DNA of 64,000 nt from an uncultured Bacteroidales bacterium (GCA_903923925.1 CAIXZF010000027.1:1-64000); one strand, 5' to 3'. Shown: positions 1 through 64,000, counted from the stretch's first letter. The notes: generated from the letters alone by a model not told the origin. Numbers and translations are program-made.

Positions 1-2
1 CA

Positions 3-95
3 TACAAATATTACATGACTAAAATCGGAAAAGAAACGATTATTATGGCAGAGAAAATCAAAGAGTTGGTCTTAGTTCCAGCATATTGCTACTGA
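3..95 (+). CDS. C-terminal end of an unidentified ORF, cut by the window edge
   Basis: A reading frame open at the left edge runs to a TGA at 93-95 and encodes about 30 residues, mostly basic and hydrophobic, ending in PAYCY. It points toward the leftward late genes of the integrated element (convergent). It is too short to identify and could be chance. Confidence 0.2.
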   Translation, partial: YKYYMTKIGKETIIMAEKIKELVLVPAYCY

Positions 96-115
96 ATATT
101 ATGCCAAAAAAAACA

Positions 116-409
116 TTAAAGTAAAAGATAAGATACTAATATACCTGTTTTATCTCTAGGTGTTGCAGCTAATACCAGTATCGAATTTCGAAAGGCTGTA
201 TCCGTTAATACAGGATTAATAGCAGTTGATCCAGTTGTATCACTTTCTGAGTCTGATGCTCCTGAAGGCAATTCATTTAATATAAATCCCTGGTGAATAT
301 CAACAGGTGGATTCGGGAAAAACTTTTGAGATGCATTTGCATCCAAAGTAAGCATAAGGCTAACCATAATAATTAGCAATAAACCTTTCATTTTGAACAT
401 TGGTTTCAT
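116..409 (-). CDS. small exported protein of the element, unknown function
   Basis: 97 aa. It begins with a classical Sec signal peptide: basic start, hydrophobic stretch around residues 9-22, then an ANAS type cleavage site. The mature part is short, acidic and Ser/Thr rich with no recognised motif. Its ATG lies 11 nt after the stop of the next upstream gene (421-765), and it is the last visible gene of the leftward late operon. ATG codons at residues 4 and 7 are alternatives. Export signals on consecutive small genes are unusual for a tailed phage and fit a virus whose components meet at the envelope, or lysogen surface proteins. Function unknown. Confidence 0.6.
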   Translation of the reverse strand: MKPMFKMKGLLLIIMVSLMLTLDANASQKFFPNPPVDIHQGFILNELPSGASDSESDTTGSTAINPVLTDTAFRNSILVLAATPRDKTGILVSYLLL

Positions 410-420
410 CGTTTTGAGTT

Positions 421-765
421 TTACTGTTTGATTAGATATTTATTCATCTTCTTTTTAACTGCTTTGGAAAATTTATTGATCATCACAGTATTTGATACAA
501 TTGAATTGGTTACTGCCGGAATAGCAGTTAGATTAATTGTAGCCTGAGTTTCGCCATAATAAATTGTATCAGATGTTGCAGGCACAACCACTACTGTTTT
601 AAAATACATTGTTGAAGTGGAATCTTTGTAATTGAAAAGGATGTTCCCATTAAATTGCGATGTGTAATGCAGTCCATTAATGGTTGTGTCTGCCATTGTT
701 GGGATCTGTGCATTTACTGAAATAATTTCAATAAATGTCAATAAAAAAAATAGTATTTTTTTCAT
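421..765 (-). CDS. small exported protein of the element, unknown function
   Basis: 114 aa with a signal peptide (MKK start, hydrophobic core at about 5-17, NAQ cleavage region). The mature chain is rich in Thr, Val and Ile in a beta-like pattern and ends in a strongly basic tail (residues about 99-112 contain seven Lys). It lies 11 nt downstream of the large spike gene (777-3464) and 11 nt upstream of the 97-aa exported protein, so the three are one transcription unit. I do not recognise the family. A role as spike chaperone or base is possible but is only inferred from position. Confidence 0.6.
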   Translation of the reverse strand: MKKILFFLLTFIEIISVNAQIPTMADTTINGLHYTSQFNGNILFNYKDSTSTMYFKTVVVVPATSDTIYYGETQATINLTAIPAVTNSIVSNTVMINKFSKAVKKKMNKYLIKQ

Positions 766-776
766 GTTGCTTGTAT

Positions 777-3464
777 TTAAAAATATGTAATTATTACCGC
801 TAGGCCGTTCGCACCTGCTCCGCCTGCTCCGCTATTTCCTACACCGTCCCGGGCTGCTCCGCCGCCGCCGCCGCCTGCCCCAAATGTGCCGCCGTTTCCG
901 CCGTTTCCGCCGTTGCCCGTTACGCTTGAACCACCGCCGCCGCCGCCGCTTCCGCCGTACCATGATGCTGCTGTACCATGTGAACTACCATTACCGCCGC
1001 TTGTGTTTATTGCTCCGGCTGTGCCTCCCGTCCAATTATTCATATTTACTGCACCATAACCGCCGCTTCCGCCTGCTGCTGCTGCATTGGCCGCCGTTAT
1101 TGTTCCGCCGCTGCCGCCTGAAGCGCCCGCAACTCTTGTGTTTAATCCTACTGCGCCCGAACCGCTTATATTTGCATTTGCTCCCGCCGCTCCTGTTTCT
1201 ATTGTATATTGCCCTAAATTATAACCTCCTAACCCTGCTGTTGTCGTTCCGCCCCCTCCGGGATAACCTTGTGAAGCCCATAAATAAGAACCAAAACTTG
1301 TTGGATCCCAAGAATATGAACCGGGGTTTCCATTAGTTGAATTTGTGGTCTGTGCCGCCCCTCCTGCGCTTCCTGCTCCCACTATTACAGTTTCGGTTGC
1401 GCTTAATGATGTTGCAATAAAATCCTTTTCACTATATGAACCGCCTGCACCGCCGCCGCCCCCGGCTGCTGAAGTTCCGGCTGTTGATTTTCGTCCCGAA
1501 CCGCCCCCGGCGCCTGCACCTATTAAAATAACTTTTACCAGCTTTGCGCCTGTTGGTTTCGTCCATGTATTCGCGCCGGTGGTTGTAAAAACTTGTATAT
1601 CTGTGGGGGTTGCTGAACCGCCGCCGCCGCTTCCCAATGGCCCTACAGTAACGCCGTTAATTTGTACATAAATACCGGCGCTTGTTGTCCATATATCGCC
1701 GTTTGCCGGGCTTGCCGGTGCTGTTCCGTGTGGTGCGCTAAAACTGGCCGCGGATGTTGTGCTGGCTCCTGCTGTTATTTTGCCGGCGGCTGTCGTTTTT
1801 CCTGTTATATCTACGCTGAATTTCGAAACATTTTGATTATATGCCCCTATCAAATTGCCCGCCTTGGTTCCGCTGGTTGTACTTAAATCGTTTATCTTTA
1901 ATATATCGCTGTCGGTATTCCCACCGCTTATATCTCTAAAAATATTTACTACTGGTAAACTTTGCGTTGTACTTGAACCATCAGTTGTAAACGTTGCCGC
2001 CGTGCGTAAATTTCCCGAAATAAATGCTGCGCCGCCGCTGCTGCTGGTGCTACGGGCGTATAATGCGTATGTGCCTAAAGTTGTTACAAATTCAGCCGCG
2101 TTACCGACTTCTCCCTGAACATATATTCCGGGGCCTGAACTTGCCGAAAAATAACCGGCATAACCGTTCGCGCTGCTTGAATTAATGCCCTGCGTTGTGC
2201 TTGTGGCAGTTGCTTGTAACATTGCCCCGGTGCTTGTTCCTCCTACCGCTATTTTTCCGCCGTTAAATATTCCATTTCCGTTAATTCTAAAACCCGCGCT
2301 TTGATCGGCGGCGGTTTGGTTTTGTATGTAATTTAAGGCCGGTATATCAGCCGCAACCAATGCCCGAAAAGTAGGTGTACCGGTTGAACCATTGGGAGCT
2401 GCAAATATTTTGTTTGTTGTTTGTGTTGCCCAGGATCCTGCTAATGTTCCTGAAGTTGTTACAGGACTTCCAGTTACTGAAAATTCGGCTGGTAAAGTTA
2501 GACCAGTGCTTGTTACTGTTCCTGTATTGCTCGTTTTATTGTTAAAAGTGTTCCAGTCGGTAGATGTTAAATAACCACTTGCGCTGGTGGTAGCTGCTGG
2601 CATTGCAATAGTTAATCCACTGTTAAGTGTTCCGCCTCCGGTTAATGGGGATGTGGTTGACAAACCTACACTTGTACCTATGTAAGGTAGTGATGGGATA
2701 TCCGCAGAAACTAGCGAACGAAATGAGGGTGTACCGGTTGAACCATTTGGAGCTGCAAATATTTTGTTTGTTGTTTGTGTTGCCCAGGATCCTGCTAATG
2801 TTCCTGAAGTTGTTACTGGACTTCCAGTTACTGAAAATTCGGCTGGTAAAGTCAGACTTGCGCTTGTTACTGTTCCTGATGTATTGCTTTTGTTATTAAA
2901 AGTATTCCAGTCGGTAGATGTTAAATAACCACTTGCGCTGGTGGTAGCTGCTGGCATTGCAATGGTTAATCCAGTGTTAAGTGTTCCGCCTCCGGTTAAT
3001 GGAGCTGTGGTTGATAACGTTTTATTAAATACAATATAATAACTTGATAAATTGGGAAGGTCTAAAACATTTATTGTTCTAAATGTTGGTGTTACCGGAC
3101 TCCCGGTTACTGGACCAGCTAGAAATGTTGATACTACAGCAGTGTTAAGATTTGCAGTTAAAATTCCACTTCCTGTAATTGGGCTTCCACTTACCGAAAA
3201 AATACTAGGCATTGATAATCCCACACTAGTAACTGTGCCACTTCCACCTATAGATGAAATAGAATCATTTTCCCAAGAGAGTACACCTCCCTTTAACTTT
3301 AAAATTTTACCATCAGTACTTTTTGTTGCTGGAAATTTATATCGATATGCAGGATTTCGTCCAATCGATAAACTGTCAAGAACTTTTGTCCATCCCACTG
3401 TCTGTCCATCAACATATGATGTTGCAGCAAACAAGAAAATCAAAATGTAAAATATTTTTTTCAT
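777..3464 (-). CDS. large glycine-rich spike / tail-fibre-like adhesin with a signal peptide
   Basis: 895 aa. Layout: Sec signal peptide (1-20); a Thr/Ser/Gly-rich repeat region (about 70-400) with recurring units containing TGGGTLN, ASGYLTSTDWNTFNNK and GSPVTTSGTLAGSW; a middle region; and from about residue 615 a C-terminal domain that starts with a WTKPTGAKLVKV strand and becomes a Gly-rich sandwich. Such repeats and Gly-rich ends are typical of Bacteroidota phage fibres and of polyglycine phage adhesins, so host-receptor binding is the likely job. The DNA for the Gly-rich end (780-1660) is much more GC-rich than its neighbours. Its ATG overlaps the stop of 3461-3757 (ATGA). The Sec signal is the oddity. 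Confidence 0.75.
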   Translation of the reverse strand: MKKIFYILIFLFAATSYVDGQTVGWTKVLDSLSIGRNPAYRYKFPATKSTDGKILKLKGGVLSWENDSISSIGGSGTVTSVGLSMPSIFSVSGSPITGSGILTANLNTAVVSTFLAGPVTGSPVTPTFRTINVLDLPNLSSYYIVFNKTLSTTAPLTGGGTLNTGLTIAMPAATTSASGYLTSTDWNTFNNKSNTSGTVTSASLTLPAEFSVTGSPVTTSGTLAGSWATQTTNKIFAAPNGSTGTPSFRSLVSADIPSLPYIGTSVGLSTTSPLTGGGTLNSGLTIAMPAATTSASGYLTSTDWNTFNNKTSNTGTVTSTGLTLPAEFSVTGSPVTTSGTLAGSWATQTTNKIFAAPNGSTGTPTFRALVAADIPALNYIQNQTAADQSAGFRINGNGIFNGGKIAVGGTSTGAMLQATATSTTQGINSSSANGYAGYFSASSGPGIYVQGEVGNAAEFVTTLGTYALYARSTSSSGGAAFISGNLRTAATFTTDGSSTTQSLPVVNIFRDISGGNTDSDILKINDLSTTSGTKAGNLIGAYNQNVSKFSVDITGKTTAAGKITAGASTTSAASFSAPHGTAPASPANGDIWTTSAGIYVQINGVTVGPLGSGGGGSATPTDIQVFTTTGANTWTKPTGAKLVKVILIGAGAGGGSGRKSTAGTSAAGGGGGAGGSYSEKDFIATSLSATETVIVGAGSAGGAAQTTNSTNGNPGSYSWDPTSFGSYLWASQGYPGGGGTTTAGLGGYNLGQYTIETGAAGANANISGSGAVGLNTRVAGASGGSGGTITAANAAAAGGSGGYGAVNMNNWTGGTAGAINTSGGNGSSHGTAASWYGGSGGGGGGSSVTGNGGNGGNGGTFGAGGGGGGAARDGVGNSGAGGAGANGLAVIITYF
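2375..3003 (-). repeat. 354-bp-period direct repeat inside the spike gene
   Basis: Two nearly identical stretches of about 275 bp, 2375-2649 and 2729-3003, are offset by exactly 354 bp (118 codons). They encode tandem copies of the TGGGTLN / ASGYLTSTDW / EFSVTGSPVTTSG / KIFAAPNGSTGTP unit. Because the period is a multiple of three, recombination between copies would lengthen or shorten the fibre without a frameshift. Confidence 0.9.
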
Positions 3465-3757
3465 AATACTGCCATTACTATATAATCACAATGTGCATCA
3501 ATTGGAACATTTATTATGAAATGGTCTGAAGCCTTTGCAATTACATCCCATTTTACATCCCCATCATAATTGTAACATTCGGCCTGAACAACATAATCAA
3601 CCGTACCCAAATCTGATGTGAAATAAACATTATTATCGCCAACTGCTAAAAATACTCCAATTCCTCCCCTGACATTATTTTGATAACTGTCCGCCGGGCT
3701 GGTAGTACCTCCGGAACCCGTTGAAGAATTAATAATAACCGTCCTGAAGCCGCCCAT
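3461..3757 (-). CDS. small element protein, possible virion or spike-base protein
   Basis: 98 aa, no signal peptide. Begins with a hydrophobic beta strand (FRTVIINSS), then a Gly/Ser/Thr loop, and is predicted from sequence to be mostly beta (VYFTSDLG, VDYVVQAE, FIINVP). Three Cys residues. Its TGA overlaps the ATG of the spike gene by 4 nt, so translation is probably coupled to the spike. This suggests a partner such as an attachment base, but the family is not recognised. Confidence 0.6.
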   Translation of the reverse strand: MGGFRTVIINSSTGSGGTTSPADSYQNNVRGGIGVFLAVGDNNVYFTSDLGTVDYVVQAECYNYDGDVKWDVIAKASDHFIINVPIDAHCDYIVMAVL

Positions 3758-3777
3758 TCAATCATCTATTATCAAAA

Positions 3778-4059
3778 TTATTTTTTAAGAGTTGCAAAGG
3801 TTTTGACAACCAGTAATTGTTCTAAATTCCTAGAAGCCGGATCGTAAGTCCCACGGTATGAAACCCTAAATTTTTGAGTAATTGAACAGTACGGTTCATT
3901 AATAAACTCGCGTATTTTAGAGGGTGAAACAATTACATTGTCCATTATATATACATTCGAGGCACCAAGGTTTTCGAAACTAATGGAAATACAACCCTCT
4001 GGATCAACAATTGCATCTCCTGTAATTATTTCTGCTTTATATGTTATGTCGTATTCCAT
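3778..4059 (-). CDS. small beta-rich element protein, probable minor virion protein
   Basis: 93 aa, no signal peptide or membrane segment. Alternating hydrophobic pattern (ITYKAEIITGDAI, ISISFENLGASNVYIMDNVIV) suggests a small beta sandwich. It sits in the late operon between a 33-aa membrane protein (4062-4163) and 3461-3757. Its ATG is two bases after the stop of that membrane ORF. Unidentified; structural role inferred from location only. Confidence 0.55.
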   Translation of the reverse strand: MEYDITYKAEIITGDAIVDPEGCISISFENLGASNVYIMDNVIVSPSKIREFINEPYCSITQKFRVSYRGTYDPASRNLEQLLVVKTFATLKK

Positions 4060-4061
4060 TA

Positions 4062-4163
4062 CTATTTTTTGTATTTAGAAATTAATGCGAAAATGCCCCC
4101 CATTACCAGGAGACTGAGAAAACTAATGCCTATGACTTTTTTTTTTGCTCTAACAACTCCCAA
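4062..4163 (-). CDS. 33-aa single-pass membrane protein (TTG start)
   Basis: A short frame starting at TTG (4163) reads MGVVRAKKK, then a hydrophobic span of about 17 residues (VIGISFLSLLVMGGIFALI), then SKYKK and a TAG at 4062-4064. Positive residues flank the membrane span on both sides. It overlaps the end of the muralytic gene (4130-4543) by 34 nt in another frame, and its stop is two bases before the next ATG. It fills an otherwise empty 70-nt gap. Small membrane proteins are common in membrane-containing tailless phages. A non-ATG start and short length make this tentative. Confidence 0.5.
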   Translation of the reverse strand: MGVVRAKKKVIGISFLSLLVMGGIFALISKYKK

Positions 4164-4543
4164 CCTTTCAGGATTAACCTAAAGTCCGGTTCAATACCAT
4201 TCTCATGTCTGGAAATTGCAGCCATGATCTTTTTTATGTAATCGGCCTGATCAATTGTTATTACAAAATTTGGCTGAATGCCTGTCTGGATAGCTACACT
4301 ATTGATATAAGCTTTTGTGTTGTTCTCCACAGGTGGGGCCCAACGTGTAATTATTTTTTCAATGGTATTATAGCCTGAAGAAATGAAATTTACAAGAACC
4401 TTCATTGCGGCTCTGTAACCATAATCCATTGTTTGAAATTGACGAAAACGCTTGTCAGTTCCGGGAAAAACTTCACCTAAAAATGGTTTTGAACCTTTTA
4501 CAAGATTTCCGGGGTTGTTGTTACGATATCCTAATGTTGGCAT
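4130..4543 (-). CDS. virion-associated peptidoglycan hydrolase-like protein (RNNNPGN family)
   Basis: 137 aa. The N-terminus has the hallmark GYRNNNPGNL, followed by FRQFQTMDYGYRAAMKVL and IEKIITRWAPPVEN, the signature of a family widely annotated as 'structural protein P5' or lysozyme-like in phages of Gram-negative hosts. A role in local peptidoglycan opening during entry or release is inferred from family context; no catalytic residue was assigned. It follows a 93-bp repeat (4563-4655) and precedes the 33-aa membrane ORF. An ATG at 4543 is used. Confidence 0.7.
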   Translation of the reverse strand: MPTLGYRNNNPGNLVKGSKPFLGEVFPGTDKRFRQFQTMDYGYRAAMKVLVNFISSGYNTIEKIITRWAPPVENNTKAYINSVAIQTGIQPNFVITIDQADYIKKIMAAISRHENGIEPDFRLILKGWELLEQKKKS

Positions 4544-4562
4544 TTTGTTAGCATTTTAATGT

Positions 4563-4655
4563 TTAACCTGGTGAAGATCCCAGCTGCCGGCACAACATTT
4601 TGTTAGCAATCTAATGCCAGGCTTCCGGGTTCCGGAACAACTTTTGTTATCATTT
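4563..4655 (-). repeat. 93-bp repeat, copy A (inverted relative to 17673-17765)
   Basis: Read on the minus strand, this stretch matches 17673-17765 (plus strand) at 85 of 93 positions without gaps. It begins inside the stop region of the SH3-like gene (4650-5081). It contains two TAACAAAA motifs, a GTTCCGGAAC palindrome and a CAGCTG palindrome; a third related motif, GCTAACAAAATGCC, lies just beyond at about 4541-4553. Each copy sits directly downstream of a gene reading toward it. Function unknown. Confidence 0.9.
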
Positions 4656-5081
4656 CTGTTTTTTAGGCAAAAATCTGTCAGCAACCATAAACCCCACTCC
4701 AAGAATCAAAATAGGAACTCCATATTTTAATATGGTACCCCCTGGAACTAAGCCCTCCTTTAATTTATCGATCAAAGATTTTTCCTGCTCTTTTTTTGCA
4801 GCTTCAACTTCCTTTACCGTTAACGCTCCCTGATCTTTTAATAATTTTAGTGAATACCATCCTGCATTATGCTGTACCCACTTACTACCATCCTCATCCA
4901 ATTGCCACCAATATTTACCATCCCTTAAAACATACGAAAACACAACTCCAACGTTTTCACCTGCTGTTGTTACTCTTAAAATTTTCGCTGTTGTAGATGG
5001 CAAATTGCGTACATTAATTCGTGTTTGTGCGAATAGCGTTTTACCAACAATCTGATCTGGTGAAATAATGGAATCTGACAT
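4650..5081 (-). CDS. SH3-like protein with C-terminal membrane anchor
   Basis: 143 aa. Residues about 10-80 resemble a bacterial SH3 domain (INVRNLPSTTAKILRVTTAGENVGV...WWQLDEDG), usually a cell-wall ligand module. A charged linker follows (about 90-112), then one hydrophobic span (about 116-135, ILKYGVPILILGVGFMVA) and a basic tail KKQK. It directly precedes the RNNNPGN hydrolase, so the two may act together at the wall. The late-operon spacing is tight: its ATG is two bases after the stop of 5084-5833. Confidence 0.6.
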   Translation of the reverse strand: MSDSIISPDQIVGKTLFAQTRINVRNLPSTTAKILRVTTAGENVGVVFSYVLRDGKYWWQLDEDGSKWVQHNAGWYSLKLLKDQGALTVKEVEAAKKEQEKSLIDKLKEGLVPGGTILKYGVPILILGVGFMVADRFLPKKQK

Positions 5082-5083
5082 TA

Positions 5084-5833
5084 TTATTGATTTTCAAGCA
5101 TTTTAACCGCCATGTTGTACATTTCGGGATTTGAATTTTGTAACTCCGCCAATTTTGCAAGTTTCCGGGTAAAGTCTGGATCATTAGCATATAGTGAAGT
5201 CAAAGCCTCTTCAGCTGTTTTCTGATCATCATCAGTTAGAACCTCTTTTTTTTCTTCAGCTGCCTTTCCAATACCAGGACTTGCCACAGCTGCAACAGGT
5301 GTTGATTTTGTGAACACTGCTGAAATTATGGTTCCGATATATGGCTCCAACCTCTCTACAACCCTTTCTAACGGACCTGGTTCATTAAGCTTTGCAAGCT
5401 TCTTCAATTCTGTAATTTCCTTATCCTTTGCAATAATGCTTTGTTCCATGTGAAATTTTTCCATGTTTCTGGTAACTTCCTTTGCAACCAATTCTTCTAC
5501 ATTAACCGGTGGAGCTACAGCACCTATCCCTGGCATTCCGTTAACATATTCACCTGGTATTTCAACCAAAGTTCTGAATTCAGGTAATGAGTTATTTGCC
5601 TTAGAACTTAGCCACAAAATAAAGTCGCCTCCACGCCTGCGAATGGTGTCCAAAAATTCATCTACATCGCGTAAAACATCGGAAACGGTTTGGTTTTCCT
5701 TATCATAGTTTGAAGCCAATGCCGCTTTTTTTGCAACATCGGCTTCACCAACTACAATTTTAAAATATGGTAAGTCACATTTTGAAATGTACTTCCTTAA
5801 TGAATCAGCCCCATAAATCGCCGGTTTACTCAT
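5084..5833 (-). CDS. element protein with coiled coil, probable virion protein
   Basis: 249 aa. The N-terminal 100 residues look globular. A likely coiled coil spans about 112-150 (VAKEVTRNMEKF...KDKEITELKKLAKL). A hydrophobic patch follows at about 163-185 (YIGTIISAVF), then an acidic helical C-terminus with ALTSLYANDPDFTRKLAKLAEL. No signal peptide. It lies 4 nt downstream of 5838-6284. Unidentified; a minor capsid or scaffold-like role is possible from its place between the capsid candidates and the wall-acting proteins. Confidence 0.55.
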   Translation of the reverse strand: MSKPAIYGADSLRKYISKCDLPYFKIVVGEADVAKKAALASNYDKENQTVSDVLRDVDEFLDTIRRRGGDFILWLSSKANNSLPEFRTLVEIPGEYVNGMPGIGAVAPPVNVEELVAKEVTRNMEKFHMEQSIIAKDKEITELKKLAKLNEPGPLERVVERLEPYIGTIISAVFTKSTPVAAVASPGIGKAAEEKKEVLTDDDQKTAEEALTSLYANDPDFTRKLAKLAELQNSNPEMYNMAVKMLENQ

Positions 5834-5837
5834 GATC

Positions 5838-6284
5838 TTAGTCTAAAAAATAGATTGCAAATAATACACTCTCACCAGCCACTAAAGCTGAAGTTGCACT
5901 GAAAGAAACAAATGACTTTTGCGGATCAATAACAATACCATGCGATTGACCAATTTTCGGATCATTGGAAGCAGTTGAAAAATTCTTCATTAAACCATTG
6001 TTCGAACCGGTGTGCAGTGCCACCAATGGCAATTCCTTAATCTTTTCCTTTCCTGCTGTGTGAAGGGTCATAAACCCATATGTAAATGCATTGTCATTTA
6101 CAGTTGCTGCTCCTGAAGGTGTTTTAATAACTTCAGCTACCTTAAATGCCTGAATAGCTGTTACACGTTTACCACGGATGTTTGTCACGTCCGGAAAATT
6201 AAAACGTGTCTGACTGGTATTTGTTATTTTTACTTCTACCAGTTCGCAATTCTGTACCGGGGAATTATTCTGATCTTTCAGCAT
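5838..6284 (-). CDS. beta-rich protein, candidate second capsid or vertex protein
   Basis: 148 aa without signal or membrane segment. Strongly beta-like alternation: VEVKITNTSQTRFNFPDV, KRVTAIQAFKV, SFVSFSATSALVAGESVLFAIYFLD. Size and pattern suit a single jelly-roll vertex or small capsid protein, but no diagnostic motif exists and the fold is a guess. It is separated from the 233-aa capsid candidate by a terminator hairpin (6305-6352), which would make it less abundant than that protein. Confidence 0.5.
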   Translation of the reverse strand: MLKDQNNSPVQNCELVEVKITNTSQTRFNFPDVTNIRGKRVTAIQAFKVAEVIKTPSGAATVNDNAFTYGFMTLHTAGKEKIKELPLVALHTGSNNGLMKNFSTASNDPKIGQSHGIVIDPQKSFVSFSATSALVAGESVLFAIYFLD

Positions 6285-6304
6285 GTTGAAATATATTAAT
6301 GATT

Positions 6305-6352
6305 AAAAAAAGCCGGGGATCTTACCTTATTTCCAAGATCGCACCGGCTTTT
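6305..6352 (-). terminator. hairpin with T tract downstream of the capsid candidate
   Basis: On the minus strand, AAAAGCCGG and GATCTT arms pair with AAGATC and CCGGCTTTTTTT around a short loop, ending in seven Ts. It lies 17 nt after the stop of 6370-7071 and before 5838-6284. Partial termination here would give the upstream gene the highest transcript level of the late operon. Confidence 0.75.
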
Positions 6353-6369
6353 AAATATGAATTGCGATT

Positions 6370-7071
6370 TTACCTGCGTGTGACCAAAAATCCTTTGAAC
6401 ATCAACACAAGATAGTTTGCAGTATTGGCAGCTGTATTTGCTACAAGTGCTGTGCTGTCAACTGGAGCTTCAAGAGAAATAATCGATTTACCATCACCCT
6501 GGAATTCGATTTGTGGGGTTAATTCAGAAAAACCTGAATATTCTCCTGCACTACTCTTGGTATTAGAGGCTGACTCAACAGTGTTCCCAACAAAACGGAA
6601 ACGCCTGGTATCCATTTTCTCAATGTAGATGGTTTGGCCAACCTGAACACCCAAAAATCCGTTGTACATTGATTCAAGATGTGCAACTTTGAAAGTTGTA
6701 GAAACATCAGGAATAGCTGTTGGATTTGGATAAGTTTGCAGAACTTCAACACCTGGTAAAGTGCTAACGCGTGCCATGATGAATAAACCTGTATGCGTGG
6801 CAACAAATTGATCATTACGATCAAGTTTTACTTCAGTAACAGTATCACTGTTGGAATCTTTCACCACAGGAAACGTATACCGAGGTTTTCCATTTAAGAT
6901 TTTTTGTTCAATGCGAATAAAACCGGGAGTAATAATAACGCCCTTTTCAGCACTGTACTTTTTTTTCAAAGTGGCAAAAATTGCCAGATTGCGGTCAACA
7001 TTCGTAACCCGTGGACCATCTGACTGATTGGCGGAATTTGCCTGCACCGCTCTCCTTACTACTTGTGGCAT
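6370..7071 (-). CDS. candidate major capsid protein
   Basis: 233 aa from the ATG at 7071; a longer TTG-initiated version (7128) is less likely because it abuts the previous stop. No signal or membrane span. After a basic N-terminus the chain shows many beta strands (GVIITPGFIRIEQKIL, PRYTFPVVKD, QFVATHTGLFIMARV, LGVQVGQTIYIEKM, YLVLMFKGFLVTRR), as in jelly-roll capsid proteins. Length is in the range of small tailless-phage coat proteins. The terminator right behind it supports high expression. It is the best capsid candidate by size, composition and position; identity is not proven by a motif. Confidence 0.5.
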   Translation of the reverse strand: MPQVVRRAVQANSANQSDGPRVTNVDRNLAIFATLKKKYSAEKGVIITPGFIRIEQKILNGKPRYTFPVVKDSNSDTVTEVKLDRNDQFVATHTGLFIMARVSTLPGVEVLQTYPNPTAIPDVSTTFKVAHLESMYNGFLGVQVGQTIYIEKMDTRRFRFVGNTVESASNTKSSAGEYSGFSELTPQIEFQGDGKSIISLEAPVDSTALVANTAANTANYLVLMFKGFLVTRR

Positions 7072-7130
7072 ATGAATTAATTTTAAAAGATTTTGAACTC
7101 GTTTTCTTTCTTTACTGATTGATAACAATC

Positions 7131-7532
7131 TTACAGATCATCATCATCATCAGTACCAATCTGAGGATCATCATTTCCGGCAACCTGTGGATCATCCACG
7201 CCTTCAACGAAATCTCTGTCGATTACATACTCTTCAGTTGCTCCAACACCGTCCATGTCGTCAACCCCTGCAATTGCAGGAATAAGTTCGGCGGCTAATT
7301 CGGCGCCTGCCTGTCCGGCAAAACCCAACCCTGCTGGTTCGAGCATTTTGATACGTGGGGCCAATTCTGGCAATACGGCACCGGCTACAATCTTGATGAC
7401 TGCACGGATTTTTGGATTAATTGAAGCGGGAATAATCTTGTTTGCTGCTAATGAAGCGGCTCCGCCCACTGCTGCTGGAAGGGCCTTACTTGTAACGGAA
7501 CTGACCATTTTTTTAATATTGAGCTTTGACAT
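7131..7532 (-). CDS. hydrophobic protein with acidic tail, probable virion membrane protein
   Basis: 133 aa. Basic N-terminus, then an Ala/Ile/Val-rich hydrophobic half (about 15-100) with moderately hydrophobic helices (ALPAAVGGAASLAANKII, AVIKIVAGAVLPEL), then a strongly acidic C-terminus ending in five Asp and a Leu. The acidic tail may contact basic virion proteins such as 7593-7793. Unrecognised family. Sits between the basic 66-aa protein and the capsid candidate. Confidence 0.55.
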   Translation of the reverse strand: MSKLNIKKMVSSVTSKALPAAVGGAASLAANKIIPASINPKIRAVIKIVAGAVLPELAPRIKMLEPAGLGFAGQAGAELAAELIPAIAGVDDMDGVGATEEYVIDRDFVEGVDDPQVAGNDDPQIGTDDDDDL

Positions 7533-7592
7533 TGCTTTTCGGTATTATGTGATTTTTTTGAATAAATTCTTTGAATCTCCCCAATACTATTT

Positions 7593-7793
7593 CTAGTATT
7601 TACGGGCTTTACCGATTGAAGCAACCTTACGCTTTAAGGTCTCTTTTTTCTTCTTTTCGGATTCATATTCCGACAACCGTTTTTTGTTGGTTTTGTCGAC
7701 TTCAGCACACTTGTGAATGTAATTCTCCAAGGTTGCATTACTTGCGCTTGCCTTTGGTTTGCGCGGATATTTCAATGATTTAGGCTTTTTCAT
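7593..7793 (-). CDS. small highly basic protein, probable genome-binding virion protein
   Basis: 66 aa with about one third Lys/Arg, spread over the whole length (MKKPKSLKYPRKPK at the start, KKKKETLKRK near the end). No hydrophobic segment. Such composition suits nucleic-acid condensation inside a capsid. It lies in the late operon between the transglutaminase-like protein and the acidic-tailed protein. DNA binding is inferred from charge alone. Confidence 0.6.
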   Translation of the reverse strand: MKKPKSLKYPRKPKASASNATLENYIHKCAEVDKTNKKRLSEYESEKKKKETLKRKVASIGKARKY

Positions 7794-7832
7794 GATTTTG
7801 AATTATTGGTTTTATTGTGATTGCATGAATTT

Positions 7833-9278
7833 TTAACAGATACCAAATACCTTTTTACCACCATCACCAGGCACTAAACTTCCTGATCCGGTACCAGCTC
7901 CCGGTTGACTTAAAATAGACTTGCTTAAGTCATTAGCAGTTGAATCATCTATTTCCTGTGCATGTTGCTGATAATCAAATTCGCTTTGTTCAGGAACTTC
8001 CACACCCTTCGCACCAAAAAGACTTGTCAATTTTTTTATCAATCCTTCTAATAGAGGCATTAATCCAACTACTAATGGAAGTATACCAATACCAATTCCA
8101 CTTATTCCCTTAGTCTTTAAAATTTCAGCTAAAACGCTTTCAGGACTTTTTGAATAATGCTTCATTATCCCATTTCGCACTAATCCCATGAAATGATTAC
8201 GTTTCATACCAATGGCATTAACAATAACATCTGATAGCTTTTCAACCTTTTTTCTTGTGGATCTCATTTTTTCAGGAAGCTTATCAATAATCTTCTGATC
8301 ATTGATAAAAAGGTATAAGAACAGCGGTGCAATTTTGGGAAGTGTTACCTCTAAAATTCCTTTTGCTGCCAAACGTGCAGGGGCTGTAACAACCTTTACA
8401 AGTGCCTTAGCTCCTTTGGTTACAACTGATTTTCCTTTGTCAACTACCTTGGTAACTCCCTTTTTAGCCTGGTTAAAAAGCTTCTTAAGGCTTAATTTGC
8501 CAACTCCGGGGCCTACCTGGTTAATGATCGTTTGCATCCTGTCATGATCATGATCATCCAAGGCACCAATAAAAGCATCCATCACTTTTATCGACTTACG
8601 GTAACTTGCAGCCTTTGCTGATCCTATTCCCTGAATACCTGAAACAATATCATGTTCAATGGCCAAACGTTGCCGAACAATACGGGCCTCAAGTTGTGCG
8701 TCAGTTAACTGGTCTACATTATCCGGTAAGTTTAATGAGGCAGCTTTGCCAATTCCTTCGATTCTATATAATCCTGGCATTTTATAGTCTTTTTTAAATG
8801 TGAATTTCTTCTCTGTATTGAATCCGGAAATAACACCATCAACAATAACATCCTTTGATTTACCGTGTGCAATTACATACACATGTGTATAAATAGGATT
8901 AGTACCAAACGAAACAAAACGATAACTGTAAGGAATTCCAAGAGCCTTCAGACATGAGCCAATAAATAAACTAAAGCTTTTACAATCTGCATATTTATCT
9001 TTCCACACCGCTGCTGGTAACTTCACATATTGTTCACCACGTGGATCTTCAATATATTGGATGTATTTGCGTACAAATGTGTGGAGCTTTAAACAAAGAT
9101 CTTCGAGGTTGTTATATTGAATGCTTCTGGCAAAATCCAAAACATCTTTAAAACCAACTTTGTCAGCATCTAAGATTGTTGTTACTATGTCGCTTGTAAC
9201 ATAATTTTCCTTAACCATGGTTTTTTTCCCAATGGCAGGTTTAATCTTCTGATCCGCTAATTGTTTTAAGTAGATCAT
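7833..9278 (-). CDS. transglutaminase-like protein of the late operon
   Basis: 481 aa. Residues about 55-155 match the transglutaminase-like cysteine protease fold: Cys99 in KYADCKSFSLF, His132 in YTHVYVIA and Asp147 in VIVDGV form a plausible triad. A long helical, basic region follows (about 265-310), then hydrophobic helices at about 315-330 (LPKIAPLFLYLFI) and about 395-425 (GIGIGILPLVVGLMPLL), and a Gly/Ser tail. A role in virion maturation, wall cleavage or entry is possible. Its ATG overlaps the stop of 9275-9760 (ATGA). The domain call is fairly firm, the role is not. Confidence 0.65.
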   Translation of the reverse strand: MIYLKQLADQKIKPAIGKKTMVKENYVTSDIVTTILDADKVGFKDVLDFARSIQYNNLEDLCLKLHTFVRKYIQYIEDPRGEQYVKLPAAVWKDKYADCKSFSLFIGSCLKALGIPYSYRFVSFGTNPIYTHVYVIAHGKSKDVIVDGVISGFNTEKKFTFKKDYKMPGLYRIEGIGKAASLNLPDNVDQLTDAQLEARIVRQRLAIEHDIVSGIQGIGSAKAASYRKSIKVMDAFIGALDDHDHDRMQTIINQVGPGVGKLSLKKLFNQAKKGVTKVVDKGKSVVTKGAKALVKVVTAPARLAAKGILEVTLPKIAPLFLYLFINDQKIIDKLPEKMRSTRKKVEKLSDVIVNAIGMKRNHFMGLVRNGIMKHYSKSPESVLAEILKTKGISGIGIGILPLVVGLMPLLEGLIKKLTSLFGAKGVEVPEQSEFDYQQHAQEIDDSTANDLSKSILSQPGAGTGSGSLVPGDGGKKVFGIC

Positions 9279-9760
9279 GCTGAAAGCTTAATTTTTTGAC
9301 TTATCGGAATCGCTGGAAGGTTTTCGGCCTTTAGGGTTCCAAGCAAATTAAACTCTTCTGGTAAGGTTGCTTTTTTTTCGCCTCCGAACAATAACACAGA
9401 TAGAGTTGAAGCAACCTGCTGTAAAATGTTCGAATTCGCTATTGAAAGCGTAACGGGAATTTTTGTTGTGGCCCGGCCTGATAAACTTGTTCCTGATGCT
9501 GTTTTGGTGTCAATGTTGCCTATCCTGGTAGAGCCGGAAAATACGTTTCCAACAAATGAGGAAAATTTCACATCCTGTGTATTCGGATTGTAAATGGATA
9601 GGGTTGCATTTAAAACACTCTCAGAAAGATTTGTTTTATTAGAATCGAGTTTTAAACCAGAAAGATTAATTTCCAGGTTGTTCAATTTTGATGCACTACG
9701 GGCAAAGTAATACAATGCACCCAGTACCAAACCGCCTGTAAATAATCCGCCAATTCTCAT
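9275..9760 (-). CDS. N-anchored LEA-2-like beta-sandwich protein
   Basis: 161 aa. A short hydrophobic N-terminal span (about 4-19, GLFTGGLVLGALYYFA) anchors a domain that resembles LEA type 2 / water-stress domains: INLSGLKLDS, LNATLSIYNPN, then KIPVTLSIAN. Family members form an Ig-like sandwich near membranes. It is the first gene of the late operon and overlaps the transglutaminase-like gene by 4 nt. A membrane-associated virion component is a reasonable guess. Confidence 0.6.
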   Translation of the reverse strand: MRIGGLFTGGLVLGALYYFARSASKLNNLEINLSGLKLDSNKTNLSESVLNATLSIYNPNTQDVKFSSFVGNVFSGSTRIGNIDTKTASGTSLSGRATTKIPVTLSIANSNILQQVASTLSVLLFGGEKKATLPEEFNLLGTLKAENLPAIPISQKIKLSA

Positions 9761-9887
9761 TTTTTCGTCTTTTTATTGCTTTCGGACTATTTTCCGATCA
9801 ATAGGGACGGCAATGTTAAGGGCGTTATTACATTAGCATGTTACAAAACGATATGATACGTTACATAATGATACATAATAATACACA
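9761..9887 (-). promoter_or_regulatory. late-operon upstream region with short direct repeats
   Basis: 127 bp without a gene between the early HTH protein (9888-10103) and the late operon. It contains AT-rich repeats around 9850-9885: ATGATAC at 9853 and 9868, and ATAATAC at 9878. These may be sites for the neighbouring HTH protein controlling late transcription; no clear promoter was identified. Confidence 0.4.
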
Positions 9888-10103
9888 TTATGACCTTACT
9901 TTTATCCGTTCTGTTACACATTTGTAATCAACATTGTGATATTCGCAATATTCTTTGATGGTGATTTCCTGATAATGTCCAGATGGAAGTTTCTTTTTCC
10001 CTAGTACATCTCTTAGATGTCTTAAAATTCTGTGACAATTCACTCTGCTTGTTCCAGTGATTAACTGAAGATCGGTTACTTTCAAAAACAATCTGCTTTC
10101 CAT
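9888..10103 (-). CDS. small HTH DNA-binding protein, possible late regulator
   Basis: 71 aa from the ATG at 10103 (a TTG 66 nt upstream is the alternative). Residues about 8-35 (LKVTDLQLITGTSRVNCHRILRHLRDVLG) read as a helix-turn-helix, followed by a basic wing (KKKLPSGHYQEITIKEYCEY). The layout resembles excisionase-like/MerR-type small binders that end with a one-helix EYCEYH unit. It directly precedes the late promoter region, which suggests it switches late genes. Exact family unknown. Confidence 0.6.
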   Translation of the reverse strand: MESRLFLKVTDLQLITGTSRVNCHRILRHLRDVLGKKKLPSGHYQEITIKEYCEYHNVDYKCVTERIKVRS

Positions 10104-10303
10104 TAAGAAATGTTTGGTTTCTGGTTTTAATATGAAATTTGCAGCGTAATGATTACCAGTTAAATACAATTATTCGAATTAAATTATCTCCAAGTAATTA
10201 TTGAAATATTACCAGGGATATTCTTAATTGCTGTTTTGACTGTTCAGGTTACCGTAATTGAAACAAAAATAACGCATATCTGGTAATATATTCCATCCGG
10301 ACA

Positions 10304-10337
10304 TAAAAAAAAGCCTGGCGTATACCAGACTTTTTTT
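10304..10337 (-). terminator. hairpin flanked by A and T tracts
   Basis: AAAAAAAAGCCTGG and CCAGACTTTTTTT flank a short GCGTATA loop. The arms end in A and T runs, so it can work on both strands. It lies 20 nt after the stop of 10358-10513 and would end the early transcript before the HTH gene. The rest of 10170-10357 contains no gene. Confidence 0.75.
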
Positions 10338-10357
10338 GATAAATTTAGTTTACTTGT

Positions 10358-10513
10358 TTATTGGTAACATCCAAAATAAGTTAACATGTCCAAAATGTAT
10401 TCAGCGGAATCACCACCTTTCTGACATGTTCTTATAAATTCTTTTCTTATTGCAGGGTTTAAAAGCTGATCATGTATTAATACATCACAATCATCATTAG
10501 GGTTCCATTGCAT
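10358..10513 (-). CDS. small protein of unknown function behind the RelE-like gene
   Basis: 51 aa from ATG 10513, which overlaps the end of 10497-10949 by 17 nt; an ATG at 10561 would give 67 aa with a 65-nt overlap. Acidic N-terminus (NPNDDCDVLIHD), then a helical part (IRKEFIRTCQKGGDSAEYILDMLTYFG). Overlap with a RelE-like gene makes a partner or antitoxin role conceivable, but there is no motif. Confidence 0.45.
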   Translation of the reverse strand: MQWNPNDDCDVLIHDQLLNPAIRKEFIRTCQKGGDSAEYILDMLTYFGCYQ

Positions 10514-10949
10514 CAAACCCTCTTTTTTCTGCTTTAATGTATTCTTCTTCTGGTCTGTCATTGGTTTGCTTTTTAAAAAAATTCAGCATAATATAATCAC
10601 CATTTGGTAGACTCTTTACTAAAATTCGCCATTGTCCTCTACGAAATTCGCCATCAATATTTTTCCGTTTTCTTATTATCCTAAACAATGGCAGTTGTAA
10701 TGTGGGTTTTAACCTTGCCTCAATAATCAATCTAATTACCTCACCTTGTTCCTTAACCGATAACTTTTTTAGTTCATTATCAAAAACCCGTATTCCATCT
10801 CTGTTTATGTATGGATGTAACTTCCTTAAGGCTTGTGGCAATGTTCCAATACCTGCCTTTTGTGCTGTTTTAAATACTTGCCCAATAAGCCAAATGCCAC
10901 CAAATAACAAAATCCAATCCTCTAAATCCCAAGTTGATTTTTTAGCCAT
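10497..10949 (-). CDS. RelE/HigB-fold protein with N-terminal hydrophobic segment
   Basis: 150 aa. Residues about 8-27 (DWILLFGGIWLIGQVFKTA) form a hydrophobic helix. The C-terminal half follows the RelE/phage-derived Gp49-like pattern: LPLFRIIRKRKNIDGEFRRGQWRILVKSLPNGDYIMLNFFKKQTNDRPEEEYIKAEKR. Family members are ribosome-dependent mRNA interferases. A membrane-tethered form would be odd for such a toxin. No classical antitoxin is adjacent, unless it is 10358-10513. Toxin activity is inferred from the fold signature only. Confidence 0.55.
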   Translation of the reverse strand: MAKKSTWDLEDWILLFGGIWLIGQVFKTAQKAGIGTLPQALRKLHPYINRDGIRVFDNELKKLSVKEQGEVIRLIIEARLKPTLQLPLFRIIRKRKNIDGEFRRGQWRILVKSLPNGDYIMLNFFKKQTNDRPEEEYIKAEKRGFDAMEP

Positions 10950-10993
10950 TATTAATAAATGTGGTTCAAAATTAGCATCTTATTGAATATAAT

Positions 10994-11035
10994 AAACGAG
11001 AAAAGCCAGAATTTTATTCCAGCCTCTTCTCGTTT
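10994..11035 (-). terminator. intergenic hairpin
   Basis: AAACGAGAA at 10994-11002 pairs with TTCTCGTTT at 11027-11035 around a 24-nt loop, between 11046-11456 and 10497-10949. On the minus strand it is followed by an AT-rich stretch. Likely a terminator or attenuator at the end of the replication block. Confidence 0.55.
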
Positions 11036-11045
11036 AAATTCTTTG

Positions 11046-11456
11046 TCAAACAAAATCCGACAAATTCAGCTCCAGTATTTCCGAATAACTTGTATCATTA
11101 TCATGGTTCGAATACCAAACATATTTCTCATAATCGTAAACAAAGTATTCTTCCACACTATATTCCTCTGCAAGCCGCTTCACTTTCGTGATCATAGTTT
11201 TGAATTCCTTTGATGTTGTAATTTCTACAATCAAACATGCAATTGTTTCTCCTTGTCTGAAAACTACCAGATCGGGTGCATCACTTTCCAGATTGTTCTG
11301 ATCAATACACCATTCTCCAATTATCTCAAATTCATCTTCATCGTCACCTATGAAATTCGTTAGCTCTGTATAAAAAGACAAACAAAGCTTCTTATGTGGC
11401 TTACGTGCCATTGCAGCTGCATGCCCAATTCCATGTGGTCTGTCATTAAGTGCCAT
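11046..11456 (-). CDS. PD-(D/E)XK nuclease-like protein
   Basis: 136 aa. The core SDAPDLVVFRQGETIACLIVEITTS followed by EFKTMITKVKRLAEEYSVEEYFVYDYE matches the beta-hairpin and helix pattern of restriction-endonuclease-like folds (Uma2-type families): Asp near 60 and Glu near 78 could bind metal, but the usual Lys is replaced by Thr in VEITTS. It could process replication intermediates, degrade competing DNA or be inactive. Lies between ssb and the RelE-like gene. Confidence 0.5.
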   Translation of the reverse strand: MALNDRPHGIGHAAAMARKPHKKLCLSFYTELTNFIGDDEDEFEIIGEWCIDQNNLESDAPDLVVFRQGETIACLIVEITTSKEFKTMITKVKRLAEEYSVEEYFVYDYEKYVWYSNHDNDTSYSEILELNLSDFV

Positions 11457-11483
11457 TGTCGTATTTTTTTTTAAATGTACAAA

Positions 11484-11915
11484 TTAAAACGGCAAATCAT
11501 CTGATTCGTCTCCTGATGGAACTGGAGCTGCATTTGCTGCACGGTTCTCATAAAACTTATCTGCATCGTTTCCGGTATCCTGATCGGGTTCCTTTACCTG
11601 AAGCAATTCAATATTGCTTACCCTTACATTCAACGCACAAGCCGGACGTCCTTCTTTATCTTTATAGATTTCGACATCAGGATAACCTTCTACAAATACC
11701 TTGGTTCCTTTTTTGAGATATTTGGCAACTTCAACACTTTGGTTTCCTTCTCTCCAGTAAGTCGAATTTACCCATACCTGGTGTTCAGTTACTACACCAT
11801 CCTTGTCGGTTCTTTTCTGGTTGTGACATACTGAGAAGTTAACTGCCTTACGTCCGTTTACTTCATTTACTCTGGCATCCTGGCCAACGTTTCCAATAAC
11901 TTGTAATTTGATCAT
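11484..11915 (-). CDS. ssb: single-stranded DNA-binding protein
   Basis: 143 aa. A full OB fold (residues 1-108: MIKLQVIGNVGQDA start, VWVNSTYW, AKYLKKGTKVFVEGYP, LNVRVSNIELL) is followed by a flexible acidic linker and the SSB tip DDLPF, which recruits replication proteins. It is 40 nt downstream of the HUH initiator and fits rolling-circle replication, which exposes single strands. Host-type SSBs in this phylum have the same design, so the gene may be recently acquired from a host. Confidence 0.92.
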   Translation of the reverse strand: MIKLQVIGNVGQDARVNEVNGRKAVNFSVCHNQKRTDKDGVVTEHQVWVNSTYWREGNQSVEVAKYLKKGTKVFVEGYPDVEIYKDKEGRPACALNVRVSNIELLQVKEPDQDTGNDADKFYENRAANAAPVPSGDESDDLPF

Positions 11916-11955
11916 TTTTTAATAATTAAGGGTTAATGTATGTGTTTATTGAACT

Positions 11956-13350
11956 TTATTGCTTTCGTTTTAATTCTGATTTCATAATGTCTACCATTTG
12001 CTTAATTGCTTCTCTGGTGGTAAAAGCATCCTTTACATGGATCATTCTTTTTTTGCCTTCAATGTTGATTTGTGGTTTGTAATCCTTTTCAGGAAGATGA
12101 AATACAAATGCAGGGTTACAGATGTAAAAATCCGGATCGCTTAATACTTCGCCTGTATCCTGGTCGATCATGGAAGCAACTTCAGCGTATTCGCTTTCTG
12201 TGTCCTCAACACCAACATGACTTACATTTAATGCAGCTTCGCCATGCAGGCAACCAAATTTTTTATACAATGCCTTGCGGTAAATTTTAGGCATAATTTC
12301 AGCCATGAGTTCAAAATCAAATTCACCTTCTTTTTTGTCGAATGCCTGTGGTTCGAAATGGTAACTTATTGCCTCCATTACGGCCATTAACATTTCCTTA
12401 CTGTTGAATTCTGTTGAACGAACCTTGCTTCCATCTTTTCGGTCAACGGTGTAAATGGTTTCCAGGTTGATCATGGTGGATCCTTTGGGGTTTAGCTTCT
12501 TTGCAAATTCCATATCAATGGTTCTGTTGCCCTTCATTATGGATCTTGCCATATCATCAGTTATAATCTCCCTTTTTGCATATTGGTTTACAGATGCTTT
12601 GTTCCATGCCTGCAAAACAAATTTGTGAAGCTTGTTCCTGTTTTGCTTTTCACGCTTTACCAGGAGTAAGGTATGGATGTGGATATGTGGCCCATTGTCA
12701 GACTTGGTTGTTTCAATTCCATATTCTCCGCCAAATACCAGCGAATTCCAAACAGGACTTTTACGCATAAGCCAGAACATTGCTGCAATTTCATCAAAGA
12801 AATAGGGATTTCCGTTAAAACCATGTGTGGCAATATGCGGAACTGTTAAGGTAAGATGCATAATGTCGTATTCATAATTTTGAACAAATTCCCAGGCTGA
12901 ATATTTTTTTCCGGTTGCCTGAGATCTGGTAACAAACTTTGAAGATCCAGTTTCCGGATTTTCAATTTCGGCAATGGTCTGGTTTTCTTCGAACCATTTC
13001 CAATATTTGCGCCTGGTACTTTTTTGCCGGTTCTGATTGCAAACAAAACAAAGCTTAGATCCGCAAAACATTGAATTGATTAACTTCATGCCAGTTGGTC
13101 CCTTATCATCTCTGTATAGGGTTAGATTTGCGCACCTGCGCACATATTTACGCAAACGTTGCATGTGCATGGCCTGTTGTTCGGTTAAAGTAGCATGTGT
13201 GAGGTAGGAATGCATCTGATCGGCTAATTTTAGATTCTTTCGTTTAAGGGCTGAAAGCGTATTGGATCGTTTTCGATTGTGATCGGCTGGTTTCTTGGGC
13301 TTATTTTCGCCCGTATCCGCTTTAGTATCTTTTGGGCGTTTTGCTAACAT
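11956..13350 (-). CDS. HUH-type rolling-circle replication initiator (Rep)
   Basis: 464 aa. Motif I is HLTLTVP (165-171), motif II is GPHIHIHTLLLV (220-231) with the HUH pair at His224/His226, and a single catalytic Tyr330 sits in MEAISYHFE. A Cys cluster (96, 101, 104: FCGSKLCFVC) precedes them, as in Rep_1 plasmid initiators. Such enzymes nick one strand at the double-strand origin and stay linked through the tyrosine. The N-terminal 45 residues are very basic. With ssb downstream, this shows the element replicates by rolling circle, as ssDNA phages and corticoviruses do. A candidate nick site lies at 14011-14037. Confidence 0.88.
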   Translation of the reverse strand: MLAKRPKDTKADTGENKPKKPADHNRKRSNTLSALKRKNLKLADQMHSYLTHATLTEQQAMHMQRLRKYVRRCANLTLYRDDKGPTGMKLINSMFCGSKLCFVCNQNRQKSTRRKYWKWFEENQTIAEIENPETGSSKFVTRSQATGKKYSAWEFVQNYEYDIMHLTLTVPHIATHGFNGNPYFFDEIAAMFWLMRKSPVWNSLVFGGEYGIETTKSDNGPHIHIHTLLLVKREKQNRNKLHKFVLQAWNKASVNQYAKREIITDDMARSIMKGNRTIDMEFAKKLNPKGSTMINLETIYTVDRKDGSKVRSTEFNSKEMLMAVMEAISYHFEPQAFDKKEGEFDFELMAEIMPKIYRKALYKKFGCLHGEAALNVSHVGVEDTESEYAEVASMIDQDTGEVLSDPDFYICNPAFVFHLPEKDYKPQINIEGKKRMIHVKDAFTTREAIKQMVDIMKSELKRKQ

Positions 13351-13423
13351 TTAAGGTTTCCAAACAACCCTTTATTAACGAGGAAGGGTTTTCGTTAGTA
13401 ATAGCAAGGGTTTGAGGCGTTAT

Positions 13424-13921
13424 TTACGAAACTACTTGTGTAGCTGATTTGTTAGCATTTTTGCTTAAAGCTGCCAGGATTTCGGCGCGAAATGATAACA
13501 AAAATATTTTTAAAGTGTCGCACTTTTTTGAGAATGAAGCATATTGTTTGTTGTCAGGATGTGGAGCTAATACCTCATACTGAGGAAACATAAACTCCAT
13601 AATGTAATATAGCTTCTCTTTTAACAAACTGTGATTTTTGTATATTTTTAAATATCCTTCTAACGTAGAAAGTGCTTTTAACTGATATTCGGGAAAAGAA
13701 TAAAATGTATCAGACATTACTTTTCGCATTTGCCGGACACGCTTTCCCATTGTCTCATCAACATAAAAATGTATTACCAAATGATGCAGGTTTATTACTT
13801 CAATCTCTAAGTAATTATCATTGCTTGTTGCATATATCGGAGGCAATCCAAACAATAAAGGATAATGTATTTCAATAATTGAATTGTCAAATAAATTACG
13901 TGTTATCTCAAATCTATTCAT
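13424..13921 (-). CDS. unknown protein between the origin candidate and rep
   Basis: 165 aa, no signal or membrane span. N-terminal half beta-like (SIIEIHYPLLFGLPPIYA, LEIEVINLHHLVIHFYV), C-terminal half helical (QLKALSTLEGYLKIYKNHSLLKEKLYYIMEFMFP). Lys-rich, Cys-poor. It lies 73 nt upstream of rep in the same direction. A replication accessory role is a guess by position. I do not recognise the family. Confidence 0.5.
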   Translation of the reverse strand: MNRFEITRNLFDNSIIEIHYPLLFGLPPIYATSNDNYLEIEVINLHHLVIHFYVDETMGKRVRQMRKVMSDTFYSFPEYQLKALSTLEGYLKIYKNHSLLKEKLYYIMEFMFPQYEVLAPHPDNKQYASFSKKCDTLKIFLLSFRAEILAALSKNANKSATQVVS

Positions 13922-13949
13922 AACGCTTTTTGTTTAGTTGGTTCTTATG

Positions 13950-14110
13950 GATTTTTTTCCAGTCCCTTCCTCCTGATTGCCTGAGTAACGAACGGAAAAG
14001 GGCGGCGGGGCTGAATCATTACGCTACATAAGAAGTACCCCGCTGCCACATTTCTTGACTCTCAGTTTAACCGATCGTCGGGCTGGGACCAGGTCGGATC
14101 CCTCCGGAGC
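13950..14110. other. GC-rich palindromic island, candidate rolling-circle origin
   Basis: This gene-free stretch is clearly more GC-rich than its surroundings. GGCGGCGGGG (14001-14010) and CCCCGCTGCC (14038-14047) form a 10-bp stem with one mismatch around a 27-nt loop. On the minus strand the loop contains CTTCTTATGTAGCG, which resembles the CTTTCTTATCTTGATA nick region known from the pC194/pUB110 plasmid family. To the right are CCGATCGTCGG and CCAGG...CCTGG hairpins (about 14073-14117). An alternative is a structured RNA. Confidence 0.5.
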
Positions 14111-14126
14111 CTGGCCAATTTCGTTT

Positions 14127-14330
14127 TTATTCCTCTTCTAATTGTTCACTCCAATCAGTTACAGAATTATACATTTCTTGAAATAATTCTGTACGTTCTT
14201 GGTATTCGGATCCTTTTTCGGAATCTTGCCACTTGTCGGATTTCTCAGCATAAAAATTGTTTCTTTTCTCAACCTCCTGGTCTAAGGTCTCTGTTAGATC
14301 CTGTAACTGTTTCTTAATTTTTGCACTCAT
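14127..14330 (-). CDS. small acidic coiled-coil protein
   Basis: 67 aa, almost entirely helical and charged (KKQLQDLTETLDQEVEKRNNFYAEKSDKW; acidic end QLEEE). No hydrophobic segment. It lies between the candidate origin and a second coiled-coil gene (14349-14762), 18 nt apart. Could dimerise with that neighbour. Unidentified. Confidence 0.5.
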   Translation of the reverse strand: MSAKIKKQLQDLTETLDQEVEKRNNFYAEKSDKWQDSEKGSEYQERTELFQEMYNSVTDWSEQLEEE

Positions 14331-14348
14331 AAATAGTTGAATTAAATA

Positions 14349-14762
14349 TTAAAAATCATCATCAATATCTTCCATCCCCGGATGCTCTGTTTCCGGATAT
14401 TCCGGAGCATTAAAATTGTTCGTATTTACCGGCTTAGTTAGCATTTGTAATAAAGCATCAACCTGGCCTTCAGCTCTTTTTTTCTCAACCATGGCACTAT
14501 TTAACTGCCTATGCCATGTTTGCAATCTCTGAAGCTCTATCCTGGTTTCTTTCAACTCTCTTTTGAGATCATTGTAAGGGCCTTCGATAATTTCAATTGC
14601 ACGGATAAATGTTGCACTGGCTGTTCTGATGCTTAGACTTTCCTTTACTTTTTCCAAAGTTTCAACCTGATCGGTATTAAGGCGAATCATAATAGTAGAA
14701 GCTTTGCCGTGGTTTAAATACTCATTCCGTAATTCTTGCTTTAGTGTAGTTTCGATTGGCAT
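14349..14762 (-). CDS. ribbon-helix-helix/coiled-coil protein with SSB-like acidic tip
   Basis: 137 aa. Residues about 20-58 (ASTIMIRLNTDQVETLEKVKESLSIRTASATFIRAIEII) look like a ribbon-helix-helix DNA-binding unit: beta strand, helix, turn, helix. A coiled coil follows (about 62-106), then a Pro/Asn-rich linker and the acidic end MEDIDDDF, similar to SSB tips that bind replication partners. It may act in replication, partition or transcription. The combination is inferred by eye. Confidence 0.5.
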   Translation of the reverse strand: MPIETTLKQELRNEYLNHGKASTIMIRLNTDQVETLEKVKESLSIRTASATFIRAIEIIEGPYNDLKRELKETRIELQRLQTWHRQLNSAMVEKKRAEGQVDALLQMLTKPVNTNNFNAPEYPETEHPGMEDIDDDF

Positions 14763-14856
14763 AATTTTAATTGTTGCGGTTAATTAAAGTTTGCGGCTAT
14801 GTGTTATTTTCTCTTTGCAAGTAAACTAGCCTTTACTAATTCGTAATAGAGTAAAT

Positions 14857-15132
14857 TCATATTGACATAGTGTTATTTAGATAATTACGGACTTCACGCG
14901 CTGAAATCCTTTTTCCATCGGATGTAGGCATTAAATAGAGATCTGCAACTAATTTCTTTACAGTTGTATGCGATACCTTTAAAAGCTTTGCAACCTGATT
15001 AAATGAATATGTTGTTGTTTCTTCTGCTGCTTTTCCCTGTTCTGAATGTATTCTCAGTAAACAGTCATAAAATAGCGTGGATACTTCACCAACTGTTAGA
15101 GTAATAAATGGCTTATTGATGTCTAGTTTCAT
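14857..15132 (-). CDS. HTH protein (excisionase-like)
   Basis: 91 aa from ATG 15132, which overlaps the TGA of 15129-15389 (ATGA); a TTG three codons earlier is unlikely. The C-terminal half, YSFNQVAKLLKVSHTTVKKLVADLYLMPTSDGKRISAREVRNYLN, is a clear winged-HTH/excisionase DNA-binding unit. It could be the recombination directionality factor paired with the integrase, or an early regulator. A half-site TAATTCGTAAT near 14838-14848, just downstream, resembles the repressor operators. Confidence 0.65.
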   Translation of the reverse strand: MKLDINKPFITLTVGEVSTLFYDCLLRIHSEQGKAAEETTTYSFNQVAKLLKVSHTTVKKLVADLYLMPTSDGKRISAREVRNYLNNTMSI

Positions 15133-15389
15133 AGCTTGCAATATTTTTCAACGAATTCAATAAAAGTTATTTCAGGTGCAGGATGTTTCTTAAAAAACTC
15201 AACATGCATGATGTAGGTTAAATGTTTTTCTCCATTAGCATAGGTCGTAACTGACACAAACATTTCATCAGTGAATTTCACTATACCATCCGGACGGGTC
15301 CAATCTAATCCATTAGCAATACATATCTCCTGAACAATGCGAGATTCATATGCATTCTGTAATTGTATTTTGAAAGGTGCAATTTCCAT
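15129..15389 (-). CDS. small early protein of unknown function
   Basis: 86 aa. N-terminal helix (MEIAPFKIQLQNAYESRIVQEICIANGLDW), then strands (GIVKFTDEMFVSVTTYANGEKHLTYIMHV) and a helical end (FIEFVEKYCKL). Soluble. Its ATG is 1 nt after the stop of 15391-15606 and its stop overlaps the HTH gene, so these three are translationally coupled. No family recognised. Confidence 0.5.
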   Translation of the reverse strand: MEIAPFKIQLQNAYESRIVQEICIANGLDWTRPDGIVKFTDEMFVSVTTYANGEKHLTYIMHVEFFKKHPAPEITFIEFVEKYCKL

Positions 15390-15390
15390 A

Positions 15391-15606
15391 TTATTTGGAT
15401 GGCCAGTAATTTGTAAATGTCAACAAATAAGCTATGCCCAATATCAGATCTACAATAAGAACTGCTGAAAACACAATAAGCATCCTACGGTTGAAATCCT
15501 TAAATTCTTTGATCATTATCATCAAATAGAAAATGAAAAAAAAAATGCAAATTGGGCCAACAAACTGTAAGCCTAATTTTACTATTAAGTAATCTTGAGG
15601 TGTCAT
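15391..15606 (-). CDS. two-TM small membrane protein
   Basis: 71 aa. Two hydrophobic helices, about 10-33 (LGLQFVGPICIFFFIFYLMIMI) and about 43-64 (LIVFSAVLIVDLILGIAYLLTF), joined by a basic/acidic KEFKDFNRR loop. Could be a superinfection or holin-like protein, but it is in the early block, not near the wall-acting genes. Unidentified. Confidence 0.55.
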   Translation of the reverse strand: MTPQDYLIVKLGLQFVGPICIFFFIFYLMIMIKEFKDFNRRMLIVFSAVLIVDLILGIAYLLTFTNYWPSK

Positions 15607-15661
15607 ATCTATAGAATTAAAATGTAAGTTTGTTTCTTAAAGGAGCTATTTCCATTGTAGT

Positions 15662-16030
15662 TTATGCTTCTTTTATCTCTATTGTTCTGGAAATATCATT
15701 ATCCTGAATTAGTACATCAGAATGATCGGCCTGAAATGCAAGCTTATCACCCACAAAAAAAACACAACCTATCTTTTTAGTTCTTAAATAGTTGTCAATA
15801 CCCCTCAGCGATACTCGTTCCCAACAACAATCATAATCTAACATCAACCTTGTACCTGTTATATCTTTATTATCAATTACATCAACTAACCGCTGTAATT
15901 CGGAAATACTCATAGAATCCGGACGGTTCAACATTTGAGTGCAACGGGTTGGAGTTATCCCCATTAGTTCTGGTAAGCTGTCAAAATGCTTTGCTGATAG
16001 TTTTTCCTTCAGATAATCACGTAATTCCAT
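15662..16030 (-). CDS. HTH regulator, Cro-like partner of the repressor
   Basis: 122 aa. The N-terminal 60 residues carry a lambda-repressor-like HTH (LPELMGITPTRCTQMLNRPDSMSISELQRLVDVI). The C-terminal half is a small beta-like domain (IGCVFFVGDKLAFQADHSDVLIQ). It is the first gene of the leftward early operon and diverges from the XRE repressor at 16162. Layout implies a lytic/lysogenic switch, with this as the antagonist. Function inferred from arrangement. Confidence 0.65.
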   Translation of the reverse strand: MELRDYLKEKLSAKHFDSLPELMGITPTRCTQMLNRPDSMSISELQRLVDVIDNKDITGTRLMLDYDCCWERVSLRGIDNYLRTKKIGCVFFVGDKLAFQADHSDVLIQDNDISRTIEIKEA

Positions 16031-16070
16031 AACCTTTTATATTTTACACCGTTAAAGCGATTGATTTTGT

Positions 16071-16152
16071 GTTACGAATATTCGTAACTTCATTATGCAA
16101 TATTACGATAATTCGTAACACAAAGTCAAGTAAAATTTAGATAATTCGTAAT
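16071..16152. promoter_or_regulatory. three repressor operators in the divergent promoter
   Basis: O1 is a perfect 18-bp palindrome GTTACGAATATTCGTAAC (16071-16088). O2, ATTACGATAATTCGTAAC (16102-16119), is a near copy. O3 (16135-16152) keeps ATTCGTAAT on its right half. Centres are 31 and 33 bp apart, about three helical turns, so bound dimers would lie on one face. The sites fill the space between the divergent HTH genes; the repressor at 16162 is the natural ligand and O3 overlaps its own promoter zone. Confidence 0.8.
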
Positions 16153-16161
16153 TTATTTTTT

Positions 16162-16434
16162 ATGTCGCTGTATATTAACAAATTACGCTCTTTGTTGGAA
16201 TTAAGAAAAGTTAATCACAAAGATCTTGCTGATAAAATAGGTATGAGTCCAACTGGTTTTTCGCAAATGTTGAGTAATGATTCACTAAAGGTTAGTGTAT
16301 TACAATCCATTGCAGATTATCTAAAAGTCCCGATGACTTATTTTTTTGAATCAGACAACGGTTTGCCTCCACATGTCGATGTTGACCGTGTTTTTGATGT
16401 TATGAGGGAAATTGTAAAAAGAGAAATGAAATAA
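16162..16434 (+). CDS. XRE-family prophage repressor (short)
   Basis: 90 aa. Residues about 5-63 form an XRE HTH (LRSLLELRKVNHKDLADKIGMSPTGFSQMLSN...VLQSIADYLKVPMTYFF). The remaining 25 residues lack a LexA/CI peptidase domain, so induction must work differently, for example by an anti-repressor or proteolysis. It diverges from the Cro-like gene across three operators and leads a rightward operon of accessory genes. Confidence 0.8.
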   Translation: MSLYINKLRSLLELRKVNHKDLADKIGMSPTGFSQMLSNDSLKVSVLQSIADYLKVPMTYFFESDNGLPPHVDVDRVFDVMREIVKREMK

Positions 16435-16442
16435 TAAAACTA

Positions 16443-16772
16443 ATGGAACCTAAAAAATCAATAATTGACGCAATAAACAATCCATTAGGCTTTTTTGTAT
16501 TAGCGCTGTTAATAATTGAATCTTTTTTGGGTTCAGTTTTAAGTCTTTCAAATATCGAAAAATCCTCTATCCCTACATTTATTTGGGTTGGGTGTATTTC
16601 GTTTGCAGGCGTTGTGATTGTAGTTGTATTTTTAGTATGGTTTAAACCTGAAAATTTAATTTACGACAAATATTCTCATCTAGTAAATAATGGAAAAATA
16701 ACTTTCGGTTCAAATAGTGAGTTAATTGATCCAAACAAAAGATTTGAAAATCCTAAAGAACAAATGGAATGA
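16443..16772 (+). CDS. two-TM membrane protein with cytosolic C-terminal domain
   Basis: 109 aa. Helices at about 15-35 (LGFFVLALLIIESFLGSVL) and 46-67 (FIWVGCISFAGVVIVVVFLVWF) are followed by a soluble 40-residue tail (KPENLIYDKYSHLVNNGKITFG). It starts 8 nt after the repressor and its stop overlaps the ATG of the Cas2-like gene (ATGA), so the two are coupled. Two-TM effectors that damage the membrane are common in phage-defence modules, but that role is an inference from layout. Confidence 0.6.
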   Translation: MEPKKSIIDAINNPLGFFVLALLIIESFLGSVLSLSNIEKSSIPTFIWVGCISFAGVVIVVVFLVWFKPENLIYDKYSHLVNNGKITFGSNSELIDPNKRFENPKEQME

Positions 16773-17044
16773 GTCTATATGTAATAATCTTCGAGATAAA
16801 AAAAGGTGCAAAAACATCTTTTATACCTTTATTTGATGAAATTAAAAAAAAATCATGGTGGCATTACATGTCTAATTCATACATCGTTAAATCCAATGAA
16901 ACAGCAAATGAGTTGTTTAATAGATTGAAACCACATTTAAATAAGGAAATTATTTTGCTTGTTTTTGAATTAGGAAAAGATAGGCAGGGATGGTTAACCG
17001 AACAAGCTTGGGAGTGGATAAGAGAAAATAAAACTCAAAATTAA
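16769..17044 (+). CDS. Cas2-like / SinR-family ferredoxin-fold protein
   Basis: 91 aa. The pattern LYVIIFEIKKG...FIPLFDEIKKKSWWHYMSNSYIVKS...LFNRLKPHL...IILLVFELGKDRQGWLTEQAWEWI matches small proteins annotated 'SinR family' that share the Cas2 ferredoxin-like fold (related to VapD-type nucleases). No CRISPR array or cas1 is nearby. Coupled to the two-TM protein by a 4-nt overlap, it is expressed with the repressor. A regulator, nuclease or sensor of the membrane partner are options. Confidence 0.65.
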   Translation: MSLYVIIFEIKKGAKTSFIPLFDEIKKKSWWHYMSNSYIVKSNETANELFNRLKPHLNKEIILLVFELGKDRQGWLTEQAWEWIRENKTQN

Positions 17045-17139
17045 AAAGCAACGAATAGAAAAGATTATTGAATTATTAAAAGGGGGTAAGGGAGGGAAAG
17101 GGAAATGAGGTAATTTTGAGCCTATTAACGCTCATAACA

Positions 17140-17406
17140 ATGGATACACCAAACAAAGAAAATGTATATGTAATGGCAAAAGGAAGTAGTATTTGGGAGC
17201 AAATTATCGGGGCTGCAATGCTGGTGGGAGGTGCGTATCTGTTTTCAGAATGGATAAAAAAGGATGCCGAAATAATAATGAATTATAAGTGTCCCCGGTG
17301 TTCGTATCCTCGTTTAACATGGGGACAAACAGAATGTCCTAATTGTAAGATAGATCTGCAATGGTCGTCGGATGAGACTGATAAAAATAAGCTAGCCACA
17401 AAATAA
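17140..17406 (+). CDS. membrane-anchored zinc-ribbon protein
   Basis: 88 aa from ATG 17140 (TTG at 17116 possible). A hydrophobic segment (about 18-37, IIGAAMLVGGAYLFSEW) precedes a zinc ribbon: CPRC ... CPNC, spaced 15 residues (YKCPRCSYPRLTWGQTECPNCKIDLQW). Third gene behind the repressor. Zinc ribbons of this type bind nucleic acid or proteins. Function unknown. Confidence 0.55.
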   Translation: MDTPNKENVYVMAKGSSIWEQIIGAAMLVGGAYLFSEWIKKDAEIIMNYKCPRCSYPRLTWGQTECPNCKIDLQWSSDETDKNKLATK

Positions 17407-17417
17407 TATTATTTAGC

Positions 17418-17669
17418 ATGAGGGTTGACGAACGGGAGCCAGTGTTACGGATTCATATTCGGTTTAAGAACTGGATTATAGCTAAAGGCTTTTGGCTTGC
17501 AATGTGCATATCTATTGTTTGGCTTATGTATTTTGAATGTTTACACGACAAGGATTGTAATTATATAGCTACAGGTTTCTTTGCACTTATTGGATTAGGA
17601 TGCTTCATCAACCTTGGTATACCAATAGACAGACTTGTAAACAAGGATATCATCAGTAATAATCCATAA
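17418..17669 (+). CDS. small two-TM membrane protein
   Basis: 83 aa. Two helices, about 19-41 (IIAKGFWLAMCISIVWLMYF) and 48-66 (YIATGFFALIGLGCFINLGI), with a Cys/Asp/Lys loop (ECLHDKDCN). It is the last rightward gene before the 93-bp repeat copy B, which begins 4 nt after its stop. Possible lysogenic-conversion protein. No family recognised. Confidence 0.5.
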   Translation: MRVDEREPVLRIHIRFKNWIIAKGFWLAMCISIVWLMYFECLHDKDCNYIATGFFALIGLGCFINLGIPIDRLVNKDIISNNP

Positions 17670-17672
17670 TAA

Positions 17673-17765
17673 AAATGATAACAAAAGTTGTCCCGGTACC
17701 AGGAAGCCTGGCATTAGATTGCTAACAAAATGTTGTGACAGCAGCTGGGAGCTTCACCATGGTAA
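17673..17765 (+). repeat. 93-bp repeat, copy B (inverted relative to 4563-4655)
   Basis: Matches copy A at 85 of 93 positions in the opposite orientation. It lies between the last rightward gene and the integrase stop. It contains TGATAACAAA near its start, and a reversed TTTGTTATCA follows at 17774-17783, overlapping the integrase stop codon, so the unit is bracketed by inverted TGATAACAAA motifs. A CCAGG-AAG-CCTGG hairpin is internal. Confidence 0.9.
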
Positions 17766-17779
17766 CTACTAATTTGTTA

Positions 17780-18934
17780 TCAAAACGAATCAAAAAGTTT
17801 CATTTTCTCCTGAAGAGCATCATTTGAAACCTTCATGTAAATACTTGTAGTCCGGAGGTCGGAATGTCCACAAAGTTTCTGAATGTCCATGGCACTGAAT
17901 CCGATTTGAGCGGCAACCGTTGCAAAGGTATGCCGGGCGCAATGTATTGAAATACTTTTTGTTATTCCCACCATTGGCATAATAAATTTAAGCCTTCTAT
18001 TTGTTTCCTGATCGGAATACACTTTGAAAACTTTACCTATATCCTTTAAGCCTCCAATTAGTTTTAAGCTACGATTAACAAGCGGAATATTAATAACATC
18101 CTTTGTTTTCTGCATATGAATATACAGATAGTAGTTTTCTCCATTCTTAATTATGTTGGAAAAGTTTAAGGCTTTCAGATCCTGGTAACGCAAACCTGTA
18201 AAACAGGAAAATAAGAAGTAACGCAAAATTTCCTTATCATGGGGATCCATATTGCCGGTAAAGAGCTTTTCTAGTTTGCGAACCTCATCCAGAGTTAAAA
18301 ATTCCATATTGCCCGCTGGAGCTTTGCCGATCTTATATTTTTTAAATGGATTCTCAGTTACCAGGTCAACAGAAATGGCGCGGTTAATAATCGACTTTAT
18401 CCATCGCATTGATTTGTGAATTGTAATGGGTTTGTTCTTTTCAACCTCTGCCAAATTCTTTTCGTATCCCTTAAGAAATAAAACGGATATGTGTTTGAAC
18501 TGCAAATTTGGGCTGTATTTCCGTAGCTTATCCATTTCGGTATTATATACCTTAACGGACCCAGCACTTAATTTATTAGCTGATAAGTTGAGTTCGGATT
18601 CAACAAATGAATAAAAGTTCCCCGGTGCCTCCGGAGTACCTTTAAAAATCTGATCAAAATCAGACAAATCAAGATTTTCACCTTTCATGTTTGAATCAAT
18701 TACCAGGGTTTCAACCTTGACCAGGTAATTTTTAATAAGTTCGTTTATTTTGTCCTTATTGGGGATGGAACGTACTTCGTGTTTACTTGCGTTCCAATGC
18801 TGCAATGGGAGGCAGATATGTAACGAATACTCCCTTTTTTGCCTGCGGAGTATTATCCTGAAGTAAAGTGGATATTCACCGCTCGTTTTTTTACGCTCGG
18901 TTCTGATATAGATTTTAGTAGAAATTTTATTCAT
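17780..18934 (-). CDS. tyrosine integrase of the element
   Basis: 384 aa. N-terminal arm-binding and SAM-like core-binding domains (about 1-200), then the catalytic domain with Arg249 (FTGLRYQDL), a Lys near 276, His331 and Arg334 (HCARHTFAT), His357 (LCGHSDL) and the nucleophile Tyr366 (TTSIYMKV). All catalytic residues are present. This is the phage_int_SAM_5 type common in Bacteroidota elements. Its start lies 150 bp from the 3' end of a tRNA gene, the usual integration target, so it likely catalysed insertion of the region to its left. Confidence 0.92.
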   Translation of the reverse strand: MNKISTKIYIRTERKKTSGEYPLYFRIILRRQKREYSLHICLPLQHWNASKHEVRSIPNKDKINELIKNYLVKVETLVIDSNMKGENLDLSDFDQIFKGTPEAPGNFYSFVESELNLSANKLSAGSVKVYNTEMDKLRKYSPNLQFKHISVLFLKGYEKNLAEVEKNKPITIHKSMRWIKSIINRAISVDLVTENPFKKYKIGKAPAGNMEFLTLDEVRKLEKLFTGNMDPHDKEILRYFLFSCFTGLRYQDLKALNFSNIIKNGENYYLYIHMQKTKDVINIPLVNRSLKLIGGLKDIGKVFKVYSDQETNRRLKFIMPMVGITKSISIHCARHTFATVAAQIGFSAMDIQKLCGHSDLRTTSIYMKVSNDALQEKMKLFDSF

Positions 18935-19035
18935 TGGCTAAACGCTTTCAATGGTGAAACATTGGTGAAACATTTAGCCGCAAACTTTGAAATAATAGTT
19001 TTCAAACCTTTAACCGCATAAAGGCGAAACCCTAG

Positions 19036-19078
19036 AAACAACGCATTTTCAAAAATATTGTTCAAAAATGCATTGTTT
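19036..19078 (-). terminator. 14-bp inverted repeat behind the tRNA
   Basis: AAACAACGCATTTT (19036-19049) and AAAATGCATTGTTT (19065-19078) pair with a single G-T mismatch. It lies just past the tRNA 3' end. It could terminate the tRNA transcript or be part of the right attachment site, since it is at the element-chromosome boundary. Confidence 0.6.
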
Positions 19079-19083
19079 ACAAG

Positions 19084-19157
19084 TGGGCCCAACAGGACTT
19101 GAACCTGTGACCGACGGATTATGAGTCCGCAGCTCTAACCGACTGAGCTATAGGCCC
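19084..19157 (-). tRNA. tRNA with CAU anticodon, probably tRNA-Ile2 (lysidine type)
   Basis: 74 nt without encoded CCA. Acceptor stem GGGCCTA pairs with TGGGCCC, discriminator A; D-arm AGCTCAGTCGGTTAGAGCT; anticodon arm GCGGA-CTCATAA-TCCGT; T-arm with GGTTCAAGTCC. The CAU anticodon fits elongator Met or Ile2. C4-G69 and C5-G68 in the acceptor stem are known identity elements for lysidine synthase in E. coli Ile2, which favours tRNA-Ile. Its 3' end faces the integrase, so it is the likely attB. Confidence 0.9.
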
Positions 19158-19197
19158 CGGAAAAAGGCTTTTAACCTTTTCCTTTGAAAAGTGGCTG

Positions 19198-19227
19198 CAA
19201 ATGTACAACTTTGAAGCAAATTTTCAA
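19198..19227 (-). promoter_or_regulatory. promoter for the tRNA, Bacteroidota type
   Basis: On the minus strand TTG (19227-19225), a 19-nt spacer and TACATTTG (19205-19198) exactly match the phylum's TTG-N19-TAnnTTTG primary promoter. The start point would be near 19191, about 33 nt before the tRNA. Confidence 0.75.
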
Positions 19228-19252
19228 GTTCATAAACTAAATTCTTATTCAT

Positions 19253-19897
19253 TTGCAACAGATCGATACTATCATCTTCGATTTTGGTGGCGTAATCCTC
19301 AATATTAATCACCAGCTTACGGAGTCTGCTTTCGAAAAACTTGGTATTGCCAACTTTGAAACTTTATATTCACAGGCCCTGCAAACTGACCTCTTCAACA
19401 AGCTGGAAACCGGCAGAATTTCACCCCAGGAATTCAGGAACACTATCCGCACAATTGCCGGCCTGCCTCTTACTGATATACAGATTGATAAAGCCTGGAA
19501 CGCAATGCTGCTCGATCTGCCTAAAAACAGAATACGACTGCTGGAAGCACTGAAAAATCGTTACAGGATTTTCCTCCTCAGCAATACCAACGAAATCCAT
19601 TACAATTCCTATGCTGAACAGCTCAGGAAAAGATACCACTACCGGGATTTTTCGCGATTGTTCGAAAAAGCATACTTTTCCTTCCAGATTAGTATGCGCA
19701 AACCGGATACTGAAACATTCAATTTCGTTCTGGAATCCAATAATCTTAAGCCTGAAACCTGCCTTTTTATTGATGATTCTGCACAGCATATAAATGGAGC
19801 TATGAAAACTGGAATCCATACTTTGCTGCATAATGCCGACCATGAAATTACCTCACTGTTCGATCCTGATACTTTTGAAATCAGCTATGGACACTAA
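19253..19897 (+). CDS. HAD-family hydrolase (YihX-like)
   Basis: 214 aa. Starts at TTG 19253; no ATG lies in frame upstream after the last stop. Motif I is IIFDFGGVI (nucleophile Asp), motif II is FLLSNTN, motif III Lys in MRKPD, motif IV CLFIDDS. The second Asp of the usual DxD is Gly here, as in many IA-subclass proteins related to YihX, a glucose-1-phosphate phosphatase. A cytoplasmic sugar-phosphate or nucleotide phosphatase is likely; substrate unknown. Confidence 0.85.
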   Translation: MQQIDTIIFDFGGVILNINHQLTESAFEKLGIANFETLYSQALQTDLFNKLETGRISPQEFRNTIRTIAGLPLTDIQIDKAWNAMLLDLPKNRIRLLEALKNRYRIFLLSNTNEIHYNSYAEQLRKRYHYRDFSRLFEKAYFSFQISMRKPDTETFNFVLESNNLKPETCLFIDDSAQHINGAMKTGIHTLLHNADHEITSLFDPDTFEISYGH

Positions 19898-19960
19898 CTC
19901 AGGCGATTTTACCTTTAGTTCGTTAGATTTTGTAATTTCACGGAAAATAATCCAATCCTG

Positions 19961-20893
19961 ATGTTTAGATCGCCTTTAATTGAAAACCTTTCCCCCGGAG
20001 CGAAGTTTTTAATGCTTATCCTATTGATTATTATTGGCCTTTTCACTGCAATTTCTGTTGGACTGGCTGCTGCAGTACCTTTTTTGGGAGGAGGAGTCAC
20101 CGAAATGATGACCCGCACCTCTGAAAATATGCTCGGCAATATTGGTTTTTTGAAGTATTTCCAGATTGTGAGCCAGATCGGTTTCTTTATTCTTCCTGTA
20201 TTAATCTATTGCTATCTGATTGAAGGAAAAGCTGCGGTCTGGCTTCGGCTAAACCTTCGTCCCGACTGGATTACGCTGATATTTGCCATCAGCCTCATTG
20301 TTATTTCTGTGCCTCTCATCAATCTTCTGCTGGAATGGAACCAGACGCTTCGACTTCCCGATTCTCTTGCCGGACTTGAAAACTGGATGAAATCCACAGA
20401 AGCTGGTTCAGATGAACTAACCAAAGCTTTTCTTGACACAAGTACAATGGGTGGTTTCCTGGTAAATATTCTGATGATTGCCGTGCTGCCAGCTATCGGA
20501 GAAGAATTTCTGTTCAGAGGAGCAATAACAAGGATCTTCTTTGAATGGTCGGGGAATAAGCACCTGGCTGTAATTTTTGCTGCATTTTTATTCAGCGCCA
20601 TGCATCTTCAATTTTATGGATTCCTGCCACGCTTTGCTCTTGGACTGATGCTCGGATATCTTTTTGTTTTGTCGGGGAACCTCTGGCTTTCGATTGGAGC
20701 TCATTTCGTTAATAATTTATTTGTGGTTGTTGCTGCCTTTCTGTTTCACAGAGGTATTATCAGTACTGATATTAACGAATACCAGGGAACTGAAGATATC
20801 CTGGTATTGATATTAAGTTTTGTTTCAACTGCAGTGCTGATGCTGGTTTTTTATTTTCGGCTAAAGAAGACAGAAATAGTTTTGCCTGGTTGA
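19961..20893 (+). CDS. CPBP-family intramembrane metalloprotease
   Basis: 310 aa with about eight hydrophobic segments. The Abi/CPBP motifs are all present: GEEFLFRG (EExxxR), FSAMH (FxxxH) and HFVNN (HxxxN). The family includes Rce1-type proteases and bacteriocin-immunity proteins acting inside the membrane. It lies 63 nt after the HAD gene and may share its transcript. Substrate unknown. Confidence 0.9.
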   Translation: MFRSPLIENLSPGAKFLMLILLIIIGLFTAISVGLAAAVPFLGGGVTEMMTRTSENMLGNIGFLKYFQIVSQIGFFILPVLIYCYLIEGKAAVWLRLNLRPDWITLIFAISLIVISVPLINLLLEWNQTLRLPDSLAGLENWMKSTEAGSDELTKAFLDTSTMGGFLVNILMIAVLPAIGEEFLFRGAITRIFFEWSGNKHLAVIFAAFLFSAMHLQFYGFLPRFALGLMLGYLFVLSGNLWLSIGAHFVNNLFVVVAAFLFHRGIISTDINEYQGTEDILVLILSFVSTAVLMLVFYFRLKKTEIVLPG

Positions 20894-20895
20894 TA

Positions 20896-20975
20896 ATCAG
20901 CACACCAGCACACTAATATCCAAGTGATTTTTAGTGTGCTGGTATGCTAGTGTGCTAGTGAGTTAATGTGCTGAT
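20896..20975. terminator. bidirectional terminator region between convergent genes
   Basis: CCAGCACACTAA (20905-20916) and TTAGTGTGCTGG (20931-20942) form a perfect 12-bp stem with a 14-nt loop. An outer pair ATCAGCACA / TGTGCTGAT (20896-20904, 20967-20975) can extend it. In between lie short TGTGCTAG-like repeats. It separates the CPBP gene from the TonB-like gene. Confidence 0.75.
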
Positions 20976-20992
20976 AATCTGCAAACTGATAT

Positions 20993-21781
20993 TTAATTTA
21001 GTTCAAATTTTACCGGCATATTAAACTGAACTTTTACTGGTATTCCCGACATTCTTCCGGGTTTCCAGGTGGGCATCATTGCTGTAACTCTAACTGCTTC
21101 GTTTTCGCAGCCTCCGCCAATTCCACGAAGGATATTGATATTTATTATATGCCCGTTTTCGTCAACAACGAAAGAAAGATATACTGTTCCGCCGATGCCG
21201 ATTTCCCTGGCATCTTTAGGATAAACAATGTTATCGTGGAGAAATTTCAGCCTGGCACCTTCTCCACCCGGGAATTCCGGCATTTCTCCAACAACTGTAT
21301 AGATTTTAGGTGTTTCAGGAGTTTCTATTACTTTAGGAATCTCAGGTTTCTCGTTAGAAATTGTGTCGTCGCCGGTAAATTGTGGAGGGCGGCGGCTATT
21401 AATTGCTTCCATATCGAAATCAAAACCAGAGATTTTTGTGGAGTCATCGGTAACAACAGGTGGTTCAAACCTGGTTTCCTCTTCTAATGCTTTTGTATCT
21501 TCCGGTAATTTTGGCAATTCAATTTCTTCCTTTTTCAGATCATCCGGATTACCTAATTCGCCAATAACTGTAATATCGGGAGGTCTTACATTGGCTTGAT
21601 TGTATAAACCTGCGATAAGCGGAATCCCTATTCCAACAAGCAGGGCAGTTACTGAAATCATTAATCCGCGGCTTAATGCTTTAGGATATTCTCTGCGAAT
21701 GAGATAAGCACCATATTCCTTGTTCCTGTCAGAGAAAACAATTTCTTCGAATGTTTCCCTGTTTTCATCTGTTGTTTTCAT
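20993..21781 (-). CDS. TonB-family energy transducer
   Basis: 262 aa from ATG 21781 (ATG 21808 adds nine residues). Residues about 1-25 carry the FEEIVFSDRNKEYGAYLIRR start typical of Bacteroidota TonB homologues, then one TM helix (about 40-60), a Pro/Glu-rich periplasmic linker (about 70-170), and the C-terminal TonB domain (GGTVYLSFVVDENGHIININILRG...WKPGRMSGIPV). It couples inner-membrane proton force to outer-membrane receptors. No exbBD is adjacent. Confidence 0.88.
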   Translation of the reverse strand: MKTTDENRETFEEIVFSDRNKEYGAYLIRREYPKALSRGLMISVTALLVGIGIPLIAGLYNQANVRPPDITVIGELGNPDDLKKEEIELPKLPEDTKALEEETRFEPPVVTDDSTKISGFDFDMEAINSRRPPQFTGDDTISNEKPEIPKVIETPETPKIYTVVGEMPEFPGGEGARLKFLHDNIVYPKDAREIGIGGTVYLSFVVDENGHIININILRGIGGGCENEAVRVTAMMPTWKPGRMSGIPVKVQFNMPVKFELN

Positions 21782-21977
21782 GGTGGTGAATTTTAAATGG
21801 TTCGACATCTTTGCTCTTTACTATTAGATGCAAACACTGCTGAAATTCCATAAAGCTTTTGCAATATTCTGTTTTGAAAGTCTTATTTCGAAACTTATTA
21901 AAAGGAAGTATCCACAACTACATCAGTTTAATTACCTTTGATCAGAGCGTAAAGAAAGAAACAGTAATACTTATTCA

Positions 21978-23114
21978 ATGAGATCCACACATTGCAGTTT
22001 AATCGTTTGTCCCGAATCGGGTGAAAAGCTTTTGCTTGAATCATTTAAAACAAATGCAGAGCTTACTAAAGAAGGAACCTCTTTTGAGGATATTGAGTGT
22101 GGTATATTGTATACTTTGCAGGGATTTCACTACCCTGTTATTGATGGAATTCCAAGAATGTTACCAAATCCGCAGAAACTTTTTCCGGGTTTTTATTCAA
22201 AATGGAAAGCAGAACTCCACAAGATTCCTGAACTTAAGTTATCAACGGTTTCCGGATCTTCTTTGCAGTTTATCACGGATTACCAGCCGACCTTAAAACG
22301 TTTTGGAAGAGAATGGAAGAAACACAATTTAGAGGGATTAACCTGGGGTCTTGATCAGGAAACCCGGATTTCGCACTTTCTCACTTATATGGATATCAGC
22401 AAAGAGGAACTGAAGAATAAACTGATTCTCGACGCAGGAGCAGGTTCAGGACAATTAACCTGCAAGCTTGCCAATTATGGATGTACAATTGTTGGAATCG
22501 ATTTATCGCCTTCAATAGAGGAAGGATGGAGAAACCGGAAAAAGTTTTCGCCGGGAAATTATCAAAATATTCTTTTAGTTCAGGGAAACCTTATGAATCC
22601 TCCTTTCCCTGCAAATACATTCGAATTAATTCATTCTTCAGGCGTTCTGCATCATACTCCTGATACTAAAAAGGCATTTTTTAAGGTATCCGATCTTTGT
22701 AAGCCGGGAGGAAAATTTGCAGTGTGGCTTTACAGCATAAATGAGGGTTCATTTTTGCCAGTTTTCCCATTTATCAGTAAGCGCTTTCTTTCTGTAAATA
22801 CCAAAACTTTACGGAAATTCACACCGAAACTACCAGCAGCTTTCCTTTACAACAGTATACTCACCTATGTTTTTATCCACCATAGTTTTTATAAATTAAA
22901 CACACTGCTTAGAGGCCGAAAACACGAACAAACTGTAAGAGAAAGAGTTACCAGTTTATTTGACTGTCTTGCTCCGCCTTTTGTATGGCAGCATGATCCG
23001 GAAGATGTGATGCGATGGTTTAAAATGAGTGGCTATACAGAAATTAAAGACTGTTCGATTCCGGGAGATCCGGATGGTTTCAATATCTGCGGTGTAAAAA
23101 TGCCTACAGATTAA
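21978..23114 (+). CDS. class I SAM-dependent methyltransferase
   Basis: 378 aa. N-terminal Trm112-like segment (CPESGEKLLL ... YPVIDGIPRMLP, about 10-62), then a Rossmann methyltransferase: LILDAGAGSGQLTCKLA (motif I, about 150-166), VGIDLS (motif II), and ELIHSSGVLHHTPDT. Substrate unknown; proteins of this shape often act on lipids, quinones or sugars. Its 3' end overlaps the archaemetzincin gene by 11 bp. Confidence 0.82.
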   Translation: MRSTHCSLIVCPESGEKLLLESFKTNAELTKEGTSFEDIECGILYTLQGFHYPVIDGIPRMLPNPQKLFPGFYSKWKAELHKIPELKLSTVSGSSLQFITDYQPTLKRFGREWKKHNLEGLTWGLDQETRISHFLTYMDISKEELKNKLILDAGAGSGQLTCKLANYGCTIVGIDLSPSIEEGWRNRKKFSPGNYQNILLVQGNLMNPPFPANTFELIHSSGVLHHTPDTKKAFFKVSDLCKPGGKFAVWLYSINEGSFLPVFPFISKRFLSVNTKTLRKFTPKLPAAFLYNSILTYVFIHHSFYKLNTLLRGRKHEQTVRERVTSLFDCLAPPFVWQHDPEDVMRWFKMSGYTEIKDCSIPGDPDGFNICGVKMPTD

Positions 23115-23643
23115 GGAAATCTATTTTACTGCGGCAGGCAGAACATAAGCCTGTATTTTTCTGGTCAATATCTTCCACATAGGTACTTGATCGCATCACA
23201 CAGGATGGATTGTGACAATGCAGAAGACCGAAGGTATGGCCAAGTTCATGAACTACTTCCTTTACTGTGCGGTCGAGCAATAGCTTTTCATCGAGTTTCA
23301 TCCCATAGCGTTCGTTGCTTAAGCGGTATACAGAAGCAATTCCGCTGCGGCCGTTAAGAAATGCCTGTCCGAAGATATAGGTAAGAATCGGGATGAAAAG
23401 ATCAACATTAAATAGGCCGAAGGTTTTCAAAGAATCACCACCAAACCGTGAATCCACCTCTTTTAGTAAAGAATTTCCGTTATACTGTCGCCTGGCGGGA
23501 TCATAAAACTCGCTTAAGTCCATATGTCCTTCCTTAATCCTTACCTGAAACTGAAAATCACGGGATATTTCACCCGCAACTTTTTCAAGAAATTCGTTCT
23601 CGAAATATCCAAATGAAACTAATGCGATATCTTGCAGACTCAT
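23104..23643 (-). CDS. archaemetzincin-family zinc protease
   Basis: 179 aa. The metzincin signature HELGHTFGLLH is followed by CHNPSCVM (Met-turn) and CSACR; the four Cys form a second, structural zinc site typical of archaemetzincins. Cytoplasmic, no signal peptide. Length agrees with the family (about 180). The physiological substrate is unknown. It lies 31 nt past the start of the response-regulator stop, pointing the same way. Confidence 0.9.
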   Translation of the reverse strand: MSLQDIALVSFGYFENEFLEKVAGEISRDFQFQVRIKEGHMDLSEFYDPARRQYNGNSLLKEVDSRFGGDSLKTFGLFNVDLFIPILTYIFGQAFLNGRSGIASVYRLSNERYGMKLDEKLLLDRTVKEVVHELGHTFGLLHCHNPSCVMRSSTYVEDIDQKNTGLCSACRSKIDFLNL

Positions 23644-23673
23644 TTAAGGATGGGTTAAAGGATAACTGAGCTG

Positions 23674-25014
23674 CTACAGGGCAGGTTTCAGATCATATTT
23701 TTTGATTTTATTGTAGAGGGTGACCCTGTCGACATCAAGCGCTTTTGCCGCTCTGCTTATATTCCAGCTGTATTTCGTAAGAATCTGGTGTATATGATTT
23801 TTTTCCAGATCATCGAGACTTTCGAATGAACTTCCGACAACATTTTTTTCCAGGGGCAGATCTTTAAGCGTTATTTTCCTGCCATTTCCGATTACAATAG
23901 CCCGTTCAATCATGTTTTCGAGTTCGCGGATATTCCCGGGAAATTTGAATTCCTGAAGGCGTTGAAGAGCAGCCGGATCGATAGAAATCGGTGGCCGGTT
24001 CATTGAAGTGCAATACTTCTTGATAAAGTAGTCGACAAGTAATGGAATATCATCTGTCCGTTCGCGCAATGGCGGAATATTAATGTTTACTACATTGAGC
24101 CTGTAATATAAATCTTCGCGGAAGCTTCCTTCATCCACCATGCTTTTAAGGTCGCGGTTTGTAGCACAGATCACCCTGAAGTCGGATGTAATTTCTTTGT
24201 TTCCGCCAACTCTTACAAAGCTTTTCGACTGCAGAACGCGCAAGAGTTCAACCTGCATTTTTGTAGAAATTGTAGAAATTTCATCCAGGAAAATGGAGCC
24301 GCTATCGGCCATTTCGAATCGGCCTTTCCGATTATACATAGCGCCTGTAAAGGCACCTTTTTCATGTCCGAACAGCTCACTTTCGAGTAAACTTTCGCTT
24401 AAGGCTCCGCAGTGAACTATTACAAAAGGAAAATATTTTCGGGGAGAATTCGCATGTATAACCTTGGCTATAAGCTCTTTTCCGGTACCACTTTCGCCAG
24501 TAATAATTACAGAGGAATTCGATTGGGCCACACTTTCAACTTCTTTTAGTACAAGGCGCATGGCTTCGCTGTTTCCAATAAGGTCTTCGGTATTATCAAG
24601 AGCAACAACTTTTTCGCGGAGTACTTCATTTTCTTCGGCAAGGGAGATCAGCTTTGAAGCGTTGCGGATAAGGTGTGAAAGGTCGTCGGGATCGAAAGGC
24701 TTTGTAACATAATCGAAGGCACCGTCCTTCAGAGCCTGAACCGCAGTATCAACAGTTGCAAAAGCTGTCATTACAATTACGATGGAATCCTTACGCAGGG
24801 TTTTTATCCTGCGGAGCATTTCGAGTCCATCCATCCCCGGCATTTTAATATCTGCAAGCACAATGTCAAAATCTTCAGATTCGAGAATTTGCAGTGCTTT
24901 CTTGGCATTTTCGGCGCATTCGACGCGGTAACCGTCTTCAATGAACCAGTTGTACAAAGAATCCCTTACGGAGTCTTCGTCGTCAACGATTAAAATTGAA
25001 ATTTTCTTCGACAT
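23674..25014 (-). CDS. NtrC-family sigma54-dependent response regulator
   Basis: 446 aa. Receiver domain with Asp55 (VLADIKMPG) as the phosphoacceptor; AAA+ domain with Walker A GESGTGKE and the sigma54-contact loop GAFTGA; Fis-type HTH at the C-terminus (ISRAAKALDVDRVTLYNKIKKY). It lies 12 nt after the heme-motif kinase, its likely partner. Four 17-bp dyads at 31625-31754 upstream of a sigma54-like promoter are plausible binding sites, so it probably activates the HybAB-like module. Confidence 0.92.
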   Translation of the reverse strand: MSKKISILIVDDEDSVRDSLYNWFIEDGYRVECAENAKKALQILESEDFDIVLADIKMPGMDGLEMLRRIKTLRKDSIVIVMTAFATVDTAVQALKDGAFDYVTKPFDPDDLSHLIRNASKLISLAEENEVLREKVVALDNTEDLIGNSEAMRLVLKEVESVAQSNSSVIITGESGTGKELIAKVIHANSPRKYFPFVIVHCGALSESLLESELFGHEKGAFTGAMYNRKGRFEMADSGSIFLDEISTISTKMQVELLRVLQSKSFVRVGGNKEITSDFRVICATNRDLKSMVDEGSFREDLYYRLNVVNINIPPLRERTDDIPLLVDYFIKKYCTSMNRPPISIDPAALQRLQEFKFPGNIRELENMIERAIVIGNGRKITLKDLPLEKNVVGSSFESLDDLEKNHIHQILTKYSWNISRAAKALDVDRVTLYNKIKKYDLKPAL

Positions 25015-25026
25015 GGTAAATTCTCC

Positions 25027-26694
25027 CTACTCTCTAATTACCGGTAAAGTTATTGAAACTGTAGTTCCCTTGCCTGGCTCCGATTTAACATCTGCTTTTC
25101 CTTTGTGGCTCTGGATTATACCATGTACAATTGCCAGACCCAGCCCGATTCCGCTCGATTTCTGTTTCGTGGAAAAGAAGGGTTCAAAAACATGTACCTG
25201 ATCTTCAGGGTCGATACCAATTCCATTATCAATGATTTCGATTCTGATGTTATTCTGATCCGGATTTATTGTTCTGATTGTAATGATACCATTTTCAACA
25301 ATTGCCTCAGAAGCATTGACGAGAATTGCCACACAGGCTTGTTTTATCTGGTTCGGGCTACAATAAATCAGATCCAAAGAAGCTGTGAATTCTGAATAAA
25401 AGCCAATGTTGGCAATTTTCATTGGATGATTCATCAGGTCAAAAATATCATGTAAAATATCATGTAAATGCTTAGGCTCATAATCGTTCTGGTCTTTTCG
25501 TGAAAAATCGAGCAGGCCTTTTACAATATCTCCGCAACGTTTGGTTTCGTTTTCGATGAGAACAAGATTTTTCAGCATGCTCTCCTTTTTCCTGGGCTCC
25601 AGTTCCTGATTGCTCAGCTGTTTATAGACTAATTTTGTGTAGATCAGAATTCCGGATAATGGATTGTTTATCTCATGGGCTACCGAAAGGGATAGCTTAC
25701 CAAGTGAAGCAATTCTTTCAATATTTATAAGTTCGTTTTGCACTTCTCCAAGTTCTTCTGATTTTTTCTGCACCTTGTATTCAAGTTGCTGCGACCAATT
25801 CTGTAGTTCGTTGGTAGCAGTGTGCAGATTATCAAGCATATCATTAAATGCTACAGAAACCATTCTCATATCGTCGAGCTGGTTTGGTTTTATTTCAAGT
25901 CGCGTACTCTTATCTCCATTGGCAACGGCGATACTTGCTTTAATAATTTCATTAAGCGGGTTCTGTATTTTTCTCCTGGTGAAGATTATCAGAAATCCTA
26001 CCAGCACCAGTGTTGTAAATGTTGCCAGGAGGAAAAAATCTGTTGATGATTTTTTAAGCGTGGCATCCAGGTTCTGAAGGGGAATCTTTATCACAAGTGA
26101 GCCTAAGACCACATCTGATTTCTGGTGCGCATGACATTCACTGATATAGCAGGATTTTTCGTTTAGAATCGGTGATTTTATGAGGAGATGCCTGTGGTTG
26201 TTGTCAGGCAGATTCATGCTGCAATTGCTGTTGATATCGATAATCCTGTATGATTTGCCTTTCCCGGGAAACATGGAGGCAATGCTTGAATGACAGCCGA
26301 CGCAGTTGGCATTGCTGTGTGTTAAGGTATCATTTGCAAAAGATGTATAAACCAGACTGTCTTTCCCATCATACATATTCACTTCATCAATCCCTGAAAG
26401 CGTATTGATAATATCCAGCGTATTCTGCAGCGCTCCTTTGTCGTTTTCGAGCATGGAGCGGTAAAGTGCTCCCTCAACAAGATATCCAATATTATTGCCA
26501 CTTTCATGAATTACGCTCTTCATGTAGGTTTCGTTTACCGACAGAAATATTATTCCAAACGAAACAAAAAGAAAGACAGACAATATGGTAATTACATATA
26601 CCACCTGTCCGTAAATAGATGATCTGACTCTGGCGTAGCGTTTAAGTATTGAAGTACCTACTTTGGTTTTGTAGTTTCTTTTAAAGAGTCCCAT
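25027..26694 (-). CDS. sensor histidine kinase with periplasmic c-heme motif
   Basis: 555 aa. TM1 at about 31-54, periplasmic domain about 55-205, TM2 about 210-235, HAMP, a coiled coil, HisKA with AHEINNPLSG and an HATPase domain (DNGIGIDP, GLGLAIVHG). The periplasmic part holds CVGCH (131-135), a c-type heme attachment motif, and C182-x4-C187-His188. A covalently bound heme would let it sense redox state or a gas. It is transcribed separately from the respiratory module, with the sigma54 activator downstream. Confidence 0.88.
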   Translation of the reverse strand: MGLFKRNYKTKVGTSILKRYARVRSSIYGQVVYVITILSVFLFVSFGIIFLSVNETYMKSVIHESGNNIGYLVEGALYRSMLENDKGALQNTLDIINTLSGIDEVNMYDGKDSLVYTSFANDTLTHSNANCVGCHSSIASMFPGKGKSYRIIDINSNCSMNLPDNNHRHLLIKSPILNEKSCYISECHAHQKSDVVLGSLVIKIPLQNLDATLKKSSTDFFLLATFTTLVLVGFLIIFTRRKIQNPLNEIIKASIAVANGDKSTRLEIKPNQLDDMRMVSVAFNDMLDNLHTATNELQNWSQQLEYKVQKKSEELGEVQNELINIERIASLGKLSLSVAHEINNPLSGILIYTKLVYKQLSNQELEPRKKESMLKNLVLIENETKRCGDIVKGLLDFSRKDQNDYEPKHLHDILHDIFDLMNHPMKIANIGFYSEFTASLDLIYCSPNQIKQACVAILVNASEAIVENGIITIRTINPDQNNIRIEIIDNGIGIDPEDQVHVFEPFFSTKQKSSGIGLGLAIVHGIIQSHKGKADVKSEPGKGTTVSITLPVIRE

Positions 26695-26802
26695 TGCCCA
26701 TTTCCCACACGATTAATTAGTAACTAAGTTAGTACATTCCGGCGAATTATTGTGGTACATTATCTCACTTTTATTTAATCAGTTTCAGCGGGGTAAAAAA
26801 AG

Positions 26803-26852
26803 AAAAAGCACTTTTCTTCTGCAAATTGTTTATGCATTGAAAAAGTGCTTTT
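26803..26852. terminator. hairpin ending the respiratory operon
   Basis: AAAAGCACTTTTC (26804-26816) pairs with GAAAAAGTGCTTTT (26839-26852) with one bulged A. It sits 39 nt past the stop of 26891-27604 and upstream of the kinase, separating the two transcripts. Confidence 0.75.
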
Positions 26853-26890
26853 CATTTCATTATCAGATTATTACATCGATATTACAGCCA

Positions 26891-27604
26891 TTATATCACA
26901 AGAAAGTCTTTTTGGAAATCAGACCAAACTTCTGTTGGCATTTCAGAGAGCGCATTATCACAGAGTTCTCCTCCATCCTGGAGTATAACCATTGATGGTT
27001 CAGGGGAGTACTTTTTCATGGAAACAGCCACAAAATCCTTAAATCTCTCGAGCTCAAGTTCCGACCAGCTGGTGGCATCTCCGGCAAGGTAATAATCGCT
27101 TGTTTCAGCAACCCAGTTTGTTGGTTTCAGTTTGTAGACCCAACCTTTTCCATACGGATCATCGTTCACAATTTCGGGGCTTTCAATAAGCAGTGTGTTT
27201 GTATTCAGCACAGTTCCTGAAATGGGTGAAAGCAGGCTAAGGGTTTTGCCGTTCTGATCGATTTCTGCCAGCAGCTCACCTTTGAGAATCGTTTCGCCAG
27301 GTTTTCTGAAGTTTCTGAATTTTACAACTCCGGTGATGTGGAGCAACAAATCATCTAATCCAACCCTGGCTGTACCCGATTTTTCAAGGTGTGTCCAGGT
27401 GTGGTTTTTGCAGTAAAACAGGCCTTGCGGAATTCTGAGTGTTTTAGCAGAAAGGATTCCCAGTACTTTTTGAATTTGCTTGCTTACTTTAACCTGTTTG
27501 TTGAGAATAACCCAAAATGGGATCAGGATAGCAAAGAATGTAATAATTGCAAGGTATTCTATCCCTTTTGTTTCGAAAATGTTTGTATAACTAAAGCCGT
27601 CCAT
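26891..27604 (-). CDS. membrane-anchored GcvH-like protein
   Basis: 237 aa. N-terminal TM helix (about 15-34), then a biotinyl/lipoyl fold like glycine-cleavage H protein (about 62-180: KNHTWTHLEKSGTARVGLDDLLLHITGVV, LSPISGTVL, DPYGKGWVYKLKPTNW). The Lys in QNGKTLSLLSP falls near the lipoylation site, one residue off the H-protein spacing, so lipoylation is uncertain. A C-terminal extension ends with VILQDGGELCDNALS...WSDFQKDF. It is paralogous to the end of 29788-31473. No other glycine-cleavage genes are nearby; it serves the HybAB-like module. Confidence 0.8.
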   Translation of the reverse strand: MDGFSYTNIFETKGIEYLAIITFFAILIPFWVILNKQVKVSKQIQKVLGILSAKTLRIPQGLFYCKNHTWTHLEKSGTARVGLDDLLLHITGVVKFRNFRKPGETILKGELLAEIDQNGKTLSLLSPISGTVLNTNTLLIESPEIVNDDPYGKGWVYKLKPTNWVAETSDYYLAGDATSWSELELERFKDFVAVSMKKYSPEPSMVILQDGGELCDNALSEMPTEVWSDFQKDFLVI

Positions 27605-27650
27605 TTGATTGATATTTAAAGTTTAACTAAATTTTTATATACAACTGATA

Positions 27651-28880
27651 TTAATTTTCTTCTTTAACCCATGAAGGAGAATCTCTTAGTACCGGCATTC
27701 TGTTGATTACCCATTTGAAGATCCAGATTTCAGTGAAGATTACCGCCAGTGTAACCACGATCTCCATCCATGTTGGCACGTAACGGATTGGCATATCCCA
27801 TTTAAACCCGATCACAGTTACATTCAACCTGTTAAGAATTACTCCAAGCATTGTGATTATTGCTGCAATCCGTATCAGAAGAATATTATTCCTTCGGTAA
27901 CTGATGTAGAACAGTATCATTGGAAGCAGCACAAAACCAAACATTTCGAGCAAAAACCACTGTCCCATCCCGGTGTTCAGTAAATCCCAGTGTTTTCCAT
28001 GAATGAAAACCAGCAATTGCATAAATAAGTAGGCAAACATAGCGCCGGTGCAAATTTTGGCCAGGCCATGAATGATTCCGTTCTGAGCTTTATTATCTTT
28101 TTCACTGATCATACGGTGGAAAACCTTGTGGCTGATTGATCCTTCGAAAATAACCATCGAAAGTCCGGCGAAAATGCTTGATACAAAAAACAATATGGGA
28201 ATGAATTCATTATACCATAAAGGATGGATCTTATCTTTTGCCATGAGGTAGAGGGCGCCCAGTCCCGACTGATGCAATGTAGAAAGCGTAATTCCAAAGA
28301 TAACTGCACCAATTGTCATTCCGGAAAGGATTTTACGGGCACGCTTAGCCCCAAGCCATTCGGCAACAGCCGGCGAGAATTCGATGAGCTGTGCCAGCAT
28401 ATAAAGCAGAAAATGCCAGGCAACAAGGAACAATACCGAACTGGTACCAAAATTATTCCCGATTATGGGATTAATAACGTTCCAGGGGCGGCCAAGATCG
28501 AGGAGCAAAGCTCCTGCATAGAATACATATGCAAGAAAACCGTTGAGTACAGTAATTCTTACAATAGAATGGTATTTGTGCATATTGAGGATATACACCA
28601 TAAACGTAAGCACGTAGGCTCCTCCGGCAAAAGCAACACCAGTTACTACATCAAACCCAATCCAGAGACCCCAGGGAATCTCCTGCGACAGATTAGTAAC
28701 TGCACCAATTCCTTTCCAGAAACGGATTACAATTAAAACCAGACCGAGCAGCATTATTGGTAAGGAGATAATATTAAAGGGAGTAAAGAACTTTGTCTTT
28801 GGTTTTAGCTCGCTGAATATAAATTTCCAGATGGGCTGTCCATCATTATCTTTGGCGATAGGGTATGTTGTATTACTCAT
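27651..28880 (-). CDS. HybB/NrfD-family quinone-linked membrane subunit
   Basis: 409 aa from ATG 28880, which overlaps the end of the ferredoxin gene by 8 nt; upstream codons in the same frame are not protein-like. About ten TM helices, with NrfD/HybB features (PWGLWIGFDVVTGVAFAGGAYVLTF, LLLDLGRPW, FVSSIFAGLSMVIFEGS). It would exchange electrons between menaquinone and the HybA-like ferredoxin. No hydrogenase or catalytic oxidoreductase subunit lies in the window. Confidence 0.88.
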   Translation of the reverse strand: MSNTTYPIAKDNDGQPIWKFIFSELKPKTKFFTPFNIISLPIMLLGLVLIVIRFWKGIGAVTNLSQEIPWGLWIGFDVVTGVAFAGGAYVLTFMVYILNMHKYHSIVRITVLNGFLAYVFYAGALLLDLGRPWNVINPIIGNNFGTSSVLFLVAWHFLLYMLAQLIEFSPAVAEWLGAKRARKILSGMTIGAVIFGITLSTLHQSGLGALYLMAKDKIHPLWYNEFIPILFFVSSIFAGLSMVIFEGSISHKVFHRMISEKDNKAQNGIIHGLAKICTGAMFAYLFMQLLVFIHGKHWDLLNTGMGQWFLLEMFGFVLLPMILFYISYRRNNILLIRIAAIITMLGVILNRLNVTVIGFKWDMPIRYVPTWMEIVVTLAVIFTEIWIFKWVINRMPVLRDSPSWVKEEN

Positions 28881-29736
28881 TTTCGTCTCCTTCCTTATGA
28901 TCTTTTTTAGTTGCTTCGTGTATTCCAAGTAATAATGGTGGCAGCAGCACAAATACAGAAGGCACGCTATACAGGAAGCCCTTTGAAAGTGCAGGATATG
29001 ATTCTTTTTGTATGGCAGGATTAAAGCCCAATTCATTCATAGGGACAGGTGATAGATAGATGAATCCTGTGCCTCCGGCATCGTGTTCACCGTAAATAAT
29101 ATCGGTGTAAACTTTTGGGTTTTCAGCGATTCTTTTACGGGCTTCAGTAATGAGTTCTCTGCGTGTTCCAAACAACAGTGCTTCACCAGGACAGCCTTCG
29201 GCACAAGTAGGCATTTCTCCCTTGATTACCCTGTCGTGACACATATCACACTTTACTATTTTAGGATTTGCACTGTGGTATTCAAATTTTGGAACATCGT
29301 ACGGGCAGGAAACCATGCAGTAGCGGCATCCCATACATTTTTCACTCCTCCAGATTACGGCTCCTTCTTTAGTTTTACACATTGCCTGTGTAAGGCAGGC
29401 TGCAGCACAGGCAGGCTCATTGCAATGCATACACTGTTTTTTGATATAAACCTCGTCTTTCGAGGTCTTATAGCAATTTACAACTGTACGTTGTATTTCG
29501 CTGGTGTTGCGGATAACTCCAGCTTCCGGAGCTTTAGCCGGTTCTGGCAAACCATGTGCTTTTGCACAAAGTCGTTCGCAGGCACGGCATCCAAGGCACA
29601 TTGTAGGATCGTACAACATTCCGTAGAATTCGGTTTTGGTATCCTTTTTGGTAGTAGCTCCAAAATTTTTTCCTACGGCTAGCGTTGCTCCAACAACTCC
29701 AAGTGTTTTTAAGAAATCTCTTCGATCTAAGCCCAT
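28873..29736 (-). CDS. HybA-like periplasmic 4Fe-4S ferredoxin subunit
   Basis: 287 aa. Tat signal (RRDFLKTLG) at the start, four Cys clusters (CLGCRACERLC, CMHCNEPACAAAC, CMGCRYCMVSC, CDMC...CAEGC) for four 4Fe-4S clusters, and a C-terminal TM helix (about 255-275). This is the HybA type that hands electrons to HybB. It overlaps the HybB-like gene by 8 nt and follows the PBP-GcvH fusion gene. Confidence 0.9.
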   Translation of the reverse strand: MGLDRRDFLKTLGVVGATLAVGKNFGATTKKDTKTEFYGMLYDPTMCLGCRACERLCAKAHGLPEPAKAPEAGVIRNTSEIQRTVVNCYKTSKDEVYIKKQCMHCNEPACAAACLTQAMCKTKEGAVIWRSEKCMGCRYCMVSCPYDVPKFEYHSANPKIVKCDMCHDRVIKGEMPTCAEGCPGEALLFGTRRELITEARKRIAENPKVYTDIIYGEHDAGGTGFIYLSPVPMNELGFNPAIQKESYPALSKGFLYSVPSVFVLLPPLLLGIHEATKKDHKEGDENE

Positions 29737-29787
29737 TGTAGTTGGTTTTTATAGTAATTGAATAGTTTGTTATATAGTAAATGGCAT

Positions 29788-31473
29788 TTATTTGTCAAGA
29801 AAATTTGTTTGAAAATCTTCCCAAACTTCTGGTCCGAAATCTGTTAATACATTATCTTTAAGTTCACCACCATCCTGCAGAACAACTGGGAATAATTCCA
29901 TTGAGTTTGTTTGCATTGCTGCAGACAGAAAGTCTTTGATACGTGTAAATTCATTTGTGATCCATTTTCTATATGAATCGGCCATGAGCAGGAGTTGAAT
30001 TTCCCTGATCCAGTTTGAAGGTTCAATTTCATAAATCCAGCCATCACCATAAGGCGATTGGTTTATAATACCTGAGTTGGTGATTAATAAATCATTATGT
30101 GAATTTATGTATCCGGAAACAGGAGCCTTCACATTTAATTGCTTTCCGTTTTGGATGAGCGTGAGAATAATTTCACCCTTGGTTATTTTTTCACCGGTTT
30201 TTCTCATCTTGATGCGTGTAACATTTCCGGTGATGTGCTGAAGGAAATCATCAATCCCTATTCTAACATTACCATCTTTTTCCATATAAACCCAGGTATG
30301 AGTTTTATCAAAATAAAGACCATTTGGCGACTTAACTGTGGTTTCATTAATGAAGCCATCATGAGTAACTGTAGTTTTAACTCCAACAGATTTTCTGCGT
30401 CTCAGAAAGGTGTAGAGTGCAGTAATAAATAATCCAGCAATTACAAATCCGGCAAATATCAGTAGGATACTCTCACTGTTTGATACAACATTCGAAGGAG
30501 CTGCAGCTATTCCTGTATTGTCGAGCAGGTCGATTTTTGCCTGTCTGTCGCTTAGCACAAGATCACAATATCCATTTGCACTTAAATATGCCTGTCCATC
30601 GGCAAGTACCCATTTCATAAAAGATTTTTCAGTTTCATTTACCGGCATCGAAGGAGCCAAAGAATAAATGCTTTTGCATAAGGACTGAGGGTATTTTCCA
30701 ATCCAGACGCCTCTGAGGAAGGTCTGCCAGTTATCGTAAATCTGCTCGCTATACTCCAGTTTACCATTGCCATTCTTGTCGATGGGAAGCATGCTGATGC
30801 CAGACATTATCCTCATATTATGCTCATCAAGCATATTAACCATTCTGCAGAAACCTAAGGACAGAGGGTCTTTCTCAATTGCGGTAATCAATTCCTGAGG
30901 ATTTGCTACCATAGTCACTTTGAGTGAATTCTTGTTTGTGGAGAGAAAAGAAGTAATAGCGGCAGTCATCGAATTATCAGAAATCATATAAATATGAAGC
31001 GGAGAATTAAGACCTGATACCACAAATGTTCCCCAATTCTGACCAAGTGTTGTGGTGAATGCTTTTGTGAGTTCTGTTTTTGTAACGCCAACCTGATTCA
31101 GCTGACTCAGGTATGGGTTTGATGAATTCATTACAGGAACAATAGCATCGCGACCAACGACCATTTTCCAGGTATATTCGTTAATTTCCGATTTTACAGG
31201 TTCACTCGAAACGAAAGTGATTCCGGCTTCAGAGTTAGCCATATTTTTAATTCCTGAACCAGAAACCTTAATCAGGTTAATTTTTACGTCAGGGTTCAAC
31301 TTCATGTATTCAGCAGTCCACGTTGAGGTGAGTGAATACAAATCTGGAGAAGTGGAAACGGTAATGTTGGTAGTGGCGGCATTACTACCGGTTTTGTCAG
31401 GATTGCTTCCTGAGATACTGCTGCATACTACAAGTAGCAGAAGACCTACGATTGAAAAGATTGTGTTTTTCAT
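29788..31473 (-). CDS. periplasmic-binding-protein / TM / GcvH-like fusion
   Basis: 561 aa. Signal peptide with a Cys near 18 (LLLVVCSS), a PstS-like substrate-binding domain (about 33-330: ITVSTSPDLYSLTSTWTAEYMKLNPDVKINLIKVSGSG, GVWIGKYP, KSFMKWVLADGQAYL), one TM helix (about 338-360), then a cytosolic GcvH-like domain (about 388-505) and the same QDGGEL...EDFQTNFL tail as 26891-27604. It leads the four-gene operon. The fusion places an extracytoplasmic binder and an H-protein-like domain on either side of the membrane; role unknown. Confidence 0.8.
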   Translation of the reverse strand: MKNTIFSIVGLLLLVVCSSISGSNPDKTGSNAATTNITVSTSPDLYSLTSTWTAEYMKLNPDVKINLIKVSGSGIKNMANSEAGITFVSSEPVKSEINEYTWKMVVGRDAIVPVMNSSNPYLSQLNQVGVTKTELTKAFTTTLGQNWGTFVVSGLNSPLHIYMISDNSMTAAITSFLSTNKNSLKVTMVANPQELITAIEKDPLSLGFCRMVNMLDEHNMRIMSGISMLPIDKNGNGKLEYSEQIYDNWQTFLRGVWIGKYPQSLCKSIYSLAPSMPVNETEKSFMKWVLADGQAYLSANGYCDLVLSDRQAKIDLLDNTGIAAAPSNVVSNSESILLIFAGFVIAGLFITALYTFLRRRKSVGVKTTVTHDGFINETTVKSPNGLYFDKTHTWVYMEKDGNVRIGIDDFLQHITGNVTRIKMRKTGEKITKGEIILTLIQNGKQLNVKAPVSGYINSHNDLLITNSGIINQSPYGDGWIYEIEPSNWIREIQLLLMADSYRKWITNEFTRIKDFLSAAMQTNSMELFPVVLQDGGELKDNVLTDFGPEVWEDFQTNFLDK

Positions 31474-31555
31474 GGCTGTAATTATTTTGATCGTTTATTT
31501 TAAGCAGGGATTTGAGTTTATTTTTAACAGTTTTATCCGTTGTCAAATCGGGGTA

Positions 31556-31571
31556 TTCAATAAAGATGCCA
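31556..31571 (-). promoter_or_regulatory. sigma54-like promoter for the respiratory operon
   Basis: On the minus strand TGGCAT-N5-TTGA keeps GG and G at the -24/-12 positions with the correct 10-nt spacing, though the -12 C is replaced by A. It lies about 80 nt upstream of the start at 31473. A sigma54 activator gene in the same neighbourhood supports it. Found by eye, so moderate confidence. Confidence 0.5.
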
Positions 31572-31624
31572 AAGCATGAAAACCAGTACTAATATATTGT
31601 TTAACAATTACTTAGGTAAGTAGC

Positions 31625-31754
31625 TGTTTAATTATTAAACACAGTGTTGTGTTGAATTATTATACAGTTATAAAGCAAATTCTTTGTATTGATTTGAAAT
31701 TCAGAGCATTAAAGAAGGTGTTGAATTTCTATACAGCTGTTGTATTATTCAACA
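31625..31754. promoter_or_regulatory. four 17-bp dyads, candidate activator binding sites
   Basis: TGTTTAATTATTAAACA (31625-31641), TGTTGAATTATTATACA (31650-31666), TGTTGAATTTCTATACA (31719-31735) and, on the minus strand, TGTTGAATAATACAACA (31738-31754). They share TGTT-AAT-WNT-ACA and are arranged in two pairs, 54-183 bp upstream of the sigma54-like promoter, the usual distance for enhancer sites of NtrC-family proteins. Confidence 0.6.
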
Positions 31755-32147
31755 CATGGTTTTTAAGAGATTGATTTTTAGGTATTTGCTAAAACTGTAA
31801 ATACGCTTTTTTTACGCAAGGAAGGATATTTGACCAGCGGCAGGCGTCACCTCTATTCCTGGCTCCTCGAGGAGAAAGGGAGCACTGTTGCCGAAGATTC
31901 TGGAATCAACATTATCCTGTAACGTAAACATTCAGATAATGGTTCTATCGATATATTTGGACGAATAAAAGGCTTAATAAACCAGTATGAAAATGTAGCA
32001 ATTTACCAGTGGATCAATTACATGGTGTCTATAAATTGATAAACTGGTACATTGATAAACTGGTACATTGATAAACTAGTACATTGGTAAATTGGTACAT
32101 TGTAATTTGTTGCCTTCTCAGCAGGCCTGTTGTGCTAATATTCTATC
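31755..32147. other. gene-free stretch with a 16-bp tandem repeat
   Basis: No convincing gene. A 16-bp unit, TTGATAAACTGGTACA, occurs about four times in tandem at 32036-32099 with single-base changes. A GC-richer patch at 31825-31925 has a short open frame (YLTSGRRHLYSWLLEEKG) that could be a gene fossil but is too short to identify. Confidence 0.6.
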
Positions 32148-34214
32148 TTATTCAAGAATTAGTTTTCTTGAAAATTGCCTGCCATTGGCAATAATTCTGA
32201 TGAAATAAATACCTCTTGATAAGCCAGGAATTTCTAACTCAAAGTCTGGACCCGAGGTTTTTAAACTGAGAATCTCGTTCCCGACTAAATCAGAAATCGT
32301 AATTTTAATATCGTTTAAGGTTGAAGTAAAATATAGGGTTGATTGTGGTGTTGCCGGATTTGGATAAACAGAGAAAACATCGGGATTTTGTATTTCTTCT
32401 ACTCCAATTATTTCAGATAGTGATCGTTTCCATATACCTTTATGTAATATGCCTGCAAAAATTGTTCCCCCACTGATACATATGGAGGTAACAAAATCGC
32501 CAGCAATACCTTCGTTTATTGAAGTCCAGGAGAGGCCATTATTGCTTGATATACTAACACCTCCATTTGAGATTCCTTCAAAAATATGAGTTCCTGATAC
32601 AGACAACGCACTTATAACATTCACACTTAATCCGTTTCCAATTAGTACCCAATTTTCACCATTATCATCAGACACAAATAATCCGCCACTCATTGCAGCA
32701 TAAATAGTGGAGTCAGAGCTTACTAACTGTCTTACATACAGCGTTGTTAACCCATTGTTAATTGCATTCCAGTTGTCTCCGTTAGTTGTGGATACAAATA
32801 TTCCACCACCTTCTGTTCCGGCGAACACTCTGCCCCCGGCAGGTACTATGGATGTAATACTCAAATTTGTTAAACCATTATTTTTTGTAGTCCAGGTATT
32901 CCCATTATTCGTTGAAACGCAAATGCCGGCATGAGTTCCTGCGAATATTGCCGTTCCATTTACTGCAATGGTTCTAACGTAATAATTAGTCAAACCGGCG
33001 ATTTTTTCTACCCAATTGTTTCCACTATCTTCAGACCTAAAAACGCCTCCGCCTTCAGTCCCTGCAAAAATACTTGTTCCGTTTGCAACTATTGTGTTAA
33101 CATGATAATCTGATATTCCATTATTAGCGGTAGTCCAGATTGCTCCCTCATCATTTGTAACTTCAATACCGCTACCATCAGTACTGGCAAAAATGGAGGT
33201 TCCAATCTTTGTGATTGCATTAACATGTGTACTTACTAATCCATTGTTGACACATGCCCAAGTCTGACCAGTGTTGGTAGAAAGATACATGCCGCCACCA
33301 TCCGTTCCAGCATAAATTGAAGTGCCGGAAATGGCTAAAGAATGGATCGTCAGATTAGGTATCCCATTTCCTAAAACTATCCAGGTATTGCCATTATCCG
33401 AAGATTTATAAACTACCCCATGAGCGGTTCCAATAAAAACATCAACTCCATTTGTTGCTAATGAAGCTGGGTTAACATTCAGAATTCCGTTATTTATTGC
33501 TATCCAGTTATTGCCATTATTGGTAGACAAATATAGTCCACTCCAGGTAAAAGCATATATATCCGAATTGTTATTTGCTAAGGAAACAACATGTAAACTA
33601 TTCATTCCTGAATTAACAGCTGTCCAATTACCTCCAGAATTGGCAGACATAAAAACACCTCCACCGTCTGTTCCCGCATAAATAGTGGTACTGTCAATGC
33701 TTAATGATACTATCGAAAGATTAGTTAGTCCATTGCTTACTGATATCCAGCTATTTCCAGAATCTGCAGATATAAATACTCCCTGATTAAAGCTGCCTAT
33801 ACATATAACAGAACCTCTTATCGCAATTGAAAGATATTTAGTAAGCGATAATCCATTATAAACTGTTGACCAGGAGGTACCATTATTCGTGGATTTATAG
33901 AGCCCATGATCTGTGCATGCAAATATGGTTGTTCCACTGAAGGCTACTGCATTAACAACTGTAGAATAAAAACCATTATTAACTGCAGTCCATGAATCAC
34001 AATTATTTGCAGACAAAAATACTCCACCTATAAAAGTCCCGACAGCTACATTGTTACCATTAACTGCTATTGAATTAATTATTCCTCCACCTGGCCCATT
34101 CGTTTGCTGCCATTGTGAAAAGGTGTATTGTGCTGATAAAAAGAATAGCACCATCAAGATAATTGTAAACGTTAAAGTTCTCGCATTTTTTAATTTTTTT
34201 AAACTTGTTTTCAT
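32148..34214 (-). CDS. secreted BNR/YCF48-like repeat protein with T9SS sorting domain
   Basis: 688 aa. Signal peptide (about 1-33), then about fourteen beta-propeller blades of 40-45 residues with the signature IFAGT-GGGVF-S-N-G-NW---NNGL, as in BNR, sialidase-like and Ycf48-type propellers. The last 80 residues are a type IX secretion/sorting domain (YPNPATPQSTLYF ... GIYFIRIIANGRQFSRKLIL). Exported and probably anchored to the surface. The repeats are near-identical in places, so expansion is likely. Binding partner unknown. Confidence 0.85.
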   Translation of the reverse strand: MKTSLKKLKNARTLTFTIILMVLFFLSAQYTFSQWQQTNGPGGGIINSIAVNGNNVAVGTFIGGVFLSANNCDSWTAVNNGFYSTVVNAVAFSGTTIFACTDHGLYKSTNNGTSWSTVYNGLSLTKYLSIAIRGSVICIGSFNQGVFISADSGNSWISVSNGLTNLSIVSLSIDSTTIYAGTDGGGVFMSANSGGNWTAVNSGMNSLHVVSLANNNSDIYAFTWSGLYLSTNNGNNWIAINNGILNVNPASLATNGVDVFIGTAHGVVYKSSDNGNTWIVLGNGIPNLTIHSLAISGTSIYAGTDGGGMYLSTNTGQTWACVNNGLVSTHVNAITKIGTSIFASTDGSGIEVTNDEGAIWTTANNGISDYHVNTIVANGTSIFAGTEGGGVFRSEDSGNNWVEKIAGLTNYYVRTIAVNGTAIFAGTHAGICVSTNNGNTWTTKNNGLTNLSITSIVPAGGRVFAGTEGGGIFVSTTNGDNWNAINNGLTTLYVRQLVSSDSTIYAAMSGGLFVSDDNGENWVLIGNGLSVNVISALSVSGTHIFEGISNGGVSISSNNGLSWTSINEGIAGDFVTSICISGGTIFAGILHKGIWKRSLSEIIGVEEIQNPDVFSVYPNPATPQSTLYFTSTLNDIKITISDLVGNEILSLKTSGPDFELEIPGLSRGIYFIRIIANGRQFSRKLILE

Positions 34215-34418
34215 TTTGAGCAGGTTTTAGTTTAGACTGTAGCCATACCGCCGAAACCTATACCAAATATAAAAATAATATCTGTAACATAAATTCTAAA
34301 ACATGCTTTTGTTTTATATTGAAAAAGCTGTTCTGTAAAAATTTAGCTGCTTTCAGGAAATCAGTATATTTGAAGTACTATTTATCATGATCTTATCGCG
34401 GTTAACATAATCTTAAGG

Positions 34419-36449
34419 ATGTATAAACAAATCTTACTGTTGTTGCCTGCATTGTTTTTCATTCTTTCCCTGAATGCACAGGTATTCACCGACAGTAACC
34501 TTCCAATTATTATCATTACTACAGATAACAGCGCTGCTATTCCGGATGAGCCCGGTGTGTTTGGTGATATGAAAATCCTCTTCCGTGGGCCAGGACAGAG
34601 AAATTATGTAACAGACCAGGATTCTTTGCAGTTTATAAATTATAATGGCAGAATCGACATCGAAATACGTGGATCGTACTCCCAGGTTTTTCCGAAAAAG
34701 GCTTATGGCTTTACTACCGTGATGTCCGACAATATTACAGAAAATAATGTCAGTCTTTTGGGCATGCCTTCCGAAAATGACTGGATTCTAAATGGCCTCA
34801 GTTCAGATCCTTCACTTATAAGGGATTACATTTCGTACAATCTGTCGAGGCAAATTGGTGAGTATGCCACCCGTACTTCCTATTGCGAAGTAATGATTAA
34901 CGGGGATTACAGGGGGCTTTATATTCTGGAAGAAAAAATTAAACCCGATAAAAACCGTGTTAACATTGTTAAAGTTGATACGGCTAACAATAGTCTGCCT
35001 GAATTATCGGGCGGATATATTACCAAGACTGATAAAACTACAGGAGGCGATCCTATCGCCTGGTATATGTCAAGCTATATCGGCTTTAACGACAACCAAT
35101 TTATACACCACTGGCCTAAACCAGAGGATGTAAGTATACAGCAAAATAACTATATCAAATCTGTTTTTCTGGGTTTACAATCAGTCTGCACCGTAGGGAA
35201 TTCATCAATTTCCACAGGATTTCCTTCTATTATCGACATCCCCTCTTTTGTCGATTTTATCCTTATCAACGAAATTGCAAGCAATGCGGATGCTTACATG
35301 TACAGTACTTTCTATCACAAGGACAGGAACGGGAAATTAAGGGCAGGTCCTGTCTGGGATCTGAACCTGACTTACGGCAACGACCTGTTTAGTTATGGAT
35401 TCGACCGAAGCAAGCCGGATGTTTGGCAGTTTTCCAATGGCAGCCTTGAGGGGCCGAAATATTACAGGGACCTCTTTAATAATGTGCTTTTCAAATGCTA
35501 TTTATCCCGGCGCTGGAATGAGCTCTCTCAAACCGGACAGCCATTTCATCTCGTAAGTCTGGGAAATTTGATAGACACTACAGTTGCCCTCATCAGTGAG
35601 GCTGTGGTGAGGGAGAATGCCCGATGGGGCACTATCGGAAATCACCAGGCTGCGATTAGTTCGCTTAAAGCCTGGCTTAATCTCAGGATCCCCTGGATTA
35701 CAAACCACATTGGTTCATACAGCGCCTGCCAGAATATTTCTACGCCTCCGCTGGTAATATCCAGGATCAATTACCATCCTGGCACTTCCATAGCTTTTCC
35801 GGATGAGGTTAAGCTGGAATTCATAGAAATAACCAATGCCGGGACTGCCACCATCGATCTGACAGGGATCTATTTCGGCGGGACAGGCCTGGTTTATCAG
35901 TTCCCTGCAGGCTCATCTCTGCTTGGAGGAAATGCGGTATTTCTTGCAAGCGATGCAACGACTTTTCAGAATAAATACGGGATGGCTCCTTTTGGGCAGT
36001 TCACAAGAAACTTGTCAAACTCAAATCAGAACCTTTTGCTGTTTGATGCTTTTGGAAACGAAATAGATCATGTTCATTATTTTGATGTTCTTCCCTGGCC
36101 GGATACCGACGGAAACGGGAAATTCCTTCAGCTAATCAGCGTCAGCCTTGATAACAACCTTGCCTCAAGCTGGATTGCCGCTGACGAAAATACAGCTGGA
36201 ATTGGTGATCCGGCCAATTATTCCCTGGTTCATTTGTATCCTAATCCGACAACAGGAAAGCTGCAGATAAATGCTGGAAAAATAATGGAAACCATTAGTA
36301 TCACCGACTTGCAGGGCAAGGTTCTTGAAATGTATGAAGTTAATGAAAAAGAATTTTCAGTCGACATTTCGCAACTTCCGGATGGCATCTATTTTGTAAA
36401 GCTTAGTAGCTCGCAGGAAACCAGCTTTGCGAAGTTAATCAAGAACTGA
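34419..36449 (+). CDS. secreted CotH-like kinase with lamin-tail and T9SS domains
   Basis: 676 aa. Signal peptide (1-20), CotH domain (about 60-400: IEIRGSYSQVFPKKAYGF, EVMINGDYRGLYILEEKIKPDKNRV, VWDLNLTYGND), a lamin-tail-like beta domain (about 445-580) and a C-terminal sorting domain (YPNPTTGKLQINA). CotH proteins are atypical kinases, first known from spore coats, that phosphorylate secreted proteins; the loop residues fit. Its end overlaps the convergent aminotransferase by 15 bp. Confidence 0.87.
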   Translation: MYKQILLLLPALFFILSLNAQVFTDSNLPIIIITTDNSAAIPDEPGVFGDMKILFRGPGQRNYVTDQDSLQFINYNGRIDIEIRGSYSQVFPKKAYGFTTVMSDNITENNVSLLGMPSENDWILNGLSSDPSLIRDYISYNLSRQIGEYATRTSYCEVMINGDYRGLYILEEKIKPDKNRVNIVKVDTANNSLPELSGGYITKTDKTTGGDPIAWYMSSYIGFNDNQFIHHWPKPEDVSIQQNNYIKSVFLGLQSVCTVGNSSISTGFPSIIDIPSFVDFILINEIASNADAYMYSTFYHKDRNGKLRAGPVWDLNLTYGNDLFSYGFDRSKPDVWQFSNGSLEGPKYYRDLFNNVLFKCYLSRRWNELSQTGQPFHLVSLGNLIDTTVALISEAVVRENARWGTIGNHQAAISSLKAWLNLRIPWITNHIGSYSACQNISTPPLVISRINYHPGTSIAFPDEVKLEFIEITNAGTATIDLTGIYFGGTGLVYQFPAGSSLLGGNAVFLASDATTFQNKYGMAPFGQFTRNLSNSNQNLLLFDAFGNEIDHVHYFDVLPWPDTDGNGKFLQLISVSLDNNLASSWIAADENTAGIGDPANYSLVHLYPNPTTGKLQINAGKIMETISITDLQGKVLEMYEVNEKEFSVDISQLPDGIYFVKLSSSQETSFAKLIKN

Positions 36450-37613
36450 GGAAACCATTGTTGAATGTAAACGTCCAAGTGCTTCCTCCAATGTTGCACG
36501 CGTACAGGCCACATTCATCCGCATGAAACCTTCGCCTCCGGGACCAAAGTCTTTACCCGTATTAAAACCCACACCAGCCTCATGAATCAGTTTCTGCTTG
36601 AGGGTTTCTGTATCAAGTCCGAATTCACGGAAATCCAGCCAGATCATATACGTGGCTTCCGGGCGGAACATTTTCAGAGCAGGAATATTTTCCTTTATGT
36701 ATTCTTCTGCAAAATTGATGTTATCATTTATATAATCAATTAGTTGTAGTCTCCATTCTTCGCCCTGAGAATAGGCTGCTGTTGATGCTACACTTCCGAA
36801 AAGATTTCCCATTCCAAGGTGCATTTTTTCAATAAACTTTGAAAATTTGGTCCTGATTTCCGGGTTCGAAATAATAACGGATGAAGTAGAAAGCCCCGCC
36901 AGGTTAAAGGTTTTACTCGGAGCATGCATGGTAAGGGTGATTGCGGCAACTTCCGGCGATAAATTTGCGAAAATCTCATGCTTGTACCCGGGCATTACGA
37001 GGTCGGCATGAATTTCATCAGAAACAATCAATACATTGTGCTTCAGACAGATTTGAGCAATTTTCTCCAGTTCTGATCGGTTCCAGCAACGACCAACAGG
37101 ATTGTGCGGATTACAAAGAATCAGCATCTCAGCATCTTTAGCCTGTTCCTCAAGCAAATTAAAATCGATCTCGTAAGTAGTTTCCTTTTGTAACAGCTGA
37201 TTGTAAACCAATACCCTCTCGTGGTCCTTTACTGCACCAAAAAATGGAAAATAAACCGGAGGCTGTACAATAATTTTATCGCCGGGTTTTGTAAAGGCTT
37301 GTACAGCAAAATTCAGAGCTGGTACAACTCCGGGACAAAAAACAATTTCGTCTTTTTGAATTGACCAGTTATGACGCGACTTCATCCAATCAATTATTGC
37401 CTGGTAATATGATTCATCCCTGAATGTATAACCATACACCGGATGGCTGGCACGCTGAATAATGGCATCACGGATAAATCCGGGAGTCTCGAAATCCATA
37501 TCAGCAACCCACATGGGAATTACATCGGCTTTTCCAAATATGGTTTGACGCAAATCATATTTAACACAGGAAGTATTGCTGCGGTCAATAATCTTATCAA
37601 AATTGTACGTCAT
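36435..37613 (-). CDS. PatB/MalY-family PLP aminotransferase (cystathionine beta-lyase type)
   Basis: 392 aa. Fold-type I PLP enzyme: N-terminal KYDL...VIPMWVADMDFETP is the PatB/MalY hallmark, NPHNPVGRCW binds the cofactor's ring, SDEIHADL follows, and HAPSKTFNLAGL holds the Schiff-base Lys. Members cleave cystathionine to homocysteine, pyruvate and ammonia, or act as transaminases. The homocysteine link fits the nearby metH-metF-ahcY cluster, though it is 12 kb away. Confidence 0.9.
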   Translation of the reverse strand: MTYNFDKIIDRSNTSCVKYDLRQTIFGKADVIPMWVADMDFETPGFIRDAIIQRASHPVYGYTFRDESYYQAIIDWMKSRHNWSIQKDEIVFCPGVVPALNFAVQAFTKPGDKIIVQPPVYFPFFGAVKDHERVLVYNQLLQKETTYEIDFNLLEEQAKDAEMLILCNPHNPVGRCWNRSELEKIAQICLKHNVLIVSDEIHADLVMPGYKHEIFANLSPEVAAITLTMHAPSKTFNLAGLSTSSVIISNPEIRTKFSKFIEKMHLGMGNLFGSVASTAAYSQGEEWRLQLIDYINDNINFAEEYIKENIPALKMFRPEATYMIWLDFREFGLDTETLKQKLIHEAGVGFNTGKDFGPGGEGFMRMNVACTRATLEEALGRLHSTMVSSVLD

Positions 37614-37697
37614 TAGCGAACTTTAAAAATATATAAACTGAGAATCACCTGTAATCAGATAATCCTGATAAAACTATTGAATACCCAGCACTATTGC

Positions 37698-38258
37698 CTA
37701 GAAAATAAAGGGCAGAAGCCTTTTGGTTTTGATACAATAATTCTCATATTCCTTCCCAAAAGTTTCCAGTAAAAGTTTCTCTTCAATGGATATGCGGTAA
37801 GCCATAGAAAGGAATACCGGTACAAACACAATCAGCAGGCTGAGCCAGTTATTGAACGACAATCCGAATCCCAGAAAAGAAAGAAGCGAACCGGTATACG
37901 CCGGGTGTCTTAAATATTTGTAAAAGCCGTGCTGTATAACTTTATGATCGCTGCGGACATTCAGATTTACTGTGAAAAACTTCCCCAAAGTGCGGATTGC
38001 CACAAAGCGAATTAGCATCCCGAGCAAAATAATTAAAGTGCCACTTATGCGGAGATAGTCACTGTTAATTATTTTAAGCTGTACTTTCATAGAAAAGTAT
38101 ACGCCAAGGAATATCGAAATACAGATTGTTATCCAAATAATTGCCAGCGAATATTTATCGGGGTTTTTGCCGCTGTTGTTTTTTGCCAATAAAATACGGT
38201 TTAGCAGTATTTCAGACAGCAGCCAGCAAATCCAGACTATTTCAAAAAAAAAATTCAT
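37698..38258 (-). CDS. ICMT/PEMT-like membrane methyltransferase
   Basis: 186 aa with about five TM helices. The C-terminal part, RSDHKVIQHGFYKYLRHPAYTGSLLSFLGFGL...SIEEKLLLETFGKEYENYCIKTKRLLPF, matches isoprenylcysteine carboxyl methyltransferase-type enzymes (HPxY and EE motifs bind SAM). In bacteria these methylate small lipophilic acceptors; the substrate is unknown. It is 85 bp downstream of the aminotransferase start. Confidence 0.88.
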   Translation of the reverse strand: MNFFFEIVWICWLLSEILLNRILLAKNNSGKNPDKYSLAIIWITICISIFLGVYFSMKVQLKIINSDYLRISGTLIILLGMLIRFVAIRTLGKFFTVNLNVRSDHKVIQHGFYKYLRHPAYTGSLLSFLGFGLSFNNWLSLLIVFVPVFLSMAYRISIEEKLLLETFGKEYENYCIKTKRLLPFIF

Positions 38259-38319
38259 AAAGCCTCAGATTGTATTTTTTAAATGCTGTGTTATATTATT
38301 TCAGGTTGATGTTTTTGGT

Positions 38320-38465
38320 TATGTTTCGGAATAATGTGGAACCACTAAAATGATTTTTTTCTGAACTTCAAATCTAATATCGTACATTATATATATAGCC
38401 CAGAGGGCTTTAATGTCCATAGAAATTGCGGGGCAGGAATAAATATTGCCCTTAGGGCATAAATG
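38320..38465 (+). repeat. dispersed repeat, copy 1
   Basis: Shares about 145 bp with 57258-57400 in the same orientation. The conserved core includes ATATATAGCCCAGAGGGC and TTTAATGTCYATAGAAA. The core can form a GCCCagaGGGC hairpin. It lies in an intergenic region between convergent/unrelated genes with no open frame of note. Short dispersed repeat or MITE-like unit. Confidence 0.7.
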
Positions 38466-38518
38466 AAATGTTTCGAATTGATAATAACCTGCAATATTAT
38501 GAAACATCACCATGTTTA

Positions 38519-39499
38519 TTAATTATTAACGAGCAGTTTTTTCGTCAGTTTTTTCCCATTTACCTCAAATGAAACGTAGTAATTTCCGCTTTTCAGGTTT
38601 ACAGTGTTTAATTCAAAACTGTGTTTTCCATTGCTTTGTTCAAACTCATCGATATTCATAACAGTTTTGCCATGGCTGTCGAAAATCTGCATTTTTACCC
38701 TTGCAGCTTTCTCAAGTTCATATTCAATGCTAACATTGCTGCTGGCAGGATTGGGATAGGCTGAGAATTTCATCCCTTCAAAGAATTCCGGAGAATTAAT
38801 GCCTGCAGTACTCTGGTCTGTAACAACCAGAAGATACATATCGATATTTGCACTGAACAGTTTTTTAATAGTTCTCCATGTATTGTTGTTCAGTTTAACC
38901 CAGGAAGATTCGTTGTTTCCCGGATCACCTGCCGTGCAACTTACGATTGCAAGAGAATCGTTGCCAAAGTTTGTGTAATCAAGAACAATGGCATAGCTCG
39001 AACTTACGTATACGGGGCCTGCGAATGGTATTACAGTAATGAAACCTGAAGTATCAATATCTGCATTTGAAATTGAGGTAGTAGACAAAACAGCACCCGG
39101 TGCTGTTGTAACAACGCCTGTGGAGGCAGTTCCCGTGGCATTGGCAATATTAATAGTAACAGTAAGCATTCCCGGGGTTCCGATTGTGTCTTTCTTTATA
39201 GCCCAAATGAGTACCTCCTCTACAAAATAGCTTTGAGTTAGCGGAAAAACCTGTGCCTGAGCTTTAGTTTGATTGTTTGTGCCGAAAACATAGCCCACAT
39301 TCGTAGTGCCCGAAATGTATGAATAAACTGTAAAAGCTGTTGAATTTAGAATTCCGTAAGGTTTTACGGTGTCTGTCGGCGTTTTTACTGAGTTAACAGG
39401 AAGTGGCCCCTGGTACTTTTTTCCCTGGACTAATATTGCCTGTGCCATGAGCATGGCCGAAAAACTCATCAATAATGCTAAAGTGAAGATTTTTTTCAT
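38519..39499 (-). CDS. secreted T9SS cargo protein, unknown function
   Basis: 326 aa from ATG 39499 (ATG 39511 adds four residues). Signal peptide (1-19), a beta-rich central region (about 40-235) of lectin/jelly-roll look (FVEEVLIWAIKKDTIGTPGMLTVTINI), and a sorting domain (FSAYPNPASSNVSIEY ... SGNYYVSFEVNGKKLTKKLLV). Exported by the type IX system. Central domain not identified. Confidence 0.8.
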   Translation of the reverse strand: MKKIFTLALLMSFSAMLMAQAILVQGKKYQGPLPVNSVKTPTDTVKPYGILNSTAFTVYSYISGTTNVGYVFGTNNQTKAQAQVFPLTQSYFVEEVLIWAIKKDTIGTPGMLTVTINIANATGTASTGVVTTAPGAVLSTTSISNADIDTSGFITVIPFAGPVYVSSSYAIVLDYTNFGNDSLAIVSCTAGDPGNNESSWVKLNNNTWRTIKKLFSANIDMYLLVVTDQSTAGINSPEFFEGMKFSAYPNPASSNVSIEYELEKAARVKMQIFDSHGKTVMNIDEFEQSNGKHSFELNTVNLKSGNYYVSFEVNGKKLTKKLLVNN

Positions 39500-39654
39500 T
39501 CTTATTGACATTAAAATATGATTAATAGATTTTTTTTAAACAAATTTAAGCATCTTTACGTTGTAAATTGTTATTTTTAGAACGATGTTCGTACTATTGC
39601 CGGCAAAATTAAGTAGTACAGCTTTTTAACCACTAAAATGAAGAATTAAGGATC

Positions 39655-42600
39655 ATGAATTTGCAGGATAATTCAAAAGGTAATCTAACCTATGGTGAGG
39701 AGTTATACAGATCCTTATTTACAGATAATCAATCTGTAATGCTTCTGATTAACCCAGATACAGGCGAAATTATTGATGCCAACCCCGCTGCCAGTAGCTT
39801 TTATGGCTGGTCGATTTCTGAAATCTGCCGCAAAAATATATCCGAAATCAATACGCTGGAGAAAGAAGATATTATTGCTGAGATGCAAAAGGCAAAAGAG
39901 GAAAAACGAAAACATTTCGAATTTAAACACCGGTTGGCAAATGGAAGCATAAGGGATGTGGAGATATACTCTGGCCCAATTTTACATGGGGAATCTACCT
40001 TATTATATTCCTTGATTCATGACATAACGGAACGAAAACTGAATGAGTTGGCTTTAAAGGAAAGCGAGGCATTGTATCATTCCATTCTTCAGGCTTCACC
40101 TGATAATATTACCATTACAGATTTGGGAGGAATCATTCTTTTTGCTTCGGCAAAAGCCCTGGAGATGTTTGGATATGAGCAGATCGGGCAGTTCATGAAT
40201 AGAAATATAAATGATTTTATTGCTCAGGAGGACAAGGAGAGGGCTGTACAGGAAATTGTTAAAATGCATCAGGGTATTTTATCCGGTCCGGGAGAATACA
40301 AAGCTCTGCGTTTTGATGGGAGCATCTTTGATGTTGAGGTTAATGGAGAATTTATAAGAAATACTGAAGGGATCCCTATAAAGATGGTTTTTGTTGTAAG
40401 GGATATTACAGAAAGAAAGACAGCAGAAGAACTCCGAAATCAACAACTTTTTTACACAAAAGCATTAAACGACATAGCTGAATGTATTATCAAGAATGAT
40501 AATGCTGTAGAAATACTGGAAACCGCTAACCGTATTATCGGCGAAACTTTACAATTAGACAGGGCACTTATTTATGATGTATCCTTTGATAAAAACATCA
40601 TTACAGGTTTATGCGAATGGTTAAGATTGGATCATCCGGAAATAGCGCCAACTAAAGGTGAATATCCTATCGGGATGTTCCTGAATCCGTTGACTGAAGT
40701 AAAAAATACCCGAAAATTTATCGAAAGTCATAGCGATGCGGTAAATGATTTTTTTAAACACGATGGATCCGGCGAGATTTTGCACCAGCAGATGAATATT
40801 AAAAGCCTGATCTGGTATCCTTTTAGTTTTTACGAAAACGGATATTATCTCTTTACACTAAACCAGATTCTTGAACATAGGCAATGGACTACGGCAGATA
40901 TAGGATTTCTGGAATCAGTTACAAATCAAATTGGTTTTGCCTTAGTAAAAATAAAATTACTTGAAGAACTGAGGCAGAGGGAAGAAGCCCTCAACCTGGC
41001 GCAGGAAATTGCAAAAATGGGAAGCTGGGAGCATAATCTGCTTAAAAATGAGCTTAAGGGATCCTATAACAATGATCGTTTACTTGGTTTAGGCTTAAAT
41101 GACAAGAAGGAGAATCTATATGACTATTTTTTCAGCCTTGTTCACCCCGATGATATTGAATTATTAAAATTTATACAGGAGGGTAAGTTCAAAGAGGGGG
41201 AAACTAAAATAGTAAGTCATCGTATTATTTTGCCTGACGGAACAGTTAAGTGGTTGCAGAATAATATTGTTCCGGTTTTTAATTCAGGAAAATTGGTAGC
41301 ACTTCAGGGAGTTAATATCGATATTACTGAAATCAAACTCGCTGAGGAGAAGATCAGGTTTCAGAACGAAAGACTCAATGCAATCATTAAATCGATGCCT
41401 GATCTGATTTTTGTCAGTGACAGAGACGGTAATTATCTTGAATATTTTAAACCGGAAAAAGCGGAATTGCTGATTCCGGAGGAAAAGTTGATAGGATCGA
41501 ATGTTAATGATGCTTTTGATAAAGAAACAGCAAATCTGCACATAGCAAAAATCGAAGAATGCCTGCGGACGAATACCCTGATCTCTTATGAGTACAATAG
41601 AAAATTGAAGGATAAGGTTAGTTATTTTGAAGCCAGGTTAATTTCATTGGGAAATGATACGGTTTTAAGGTTTGTCAGAGATATTACCGATACTAAAAAT
41701 AAAGAAAAGAAAATAAAGGAATTAAATACAAATCTTGAACGTAAAGTTGAAGAAAGAACTCAGCAACTCTCAGAAACGAATGAAAATCTCCGAAAGCTTG
41801 TTGAAGAAAGAACTCAAATTTATGAAGCTCTGAAAGAGAGCGAAAGCAGATTTTCCTTATTTATGGATTATTTACCTGCACTGGTCTTTATTAAAGATTT
41901 CGACAGCAGGATGATCTATTCCAATAATGCAATGGATATTAGCTTAGGTGCATCGCAGTGGGTTGGTAAATCCTTATTTGAACTTTTCGATCGCGAAACC
42001 GCTGAAAGAATAATTGAAGATGATAAAAAAACAATTCAGACTGGATACCAGATAATTGAAGAAAGCTTTCAAAATCTTAATGGCGAAATACATCACTATG
42101 AAACGCAAAAGTTTGTTATACCGAGGGAGGGTCGCGAATTTCTGCTTGGGGGTATAGCTTTAGATATTACCAAAAGAAAACAGGCAGAAGAATTATTGGA
42201 GCAAACGCGCCATAATTACGAAACCTTTTTCAACACCATTGATGATTTCCTTTTTGTACTCGATGAACAGGGGAATATGATTCATACCAACAATACAGTA
42301 ATTAACAGGCTTGAATACACAACTGAGGAATTACTCTCAAAATCAGTGCTTATGGTTCATCCTGCCGAGCGACGTGAAGAGGCAGGACGCATTGTTGGTG
42401 AAATGCTGGCTGGTACTTCCGATTATTGTCCGGTACCTCTTGTTACAAAATCGGGTAAAGAGATTTCTGTGGAAACAAGAGTAAAACCAGGCTTTTGGGA
42501 TGGGAAAGCGGTTATTTTTGGGGTAAGTAAAGATGTTTCTCAATTAGTAATTTCTGAAGAGAAATTTTCGAGAGCTTTTCACTCAAGTTCTGCATTAATG

Positions 42601-44103
42601 GCCATTTCAGGATATGAAGATGGTATTTACATAGATGTTAATGATACCTTCGTTAAAACATTGGAGTTTTCCAGAAACGAAATTATTGGTAATGATTCCA
42701 CAAAACTTAATGTTTTTGTGAAGCCGGAAAACAGGAGCTTAATCTACAGTGAACTAAAAGAAAGCAAAGAGGTAAAAGAAATTGAAATAGAATTCAGGGC
42801 AAAATCAGGAAAGATAATTACAGGACTTTTCTCTGCTGATTTCATATATGTAGGAAACAGGCTTTGCTTGTTAACATTGGTTGTTGATATTACAGAGCGA
42901 AAAAAAGCAGATGAAGAAACAAAAAAGGCAAGATTGGAAGCAGAAAAAGCAAACCATGCCAAGAGTGAATTTCTTTCCCGCATGAGTCATGAATTGCGTA
43001 CACCAATGAACTCTATACTTGGTTTTGCTCAATTGCTTCAGTTAGGAGAGCCTTCGAACCCTCAAAAAAAAGGACTTAATCATATTCTAAACAGCGGGAA
43101 ACACCTGCTTAATCTGATTGATGAAGTACTTGATATTTCGAGTATTGAGGCAGGTAAGTATTCTCTTTCACTTGAACCTGTGCAGATAGGTGGCATTATC
43201 AGAGAAATGATGGACGTTATTCAACCGCTTGCCACAGCCCGTAATATCAGGTTTGAATTCATATACTCTGCAGAAGATAAACAATTTGTATCTGCCGACC
43301 GGCAGAAGCTGAAACAGGTACTGCTTAATTTGCTGAACAATGCAGTAAAGTATAACCGGGAAAATGGCTTTATTATCGTTAGTACCAAATCCATTTTACA
43401 AGAGGATGGTTCTGATGTCTGTCTCCGGATTTCAATAACGGATAGTGGTTTGGGAATAGATGCTGAAAACATTCCAAAATTATTTATTCCTTTCGAGAGA
43501 ATCGGAGCCGAAAAATCCCAGGTAGAAGGTACCGGACTTGGCCTGGCTTTATCTAAGAAAATGGTTGAAACAATGGGAGGGAAAATCGGAGTTGAGAGTA
43601 TAAATGGCGAAAAGACTACTTTCTGGATTGAACTCACCCAAATTCAACATCAAATTGAAAGACCGGAAAAGGCTGGTCTAATTAAGGCCTCTGGCATTAA
43701 ACCTTCGGAAAATTCGGGCACCATATTGTATATCGAAGATAATGAATCTAATATCGAATTGGTTCGGGAGGTACTATCTATTCAACGTCCCGGCATGCAA
43801 TTAGTTACAAGTTTTACCGGGGGCGAGGCAATTGAACTGGCTGTTAATTTTAAACCCGATCTGATTCTCCTCGATCTTGATTTACCTGATATCCATGGAA
43901 GTGAAGTGTTTGAGCGATTAAAGGAAGATAAAAGAACAAATAGTATTCCTGTTATAATAATAAGTGCTGATGCAATGCCCGACCAACCAGTATCACTCTT
44001 AAATGCTGGTGTACGTCAATATCTTACAAAACCGTTCGATTTAATAAAATTTATTGAGGAAATAGATAAATGGACTGGTACACTAAATAATATCAACAAA
44101 TAA
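39655..44103 (+). CDS. multi-PAS hybrid sensor histidine kinase
   Basis: 1482 aa. Sequence order: PAS (about 20-130), PAS (140-255), GAF-like (270-440), PAS (450-560), PAS (575-685), coiled coil (688-725), PAS (735-845), PAS (855-965), PAS (970-1090), HisKA with SRMSHELRTPMN (about 1110), HATPase (DSGLGIDAEN, GTGLGLALSKK) and a receiver with LILLDLDLPD. No TM helix or signal peptide, so cytoplasmic. Repeated PAS domains suggest integration of several signals. The next gene, 13 nt away, is its probable partner. Confidence 0.9.
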   Translation: MNLQDNSKGNLTYGEELYRSLFTDNQSVMLLINPDTGEIIDANPAASSFYGWSISEICRKNISEINTLEKEDIIAEMQKAKEEKRKHFEFKHRLANGSIRDVEIYSGPILHGESTLLYSLIHDITERKLNELALKESEALYHSILQASPDNITITDLGGIILFASAKALEMFGYEQIGQFMNRNINDFIAQEDKERAVQEIVKMHQGILSGPGEYKALRFDGSIFDVEVNGEFIRNTEGIPIKMVFVVRDITERKTAEELRNQQLFYTKALNDIAECIIKNDNAVEILETANRIIGETLQLDRALIYDVSFDKNIITGLCEWLRLDHPEIAPTKGEYPIGMFLNPLTEVKNTRKFIESHSDAVNDFFKHDGSGEILHQQMNIKSLIWYPFSFYENGYYLFTLNQILEHRQWTTADIGFLESVTNQIGFALVKIKLLEELRQREEALNLAQEIAKMGSWEHNLLKNELKGSYNNDRLLGLGLNDKKENLYDYFFSLVHPDDIELLKFIQEGKFKEGETKIVSHRIILPDGTVKWLQNNIVPVFNSGKLVALQGVNIDITEIKLAEEKIRFQNERLNAIIKSMPDLIFVSDRDGNYLEYFKPEKAELLIPEEKLIGSNVNDAFDKETANLHIAKIEECLRTNTLISYEYNRKLKDKVSYFEARLISLGNDTVLRFVRDITDTKNKEKKIKELNTNLERKVEERTQQLSETNENLRKLVEERTQIYEALKESESRFSLFMDYLPALVFIKDFDSRMIYSNNAMDISLGASQWVGKSLFELFDRETAERIIEDDKKTIQTGYQIIEESFQNLNGEIHHYETQKFVIPREGREFLLGGIALDITKRKQAEELLEQTRHNYETFFNTIDDFLFVLDEQGNMIHTNNTVINRLEYTTEELLSKSVLMVHPAERREEAGRIVGEMLAGTSDYCPVPLVTKSGKEISVETRVKPGFWDGKAVIFGVSKDVSQLVISEEKFSRAFHSSSALMAISGYEDGIYIDVNDTFVKTLEFSRNEIIGNDSTKLNVFVKPENRSLIYSELKESKEVKEIEIEFRAKSGKIITGLFSADFIYVGNRLCLLTLVVDITERKKADEETKKARLEAEKANHAKSEFLSRMSHELRTPMNSILGFAQLLQLGEPSNPQKKGLNHILNSGKHLLNLIDEVLDISSIEAGKYSLSLEPVQIGGIIREMMDVIQPLATARNIRFEFIYSAEDKQFVSADRQKLKQVLLNLLNNAVKYNRENGFIIVSTKSILQEDGSDVCLRISITDSGLGIDAENIPKLFIPFERIGAEKSQVEGTGLGLALSKKMVETMGGKIGVESINGEKTTFWIELTQIQHQIERPEKAGLIKASGIKPSENSGTILYIEDNESNIELVREVLSIQRPGMQLVTSFTGGEAIELAVNFKPDLILLDLDLPDIHGSEVFERLKEDKRTNSIPVIIISADAMPDQPVSLLNAGVRQYLTKPFDLIKFIEEIDKWTGTLNNINK

Positions 44104-44115
44104 TTTAGAAAATTC

Positions 44116-45306
44116 ATGAATAACCCAACGTTAAAAGACGCAAATATACTGATAGTTGACGATCAGCAGGCTAATATTGATATACTGGAAGGCCTTCTCG
44201 AATTTCAGGGATTTACGAATATAAAAACTGTAACCGATCCAAGAGAAGTAGTGCCGCTGTTTAAAAGCTTTGATCCGGATTTGATTTTGTTAGATTTAAC
44301 AATGCCACATCTAACTGGTTTTGAAGTAATGCAGCAATTAAAAGCATTGGTTCCTGAGGAGACTTTCATGCCAATACTGGTGCTAACAGCTGATATTAGC
44401 ATTGAAACCAAACAACAGGCACTGGCAGGAGGTGCCAGCGACTTTCTTTCTAAACCCTTCGATTTAGTTGAGGTTGGATTAAGGATCAGAAATTTGCTCT
44501 ATACGAGTTACCTGGTAAACCAATTGGAAAATCAGAATGCAATTTTGGAGGAGAAAGTTAAAGAAAGAACAATAAACCTTGAAAAAGCAAATAAAGAACT
44601 TGACAAGGCAAATAAAGAACTGAGCGTACTTGATCAGGCTAAGCTTGATTTCCTTCAATTAATCAGTCATGAGATACGGACTCCTCTCAATGGCATCCTT
44701 GGTTTTACTGATTTACTCCGCTCTGAAATCCAGTCTGCCGAACTGCAGGAATATCTCGACTATCTCGAATCTTCTGCTAAAAGATTAGAAACGTTTTCAT
44801 ATAAAGCATTAAAAATTACGGAATTACGAACTAAAAAATTTAATTTAAAAATAGAACAGGTTTCTTTAAACGATCTTTTCAATACTGCACACAAATTTCT
44901 CCTCGACAAAATTGAGGCAAGCAATATTAATATTATTTTTCAGAAGGATGAATCTTTTGATGAATTAGTGTGCGACTGGGATTTGGTAAAAATCTGCTTT
45001 GAATGCATTATAGATAATGCTGTAAAATATTCGCCACCCGGCGGAGATGTAATAGTTAAAACAAGCATGTTAGGAGAGGCCATCGTTTGTGAATTTTTTG
45101 ATAGCGGTTCAGGCTTTTCTGAAAATGCTCTCGAAAATCTGTTTCGCCTCTTTGGTTTAGGCGATGAGCATATCGATCAAAACACAGGATTGAACCTGGC
45201 TTTAGTCAAATTGATTATGGAGGTGCACAATGGTGAGATAGAGATTATTAATAACCTGCCAAAGGGCTCAATTGTGCGATTGATTTTCAACGCCAGAACT
45301 CCTTAA
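44116..45306 (+). CDS. receiver-histidine kinase protein partnered with the hybrid kinase
   Basis: 396 aa. Receiver domain first (phosphoacceptor Asp in LILLDLTMPH), then a coiled coil (about 140-175, KANKELDKANKEL repeats), HisKA with QLISHEIRTPLNGILG, and an HATPase with DNAVKYSPPGGD and NTGLNLALVKL. This receiver-first order is typical of phosphorelay proteins. No output domain, so it probably passes phosphate on. Its 3' end overlaps the convergent AlgJ-like gene by 39 bp. Confidence 0.88.
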   Translation: MNNPTLKDANILIVDDQQANIDILEGLLEFQGFTNIKTVTDPREVVPLFKSFDPDLILLDLTMPHLTGFEVMQQLKALVPEETFMPILVLTADISIETKQQALAGGASDFLSKPFDLVEVGLRIRNLLYTSYLVNQLENQNAILEEKVKERTINLEKANKELDKANKELSVLDQAKLDFLQLISHEIRTPLNGILGFTDLLRSEIQSAELQEYLDYLESSAKRLETFSYKALKITELRTKKFNLKIEQVSLNDLFNTAHKFLLDKIEASNINIIFQKDESFDELVCDWDLVKICFECIIDNAVKYSPPGGDVIVKTSMLGEAIVCEFFDSGSGFSENALENLFRLFGLGDEHIDQNTGLNLALVKLIMEVHNGEIEIINNLPKGSIVRLIFNARTP

Positions 45307-46464
45307 CAATTTAAGTTCACTTTTCCCCCTGGCCTGGTAATCCAGCATCGAGTCTGTGAAAGATTCCAACACTAAGAACAAAACAATATCAGGCTTCTCC
45401 TTTTCGATGATTTCCGGGTTCAGTTTGTATTCCCAGGCATCAAAAATGCTGACAGTCTCCCGGAAATGTTCTTTCAGAAACTGGGTGATGTAATATCCAA
45501 ACGAATCGCGTATTATAAGAATTTTCAGGGAGCGGGGATCGCCGTTACTGTAACGCTCCTCGTAGGATGCAGGATAATTGAACGAGGCAGGCGGTTTGTA
45601 AATTTCGTTGGTATCGACTTTTGTGTGGTTATGACTCTTTCGTGTATATGTATATTCAAGTTCACCACATCCATTTGCCAGGAACAGCATTTTGCTCAGG
45701 TTGCCTGAGAGGCGCGGCTTACGGCTGATAGAATAATCGCTGAACTTTAACATTTTACCAACGGCCGGGAAATCTTTCTGAAGGGAATCAATCAACAGCT
45801 GGTAGGCCATAAAAGCTCCGTTGTAATTCCAGTGATTATCACCCTTATAAAATACAGGAAACGTATCGCTCTTCGCAAGGATCAGGGCTTTCCGGAAATC
45901 CAGAACATGCATCCCCTTTCCTTTCATGTAATTTGCAAACTGATCCGTGCGGCTTTCAGAATTTACCTGCTTAAGGTTTAAAGGAAGATATTCCGGATAT
46001 ACTGAATATTTTACCGGAGTTATGGCATAATACATTTTAGCGCGATGCGATTCGATAAACTTTTGCCGGTATCTCATTTCTTCAAGCATACTCTGAAGCT
46101 CAGTTTCTGTAAATCGATTTACACCCCTGTAAACTTCAATCTCGTGCCCGGTGTTATAGAGCCAGTTATCCTTCCCAATTATTACATAGGATGGAATCGG
46201 AGATTGCTGCAAAACATGAATGTCGAAATACATCTTGTTGTTCAGCAGAAGATTCCGGAACGAAAAATGATCATTTACCCAACTGTCGAATGCCGGGGCA
46301 AAAGAATCAGGAACATTTTTCCGGATGTCGGGGAAAGCAGCGAGCTTTCGGTTTTCATTTGCCGACATATCCGGAAATCCATGGAAAAACAGATTCCATC
46401 CCGGAAGTATAAACAACACACATAGTGCTCCTATAAATGTAATATTTCTGCTTTTCTTTTTCAA
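45268..46464 (-). CDS. AlgJ/AlgX-like O-acetyltransferase partner (SGNH/DHHW fold)
   Basis: 398 aa. N-terminal hydrophobic anchor (about 8-28). The core has SGNH-like motifs: KGDNHWNYNGA (Asp-His pair) and IIRDSFGYY (Ser). The gene starts at TTG (46464) overlapping the TGA of the MBOAT gene (TTTGA), so translation is coupled. With AlgI-type MBOATs, such proteins move acetyl groups onto exopolysaccharide in the periplasm. No polymerase or polysaccharide genes are adjacent. Confidence 0.85.
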   Translation of the reverse strand: MKKKSRNITFIGALCVLFILPGWNLFFHGFPDMSANENRKLAAFPDIRKNVPDSFAPAFDSWVNDHFSFRNLLLNNKMYFDIHVLQQSPIPSYVIIGKDNWLYNTGHEIEVYRGVNRFTETELQSMLEEMRYRQKFIESHRAKMYYAITPVKYSVYPEYLPLNLKQVNSESRTDQFANYMKGKGMHVLDFRKALILAKSDTFPVFYKGDNHWNYNGAFMAYQLLIDSLQKDFPAVGKMLKFSDYSISRKPRLSGNLSKMLFLANGCGELEYTYTRKSHNHTKVDTNEIYKPPASFNYPASYEERYSNGDPRSLKILIIRDSFGYYITQFLKEHFRETVSIFDAWEYKLNPEIIEKEKPDIVLFLVLESFTDSMLDYQARGKSELKLLRSSGVENQSHN

Positions 46465-47951
46465 AACCTGATATAAATAAACGGATTGTAACCTCCACGC
46501 AATAGTTCTGCAACGGCAAAATAAAACAAAATAAGTAAGCTTATTGCCAGGACAGCTCTGTAAATTTGTTTGAGTTGTTTGTTTCTTTTTCCTTTAGTCC
46601 CGATTATCATCTTCCAGATTTTCATCCTGAGAAAATTAAGCAATCCGGATGCACCGGCAATTCCAGCAATTCCTGAGATCACAAAACCTGGTGTTACATA
46701 GCGGTAATATTCGAACTCACCGGAATTTATACCATTTATCCCAAGCATTCCTTTAACTACTCCAAAAGCCTCCTGAAAGGTGGCAGCCCTGAAGAAAATC
46801 CATGCCAGCATCACAATCAGTATGGTATAAATATGCCTTAGTGGTCTCCATAATTTCCGCATTTTTTTCTCAAGTCCCAGCTGCTCCATAACAAGAAAAG
46901 CACCATAAATCAACCCCCAGACTATAAATGTCCAGCTCGCACCATGCCACAAGCCAACAAGGAACCAGGTTATGCTGATGCCGAAAATATAGATCAGCTT
47001 TTCTGATTTTATACCGAAGTAGGATTGCGCAGGCATTCTTCTGCTGAAAGATAAAGCTAATGGCAGAAAAAGGTAATCTCTGAACCAGCTGGTAAGCGTC
47101 ATATGCCAGCGTCTCCAGAAGTCACGGACCGAACGGGCCATGTAGGGATAATTAAAGTTTTCCGGTGTTCTGAAGCCAAGGATGGCTGCCAGTCCGATAG
47201 CCATATCCGAATATCCCGAGAAATCGTAATAAATCTGAAGCGTATATGCGATTACTCCCAGCCAGGCTGTAGTGAGCGTTAACTCCGCCGGCGATAGCTT
47301 GAAAACAGCATCCGCTACAAGTCCGAAACTATTGGCCAGCAGAACTTTTTTAATCAGACCAAACAGAAACCTCTGTAACCCATTGGAAATAATGGATAGC
47401 CTGGCGTTAGCCTTTACTGCCGGAATAAAAAAATCGCGGTAGCGGACAATTGGACCGGCACTAAGCTGAGGGAAAAAGGAAATATACAAGGCCATGGAAG
47501 TCAGGCTTTTCTGAACTTCTATCTTCCCTTTGAACAATTCAATATGATACGAAAGAATCCGGAACGTATAAAACGAAATACCGAGGGGCAGGAAAAAATC
47601 GGGCATCTTGAGAGCTTTCATGCCGAAAAGGCTTGAAAAACTGTTAAAATTGGAGGCCAGAAAACCTGAATATTTGAAAATAAGCAGCATCCCCAGATTC
47701 ACAACTATTGCAATTATAAAATAGGGTCGTTTCCCTGATTTCTCCTTTTGCTGATGCATCATCAACCCAAGCTGATAGTTAATCAGGATTGAAAAGAGTA
47801 CTACCAGTAAAAAACTTATGCTCGCCCAGGCAAGAAAAATAAAACCGCCGATAAGGATATACAGTTTTTTAACCCTGCCTGGCAAAAGAAAATAGATGCC
47901 AAGAAAAACAGGAAGGAAAACAAATAAAAATGTAATTGAATTAAAGAGCAC
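46461..47951 (-). CDS. AlgI-like MBOAT O-acyltransferase
   Basis: 496 aa with about eleven TM helices; starts at GTG 47951 (LFNSITFLFVFLPVF pattern). The MBOAT signature FWRRWHMTLTSWFRDYLFLPL and the catalytic-type histidine in LWHGASWTFIVWG are present. AlgI family members transfer acyl groups across the inner membrane to a partner for polysaccharide O-acetylation. It is translationally coupled to the AlgJ-like gene. Confidence 0.9.
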   Translation of the reverse strand: MLFNSITFLFVFLPVFLGIYFLLPGRVKKLYILIGGFIFLAWASISFLLVVLFSILINYQLGLMMHQQKEKSGKRPYFIIAIVVNLGMLLIFKYSGFLASNFNSFSSLFGMKALKMPDFFLPLGISFYTFRILSYHIELFKGKIEVQKSLTSMALYISFFPQLSAGPIVRYRDFFIPAVKANARLSIISNGLQRFLFGLIKKVLLANSFGLVADAVFKLSPAELTLTTAWLGVIAYTLQIYYDFSGYSDMAIGLAAILGFRTPENFNYPYMARSVRDFWRRWHMTLTSWFRDYLFLPLALSFSRRMPAQSYFGIKSEKLIYIFGISITWFLVGLWHGASWTFIVWGLIYGAFLVMEQLGLEKKMRKLWRPLRHIYTILIVMLAWIFFRAATFQEAFGVVKGMLGINGINSGEFEYYRYVTPGFVISGIAGIAGASGLLNFLRMKIWKMIIGTKGKRNKQLKQIYRAVLAISLLILFYFAVAELLRGGYNPFIYIRF

Positions 47952-47985
47952 TTTTCAAGGTTTCAGAGAACTTTCACGAAATTAA

Positions 47986-48267
47986 CTATTTGGCTACCTT
48001 GCAATTGGGAACAGATCCGATATGTTTTTTCGACCAGCTTCCGGCTTTTTTCTTGTCTTTTTTCATTCTTTTACGGGTATCTTTTGTCTGTATCGACTGA
48101 TGCCGCTTTATCGCCTTATCGTACTGAGCTATCGTTTCTTTTTGCTTTGAAGCTTTCGTTGCACTGATTTTATCAATACTCTTGCTCACAGGCGACTGCG
48201 ACCGGCAGGAAGTTAAACCAAGCAGAATGATAAAGAGAAATAGTCCGGAGATTTTAAGAATGTTCAT
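47986..48267 (-). CDS. small basic lipoprotein
   Basis: 93 aa from ATG 48267. Lipoprotein signal MNILKISGLFLFIILLGLTSC, then a highly basic, helical chain (Lys/Arg over 25 percent; DTRKRMKKDKKKAGSWSKKH). Diverges from 48365-48814. A longer upstream reading frame exists but has no signal. Function unknown; it may bind acidic surface polymers. Confidence 0.65.
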   Translation of the reverse strand: MNILKISGLFLFIILLGLTSCRSQSPVSKSIDKISATKASKQKETIAQYDKAIKRHQSIQTKDTRKRMKKDKKKAGSWSKKHIGSVPNCKVAK

Positions 48268-48364
48268 ATCTTTGTATTCCCACTGGAATCCATTTAATTC
48301 AGAAATAATATCCTTGTTTAAACGTTGTAAAAATACGGTTTCCGTCGACATAATATCTTCAAAA

Positions 48365-48814
48365 ATGCTAAAAAGGAATAACAGGATATTGTTAATTATT
48401 ATTGTAAGCTGCCTGTCGATGGTTTTTGCATGTAAAAAGGATAAGGCTTCTGATCCAATTCCATATGCCTATATAAATTTCGTGGTTTATCCCAATTCAA
48501 CAGTATGGCTTGAATTAAATGCTGTGGGTGGTTACGCCTACGTAAGTGCTGATCCTCCAAGTAAAGGTGTTATCATATACCGTTATGGGCCCGAGGAATT
48601 TGTTGCATTAGAGCGCACCTGTCCACATAACCCCTACGATAATTGCGCCACTGGTCCGGTAAAGGTCGAAAAAGGAGGTTCAACAGCCGTTGACTCCTGC
48701 TGTATGTCGCGGTTTATTCTGCTCGACGGAAGTGTTTTCCAGGGACCATCATCCTATCCTCTGCGCACCTATCACACCTCCTACGACGGTAATGCCCTGA
48801 GAGTATATAATTAG
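48365..48814 (+). CDS. lipoprotein with degenerate Rieske-like fold
   Basis: 149 aa from ATG 48365. Lipoprotein signal (LLIIIVSCLSMVFAC), then a Rieske-like pattern: LERTCPHNP gives the first Cys-x-His, and VDSCCMSRFILLDGSVFQGPSSYPLRTY follows the second-loop shape, but the Cys-x2-His is replaced by CCMS, so the second His is missing. It may bind no 2Fe-2S cluster. Function unknown. Confidence 0.7.
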   Translation: MLKRNNRILLIIIVSCLSMVFACKKDKASDPIPYAYINFVVYPNSTVWLELNAVGGYAYVSADPPSKGVIIYRYGPEEFVALERTCPHNPYDNCATGPVKVEKGGSTAVDSCCMSRFILLDGSVFQGPSSYPLRTYHTSYDGNALRVYN

Positions 48815-48824
48815 GATTATTTTT

Positions 48825-48956
48825 TTATGCTATCCAGTTGAGAGAAAAATTATCGGCTTCTTCCTCCTTAATTTTTTCTGCATCAGAGTAATCAATATTT
48901 TCAAGACTGATGAATTTTTTTCCATGTAACAAAATATGGCCAGCCTCGTGATCCAC
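48825..48956 (-). pseudogene. remnant of an ImmA/IrrE-type metallopeptidase (antitoxin C-terminus)
   Basis: The minus-strand frame ending at TAA 48825-48827 reads VDHEAGHILLHGKKF, then about 30 more residues including KIKEEEADNF. HEAGHILLHG is the HExxH zinc motif of ImmA/IrrE peptidases and EEEADNF the family's downstream conserved helix. The frame is closed upstream by TAA (48957-48959), so only the C-terminal third survives. Confidence 0.7.
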
Positions 48957-48989
48957 TTATTGGTGTATTTGGTAATGTGCAGTTTAGAT

Positions 48990-49160
48990 TTAAATGGGAA
49001 TTGGTTTTTGCATAGGTTCAAATATCAATCGATAGGGTTGATCAAGATCATAAGCCCATTGCCCCTTGCGTTTTCAAGTAAGTTCATGAAAATTACCCGG
49101 CAAGTTTCGCATGAAAATACAATACTGCTTCAATTTGCCACAGCGCAGCGACCTGAAAAG
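48990..49160 (-). pseudogene. remnant of a HigB/RelE-type toxin
   Basis: Minus-strand frame from 49112: MRNLPGNFHELT, an in-frame TGA, then KGQWAYDLDQPYRLIFEP and a stop at 48990-48992. This is the HigB/RelE core (LPG-HEL, WA-DL-PYRLIFEP). More degraded matching frame extends to about 49160. It lies upstream of the ImmA remnant, in the usual toxin-first order, so both are parts of one decayed toxin-antitoxin locus. Confidence 0.7.
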
Positions 49161-49190
49161 TGGATGAAACCTGCGGAAGATAATGAATTC

Positions 49191-50606
49191 CTAGTACCTG
49201 TAATGTTCAGCCTTGTAAGGACCTTCAACCGGTACGCTGATGTATTCTGCCTGTTCCGGAGTAAGCTCTGTTAACTTAACCCCTAACTGCTCAAGGTGGA
49301 GGCGTGCCACTTCTTCGTCGAGTTTTTTCGACAAACGGTAAACACCAACTTCATAATTGTTCTCCCAGAGATCAAGCTGTGCCAGGGTTTGGTTGGTGAA
49401 AGAGTTGCTCATAACAAAGGATGGGTGACCCGTTCCGCAACCAAGATTTACGAGGCGGCCTTCAGCCAGAAGAAATATTGCATGTCCATCAGGGAAAGTA
49501 TATTTGTCAACCTGTGGTTTAATGTTCAGCAGTTCAACGCCAGGGAAATTAACAAGCTGATCAACCTGTATTTCATTGTCGAAATGACCAATATTGCAAA
49601 CAATGCTCTGATCTTTCATTTTATTCAGGTGATCAATTGTAATCACATCCTTGTTGCCTGTTGTGGTTACATAGATGTTACCTTCGGCAAGTGCTTCCTC
49701 GATAGTGGTAACCTGGAAACCTTCCATGGCAGCCTGCAGCGCGCAGATCGGGTCGATTTCGGTAACAATTACACGGGCACCATAGGAGCGCATTGAGCGG
49801 GCACAACCTTTTCCAACATCACCATAACCAAGCACAACTACAACTTTCCCGGCAATCATAACATCAGTGGCACGTTTAATACCATCAGCAAGTGATTCCT
49901 GGCAGCCATAAAGGTTATCGAATTTCGATTTGGTAACACTGTCGTTTACATTGATAGCAGGAACAAGTAATTCACCTCTTTCCATCATCTGGTAAAGTCT
50001 GTGAACACCAGTAGTGGTTTCTTCGGAAACACCTTTCCACTCAGCTACTATCTTGTGCCATTTCTGATTATCTTCAACAAATGCAGCATTTAAAGTATTC
50101 AGGATTACGCCTTCTTCTGTATTTGAAGGTGTAGCATTTAACAGATCTGGATTATTTTCAGCCTGGAAGCCCTTATGAATCATCAGGGTTGCATCGCCAC
50201 CATCGTCAACAATAAGGTTTGGACCCTTATCGCCGGGGAAAGTAAGTGCCTGCATTGTACACCACCAGTATTCTTCGAGGCTTTCGCCTTTCCAGGCAAA
50301 AACGGGGATGCCTGCTTCAGCAATTGCAGCAGCTGCATGATCCTGTGTTGAGAAAATATTGCAGCTTGCCCATCTTACGTCTGCACCAAGTTCTGTAAGA
50401 GTTTCAATCAGTACAGCCGTTTGAATGGTCATATGAAGTGAACCCGAAATTCTCACTCCTTTCAATGGTTTTGCAGCAGCATACCTTCTGCGGATAGCCA
50501 TCAGTCCCGGCATTTCCATTTCAGCAATGTCGATTTCTTTTCTTCCCCAATCTGCGAGGGTAATATCCTTAACTTTATAGTTGGTCATTGTTTCTGTAAT
50601 TTGCAT
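49191..50606 (-). CDS. ahcY: adenosylhomocysteinase (S-adenosylhomocysteine hydrolase)
   Basis: 471 aa, full length. NAD-binding motif [15 protein letters not shown], substrate residues [13 protein letters not shown] and [12 protein letters not shown]-terminal [10 protein letters not shown] with the conserved Lys-x-x-x-Tyr-Arg-Tyr. It splits S-adenosylhomocysteine to adenosine and homocysteine, which MetH then remethylates. It diverges from metH; a TACCTTTG -7 element at 50664-50671 on this strand serves it. Either ATG 50606 or 50588 is the start. Confidence 0.97.
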
Positions 50607-50663
50607 TATTTATGCGGTTTATAAAGGCAAAATGCCCTCTTATACAATAATTTTAAGCGGGTG

Positions 50664-50772
50664 CAAAGGTATGAATTAAAGTAATTGATAAGATATGTTT
50701 ATTAAAAATTTGAACTATCTAAGCTTAAAATGGTTAACAATTAGTAAGCATCAATATTCATACGTAATTTTG
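50664..50772. promoter_or_regulatory. divergent ahcY-metH promoter region
   Basis: Minus-strand TACCTTTG (50671-50664) lies 58 nt before ahcY. Plus-strand TAATTTTG (50765-50772) lies 23 nt before metH. Both fit TAnnTTTG. The -33 elements are weak. No SAM or cobalamin riboswitch was recognised. Confidence 0.5.
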
Positions 50773-50794
50773 TTGATTCTTTGAAGGGAAAAAT

Positions 50795-53700
50795 ATGCAG
50801 CAGAATATATATTTATCAGATATACTAAAAAAACGCATTCTTGTTCTGGATGGTGCAATGGGTACTATGATTCAGCGGTATCGGCTGGAGGAAAAAGACT
50901 TCAGAGGCGAACGTTTTAAAAATCATGATTCCGACCTGAAAGGAAATAACGACCTTCTTTGTCTCACTCAACCTCAGATCATCAGCGAAATCCACGACAG
51001 CTATCTGGAAGCAGGTGCCGACATTATCGAAACAAACACTTTTAATTCTAATAGTATCTCCCAGGCCGACTATAAACTGGAAAAGCTTGCTTATGAACTG
51101 AACCGTCATGCTGCTGAAATTGCGAAGGATTGTGCTGAACGCTTCACGACCATGAATCCTGAAAAACCGCGTTTTGTAGCCGGTGCCCTGGGCCCTACCA
51201 ACAAAACGGCTTCACTCTCTCCTGATGTGAATGATCCCGGATTCAGGGCTGTAAGTTATGATGATCTGGTTTCTGTTTACGAGGAGCAAACAGAAGGCCT
51301 GATGGATGGAGGTGTTGATATGCTGCTTATCGAAACAATTTTCGATACACTGAATGCAAAAGCTGCATTGTTTGCTGTCGAAAACGTTTTTGAGCGCCGC
51401 AAAAAAAGAATTCCAGTCATGATCTCAGGCACAATTACTGATGCCAGTGGCCGTACTTTATCCGGGCAGACTGTAGAAGCATTTCTTCATTCCATCTCGC
51501 ATGCTAACCTGTTGAGTGTTGGTCTTAACTGTGCGCTTGGTGCAAAAGAGCTCAGGCCTTATCTCGAAGAACTTGCAGAAAAAGCTCCATTTTTCGTGAG
51601 TGCCTACCCGAATGCCGGATTACCTAACCAATTCGGGGAATATGATGAAACACCGGAAATAATGGGTACGCATATTCAGGATTTCCTCGATCATCGTTTT
51701 GTAAATATTCTGGGCGGCTGTTGCGGAACTACTCCGGAGCACATCCGGAAGTTTGCCGAAATAGCTGCCACTGCGCCGGTTCGCATCGTTCCTGAACGCA
51801 AGCACGAAATGAATATCAGTGGCCTCGAGCCGCTTGCCGTTTTTCCCGGAAGTAATTTTATAAATATTGGTGAACGTACTAATGTAGCGGGTTCACGGAA
51901 GTTTTCAAGGCTAATTTATGAGGAAAAATACGAGGAAGCACTGAATATTGCCAAACAACAGGTAAATAATGGTGCTCAGGTTATTGATGTAAATATGGAT
52001 GATGCCATGCTTGATGCTGAAAAAGCTATGGTTAAGTTTCTGCATATATTGATGTCGGATCCGGAAGTGGCAAGGGTTCCGGTGATGATAGATTCCTCGA
52101 AATGGAGTGTGATTGAAGCCGGACTGAAGTGCTTGCAGGGTAAAGCTATTGTAAATTCTATCAGCATGAAGGAAGGTGAAAATCTCTTCCGCGAACATGC
52201 CAGGAAAATAAGGAAATACGGAGCAGCAGTTATTGTTATGGCCTTTGATGAGCAGGGACAGGCTGATACCTTTGAAAAACGAATTCTTGTATGCGAACGT
52301 GCATATAAAATCCTCACTGATGAAGTTCATTTTCAGCCTCAGGACATCATCTTCGACCCCAATATTCTTACAATTGGAACCGGTATCGAAGAACATAATA
52401 ATTATGCTGTCGACTTTCTTAATGCAAGCCGCTGGATCAAGGCTAACCTGCCACATGCAAAGGTAAGCGGTGGCATCAGCAACCTTTCATTTTCATTCAG
52501 AGGGAATGATACGGTGAGGGAAGCCATGCATTCTGCCTTTCTTTTCCACGCCATTAAAGCCGGTTTGGATATGGGCATTGTAAATGCCGGACAGCTCATG
52601 GTATATGATGATATTCCTGCCGATTTGCTGGAGCTGGTTGAAGACCTTATCCTGAACCGCAGAAAAGATGCTACAGAGCGATTGATTAGCTATGCAGAAA
52701 CCGTTAAACAGCAGGATAAAAAGGAAGAAAAAACAGATGAGTGGCGACTGGCGACTGTTCAGGAACGTTTAACGTATGCCCTTATCCGCGGTATTTCTGA
52801 ATTTATTGAAGAAGATGTGGAAGAAGCCCGTGCACATTTTAAGCAGGCATTGCACATTATTGAGGGCCCTCTGATGGATGGGATGAATATTGTTGGCGAC
52901 CTTTTCGGAGCCGGGAAAATGTTCCTTCCACAGGTTGTGAAGAGCGCCCGTGTTATGAAGAAAGCCGTTAATAAGCTTACACCTTACATAGAAGCTGAGA
53001 AAAATATTGCCGGTTCGCGACAGACAAACGGGAAAATACTGATGGCAACAGTGAAAGGCGATGTTCACGACATCGGGAAGAACATTGTGGGTGTTGTGCT
53101 TGGGTGTAATAATTTTGAAGTTGTCGACCTGGGAGTTATGGTTCCTGCTGATAAAATTCTGCAGGCTGCTATTGATGAAAATGTCGATATTATTGGTTTA
53201 AGCGGACTCATCACTCCATCCTTGGATGAGATGGTTCATGTGGCGAAAGAAATGAAACGTCGCGGGATGAATATCCCACTGATGATTGGGGGTGCAACCA
53301 CTTCGGAGATCCATACTGCTGTAAAAATCGAACCTCATTACCAACATGGAGTAATTCATGTTAAAGACGCATCAAAAAGTGTTGGCGTTGCAAGTGCATT
53401 GCTGTCGTCGGGACAAAAAGATGATTTCCTGAAGGATATTACCGAAAAATATTCAAAAGTCAGGGAGAAACATGCTTCCGACCGGGCTGAGGCCAGTTTT
53501 ATTACGCTGGCAGAAGCACGTGCAAACCGTTTTTCACCCGATTGGGCTTCAGAAAAGATTGACATCCCCAATAATACAGGAATAATTACATATGATGATT
53601 ATTCGCTTCAGGATATTACCAAATATATTGATTGGACATTTTTCTTCCATTCGTGGCGTTTAACAGGGAAATATCCTGCTATATTCGAAGATCCTGAAAA

Positions 53701-54475
53701 GGGAGTTGAGGCAAAAAAACTTTTTCAGGATGCAAACAACATGCTTAATCTCATCCTGGAGAAAAAAATTCTGCAGGCAAAAGGCGTTATTGGCGTATTC
53801 CCTGCAAACTCAGATGGCGACAACATTCTTATTTTCGAAGATGAAGACCGTAAAAGGGAGATCTGCCGCTTTAGCTTCCTCCGAAATCAGGGACAAAAAG
53901 AAGCAGGAGTTCCGAATTTATGTTTGTCGGACTTTATTGCTCCCCTTAACAGCGGAAGAAAAGACTATCTCGGAGGTTTTGTAGTAACCGCCGGAATTGG
54001 TATAGAGCCATGGATTAAAAAGTTTGAGGATGAACTGGATGATTACAGCTCCATCATGTTAAAGATTCTTTCGGACAGAATGGCGGAGGCTTTTGCAGAG
54101 CTGATGCACGACAGGGTGCGAAAAGAATTCTGGGGTTATGATCCCGATGGAAGTGATGCTATTCTTGAGATTCTCAAAGAGGAATATCGTGGCATTCGTC
54201 CGGCACCGGGATACCCGGCCTGTCCTGAACATTCGGAGAAGGAAATTCTCTTTTCCCTGCTTCAGGCAGAAATACATACAACGGTTAAATTAACAGAAAG
54301 TTATGCAATGTATCCGGCATCCTCAGTTAGCGGATTTTATTTTGCTCATCCCCAATCCCAATATTTTGCCGTTGGCAGGTTAAGCCGCGATCAGATTACA
54401 GATTATGCTAAACGTAAAAATGTTTCAATAGAACAGGCTGAAAAATGGCTGGGACCCTATTTGAACTATAAATAA
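50795..54475 (+). CDS. metH: cobalamin-dependent methionine synthase
   Basis: 1226 aa, full length compared with 1227 in E. coli. Domains: homocysteine-binding with zinc Cys in LNCALG and [10 protein letters not shown] (about 1-330); methyltetrahydrofolate-binding (about 345-610, [11 protein letters not shown]); cobalamin cap (about 645-735) and Rossmann part with [11 protein letters not shown], whose His ligates cobalt (about 745-890); AdoMet reactivation domain (about 905-1226, [12 protein letters not shown]). It methylates homocysteine to methionine using methyl-THF from MetF, 6 nt downstream. Confidence 0.97.
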
Positions 54476-54481
54476 TCAGAA

Positions 54482-55435
54482 ATGAAAGTTACAGAACATA
54501 TTGCAAGGGCTGGAAAAACCCTGTTTACAATTGAAATTCTGCCTCCGGTAAAGGGCGACAGCATAGAAACGATTTACAGTACTATTGATCCCTTACTCGA
54601 ATTCAAACCTGCATTTATTGATGTTACCTACCACAGGGAGGAAATCGTTTTCAAGGAACGGCCGAAAGGATTGCTGGAAAAAAAGGTGGTTAGAAAACGT
54701 CCGGGAACCGTAGGGATTTCGGCCGCAATTAAGTTTAAATATGGTGTTGATGTTGTTCCGCATATTATTTGCGGAGGTTTCACAAGGGAAGAAACAGAAA
54801 ATGGTTTAATTGACCTTGACTTTCTCGGTATTCATAACCTATTGGTTATGAGAGGTGATAATTTAAGGAATGAAAAATATTATCATGCTGAGCCCGACGG
54901 ACATTCGTTTGCAATTGACCTGGTAAAACAGATAATGGAAATGAACCAGGGCAAATACATGGAAGAAGATCTTTTAGGTTCATCACCAACTAACTTTACT
55001 GTTGGTGTTGCCGGCTACCCTGAAAAACACCTGGAAGCTCCAAATCTTCATACCGACATTCAGTTTTTGAAACAAAAAATTGATGCAGGTGCCGAATACA
55101 TTGTTACTCAGATGTTTTTCGATAACTCAAAATACTTTGAATTTGTGAAGCAATGCAGGGCAGAAGGTATTCAGGTTCCTATCATTCCCGGAATAAAACC
55201 TCTTTCCACTATTAACCAAATGGTTACGCTTCCGCGAACCTTTAATATAGATCTTCCGGATTCCCTGGTTAAAGAAGTTCAGAAATGCAAGAACAATGAA
55301 CAGGCCAGGATAGTCGGAATCGAGTGGTGTATCGAACAATCAAGGGAACTGATAAATTTCGGAGTTCCTGTTCTTCATTTCTTCACAATGGGAAGGCCTG
55401 ATAACATTAAAAAAGTTGCAGAAGCTATATTTTAG
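54482..55435 (+). CDS. metF: methylenetetrahydrofolate reductase
   Basis: 317 aa. TIM-barrel FAD enzyme: FTIEILPP at the start, PHIICGGFTREE, LLVMRGDN, VGVAGYPEKH and TQMFFDN are family motifs. It reduces methylene-THF to methyl-THF, the substrate of MetH. It begins 6 nt after metH, clearly cotranscribed. Confidence 0.96.
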   Translation: MKVTEHIARAGKTLFTIEILPPVKGDSIETIYSTIDPLLEFKPAFIDVTYHREEIVFKERPKGLLEKKVVRKRPGTVGISAAIKFKYGVDVVPHIICGGFTREETENGLIDLDFLGIHNLLVMRGDNLRNEKYYHAEPDGHSFAIDLVKQIMEMNQGKYMEEDLLGSSPTNFTVGVAGYPEKHLEAPNLHTDIQFLKQKIDAGAEYIVTQMFFDNSKYFEFVKQCRAEGIQVPIIPGIKPLSTINQMVTLPRTFNIDLPDSLVKEVQKCKNNEQARIVGIEWCIEQSRELINFGVPVLHFFTMGRPDNIKKVAEAIF

Positions 55436-55447
55436 ATATCCGGCCTA

Positions 55448-56206
55448 ATGGAAAACATCCTTCAAACTATACTGTCCCGGAAATCTGATCAGAAAAAGCA
55501 GTTTGCTGTTCTTATTGATCCTGACAACTATAAACCGTCGGAATTGATATTTCTGGCAACGATGGCAACAAAATGTAATGTTGACTATTTCTTCATCGGC
55601 GGAAGTTTACTTACCGCCGACAACCTTAATGAGGCTGTTATCATCTTAAAAGAACATTGCAGCATTCCGGTTGTCATTTTTCCGGGAAATACAATTCAGA
55701 TCTGTGCGAAAGCTGATGGAATATTGTTCCTTTCTGTAATATCAGGACGAAATCCCGAAATGCTCATTGGAAAACATGTGATAGCTGCTCCAATTTTAAA
55801 AAAGAGCAAACTCGAGGTTATTGCAACCGGATATATGCTGATAGAAAGCGGAAAATCAACAACAGCCTTGTATATGAGTAATACCAATCCCATTCCGGCA
55901 GAAAAACCAGAAATAGCAGTTTGTACGGCAATTGCTGGTGAAATGCTGGGAATGCAGCTCATTTATCTTGAAGCCGGAAGCGGTGCCGAAAGAGCTGTTC
56001 CCGAAAATATGATTTCAAAGGTCAGAGAAAATATTTCGATCCCTTTAATTGTTGGAGGTGGTATAGCAACAACAGATCAAGCCAGAAAAACATTTGCCGC
56101 AGGAGCTGATTTAATTGTAATTGGAAACGCAATTGAAAATAATGTTAATTTTATTGAAGAAATCGCTCATCTGATCCAATCAGAATTTAATAGTCCTATT
56201 GTCTAA
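55448..56206 (+). CDS. geranylgeranyl/heptaprenyl-glyceryl phosphate synthase
   Basis: 252 aa TIM barrel. FAVLIDPDNY, FFIGGS, PVVIFPGN, YMSNTNPIP, YLEAGSGA and LIVGGGIATTDQA are GGGPS/PcrB motifs that hold the glycerol phosphate and prenyl diphosphate. In archaea the enzyme makes the first ether bond of membrane lipids; Bacteroidota carry a homologous form of uncertain product. It is 12 nt after metF, in the same unit. Prenyl length cannot be read by eye. Confidence 0.9.
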   Translation: MENILQTILSRKSDQKKQFAVLIDPDNYKPSELIFLATMATKCNVDYFFIGGSLLTADNLNEAVIILKEHCSIPVVIFPGNTIQICAKADGILFLSVISGRNPEMLIGKHVIAAPILKKSKLEVIATGYMLIESGKSTTALYMSNTNPIPAEKPEIAVCTAIAGEMLGMQLIYLEAGSGAERAVPENMISKVRENISIPLIVGGGIATTDQARKTFAAGADLIVIGNAIENNVNFIEEIAHLIQSEFNSPIV

Positions 56207-56222
56207 CTTTAAAAGCAATGCC

Positions 56223-56768
56223 ATGAAAATAAAAATCGTATCCATAATTGTCCTGACATTGATTGTGTTAGGATTCAGTACCTGCAAACAAGATGAAATC
56301 CTCTCTCAGGATTTTGATGTTGTTCTTTATCAGGATATTACGGTAAATAACCCCAATGATTCCATCTTTACTGGTGCACAACTATTAGATGCAGCTGCAC
56401 AAAGCTCCGATTTCGATAAATATAAAGATCATATTGAGGACATAAGCCTTACAAAAATCACCTATTTCCTTACAGCATTCAATGGTCCTGCTGATCAGCA
56501 ATTGCTTAACGGGGCAATTGATATTGCTGACACATCCGGAATTAACAGGATTAACCTAACTTCCATGACAAATGCCGGTCTAGCTTCCCTCCTGAATAAC
56601 GAAACCGAACTTACCTTAAACCAGCCGGCTGTAACCTGGCTTAACAACAGGGTTAAATATACTCCACATGCCATTAAAGTATATTTTAGCGGTAACGTTA
56701 ATAAAAAGCCCCTTGATTTCACAATCAAAATCCGGTATTACCTAAAGATGAAAGTATCAATACTTTAG
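56223..56768 (+). CDS. small lipoprotein, unknown function
   Basis: 181 aa from ATG 56223 (an earlier ATG at 56199 would overlap the previous gene and lose the signal). Lipoprotein signal ends at FSTC. The mature part has two similar strand-rich halves (IEDISLTKITYFLTAFNG..., TWLNNRVKYTPHAIKVYFSGN). No family recognised. It closes the metH operon before DUF1003. Confidence 0.7.
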   Translation: MKIKIVSIIVLTLIVLGFSTCKQDEILSQDFDVVLYQDITVNNPNDSIFTGAQLLDAAAQSSDFDKYKDHIEDISLTKITYFLTAFNGPADQQLLNGAIDIADTSGINRINLTSMTNAGLASLLNNETELTLNQPAVTWLNNRVKYTPHAIKVYFSGNVNKKPLDFTIKIRYYLKMKVSIL

Positions 56769-56806
56769 ATTGTTTGAAGTTCACCACCTATTGACTTTTA
56801 TCAAAA

Positions 56807-57256
56807 ATGGCAAATCATAAAAATTGGCATGCAAAACAAATTGAAACCCGCAGTTTTGGAAGCCGCCTGGCAGATTCAGTAGCCAGTGGAATGGGGTCAT
56901 GGAGATTTATAATTTTCCAGACCATTTTGGTCATTCTATGGATGGGCCTTAACATAGTCGGGTTTATGTATCATTGGGATGTTTATCCCTTCATTTTGCT
57001 GAATCTTCTGTTCTCCACACAGGCTGCTTATGCTGCCCCTATAATAATGATGGCTCAAAACCGCCAAAACGACCGCGACCGCCATCATGCTGAAGCAGAT
57101 TACCAAACCAATTTAGAAGCTAAACGTGAAATTGAGGCCCTGGCAATTATGTTGAAGACAATTGAGGTTGAAAAACTTGATAAAATCATAAAAATGCTGG
57201 AAGAAGAAAAACTGGCAAAAACTTCTTACAAAGTTGCATCATGCCACCCCGAATAG
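56807..57256 (+). CDS. DUF1003-family membrane protein
   Basis: 149 aa. RLADSVASGMGSWRFIIFQTILVILWMGLNIVGF and YPFILLNLLFSTQAAYAAPIIMMAQNRQNDRDRHHAEADY are the DUF1003 signature: two TM helices and a DRxxAExDY motif. The C-terminal 45 residues form a coiled coil. Function of the family is unknown. Confidence 0.88.
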   Translation: MANHKNWHAKQIETRSFGSRLADSVASGMGSWRFIIFQTILVILWMGLNIVGFMYHWDVYPFILLNLLFSTQAAYAAPIIMMAQNRQNDRDRHHAEADYQTNLEAKREIEALAIMLKTIEVEKLDKIIKMLEEEKLAKTSYKVASCHPE

Positions 57257-57257
57257 G

Positions 57258-57400
57258 GTTATGTTTCAGAATATTGTAGAATCAATAAAATAATTTTTTC
57301 TGAACTTCAAATCTAATACCTTGCATTACATATATAGCCCAGAGGGCTTTAATGTCTATAGAAAATGCAGGGTAGGAATAATTATTGCCTTTAGTGATAT
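57258..57400 (+). repeat. dispersed repeat, copy 2
   Basis: Second copy of the repeat at 38320-38465, same orientation, about three quarters identical. The central ATATATAGCCCAGAGGGC is unchanged. It lies in the gene-free gap between DUF1003 and the TPR kinase; the rest of 57257-57509 shows nothing else of note. Confidence 0.7.
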
Positions 57401-57509
57401 CATATTTATAGAAGAATGATAACACATAAAATAAAAGTCCCTTTGGGAACGTGATAAGGCTTTGTTATTGTTCAAAACCCATATTGAATTGACCAATGAA
57501 TTCAAATAA

Positions 57510-59648
57510 TTACCTTCCAATAGTGAAATAAAATGCAGAACCTTTTCCTTCTTCGCTCTCAACCCATATTCTGCCACCGTGTTTTTCGATGAAGTCTTTG
57601 CAAAGAAGTAATCCTAAACCGCTACTGGGTTCATTTTCAGTTCCTCTTCTGTTTGTTTGAACATCCAGCCGGAATAAGTCATCAACTATTTTTCTGCTCA
57701 TTCCGATACCTGTATCCTTAATTGAAATTTCAACATTGCCGGAATCTGCAACTTTAGCCAAAACAGTTATTTTCCCACCTCTTGGAGTATATTTCACAGC
57801 ATTTGACACAATGTTCCTGAATACGGTTTGAAGCATGTTTTTATCAGCATTTACTGTGATATCCTCTGGTATATCCAAAATTACTTCAATATTCTTTATT
57901 TTGGCAGGCTCCAGAATTATTTCTATGCTTTCATCAACGAATACATTCAACTGAGCTTCTTCTCTATTGAGAGTTATTAATCCTTGTTGCATTTTAGCCC
58001 ACTCAAGCAGATTTTCAAGCAGGCTGAATACATTGACTGCTGAATTTCTTAAAAGCAAAGAATACTTCCGAATTTCATCATGGGTCAGGCTTTCTGTTTC
58101 TTCAGTCATTAACTCTGTCAACCCTAAAAAGACATTGAAAGAACCGCGCAAATCGTGGGCAATGATGGAGAAGAACTTGTCTTTAGTCAGATTCAGCTCA
58201 TTCAATTCCTGATTTTTTTGATCGAGAATCTGGTTCATGCTGCGTTGCCTGCGATAATAACGTATGGTAATAAGTAACATGATTAATCCCATCAAAATTA
58301 TCAATCCGGTAACACCAATGTAAAACCACTGGATTCGGATGGTCTGTCGCTTTATCTCATTGTTTTTTTCCAGCAAAATGTTCTCATTCTCCTTCTGTTT
58401 CAGGGTATTCTGGAAAATTGCTTCGGCAACCTTTTGTTTTACATTTTCGTTTCCGAGGGTTTCCTGCAGATCATCGTATCTGACAAAATATTCAAATGCT
58501 GCTTTGTAATTATTCATTTTTGCCTCAATATCTGCCATTGTTCTGTATCCGTCTCTTTCATAGGTTGCGAACTTGTGTTCCTGTGCAAGTTTAATCCCCT
58601 TTTCGGTAAATTCCCTTGCTTTGGAAAGGTATCCAAGGTTCAGATAAATATATCCAAGGTTAACCATAAGGTTGGCATTTTGCCTTTCGGAAAACGCAAT
58701 CAACGGAGATTTACTCGCAACCTCGTAATAAGAAAGTGCCTTTTTGAAATTTTTCTCTTCGCATTCAAGGCCCCCGAGATTGATCAGGCATGCTAATCGG
58801 CTATCCTCGTTTTTGTATTGTTCTGCTTTATGCAAAGCCATGCTTAGGAATATCCTGGCAGAATCAAATTGCCTCCTGGAATCAACATAAAATAAACCAA
58901 TGTTTTGTAATATCGCCGTTTCGAGGGTGGTGTTATTAACAGACTTGTTGATTTTAAGAGCCATACGATAGCTAATTATCGTTTCAGTATAATTGCCGAT
59001 GGCCTGATAAATCAATCCTATTCTGTTGTAAGTTGAAGCAAGTTCATATGTCTTATGACTGGCTTCATATATGTTTTTTGCCTCAATCAGATATTCAATT
59101 GACTTCAAATAGTTCCCGCTATTGTAATAAACCAATCCCAGATTATCGAGCGCATTTGCATACCTGGTCTTATCCGGTAAATATTTTGAGACATTAACAG
59201 CCATTTTACTATACTTTTCGCAGCTATCTGTGAACCCGAGATCAGCGTAACAAGCCCCAAGGTTCATCGAAACTATTGCTTCAAGGTCGGCGTTCTTATC
59301 CTTCACAGCCCTGGCAAGCGCCTTCCTGTAAAAAAGGATTGCCTTAGTGTATTCATCCTGATACAGGTAACATGCGGCAATGCCATTCAAAGACTTTGTA
59401 ATCCCGAAACCGTAATTGAGCTTACCTGAAATAGCCAATGATTTTTCATAAATCTTCATGGATGAGTCGAGCGTAACCGGAAAAAAACATTTGGAATATT
59501 CCAGCAGCAGTTTCACTTTATTACTATCGTCTTTGTTAGCTATGGATATAAGATGAAACAGACTGTCGGCTGAAGGATTCTTTGGCTGAGAATAAACCGT
59601 AAAAGCTGTAATAAGAAGGAATAAAAGTGGTGCGATTTTTAATTTCAT
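57510..59648 (-). CDS. TPR-containing sensor histidine kinase
   Basis: 712 aa from ATG 59648 (ATG 59672 adds eight residues before the signal). Signal peptide, eight or so TPR repeats (about 60-400: ALDNLGLVYYNSGNYLKSIEYLIEAKNIY), TM helix (about 435-455), HisKA with SIIAHDLRGSFNVFLGL and an HATPase (DTGIGMSRKIVDD, SGLGLLLCKDF). The TPR domain is periplasmic. Bacteroidota use this design widely; its signal is unknown. No response regulator lies next to it. Confidence 0.9.
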   Translation of the reverse strand: MKLKIAPLLFLLITAFTVYSQPKNPSADSLFHLISIANKDDSNKVKLLLEYSKCFFPVTLDSSMKIYEKSLAISGKLNYGFGITKSLNGIAACYLYQDEYTKAILFYRKALARAVKDKNADLEAIVSMNLGACYADLGFTDSCEKYSKMAVNVSKYLPDKTRYANALDNLGLVYYNSGNYLKSIEYLIEAKNIYEASHKTYELASTYNRIGLIYQAIGNYTETIISYRMALKINKSVNNTTLETAILQNIGLFYVDSRRQFDSARIFLSMALHKAEQYKNEDSRLACLINLGGLECEEKNFKKALSYYEVASKSPLIAFSERQNANLMVNLGYIYLNLGYLSKAREFTEKGIKLAQEHKFATYERDGYRTMADIEAKMNNYKAAFEYFVRYDDLQETLGNENVKQKVAEAIFQNTLKQKENENILLEKNNEIKRQTIRIQWFYIGVTGLIILMGLIMLLITIRYYRRQRSMNQILDQKNQELNELNLTKDKFFSIIAHDLRGSFNVFLGLTELMTEETESLTHDEIRKYSLLLRNSAVNVFSLLENLLEWAKMQQGLITLNREEAQLNVFVDESIEIILEPAKIKNIEVILDIPEDITVNADKNMLQTVFRNIVSNAVKYTPRGGKITVLAKVADSGNVEISIKDTGIGMSRKIVDDLFRLDVQTNRRGTENEPSSGLGLLLCKDFIEKHGGRIWVESEEGKGSAFYFTIGR

Positions 59649-59766
59649 AGGAAAAGATGTAACTATCAACATATAACAATAGCGTCATAAGGGAATATCA
59701 AAGATATAAAATAATTTTAACTTAATCTGTAACAGTCCCTTCCAATAGTACTATTTGTTTTTTTAT

Positions 59767-59774
59767 TACCTTTG
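59767..59774 (+). promoter_or_regulatory. -7 element for ileS
   Basis: TACCTTTG matches TAnnTTTG and lies 45 nt before the ileS ATG. The -33 region is not conserved. No T-box-like leader was seen. Confidence 0.45.
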
Positions 59775-59818
59775 CAGACTTTTTTAATAATAAAACGAAA
59801 ACAAAGGAAACTTAGCTG

Positions 59819-62800
59819 ATGGAAAGCAAATACCGCGAATACAAAAATCTTAATCTCACCGCACTTGGTAAGGAGATTCGCCTGTATTGGGAAGAAAACG
59901 ATACCTTTAACAAGAGCCTGGATATTCGCAAGGGTCATACTCCTTTCATATTTTTTGAAGGCCCGCCTTCTGCAAATGGGATGCCTGGTATTCACCACGT
60001 TATGGCCAGGGTTATTAAAGATATTTTCTGTAGGTACAAAACTCAGAAAGGCTTCCTGGTCGACAGGAAAGCAGGCTGGGATACCCATGGACTTCCTATT
60101 GAAATCGCCGTTGAAAAAACGCTTGGAATCACCAAGGAAGACATCGGAAAATCTATCACAGTTGAAGAATATAACAGTGCCTGCCGGACAGAAGTAATGA
60201 AATACAAGGATACCTGGGATGAGTTAACCCGGGAGATGGGCTATTGGGTCGATCTTGATCATCCGTATATCACTTTCGAAAATAAATATATTGAAAGTGT
60301 ATGGAATCTTCTCTATAAACTTTACAACAAGGGACTGATATACAAAGGCTATACCATTCAGCCCTATTCACCGGCTGCAGGAACAGGTCTGAGCACACAC
60401 GAACTCAACCAGCCCGGTTGTTATCGCGAAGTGAAAGACAATACCGTTGTTGCCCAATTCAAGATTATTAAGGGGGGAAAGTCAGAATTCCTATATCTCG
60501 ATGGCTGTGAGGAAGTTTTCTTCATGGCATGGACTACTACACCCTGGACACTTCCTTCAAATACAGCGCTCGCTCTGGGCAAGAATATTCAGTACCTGCT
60601 CGTTAGAACGTACAACCCCTACACCCATAATCTCGTAAATGTTATTCTGGCAAAAGACCGGTTTAACGACTATTTCCCTACGGAGAATGAGGGACTTATC
60701 CTGGAAGAGTATGAGGCCGGACAGAAGATAATACCCTATAAAATACTGGGAGAATTCAAGGGCAGCAGCCTGGAAGGTATCCGCTATGAGCAGCTCCTTC
60801 CATATGCGCAACCCGAAGATGGCGATGCCTTTGTTTCTGTTCTCGGCGATTTTGTGACTACCGAAGATGGTACAGGTATTGTTCATATTGCACCGAGTTT
60901 TGGTGCCGACGACTTCAAAGTTGCGCGGCTGAATGGACTTGGATCGCTCACCCTGGTTAATAAACAGGGTCGTTTTACGGAAGAAATGGGCGAATTTGCC
61001 GGACGCTTCGTAAAGAATGAGTACATGCCTGATTACGATCCTGCTAATCCTCAGCCAAGTGTTGATATCGACATTATTGTAAAGCTGAAAAAGGAAAACA
61101 GGGCTTTCAAAACAGAAAAATACGAACATAGTTATCCGCATTGCTGGAGAACCGATAAACCTATCCTTTACTATCCGCTCGATTCGTGGTTTGTGAAAAC
61201 AACTGCCTTGAAGGAAAGGATGATGGAGCTCAACAAAACCATTAACTGGAAGCCTGAATCAACTGGTAGCGGACGTTTTGGAAACTGGCTCGAAAATCTT
61301 GTCGACTGGAATCTGAGCCGCTCCCGTTTCTGGGGTGTGCCACTCCCAATCTGGACTTCTGAAGATAAAGAAGAACAAAAGTGTATTGGTTCAGTTGAAG
61401 AACTGAAATCAGAAATCGAAAAGGCAATTGCTGCCGGATTTATGGCCTCAAATCCTTTCGAAGACTTTATCCCTGGCGATTTCTCAACAGAAAACTATCA
61501 TACATTCGATATACACAGACCTTATGTAGATGATATTTTCCTTGTTTCTCCAACTGGAAGGAAAATGAGCAGAGAAACTGATCTTATCGACGTGTGGTTC
61601 GATTCGGGAGCTATGCCATATGCGCAATTTCATTATCCCTTCGAACATAAAGACGAGCTTTCGAGCTTCTTTCCTGCAGATTTCATTGCCGAAGGTGTTG
61701 ATCAGACCCGTGGCTGGTTCTATACACTTCATGCAATTGCCACACTTTGCTTCGATTCTGTTGCTTACAAAAATGTAATTTCCAATGGCCTTGTTCTCGA
61801 TAAAAAAGGGAACAAAATGTCGAAGCGGCTCAGCAATGCTGTTGATCCTTTCTCCACTATCGATAAGTATGGTCCTGATGCTACGCGCTGGTATATGGTT
61901 ACCAACTCTCAGCCCTGGGATAACCTGAAATTCGATCTGGAAGGCCTGGGTGAAGTGCAGCGGAAGTTCTTCGGAACACTTTACAACACTTACGCATTTT
62001 TTGCTTTGTATGCCAATATTGATGGATTTAGCTACAAGGAGGATGAAATTCCATTTGAAAACAGACCGGAAATCGATCGCTGGATTTTGTCTGAACTCAA
62101 CACCCTGATTCAGGAAGTTGATGCTTCCTACAATGATTATGAGCCTACCCGTGCCGGCCGTGCCATTCAGTATTTCGTTTCCGATCATCTCAGCAACTGG
62201 TATGTAAGGCTTTCGAGAAGAAGGTTCTGGAAAGGAAGTTATACCGACGATAAAATTTCGGCCTATCAGACTCTTTATAAATGCCTGGAAATGGTAGCCC
62301 GACTTGCAGCTCCGATAGCGCCTTTCTTCACGGAAAGAATGTTCCGCGACCTGAATGGAGTTACTTCTAAAATGAATGTTGAATCGGTACATTTATCCGA
62401 TTTCCCTGTTGCCGATCTTTCGCTTATCGATAAAGGTCTCGAAGAACGGATGCAGCTGGCTCAGAAGTTCTCCTCCATGGTTCTTGCCCTCAGAAAGAAA
62501 ACAAATCTGAAAGTAAGGCAGCCCCTGAACAAAATTATGATCCCTGTTCCTGATGATCGCTTCAAATCGCAGATCCAGGCCATCGAAAACCTGATTTTAT
62601 CGGAAGTTAATGTGAAATCAGTTCATTATCTGAATAACGACAGCACTATTCTGGTTAAGAAAATAAAGGCTAATTTCAAAGAACTCGGCCCTAAATATGG
62701 CAAGATGATGAAATCAATTTCTGCTGCCATTCTGAACTTTAGCCAGGAAAACATTCAGACTCTCGAAAATACAGGAAATGTCGAAATTTCTGTTGAAGGT

Positions 62801-63187
62801 CAGCTTATGTCAATCAGCCTGTCGGATGTGGAAATTATGACAGAAGACATCCCTGGCTGGGTTGTTACCAGTGAGGATCATATGACTGTAGCCCTTGATA
62901 TTACACTTACCCAGGATCTTATTGAAGAAGGTATCGCACGCGAACTTGTAAACAGGATTCAGAATATCAGAAAAAATAATAATTTTGAGGTGACAGATAA
63001 AATTAATATTGAAATAAAATCGCATCCTGAAATCAATTCAGCTGTGCAGAATTATATTTCATATATTTGTTCAGAAACTTTGGCATCTGATCTTCATCTT
63101 GTTAATGATATGATTGAACTTGAGACTGAGATGATCGAACTGACAGATGAGGTTAAAATCTATATTCGTGTAAACAGGCTCACTTAA
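59819..63187 (+). CDS. ileS: isoleucyl-tRNA synthetase
   Basis: 1122 aa. Class I synthetase: HIGH region in GPPSANGMPGIHHVMAR, editing (CP1) domain in about 200-420, KMSKR loop in GNKMSKRLSNAVDP, C-terminal anticodon-binding domain. The long size and HIGH variant fit the eukaryote-like IleRS2 type common in this phylum, which is generally less mupirocin-sensitive. It charges tRNA-Ile, including the CAU form if 19084-19157 is Ile2. Confidence 0.97.
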   Translation: MESKYREYKNLNLTALGKEIRLYWEENDTFNKSLDIRKGHTPFIFFEGPPSANGMPGIHHVMARVIKDIFCRYKTQKGFLVDRKAGWDTHGLPIEIAVEKTLGITKEDIGKSITVEEYNSACRTEVMKYKDTWDELTREMGYWVDLDHPYITFENKYIESVWNLLYKLYNKGLIYKGYTIQPYSPAAGTGLSTHELNQPGCYREVKDNTVVAQFKIIKGGKSEFLYLDGCEEVFFMAWTTTPWTLPSNTALALGKNIQYLLVRTYNPYTHNLVNVILAKDRFNDYFPTENEGLILEEYEAGQKIIPYKILGEFKGSSLEGIRYEQLLPYAQPEDGDAFVSVLGDFVTTEDGTGIVHIAPSFGADDFKVARLNGLGSLTLVNKQGRFTEEMGEFAGRFVKNEYMPDYDPANPQPSVDIDIIVKLKKENRAFKTEKYEHSYPHCWRTDKPILYYPLDSWFVKTTALKERMMELNKTINWKPESTGSGRFGNWLENLVDWNLSRSRFWGVPLPIWTSEDKEEQKCIGSVEELKSEIEKAIAAGFMASNPFEDFIPGDFSTENYHTFDIHRPYVDDIFLVSPTGRKMSRETDLIDVWFDSGAMPYAQFHYPFEHKDELSSFFPADFIAEGVDQTRGWFYTLHAIATLCFDSVAYKNVISNGLVLDKKGNKMSKRLSNAVDPFSTIDKYGPDATRWYMVTNSQPWDNLKFDLEGLGEVQRKFFGTLYNTYAFFALYANIDGFSYKEDEIPFENRPEIDRWILSELNTLIQEVDASYNDYEPTRAGRAIQYFVSDHLSNWYVRLSRRRFWKGSYTDDKISAYQTLYKCLEMVARLAAPIAPFFTERMFRDLNGVTSKMNVESVHLSDFPVADLSLIDKGLEERMQLAQKFSSMVLALRKKTNLKVRQPLNKIMIPVPDDRFKSQIQAIENLILSEVNVKSVHYLNNDSTILVKKIKANFKELGPKYGKMMKSISAAILNFSQENIQTLENTGNVEISVEGQLMSISLSDVEIMTEDIPGWVVTSEDHMTVALDITLTQDLIEEGIARELVNRIQNIRKNNNFEVTDKINIEIKSHPEINSAVQNYISYICSETLASDLHLVNDMIELETEMIELTDEVKIYIRVNRLT

Positions 63188-63223
63188 ACTGAGCACGATT
63201 TATTAATTACAAATACAATTAAA

Positions 63224-63655
63224 ATGAAAAAGCAGGAACCGAAAGAGCAGATGGAAAAAACAAGGTTCACGGAAGAGGAATTGGAAGAGTTCCGCGAGAT
63301 CATACTTAAGAAACTCGAAAAAGCCCACAGGGATCTTAAACTCCTTACGGAAGCATATACAAATGCAAACGATCACGATATTAACGATACTTCTCCAACG
63401 TTTAAAGTGCTTGAAGAAGGCTATCAGGTTATGTCGAAAGAAGAGAATTCCAGATTAGCAGCGCGTCAGCAGAAGTTTATCAGCGGCCTCGAAAATGCAT
63501 TAATCCGGATTGAGAATAAGACCTATGGAATCTGCAGAGTTACCGGGAAACTTATTTCCAAGGAAAGGCTTCGCAGCGTGCCTCATGCTACCTTAAGCAT
63601 CGATGCCAAGTTAAATCAGTCGAAACCTCTTCCTCCATCACCAGAGTTCTCTTAG
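63224..63655 (+). CDS. DksA/TraR-family protein with degenerate zinc finger
   Basis: 143 aa. Coiled-coil N-terminus (about 10-65, EFREIILKKLEKAHRDLKLL) with DINDTSPTFKVLEEG, then the TraR region YGICRVTGKLISKERLRSVPHAT. Only one of the four Cys of the canonical zinc finger remains, as in many homologues from this phylum. DksA-like proteins bind RNA polymerase through the secondary channel. It sits 36 nt after ileS and 26 nt before lspA. Confidence 0.88.
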   Translation: MKKQEPKEQMEKTRFTEEELEEFREIILKKLEKAHRDLKLLTEAYTNANDHDINDTSPTFKVLEEGYQVMSKEENSRLAARQQKFISGLENALIRIENKTYGICRVTGKLISKERLRSVPHATLSIDAKLNQSKPLPPSPEFS

Positions 63656-63681
63656 TTATTTTCTACTAAAAGCAAGATCGT

Positions 63682-64000
63682 TTGTTACTAAAAAAGTCGG
63701 TTATAACAATTCTGGTCGTACTTTTTCTCGACCAGCTTCTTAAAATTTGGATCAAGACCCATTTCATTCTTGGCGATGAAATTCATGTTGCCGGTAATTG
63801 GTTTATCCTGCATTTTACTGAAAATGAAGGAATGGCCTTCGGAATGAAATTCGGAGGTGCTTCGGGTAAACTTATTCTCAGCCTTTTTCGGATTGTTGCA
63901 GTTGGATTTATCGGATATTACCTCTGGACACTCATTAAAAGCGCCGCCAGTTCCGGCCTTATCATCTGTATGTCGCTGATTTTTGCCGGTGCCCTTGGCA
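63682..64000 (+). CDS. lspA: signal peptidase II, N-terminal part (runs off the window)
   Basis: Frame from TTG 63682 to the window end (about 106 residues). TM helix 1 with VVLFLDQLLKIW, then HFTENEGMAFGM (one conserved Asn motif region) and TM helices 2-3 (LILSLFRIVAVGFIGYYLW, GLIICMSLIFAGALG). LspA cleaves lipoprotein signal peptides. No ATG precedes the frame after the upstream stop, so TTG is the likely start. The catalytic Asp pair lies past the edge. Confidence 0.85.
   Translation, partial: MLLKKSVITILVVLFLDQLLKIWIKTHFILGDEIHVAGNWFILHFTENEGMAFGMKFGGASGKLILSLFRIVAVGFIGYYLWTLIKSAASSGLIICMSLIFAGALG

Follow-up and report, generated by a model that had tools for sequence, protein, structure and literature searches.

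The closest described systems to the locus analysed here are membrane electron-transfer complexes built around an NrfD-type subunit and an iron–sulphur partner: the HybA/HybB pair of Escherichia coli hydrogenase-2, HmcBC of the Desulfovibrio Hmc complex, and QrcABCD, a cytochrome c3:menaquinone oxidoreductase (PMC13059093). HybB is impaired by variants at D58, R89, Y99, E148, and H184, and QrcD by variants at D70, Y110, Y150, and S138, while HybB S129 is dispensable in hydrogenase-2 (PMC13059093, PMC8076601). Searches within these two papers on Qrc and NrfD found neither glycine cleavage nor its H-protein, GcvH.

In a 64,000-nucleotide stretch of DNA from an uncultured Bacteroidales bacterium (GCA_903923925.1, CAIXZF010000027.1:1-64000; hereafter the window), a HybA/HybB-like pair lies between two proteins with the fold of GcvH and is followed by a two-component system and an archaemetzincin. 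This module is real and conserved. It is undescribed, judging from the open-access literature, in which we found no account of it (subscription journals are mostly outside this coverage, which is therefore no proof of absence), no paper treating GcvH together with HybB, and nothing relevant on archaemetzincins. The parts are of known kinds; the novelty lies in how they are combined, in the delipoylated subunits of the H-fold, and in the connection to an archaemetzincin.

Locus layout and recurrence in other genomes

The module comprises seven consecutive genes on the minus strand, all placed in families by Pfam and NCBIfam profile searches (Table 1). The initial annotation had covered the four genes between 26891 and 31473, which are real and correctly placed on that strand. 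Its interval stops too early: the module continues through the histidine kinase, the sigma-54 response regulator, and the archaemetzincin AmzA (26694-23104), and with these three genes its other half had been overlooked. The statement that no glycine-cleavage or hydrogenase catalytic genes are present was borne out for all seven genes by the profile searches; the cluster contains neither a large nor a small hydrogenase subunit, nor any other catalytic or cytochrome subunit, nor a multiheme gene. The start codon of the HybB-like gene (ATG at 28880) overlaps the stop of the HybA-like gene. The hairpin between the second H-fold gene and the kinase gene, which is absent from the output of a simple consensus terminator scan, suggests that the seven genes are split into two transcription units. 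Anti-phage defence was considered for the locus and set aside, as PADLOC returned no match.

Table 1. Genes and predicted regulatory elements of the module, in window coordinates.
Feature	Position	Strand	Remarks
Archaemetzincin (M54), AmzA	23104..23643	-	Intact HExxHxxGxxHCx4CxM...CxxC
NtrC-family response regulator	23674..25014	-	REC, sigma-54 activator, Fis-type HTH
Sensor histidine kinase	25027..26694	-	Extracytoplasmic domain with CVGCH and CYISECH (CX4CH) heme-c motifs; HAMP
Terminator-like hairpin and U-tract	26795..26855	-	Between GcvH2 and kinase; z -3.7
TM-anchored H-protein-fold protein (P0004, TM-H, GcvH2)	26891..27604	-	No lipoyl lysine; DGG tail
HybB/HmcC-like NrfD membrane subunit (P0003)	27651..28880	-	About 10 TM
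HybA/HmcB-like periplasmic ferredoxin (P0002)	28873..29736	-	TAT signal; 16 cysteines common to E. coli HybA; C-terminal TM
PBP-TM-H (P0001), first gene	29788..31473	-	Signal peptide, PstS-like periplasmic domain, TM helix 335-353, predicted cytoplasmic H-protein-fold domain without lipoyl lysine, DGG tail
Sigma-54-like -24/-12 element TGGCATCTTTATTGAA	31556..31571	-	Conserved upstream of orthologous first gene
17-bp palindrome TGTTTAATAATTAAACA	31625..31641	.	Likely response-regulator site, predicted
17-bp palindrome TGTATAATAATTCAACA	31650..31666	.	
Near-copy of palindrome TGTATAGAAATTCAACA	31719..31735	.	By inspection
17-bp palindrome TGTTGAATAATACAACA	31738..31754	.	

To evaluate the recurrence of the module, we surveyed AmzA (PF07998) across the window's phylum (297 genomes) and the phyla to which a Bryobacterales and a Deltaproteobacteria genome belong (about 200-250 genomes each). 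The neighbourhoods of 94 stretches were examined, best-scoring matches first, and the counts are not unbiased frequencies. A short AmzA lay next to a histidine kinase and a sigma-54 regulator in 32 of 32 sampled loci of the window's phylum and in 12/20 and 13/38 loci of the two further phyla; HybAB, an H-fold protein, or both were found near these three genes in 26/32, 11/12, and 13/13 loci, respectively. Where AmzA had no two-component neighbours, HybAB or H-fold genes were near it in only 0/8 and 2/22 loci. At the same thresholds, 63 control loci around other gcvH genes (864 kb) contained not a single HybA, HybB, kinase, regulator, or AmzA.

The order GcvH-HybA-HybB-GcvH-HK-RR-AmzA occurs in at least three phyla; abbreviated, H-A-B-H-K-R-Z and H-A-B-(x)-K-R-Z are the arrangements commonly seen. 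The divergent protein x, located between HybB and the kinase in other classes, proved to be an H-fold/DGG protein where inspected (hhalign 99.5%). Eight Bacteroidales loci keep the gene order of the window as far as their contigs extend. Within the window's class, a profile detected the tailed H-fold pair in only one other of 295 genomes; the pair is thus rare and patchy in Bacteroidia. Seven loci carry the kinase, regulator, and AmzA genes with neither HybAB nor an H-fold neighbour, showing that the signalling half can stand alone.

H-protein-fold proteins and the electron-transfer pair

P0001 carries a PBP_like_2 domain (residues 28-290, 57 bits, cut-off 27) and a GCV_H domain (residues 386-506, 83 bits, cut-off 22) on either side of its TM helix, which upholds the fusion across the membrane to a PstS-like domain that the initial annotation had proposed. 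P0004 consists of an N-terminal TM helix and GCV_H (PF01597; 79 bits, cut-off 22). The H-protein fold is also seen in an AlphaFold model (pLDDT 89), which matched GcvH in Foldseek with a TM-score of 0.91 by target length; a long helix and the DGG tail are additions to this fold. As first annotated, the two H-domains are paralogous and share a C-terminal tail (44% identity over 187 aa including LQDGGEL, E=4e-57). The tail is not private to them, since 93 of 108 module-linked H-domains from other genomes end in DGG or EGG. Many of the second H-fold proteins begin with a conserved cysteine motif, CxW...YxLCDxxFxCxxCPxD. Hydropathy and charge place both H-domains in the cytoplasm and the PBP domain outside, a topology that we infer from these patterns. 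The PBP domain has a PstS-like fold, yet scores only 44 of the 206 bits required by TIGR02136. A role as phosphate sensor or PstS member was rejected on this score and because the GSG phosphate loop is unconserved among orthologues.

An alignment of about 120 module-linked relatives with E. coli GcvH and eight further genuine GcvH proteins revealed that the column of the lipoyl-lysine is occupied by Gly in both window H-domains and by Gly, Asp, Asn, or Ser in nearly all relatives. By comparison, all nine genuine GcvH proteins have Lys at this position. About six of the relatives also have Lys there, without the usual ExxK setting. The window proteins score below the GcvH equivalog cut-off of TIGR00527 (69 vs 115.85 bits), and the genuine lysine-bearing gcvH of this genome sits on a separate contig (C35). 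Because the lysine is missing from both window proteins and from nearly all of the relatives, the H-fold proteins of the module are probably not lipoyl carriers.

H-protein folds are able to serve redox systems, as the lipoate-binding proteins of sHdr illustrate, and a lysine follows the replaced position (QNGK) in both window proteins and many Bacteroidales orthologues. The H-domains might thus be modified, with lipoyl or another group, at the residue after the usual one and in this way carry electrons or groups. However, such a one-place shift of the lysine abolishes lipoylation of lipoyl domains, the exact column has lost its lysine as described above, and the +1 lysine, common in Bacteroidales, is not retained elsewhere; R, A, N, H, or other residues can stand in its place. 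This covalent-carrier reading is, in our view, very improbable.

The best family matches of the electron-transfer pair were HmcB for the HybA-like protein (295 bits, equivalog cut-off 420) and HmcC for the HybB-like protein (413 bits, cut-off 550); all matches to the HmcB/HybA and HmcC/HybB models fell below the curated equivalog cut-offs. The HybB-like protein is a member of the NrfD family (PF03916; 50.5 vs 25.8 bits) with 10 hydrophobic helices. The cluster cysteines of the HybA-like protein are kept. Of the residues that mutation has shown to matter in E. coli HybB or in QrcD, D58, R89, Y99, S129, E148, and H184 (HybB numbering) are conserved here as D77, R108, Y118, S148, E167, and H203; E291 is kept as E312, and the proposed residue R329 as R351. 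Three of the six proposed quinone-site residues (S105, E133, and S190) differ, with Leu in place of E133. Going by residue conservation, the pair may be a menaquinone oxidoreductase.

A further pointer to menaquinone, overlooked in the initial annotation, comes from relatives in which QrcABCD takes the place of HybAB, flanked by H-fold/DGG proteins and by kinase, AmzA, and regulator genes. In one of these (L125), QrcA exceeds its family cut-off, QrcD reaches 569.9 of 570 bits, and QrcC falls just short. The window proteins are themselves not Qrc (78 of 570 bits with the QrcD model, 56 of 400 with QrcC). That QrcABCD can replace HybAB at the same position argues that the module moves electrons between menaquinone and cytochrome c of the periplasm. 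The genome encodes several multiheme cytochromes c elsewhere, one with 20 CXXCH motifs, and multiheme genes adjoin the module in several relatives.

The nearest families to this pair are Hyb-2 and Hmc, and a single NiFe hydrogenase is encoded in the genome. HybA and HybB could thus also be orphan subunits that serve this enzyme in trans, with the H-fold genes as passengers. We regard this as very improbable. The only NiFe hydrogenase large subunit is encoded on another contig, in a separate and complete operon that supplies a small subunit and a cytochrome b for it, and H-fold genes accompany HybAB from one phylum to another. The initial annotation had named neighbourhoods with a standard hydrogenase and unrelated H-fold passengers as evidence against its reading. 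This condition did not come about: no hydrogenase gene was noticed in the loci read, and the modules of relatives show none.

Signalling genes and archaemetzincin

The heme motif CXXCH is present in 56 of 68 matched kinases, and every one of these 56 also has a second, CX4CH-like motif, C-x(3-5)-CH. The window kinase sensor contains CXXCH and matched neither DUF3365 (sCache_heme/Tll0287) nor any other Pfam family up to E=5, for which reason its identification as an sCache_heme sensor was abandoned. The sensors of three relatives gave weak, sub-cut-off matches to the heme MCP sensor PF21563. Cache sensors of the DUF3365 type, which hold heme covalently, bind NO as part of a signalling fusion, while stand-alone ones are presumed to be redox-like (PMC12889525). 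Either mode is therefore possible for the window kinase, which we infer to sense redox state or a small ligand through a c-type heme.

The motif TGGCAY-N5-TTG was found upstream of the first gene in 9 of 10 orthologues, against 0.03 expected from Markov shuffles. As its -12 half is without the usual GC, the sigma-54 promoter is a proposal only. Upstream of orthologous first genes there are also 1-4 copies of a 17-bp palindrome, TGTTGAATWWTTCAACA, which matched the window seven times on the two strands (0.58 expected). A cluster of three such palindromes is unique in the 4.6 Mb genome, and the two-component system is therefore most likely dedicated to this operon, controlling little else, as judged from predicted sites. 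A wider regulon was considered and rejected: the 13 most palindromic other matches in the genome, nearly all inside predicted genes, have no close second good copy or nearby sigma-54 element.

To our knowledge, archaemetzincins have solved structures and no known role for the family. The window AmzA exceeds the family cut-off of NF033823 (159 vs 145 bits). Of 95 AmzA proteins, 89 preserve the complete signature for catalytic and structural zinc, among them every one whose gene adjoins both a kinase and a regulator gene. Kinase, regulator, and AmzA are correlated in their pairwise distances (r 0.74-0.85), and each of them with HybB less so (0.56-0.67; for HybB and AmzA r=0.56, 0/1000 permutations); shared species history may contribute to these correlations, perhaps in part.

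This closer covariation among kinase, regulator, and AmzA than with HybB would also suit a reading in which the H-fold domains are mainly signalling parts, not structural subunits, and report the state of HybAB or of the periplasmic domain to the kinase and regulator, or recruit AmzA. Fusions of H-domains to response-regulator receiver domains in an Ignavibacteria locus (L017) point the same way, as do loci that combine kinase, regulator, AmzA, and an H-fold protein without HybAB (L164, L167, L173, L201, L206, L215-217). Against it, the H-fold genes flank HybA-HybB in the commonest orders and share a promoter with them in the window, as expected of subunits. We consider this reading unlikely, while granting it an appreciable share of the probability.

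Proposed mechanism and comparison with known systems

On balance, the locus is probably a menaquinone-linked module for electron transfer at the membrane that regulates itself and has accessory subunits of the H-fold without lipoylation. This reading is built on gene content, order, and conservation, the catalytic and redox residues, the loss of the lipoyl-lysine, and the conserved promoter and palindromes. Periplasmic HybA, with four Fe-S clusters, and NrfD-type HybB would connect the menaquinone pool to an electron donor or acceptor in the periplasm, with electrons flowing in one direction or the other. The periplasmic partner is probably a multiheme cytochrome c whose gene lies outside the cluster, and protons would be taken up or released via HybB at the cytoplasmic face. 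The H-fold/DGG proteins may form a physical complex with HybAB, anchored beside it with their H-domains in the cytoplasm, where an H-domain that has lost its lysine could act as a protein-docking scaffold rather than a carrier. In Bacteroidales, one of them would also extend its PstS-like domain into the periplasm. Upon a redox or ligand signal perceived through the heme, the kinase would phosphorylate the regulator, which would bind the palindromes and turn on the H-HybAB-H genes via sigma-54.

Our guess for AmzA is a proteolytic reset, in which this cytoplasmic zinc protease would cut a component such as the H-domain tail or the regulator. The fuller proposal, that an NrfD complex with non-lipoylated H-fold subunits couples its redox state directly to the heme kinase/sigma-54 circuit and to proteolytic reset by the archaemetzincin, is tentative, and we think it possible rather than probable. 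If true, it would provide the first physiological role of an archaemetzincin and put the H-protein fold to a novel use. The initial description of an undescribed electron-transfer or carrier system stands in so far as H-folds sit at the membrane beside an apparently undescribed electron-transfer unit, and is not supported as to the carrier, whose lysine is missing.

The module gives archaemetzincins a concrete, testable genetic setting in bacteria, and reveals H-protein folds that, as a family, seem to have given up lipoate and become part of respiratory complexes in the membrane. In at least three phyla, it also ties menaquinone complexes of both the Hmc-like and the Qrc-like kind to a single conserved block of regulatory genes with heme motifs; many of the carriers are known from metagenomes only.

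Compared with known systems, the window pair most resembles HmcBC, its best family match, in combining a TAT ferredoxin with an NrfD subunit. The window cluster, however, has no HmcA multiheme cytochrome or HmcDEF, and adds H-fold proteins, a heme-motif kinase, and AmzA. With hydrogenase-2 it shares the 16 HybA cysteines and key proton and quinone residues, but differs in having no hydrogenase subunits, in scores below the cut-offs, and at half of the proposed quinone-site residues. QrcABCD occupies the same position in several relatives, whereas the window proteins belong outside that family. The H-domains have the fold of the glycine cleavage H-protein and of LbpA of sHdr, but are TM-anchored, without lipoyl-lysine, extended by the DGG tail, and set among other neighbours; the ESGKW lipoyl site of LbpA is absent, and there are no sHdr genes among the seven. 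NF045810, the desulf 'GcvH-related protein', is a related H-fold family whose cut-off of 150 bits lies far above the 39-41 bits of the window proteins. Finally, AmzA lies above the family cut-off with the full zinc-binding and cysteine signature of archaemetzincins, and is distinguished here by its tie to a heme-motif kinase and a sigma-54 regulator.

Sequence features of the module

The PstS-like domain of P0001, the PBP-TM-H protein, contains an EF-hand-like loop, DKNGNGKLEYSE (residues about 230-245), which is mostly kept among orthologues and is a possible Ca site. A tandem repeat of the 16-bp unit ATTGATAAACTGGTAC (4.2 copies) separates the seven-gene cluster from the next gene.

Coordinates of features in the window and in other loci
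Feature	Locus	Position
EF-hand-like loop	window	30700-30800
Tandem repeat	window	32035-32102
Four-cysteine motif carriers (others also occur)	L139	5509-6354
	L128	13558-14274
	L131	5902-6633
Response_reg-GCV_H fusions	L017	2516-3349; 3426-4586
Paired heme kinases	L157	6381-9781
20-CXXCH protein	L232 (G000, C93)	148-1881
Qrc genes	L125	730-7216

H-fold proteins and kinases in related loci

Many second H-fold proteins bear an N-terminal four-cysteine motif, CxW...YxLCDxxFxCxxCPxD, possibly a Zn or Fe-S site, for which a Pfam search returned no match. Two Ignavibacteria proteins join a receiver domain to GCV_H, an unusual response-regulator output domain.

In three deltaproteobacterial loci (L019, L021 and L022), three or four closely grouped H-fold/DGG genes adjoin AmzA, and the kinase N-terminus is Rossmann-like (GxGxxG), replacing the heme motif; by inspection, L021 also contains HdrA- and HdrB-like genes. 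The other module-bearing Bacteroidia genome encodes two heme kinases side by side, apparently a duplication.

Multiheme cytochrome and Qrc genes

The 20-CXXCH protein (577 aa) is a candidate periplasmic partner of HybAB. Genes for Qrc menaquinone reductase, flanked by H-fold/DGG proteins, occur in the window's phylum; a 2021 survey recorded QrcD from Deltaproteobacteria only (PMC8076601).
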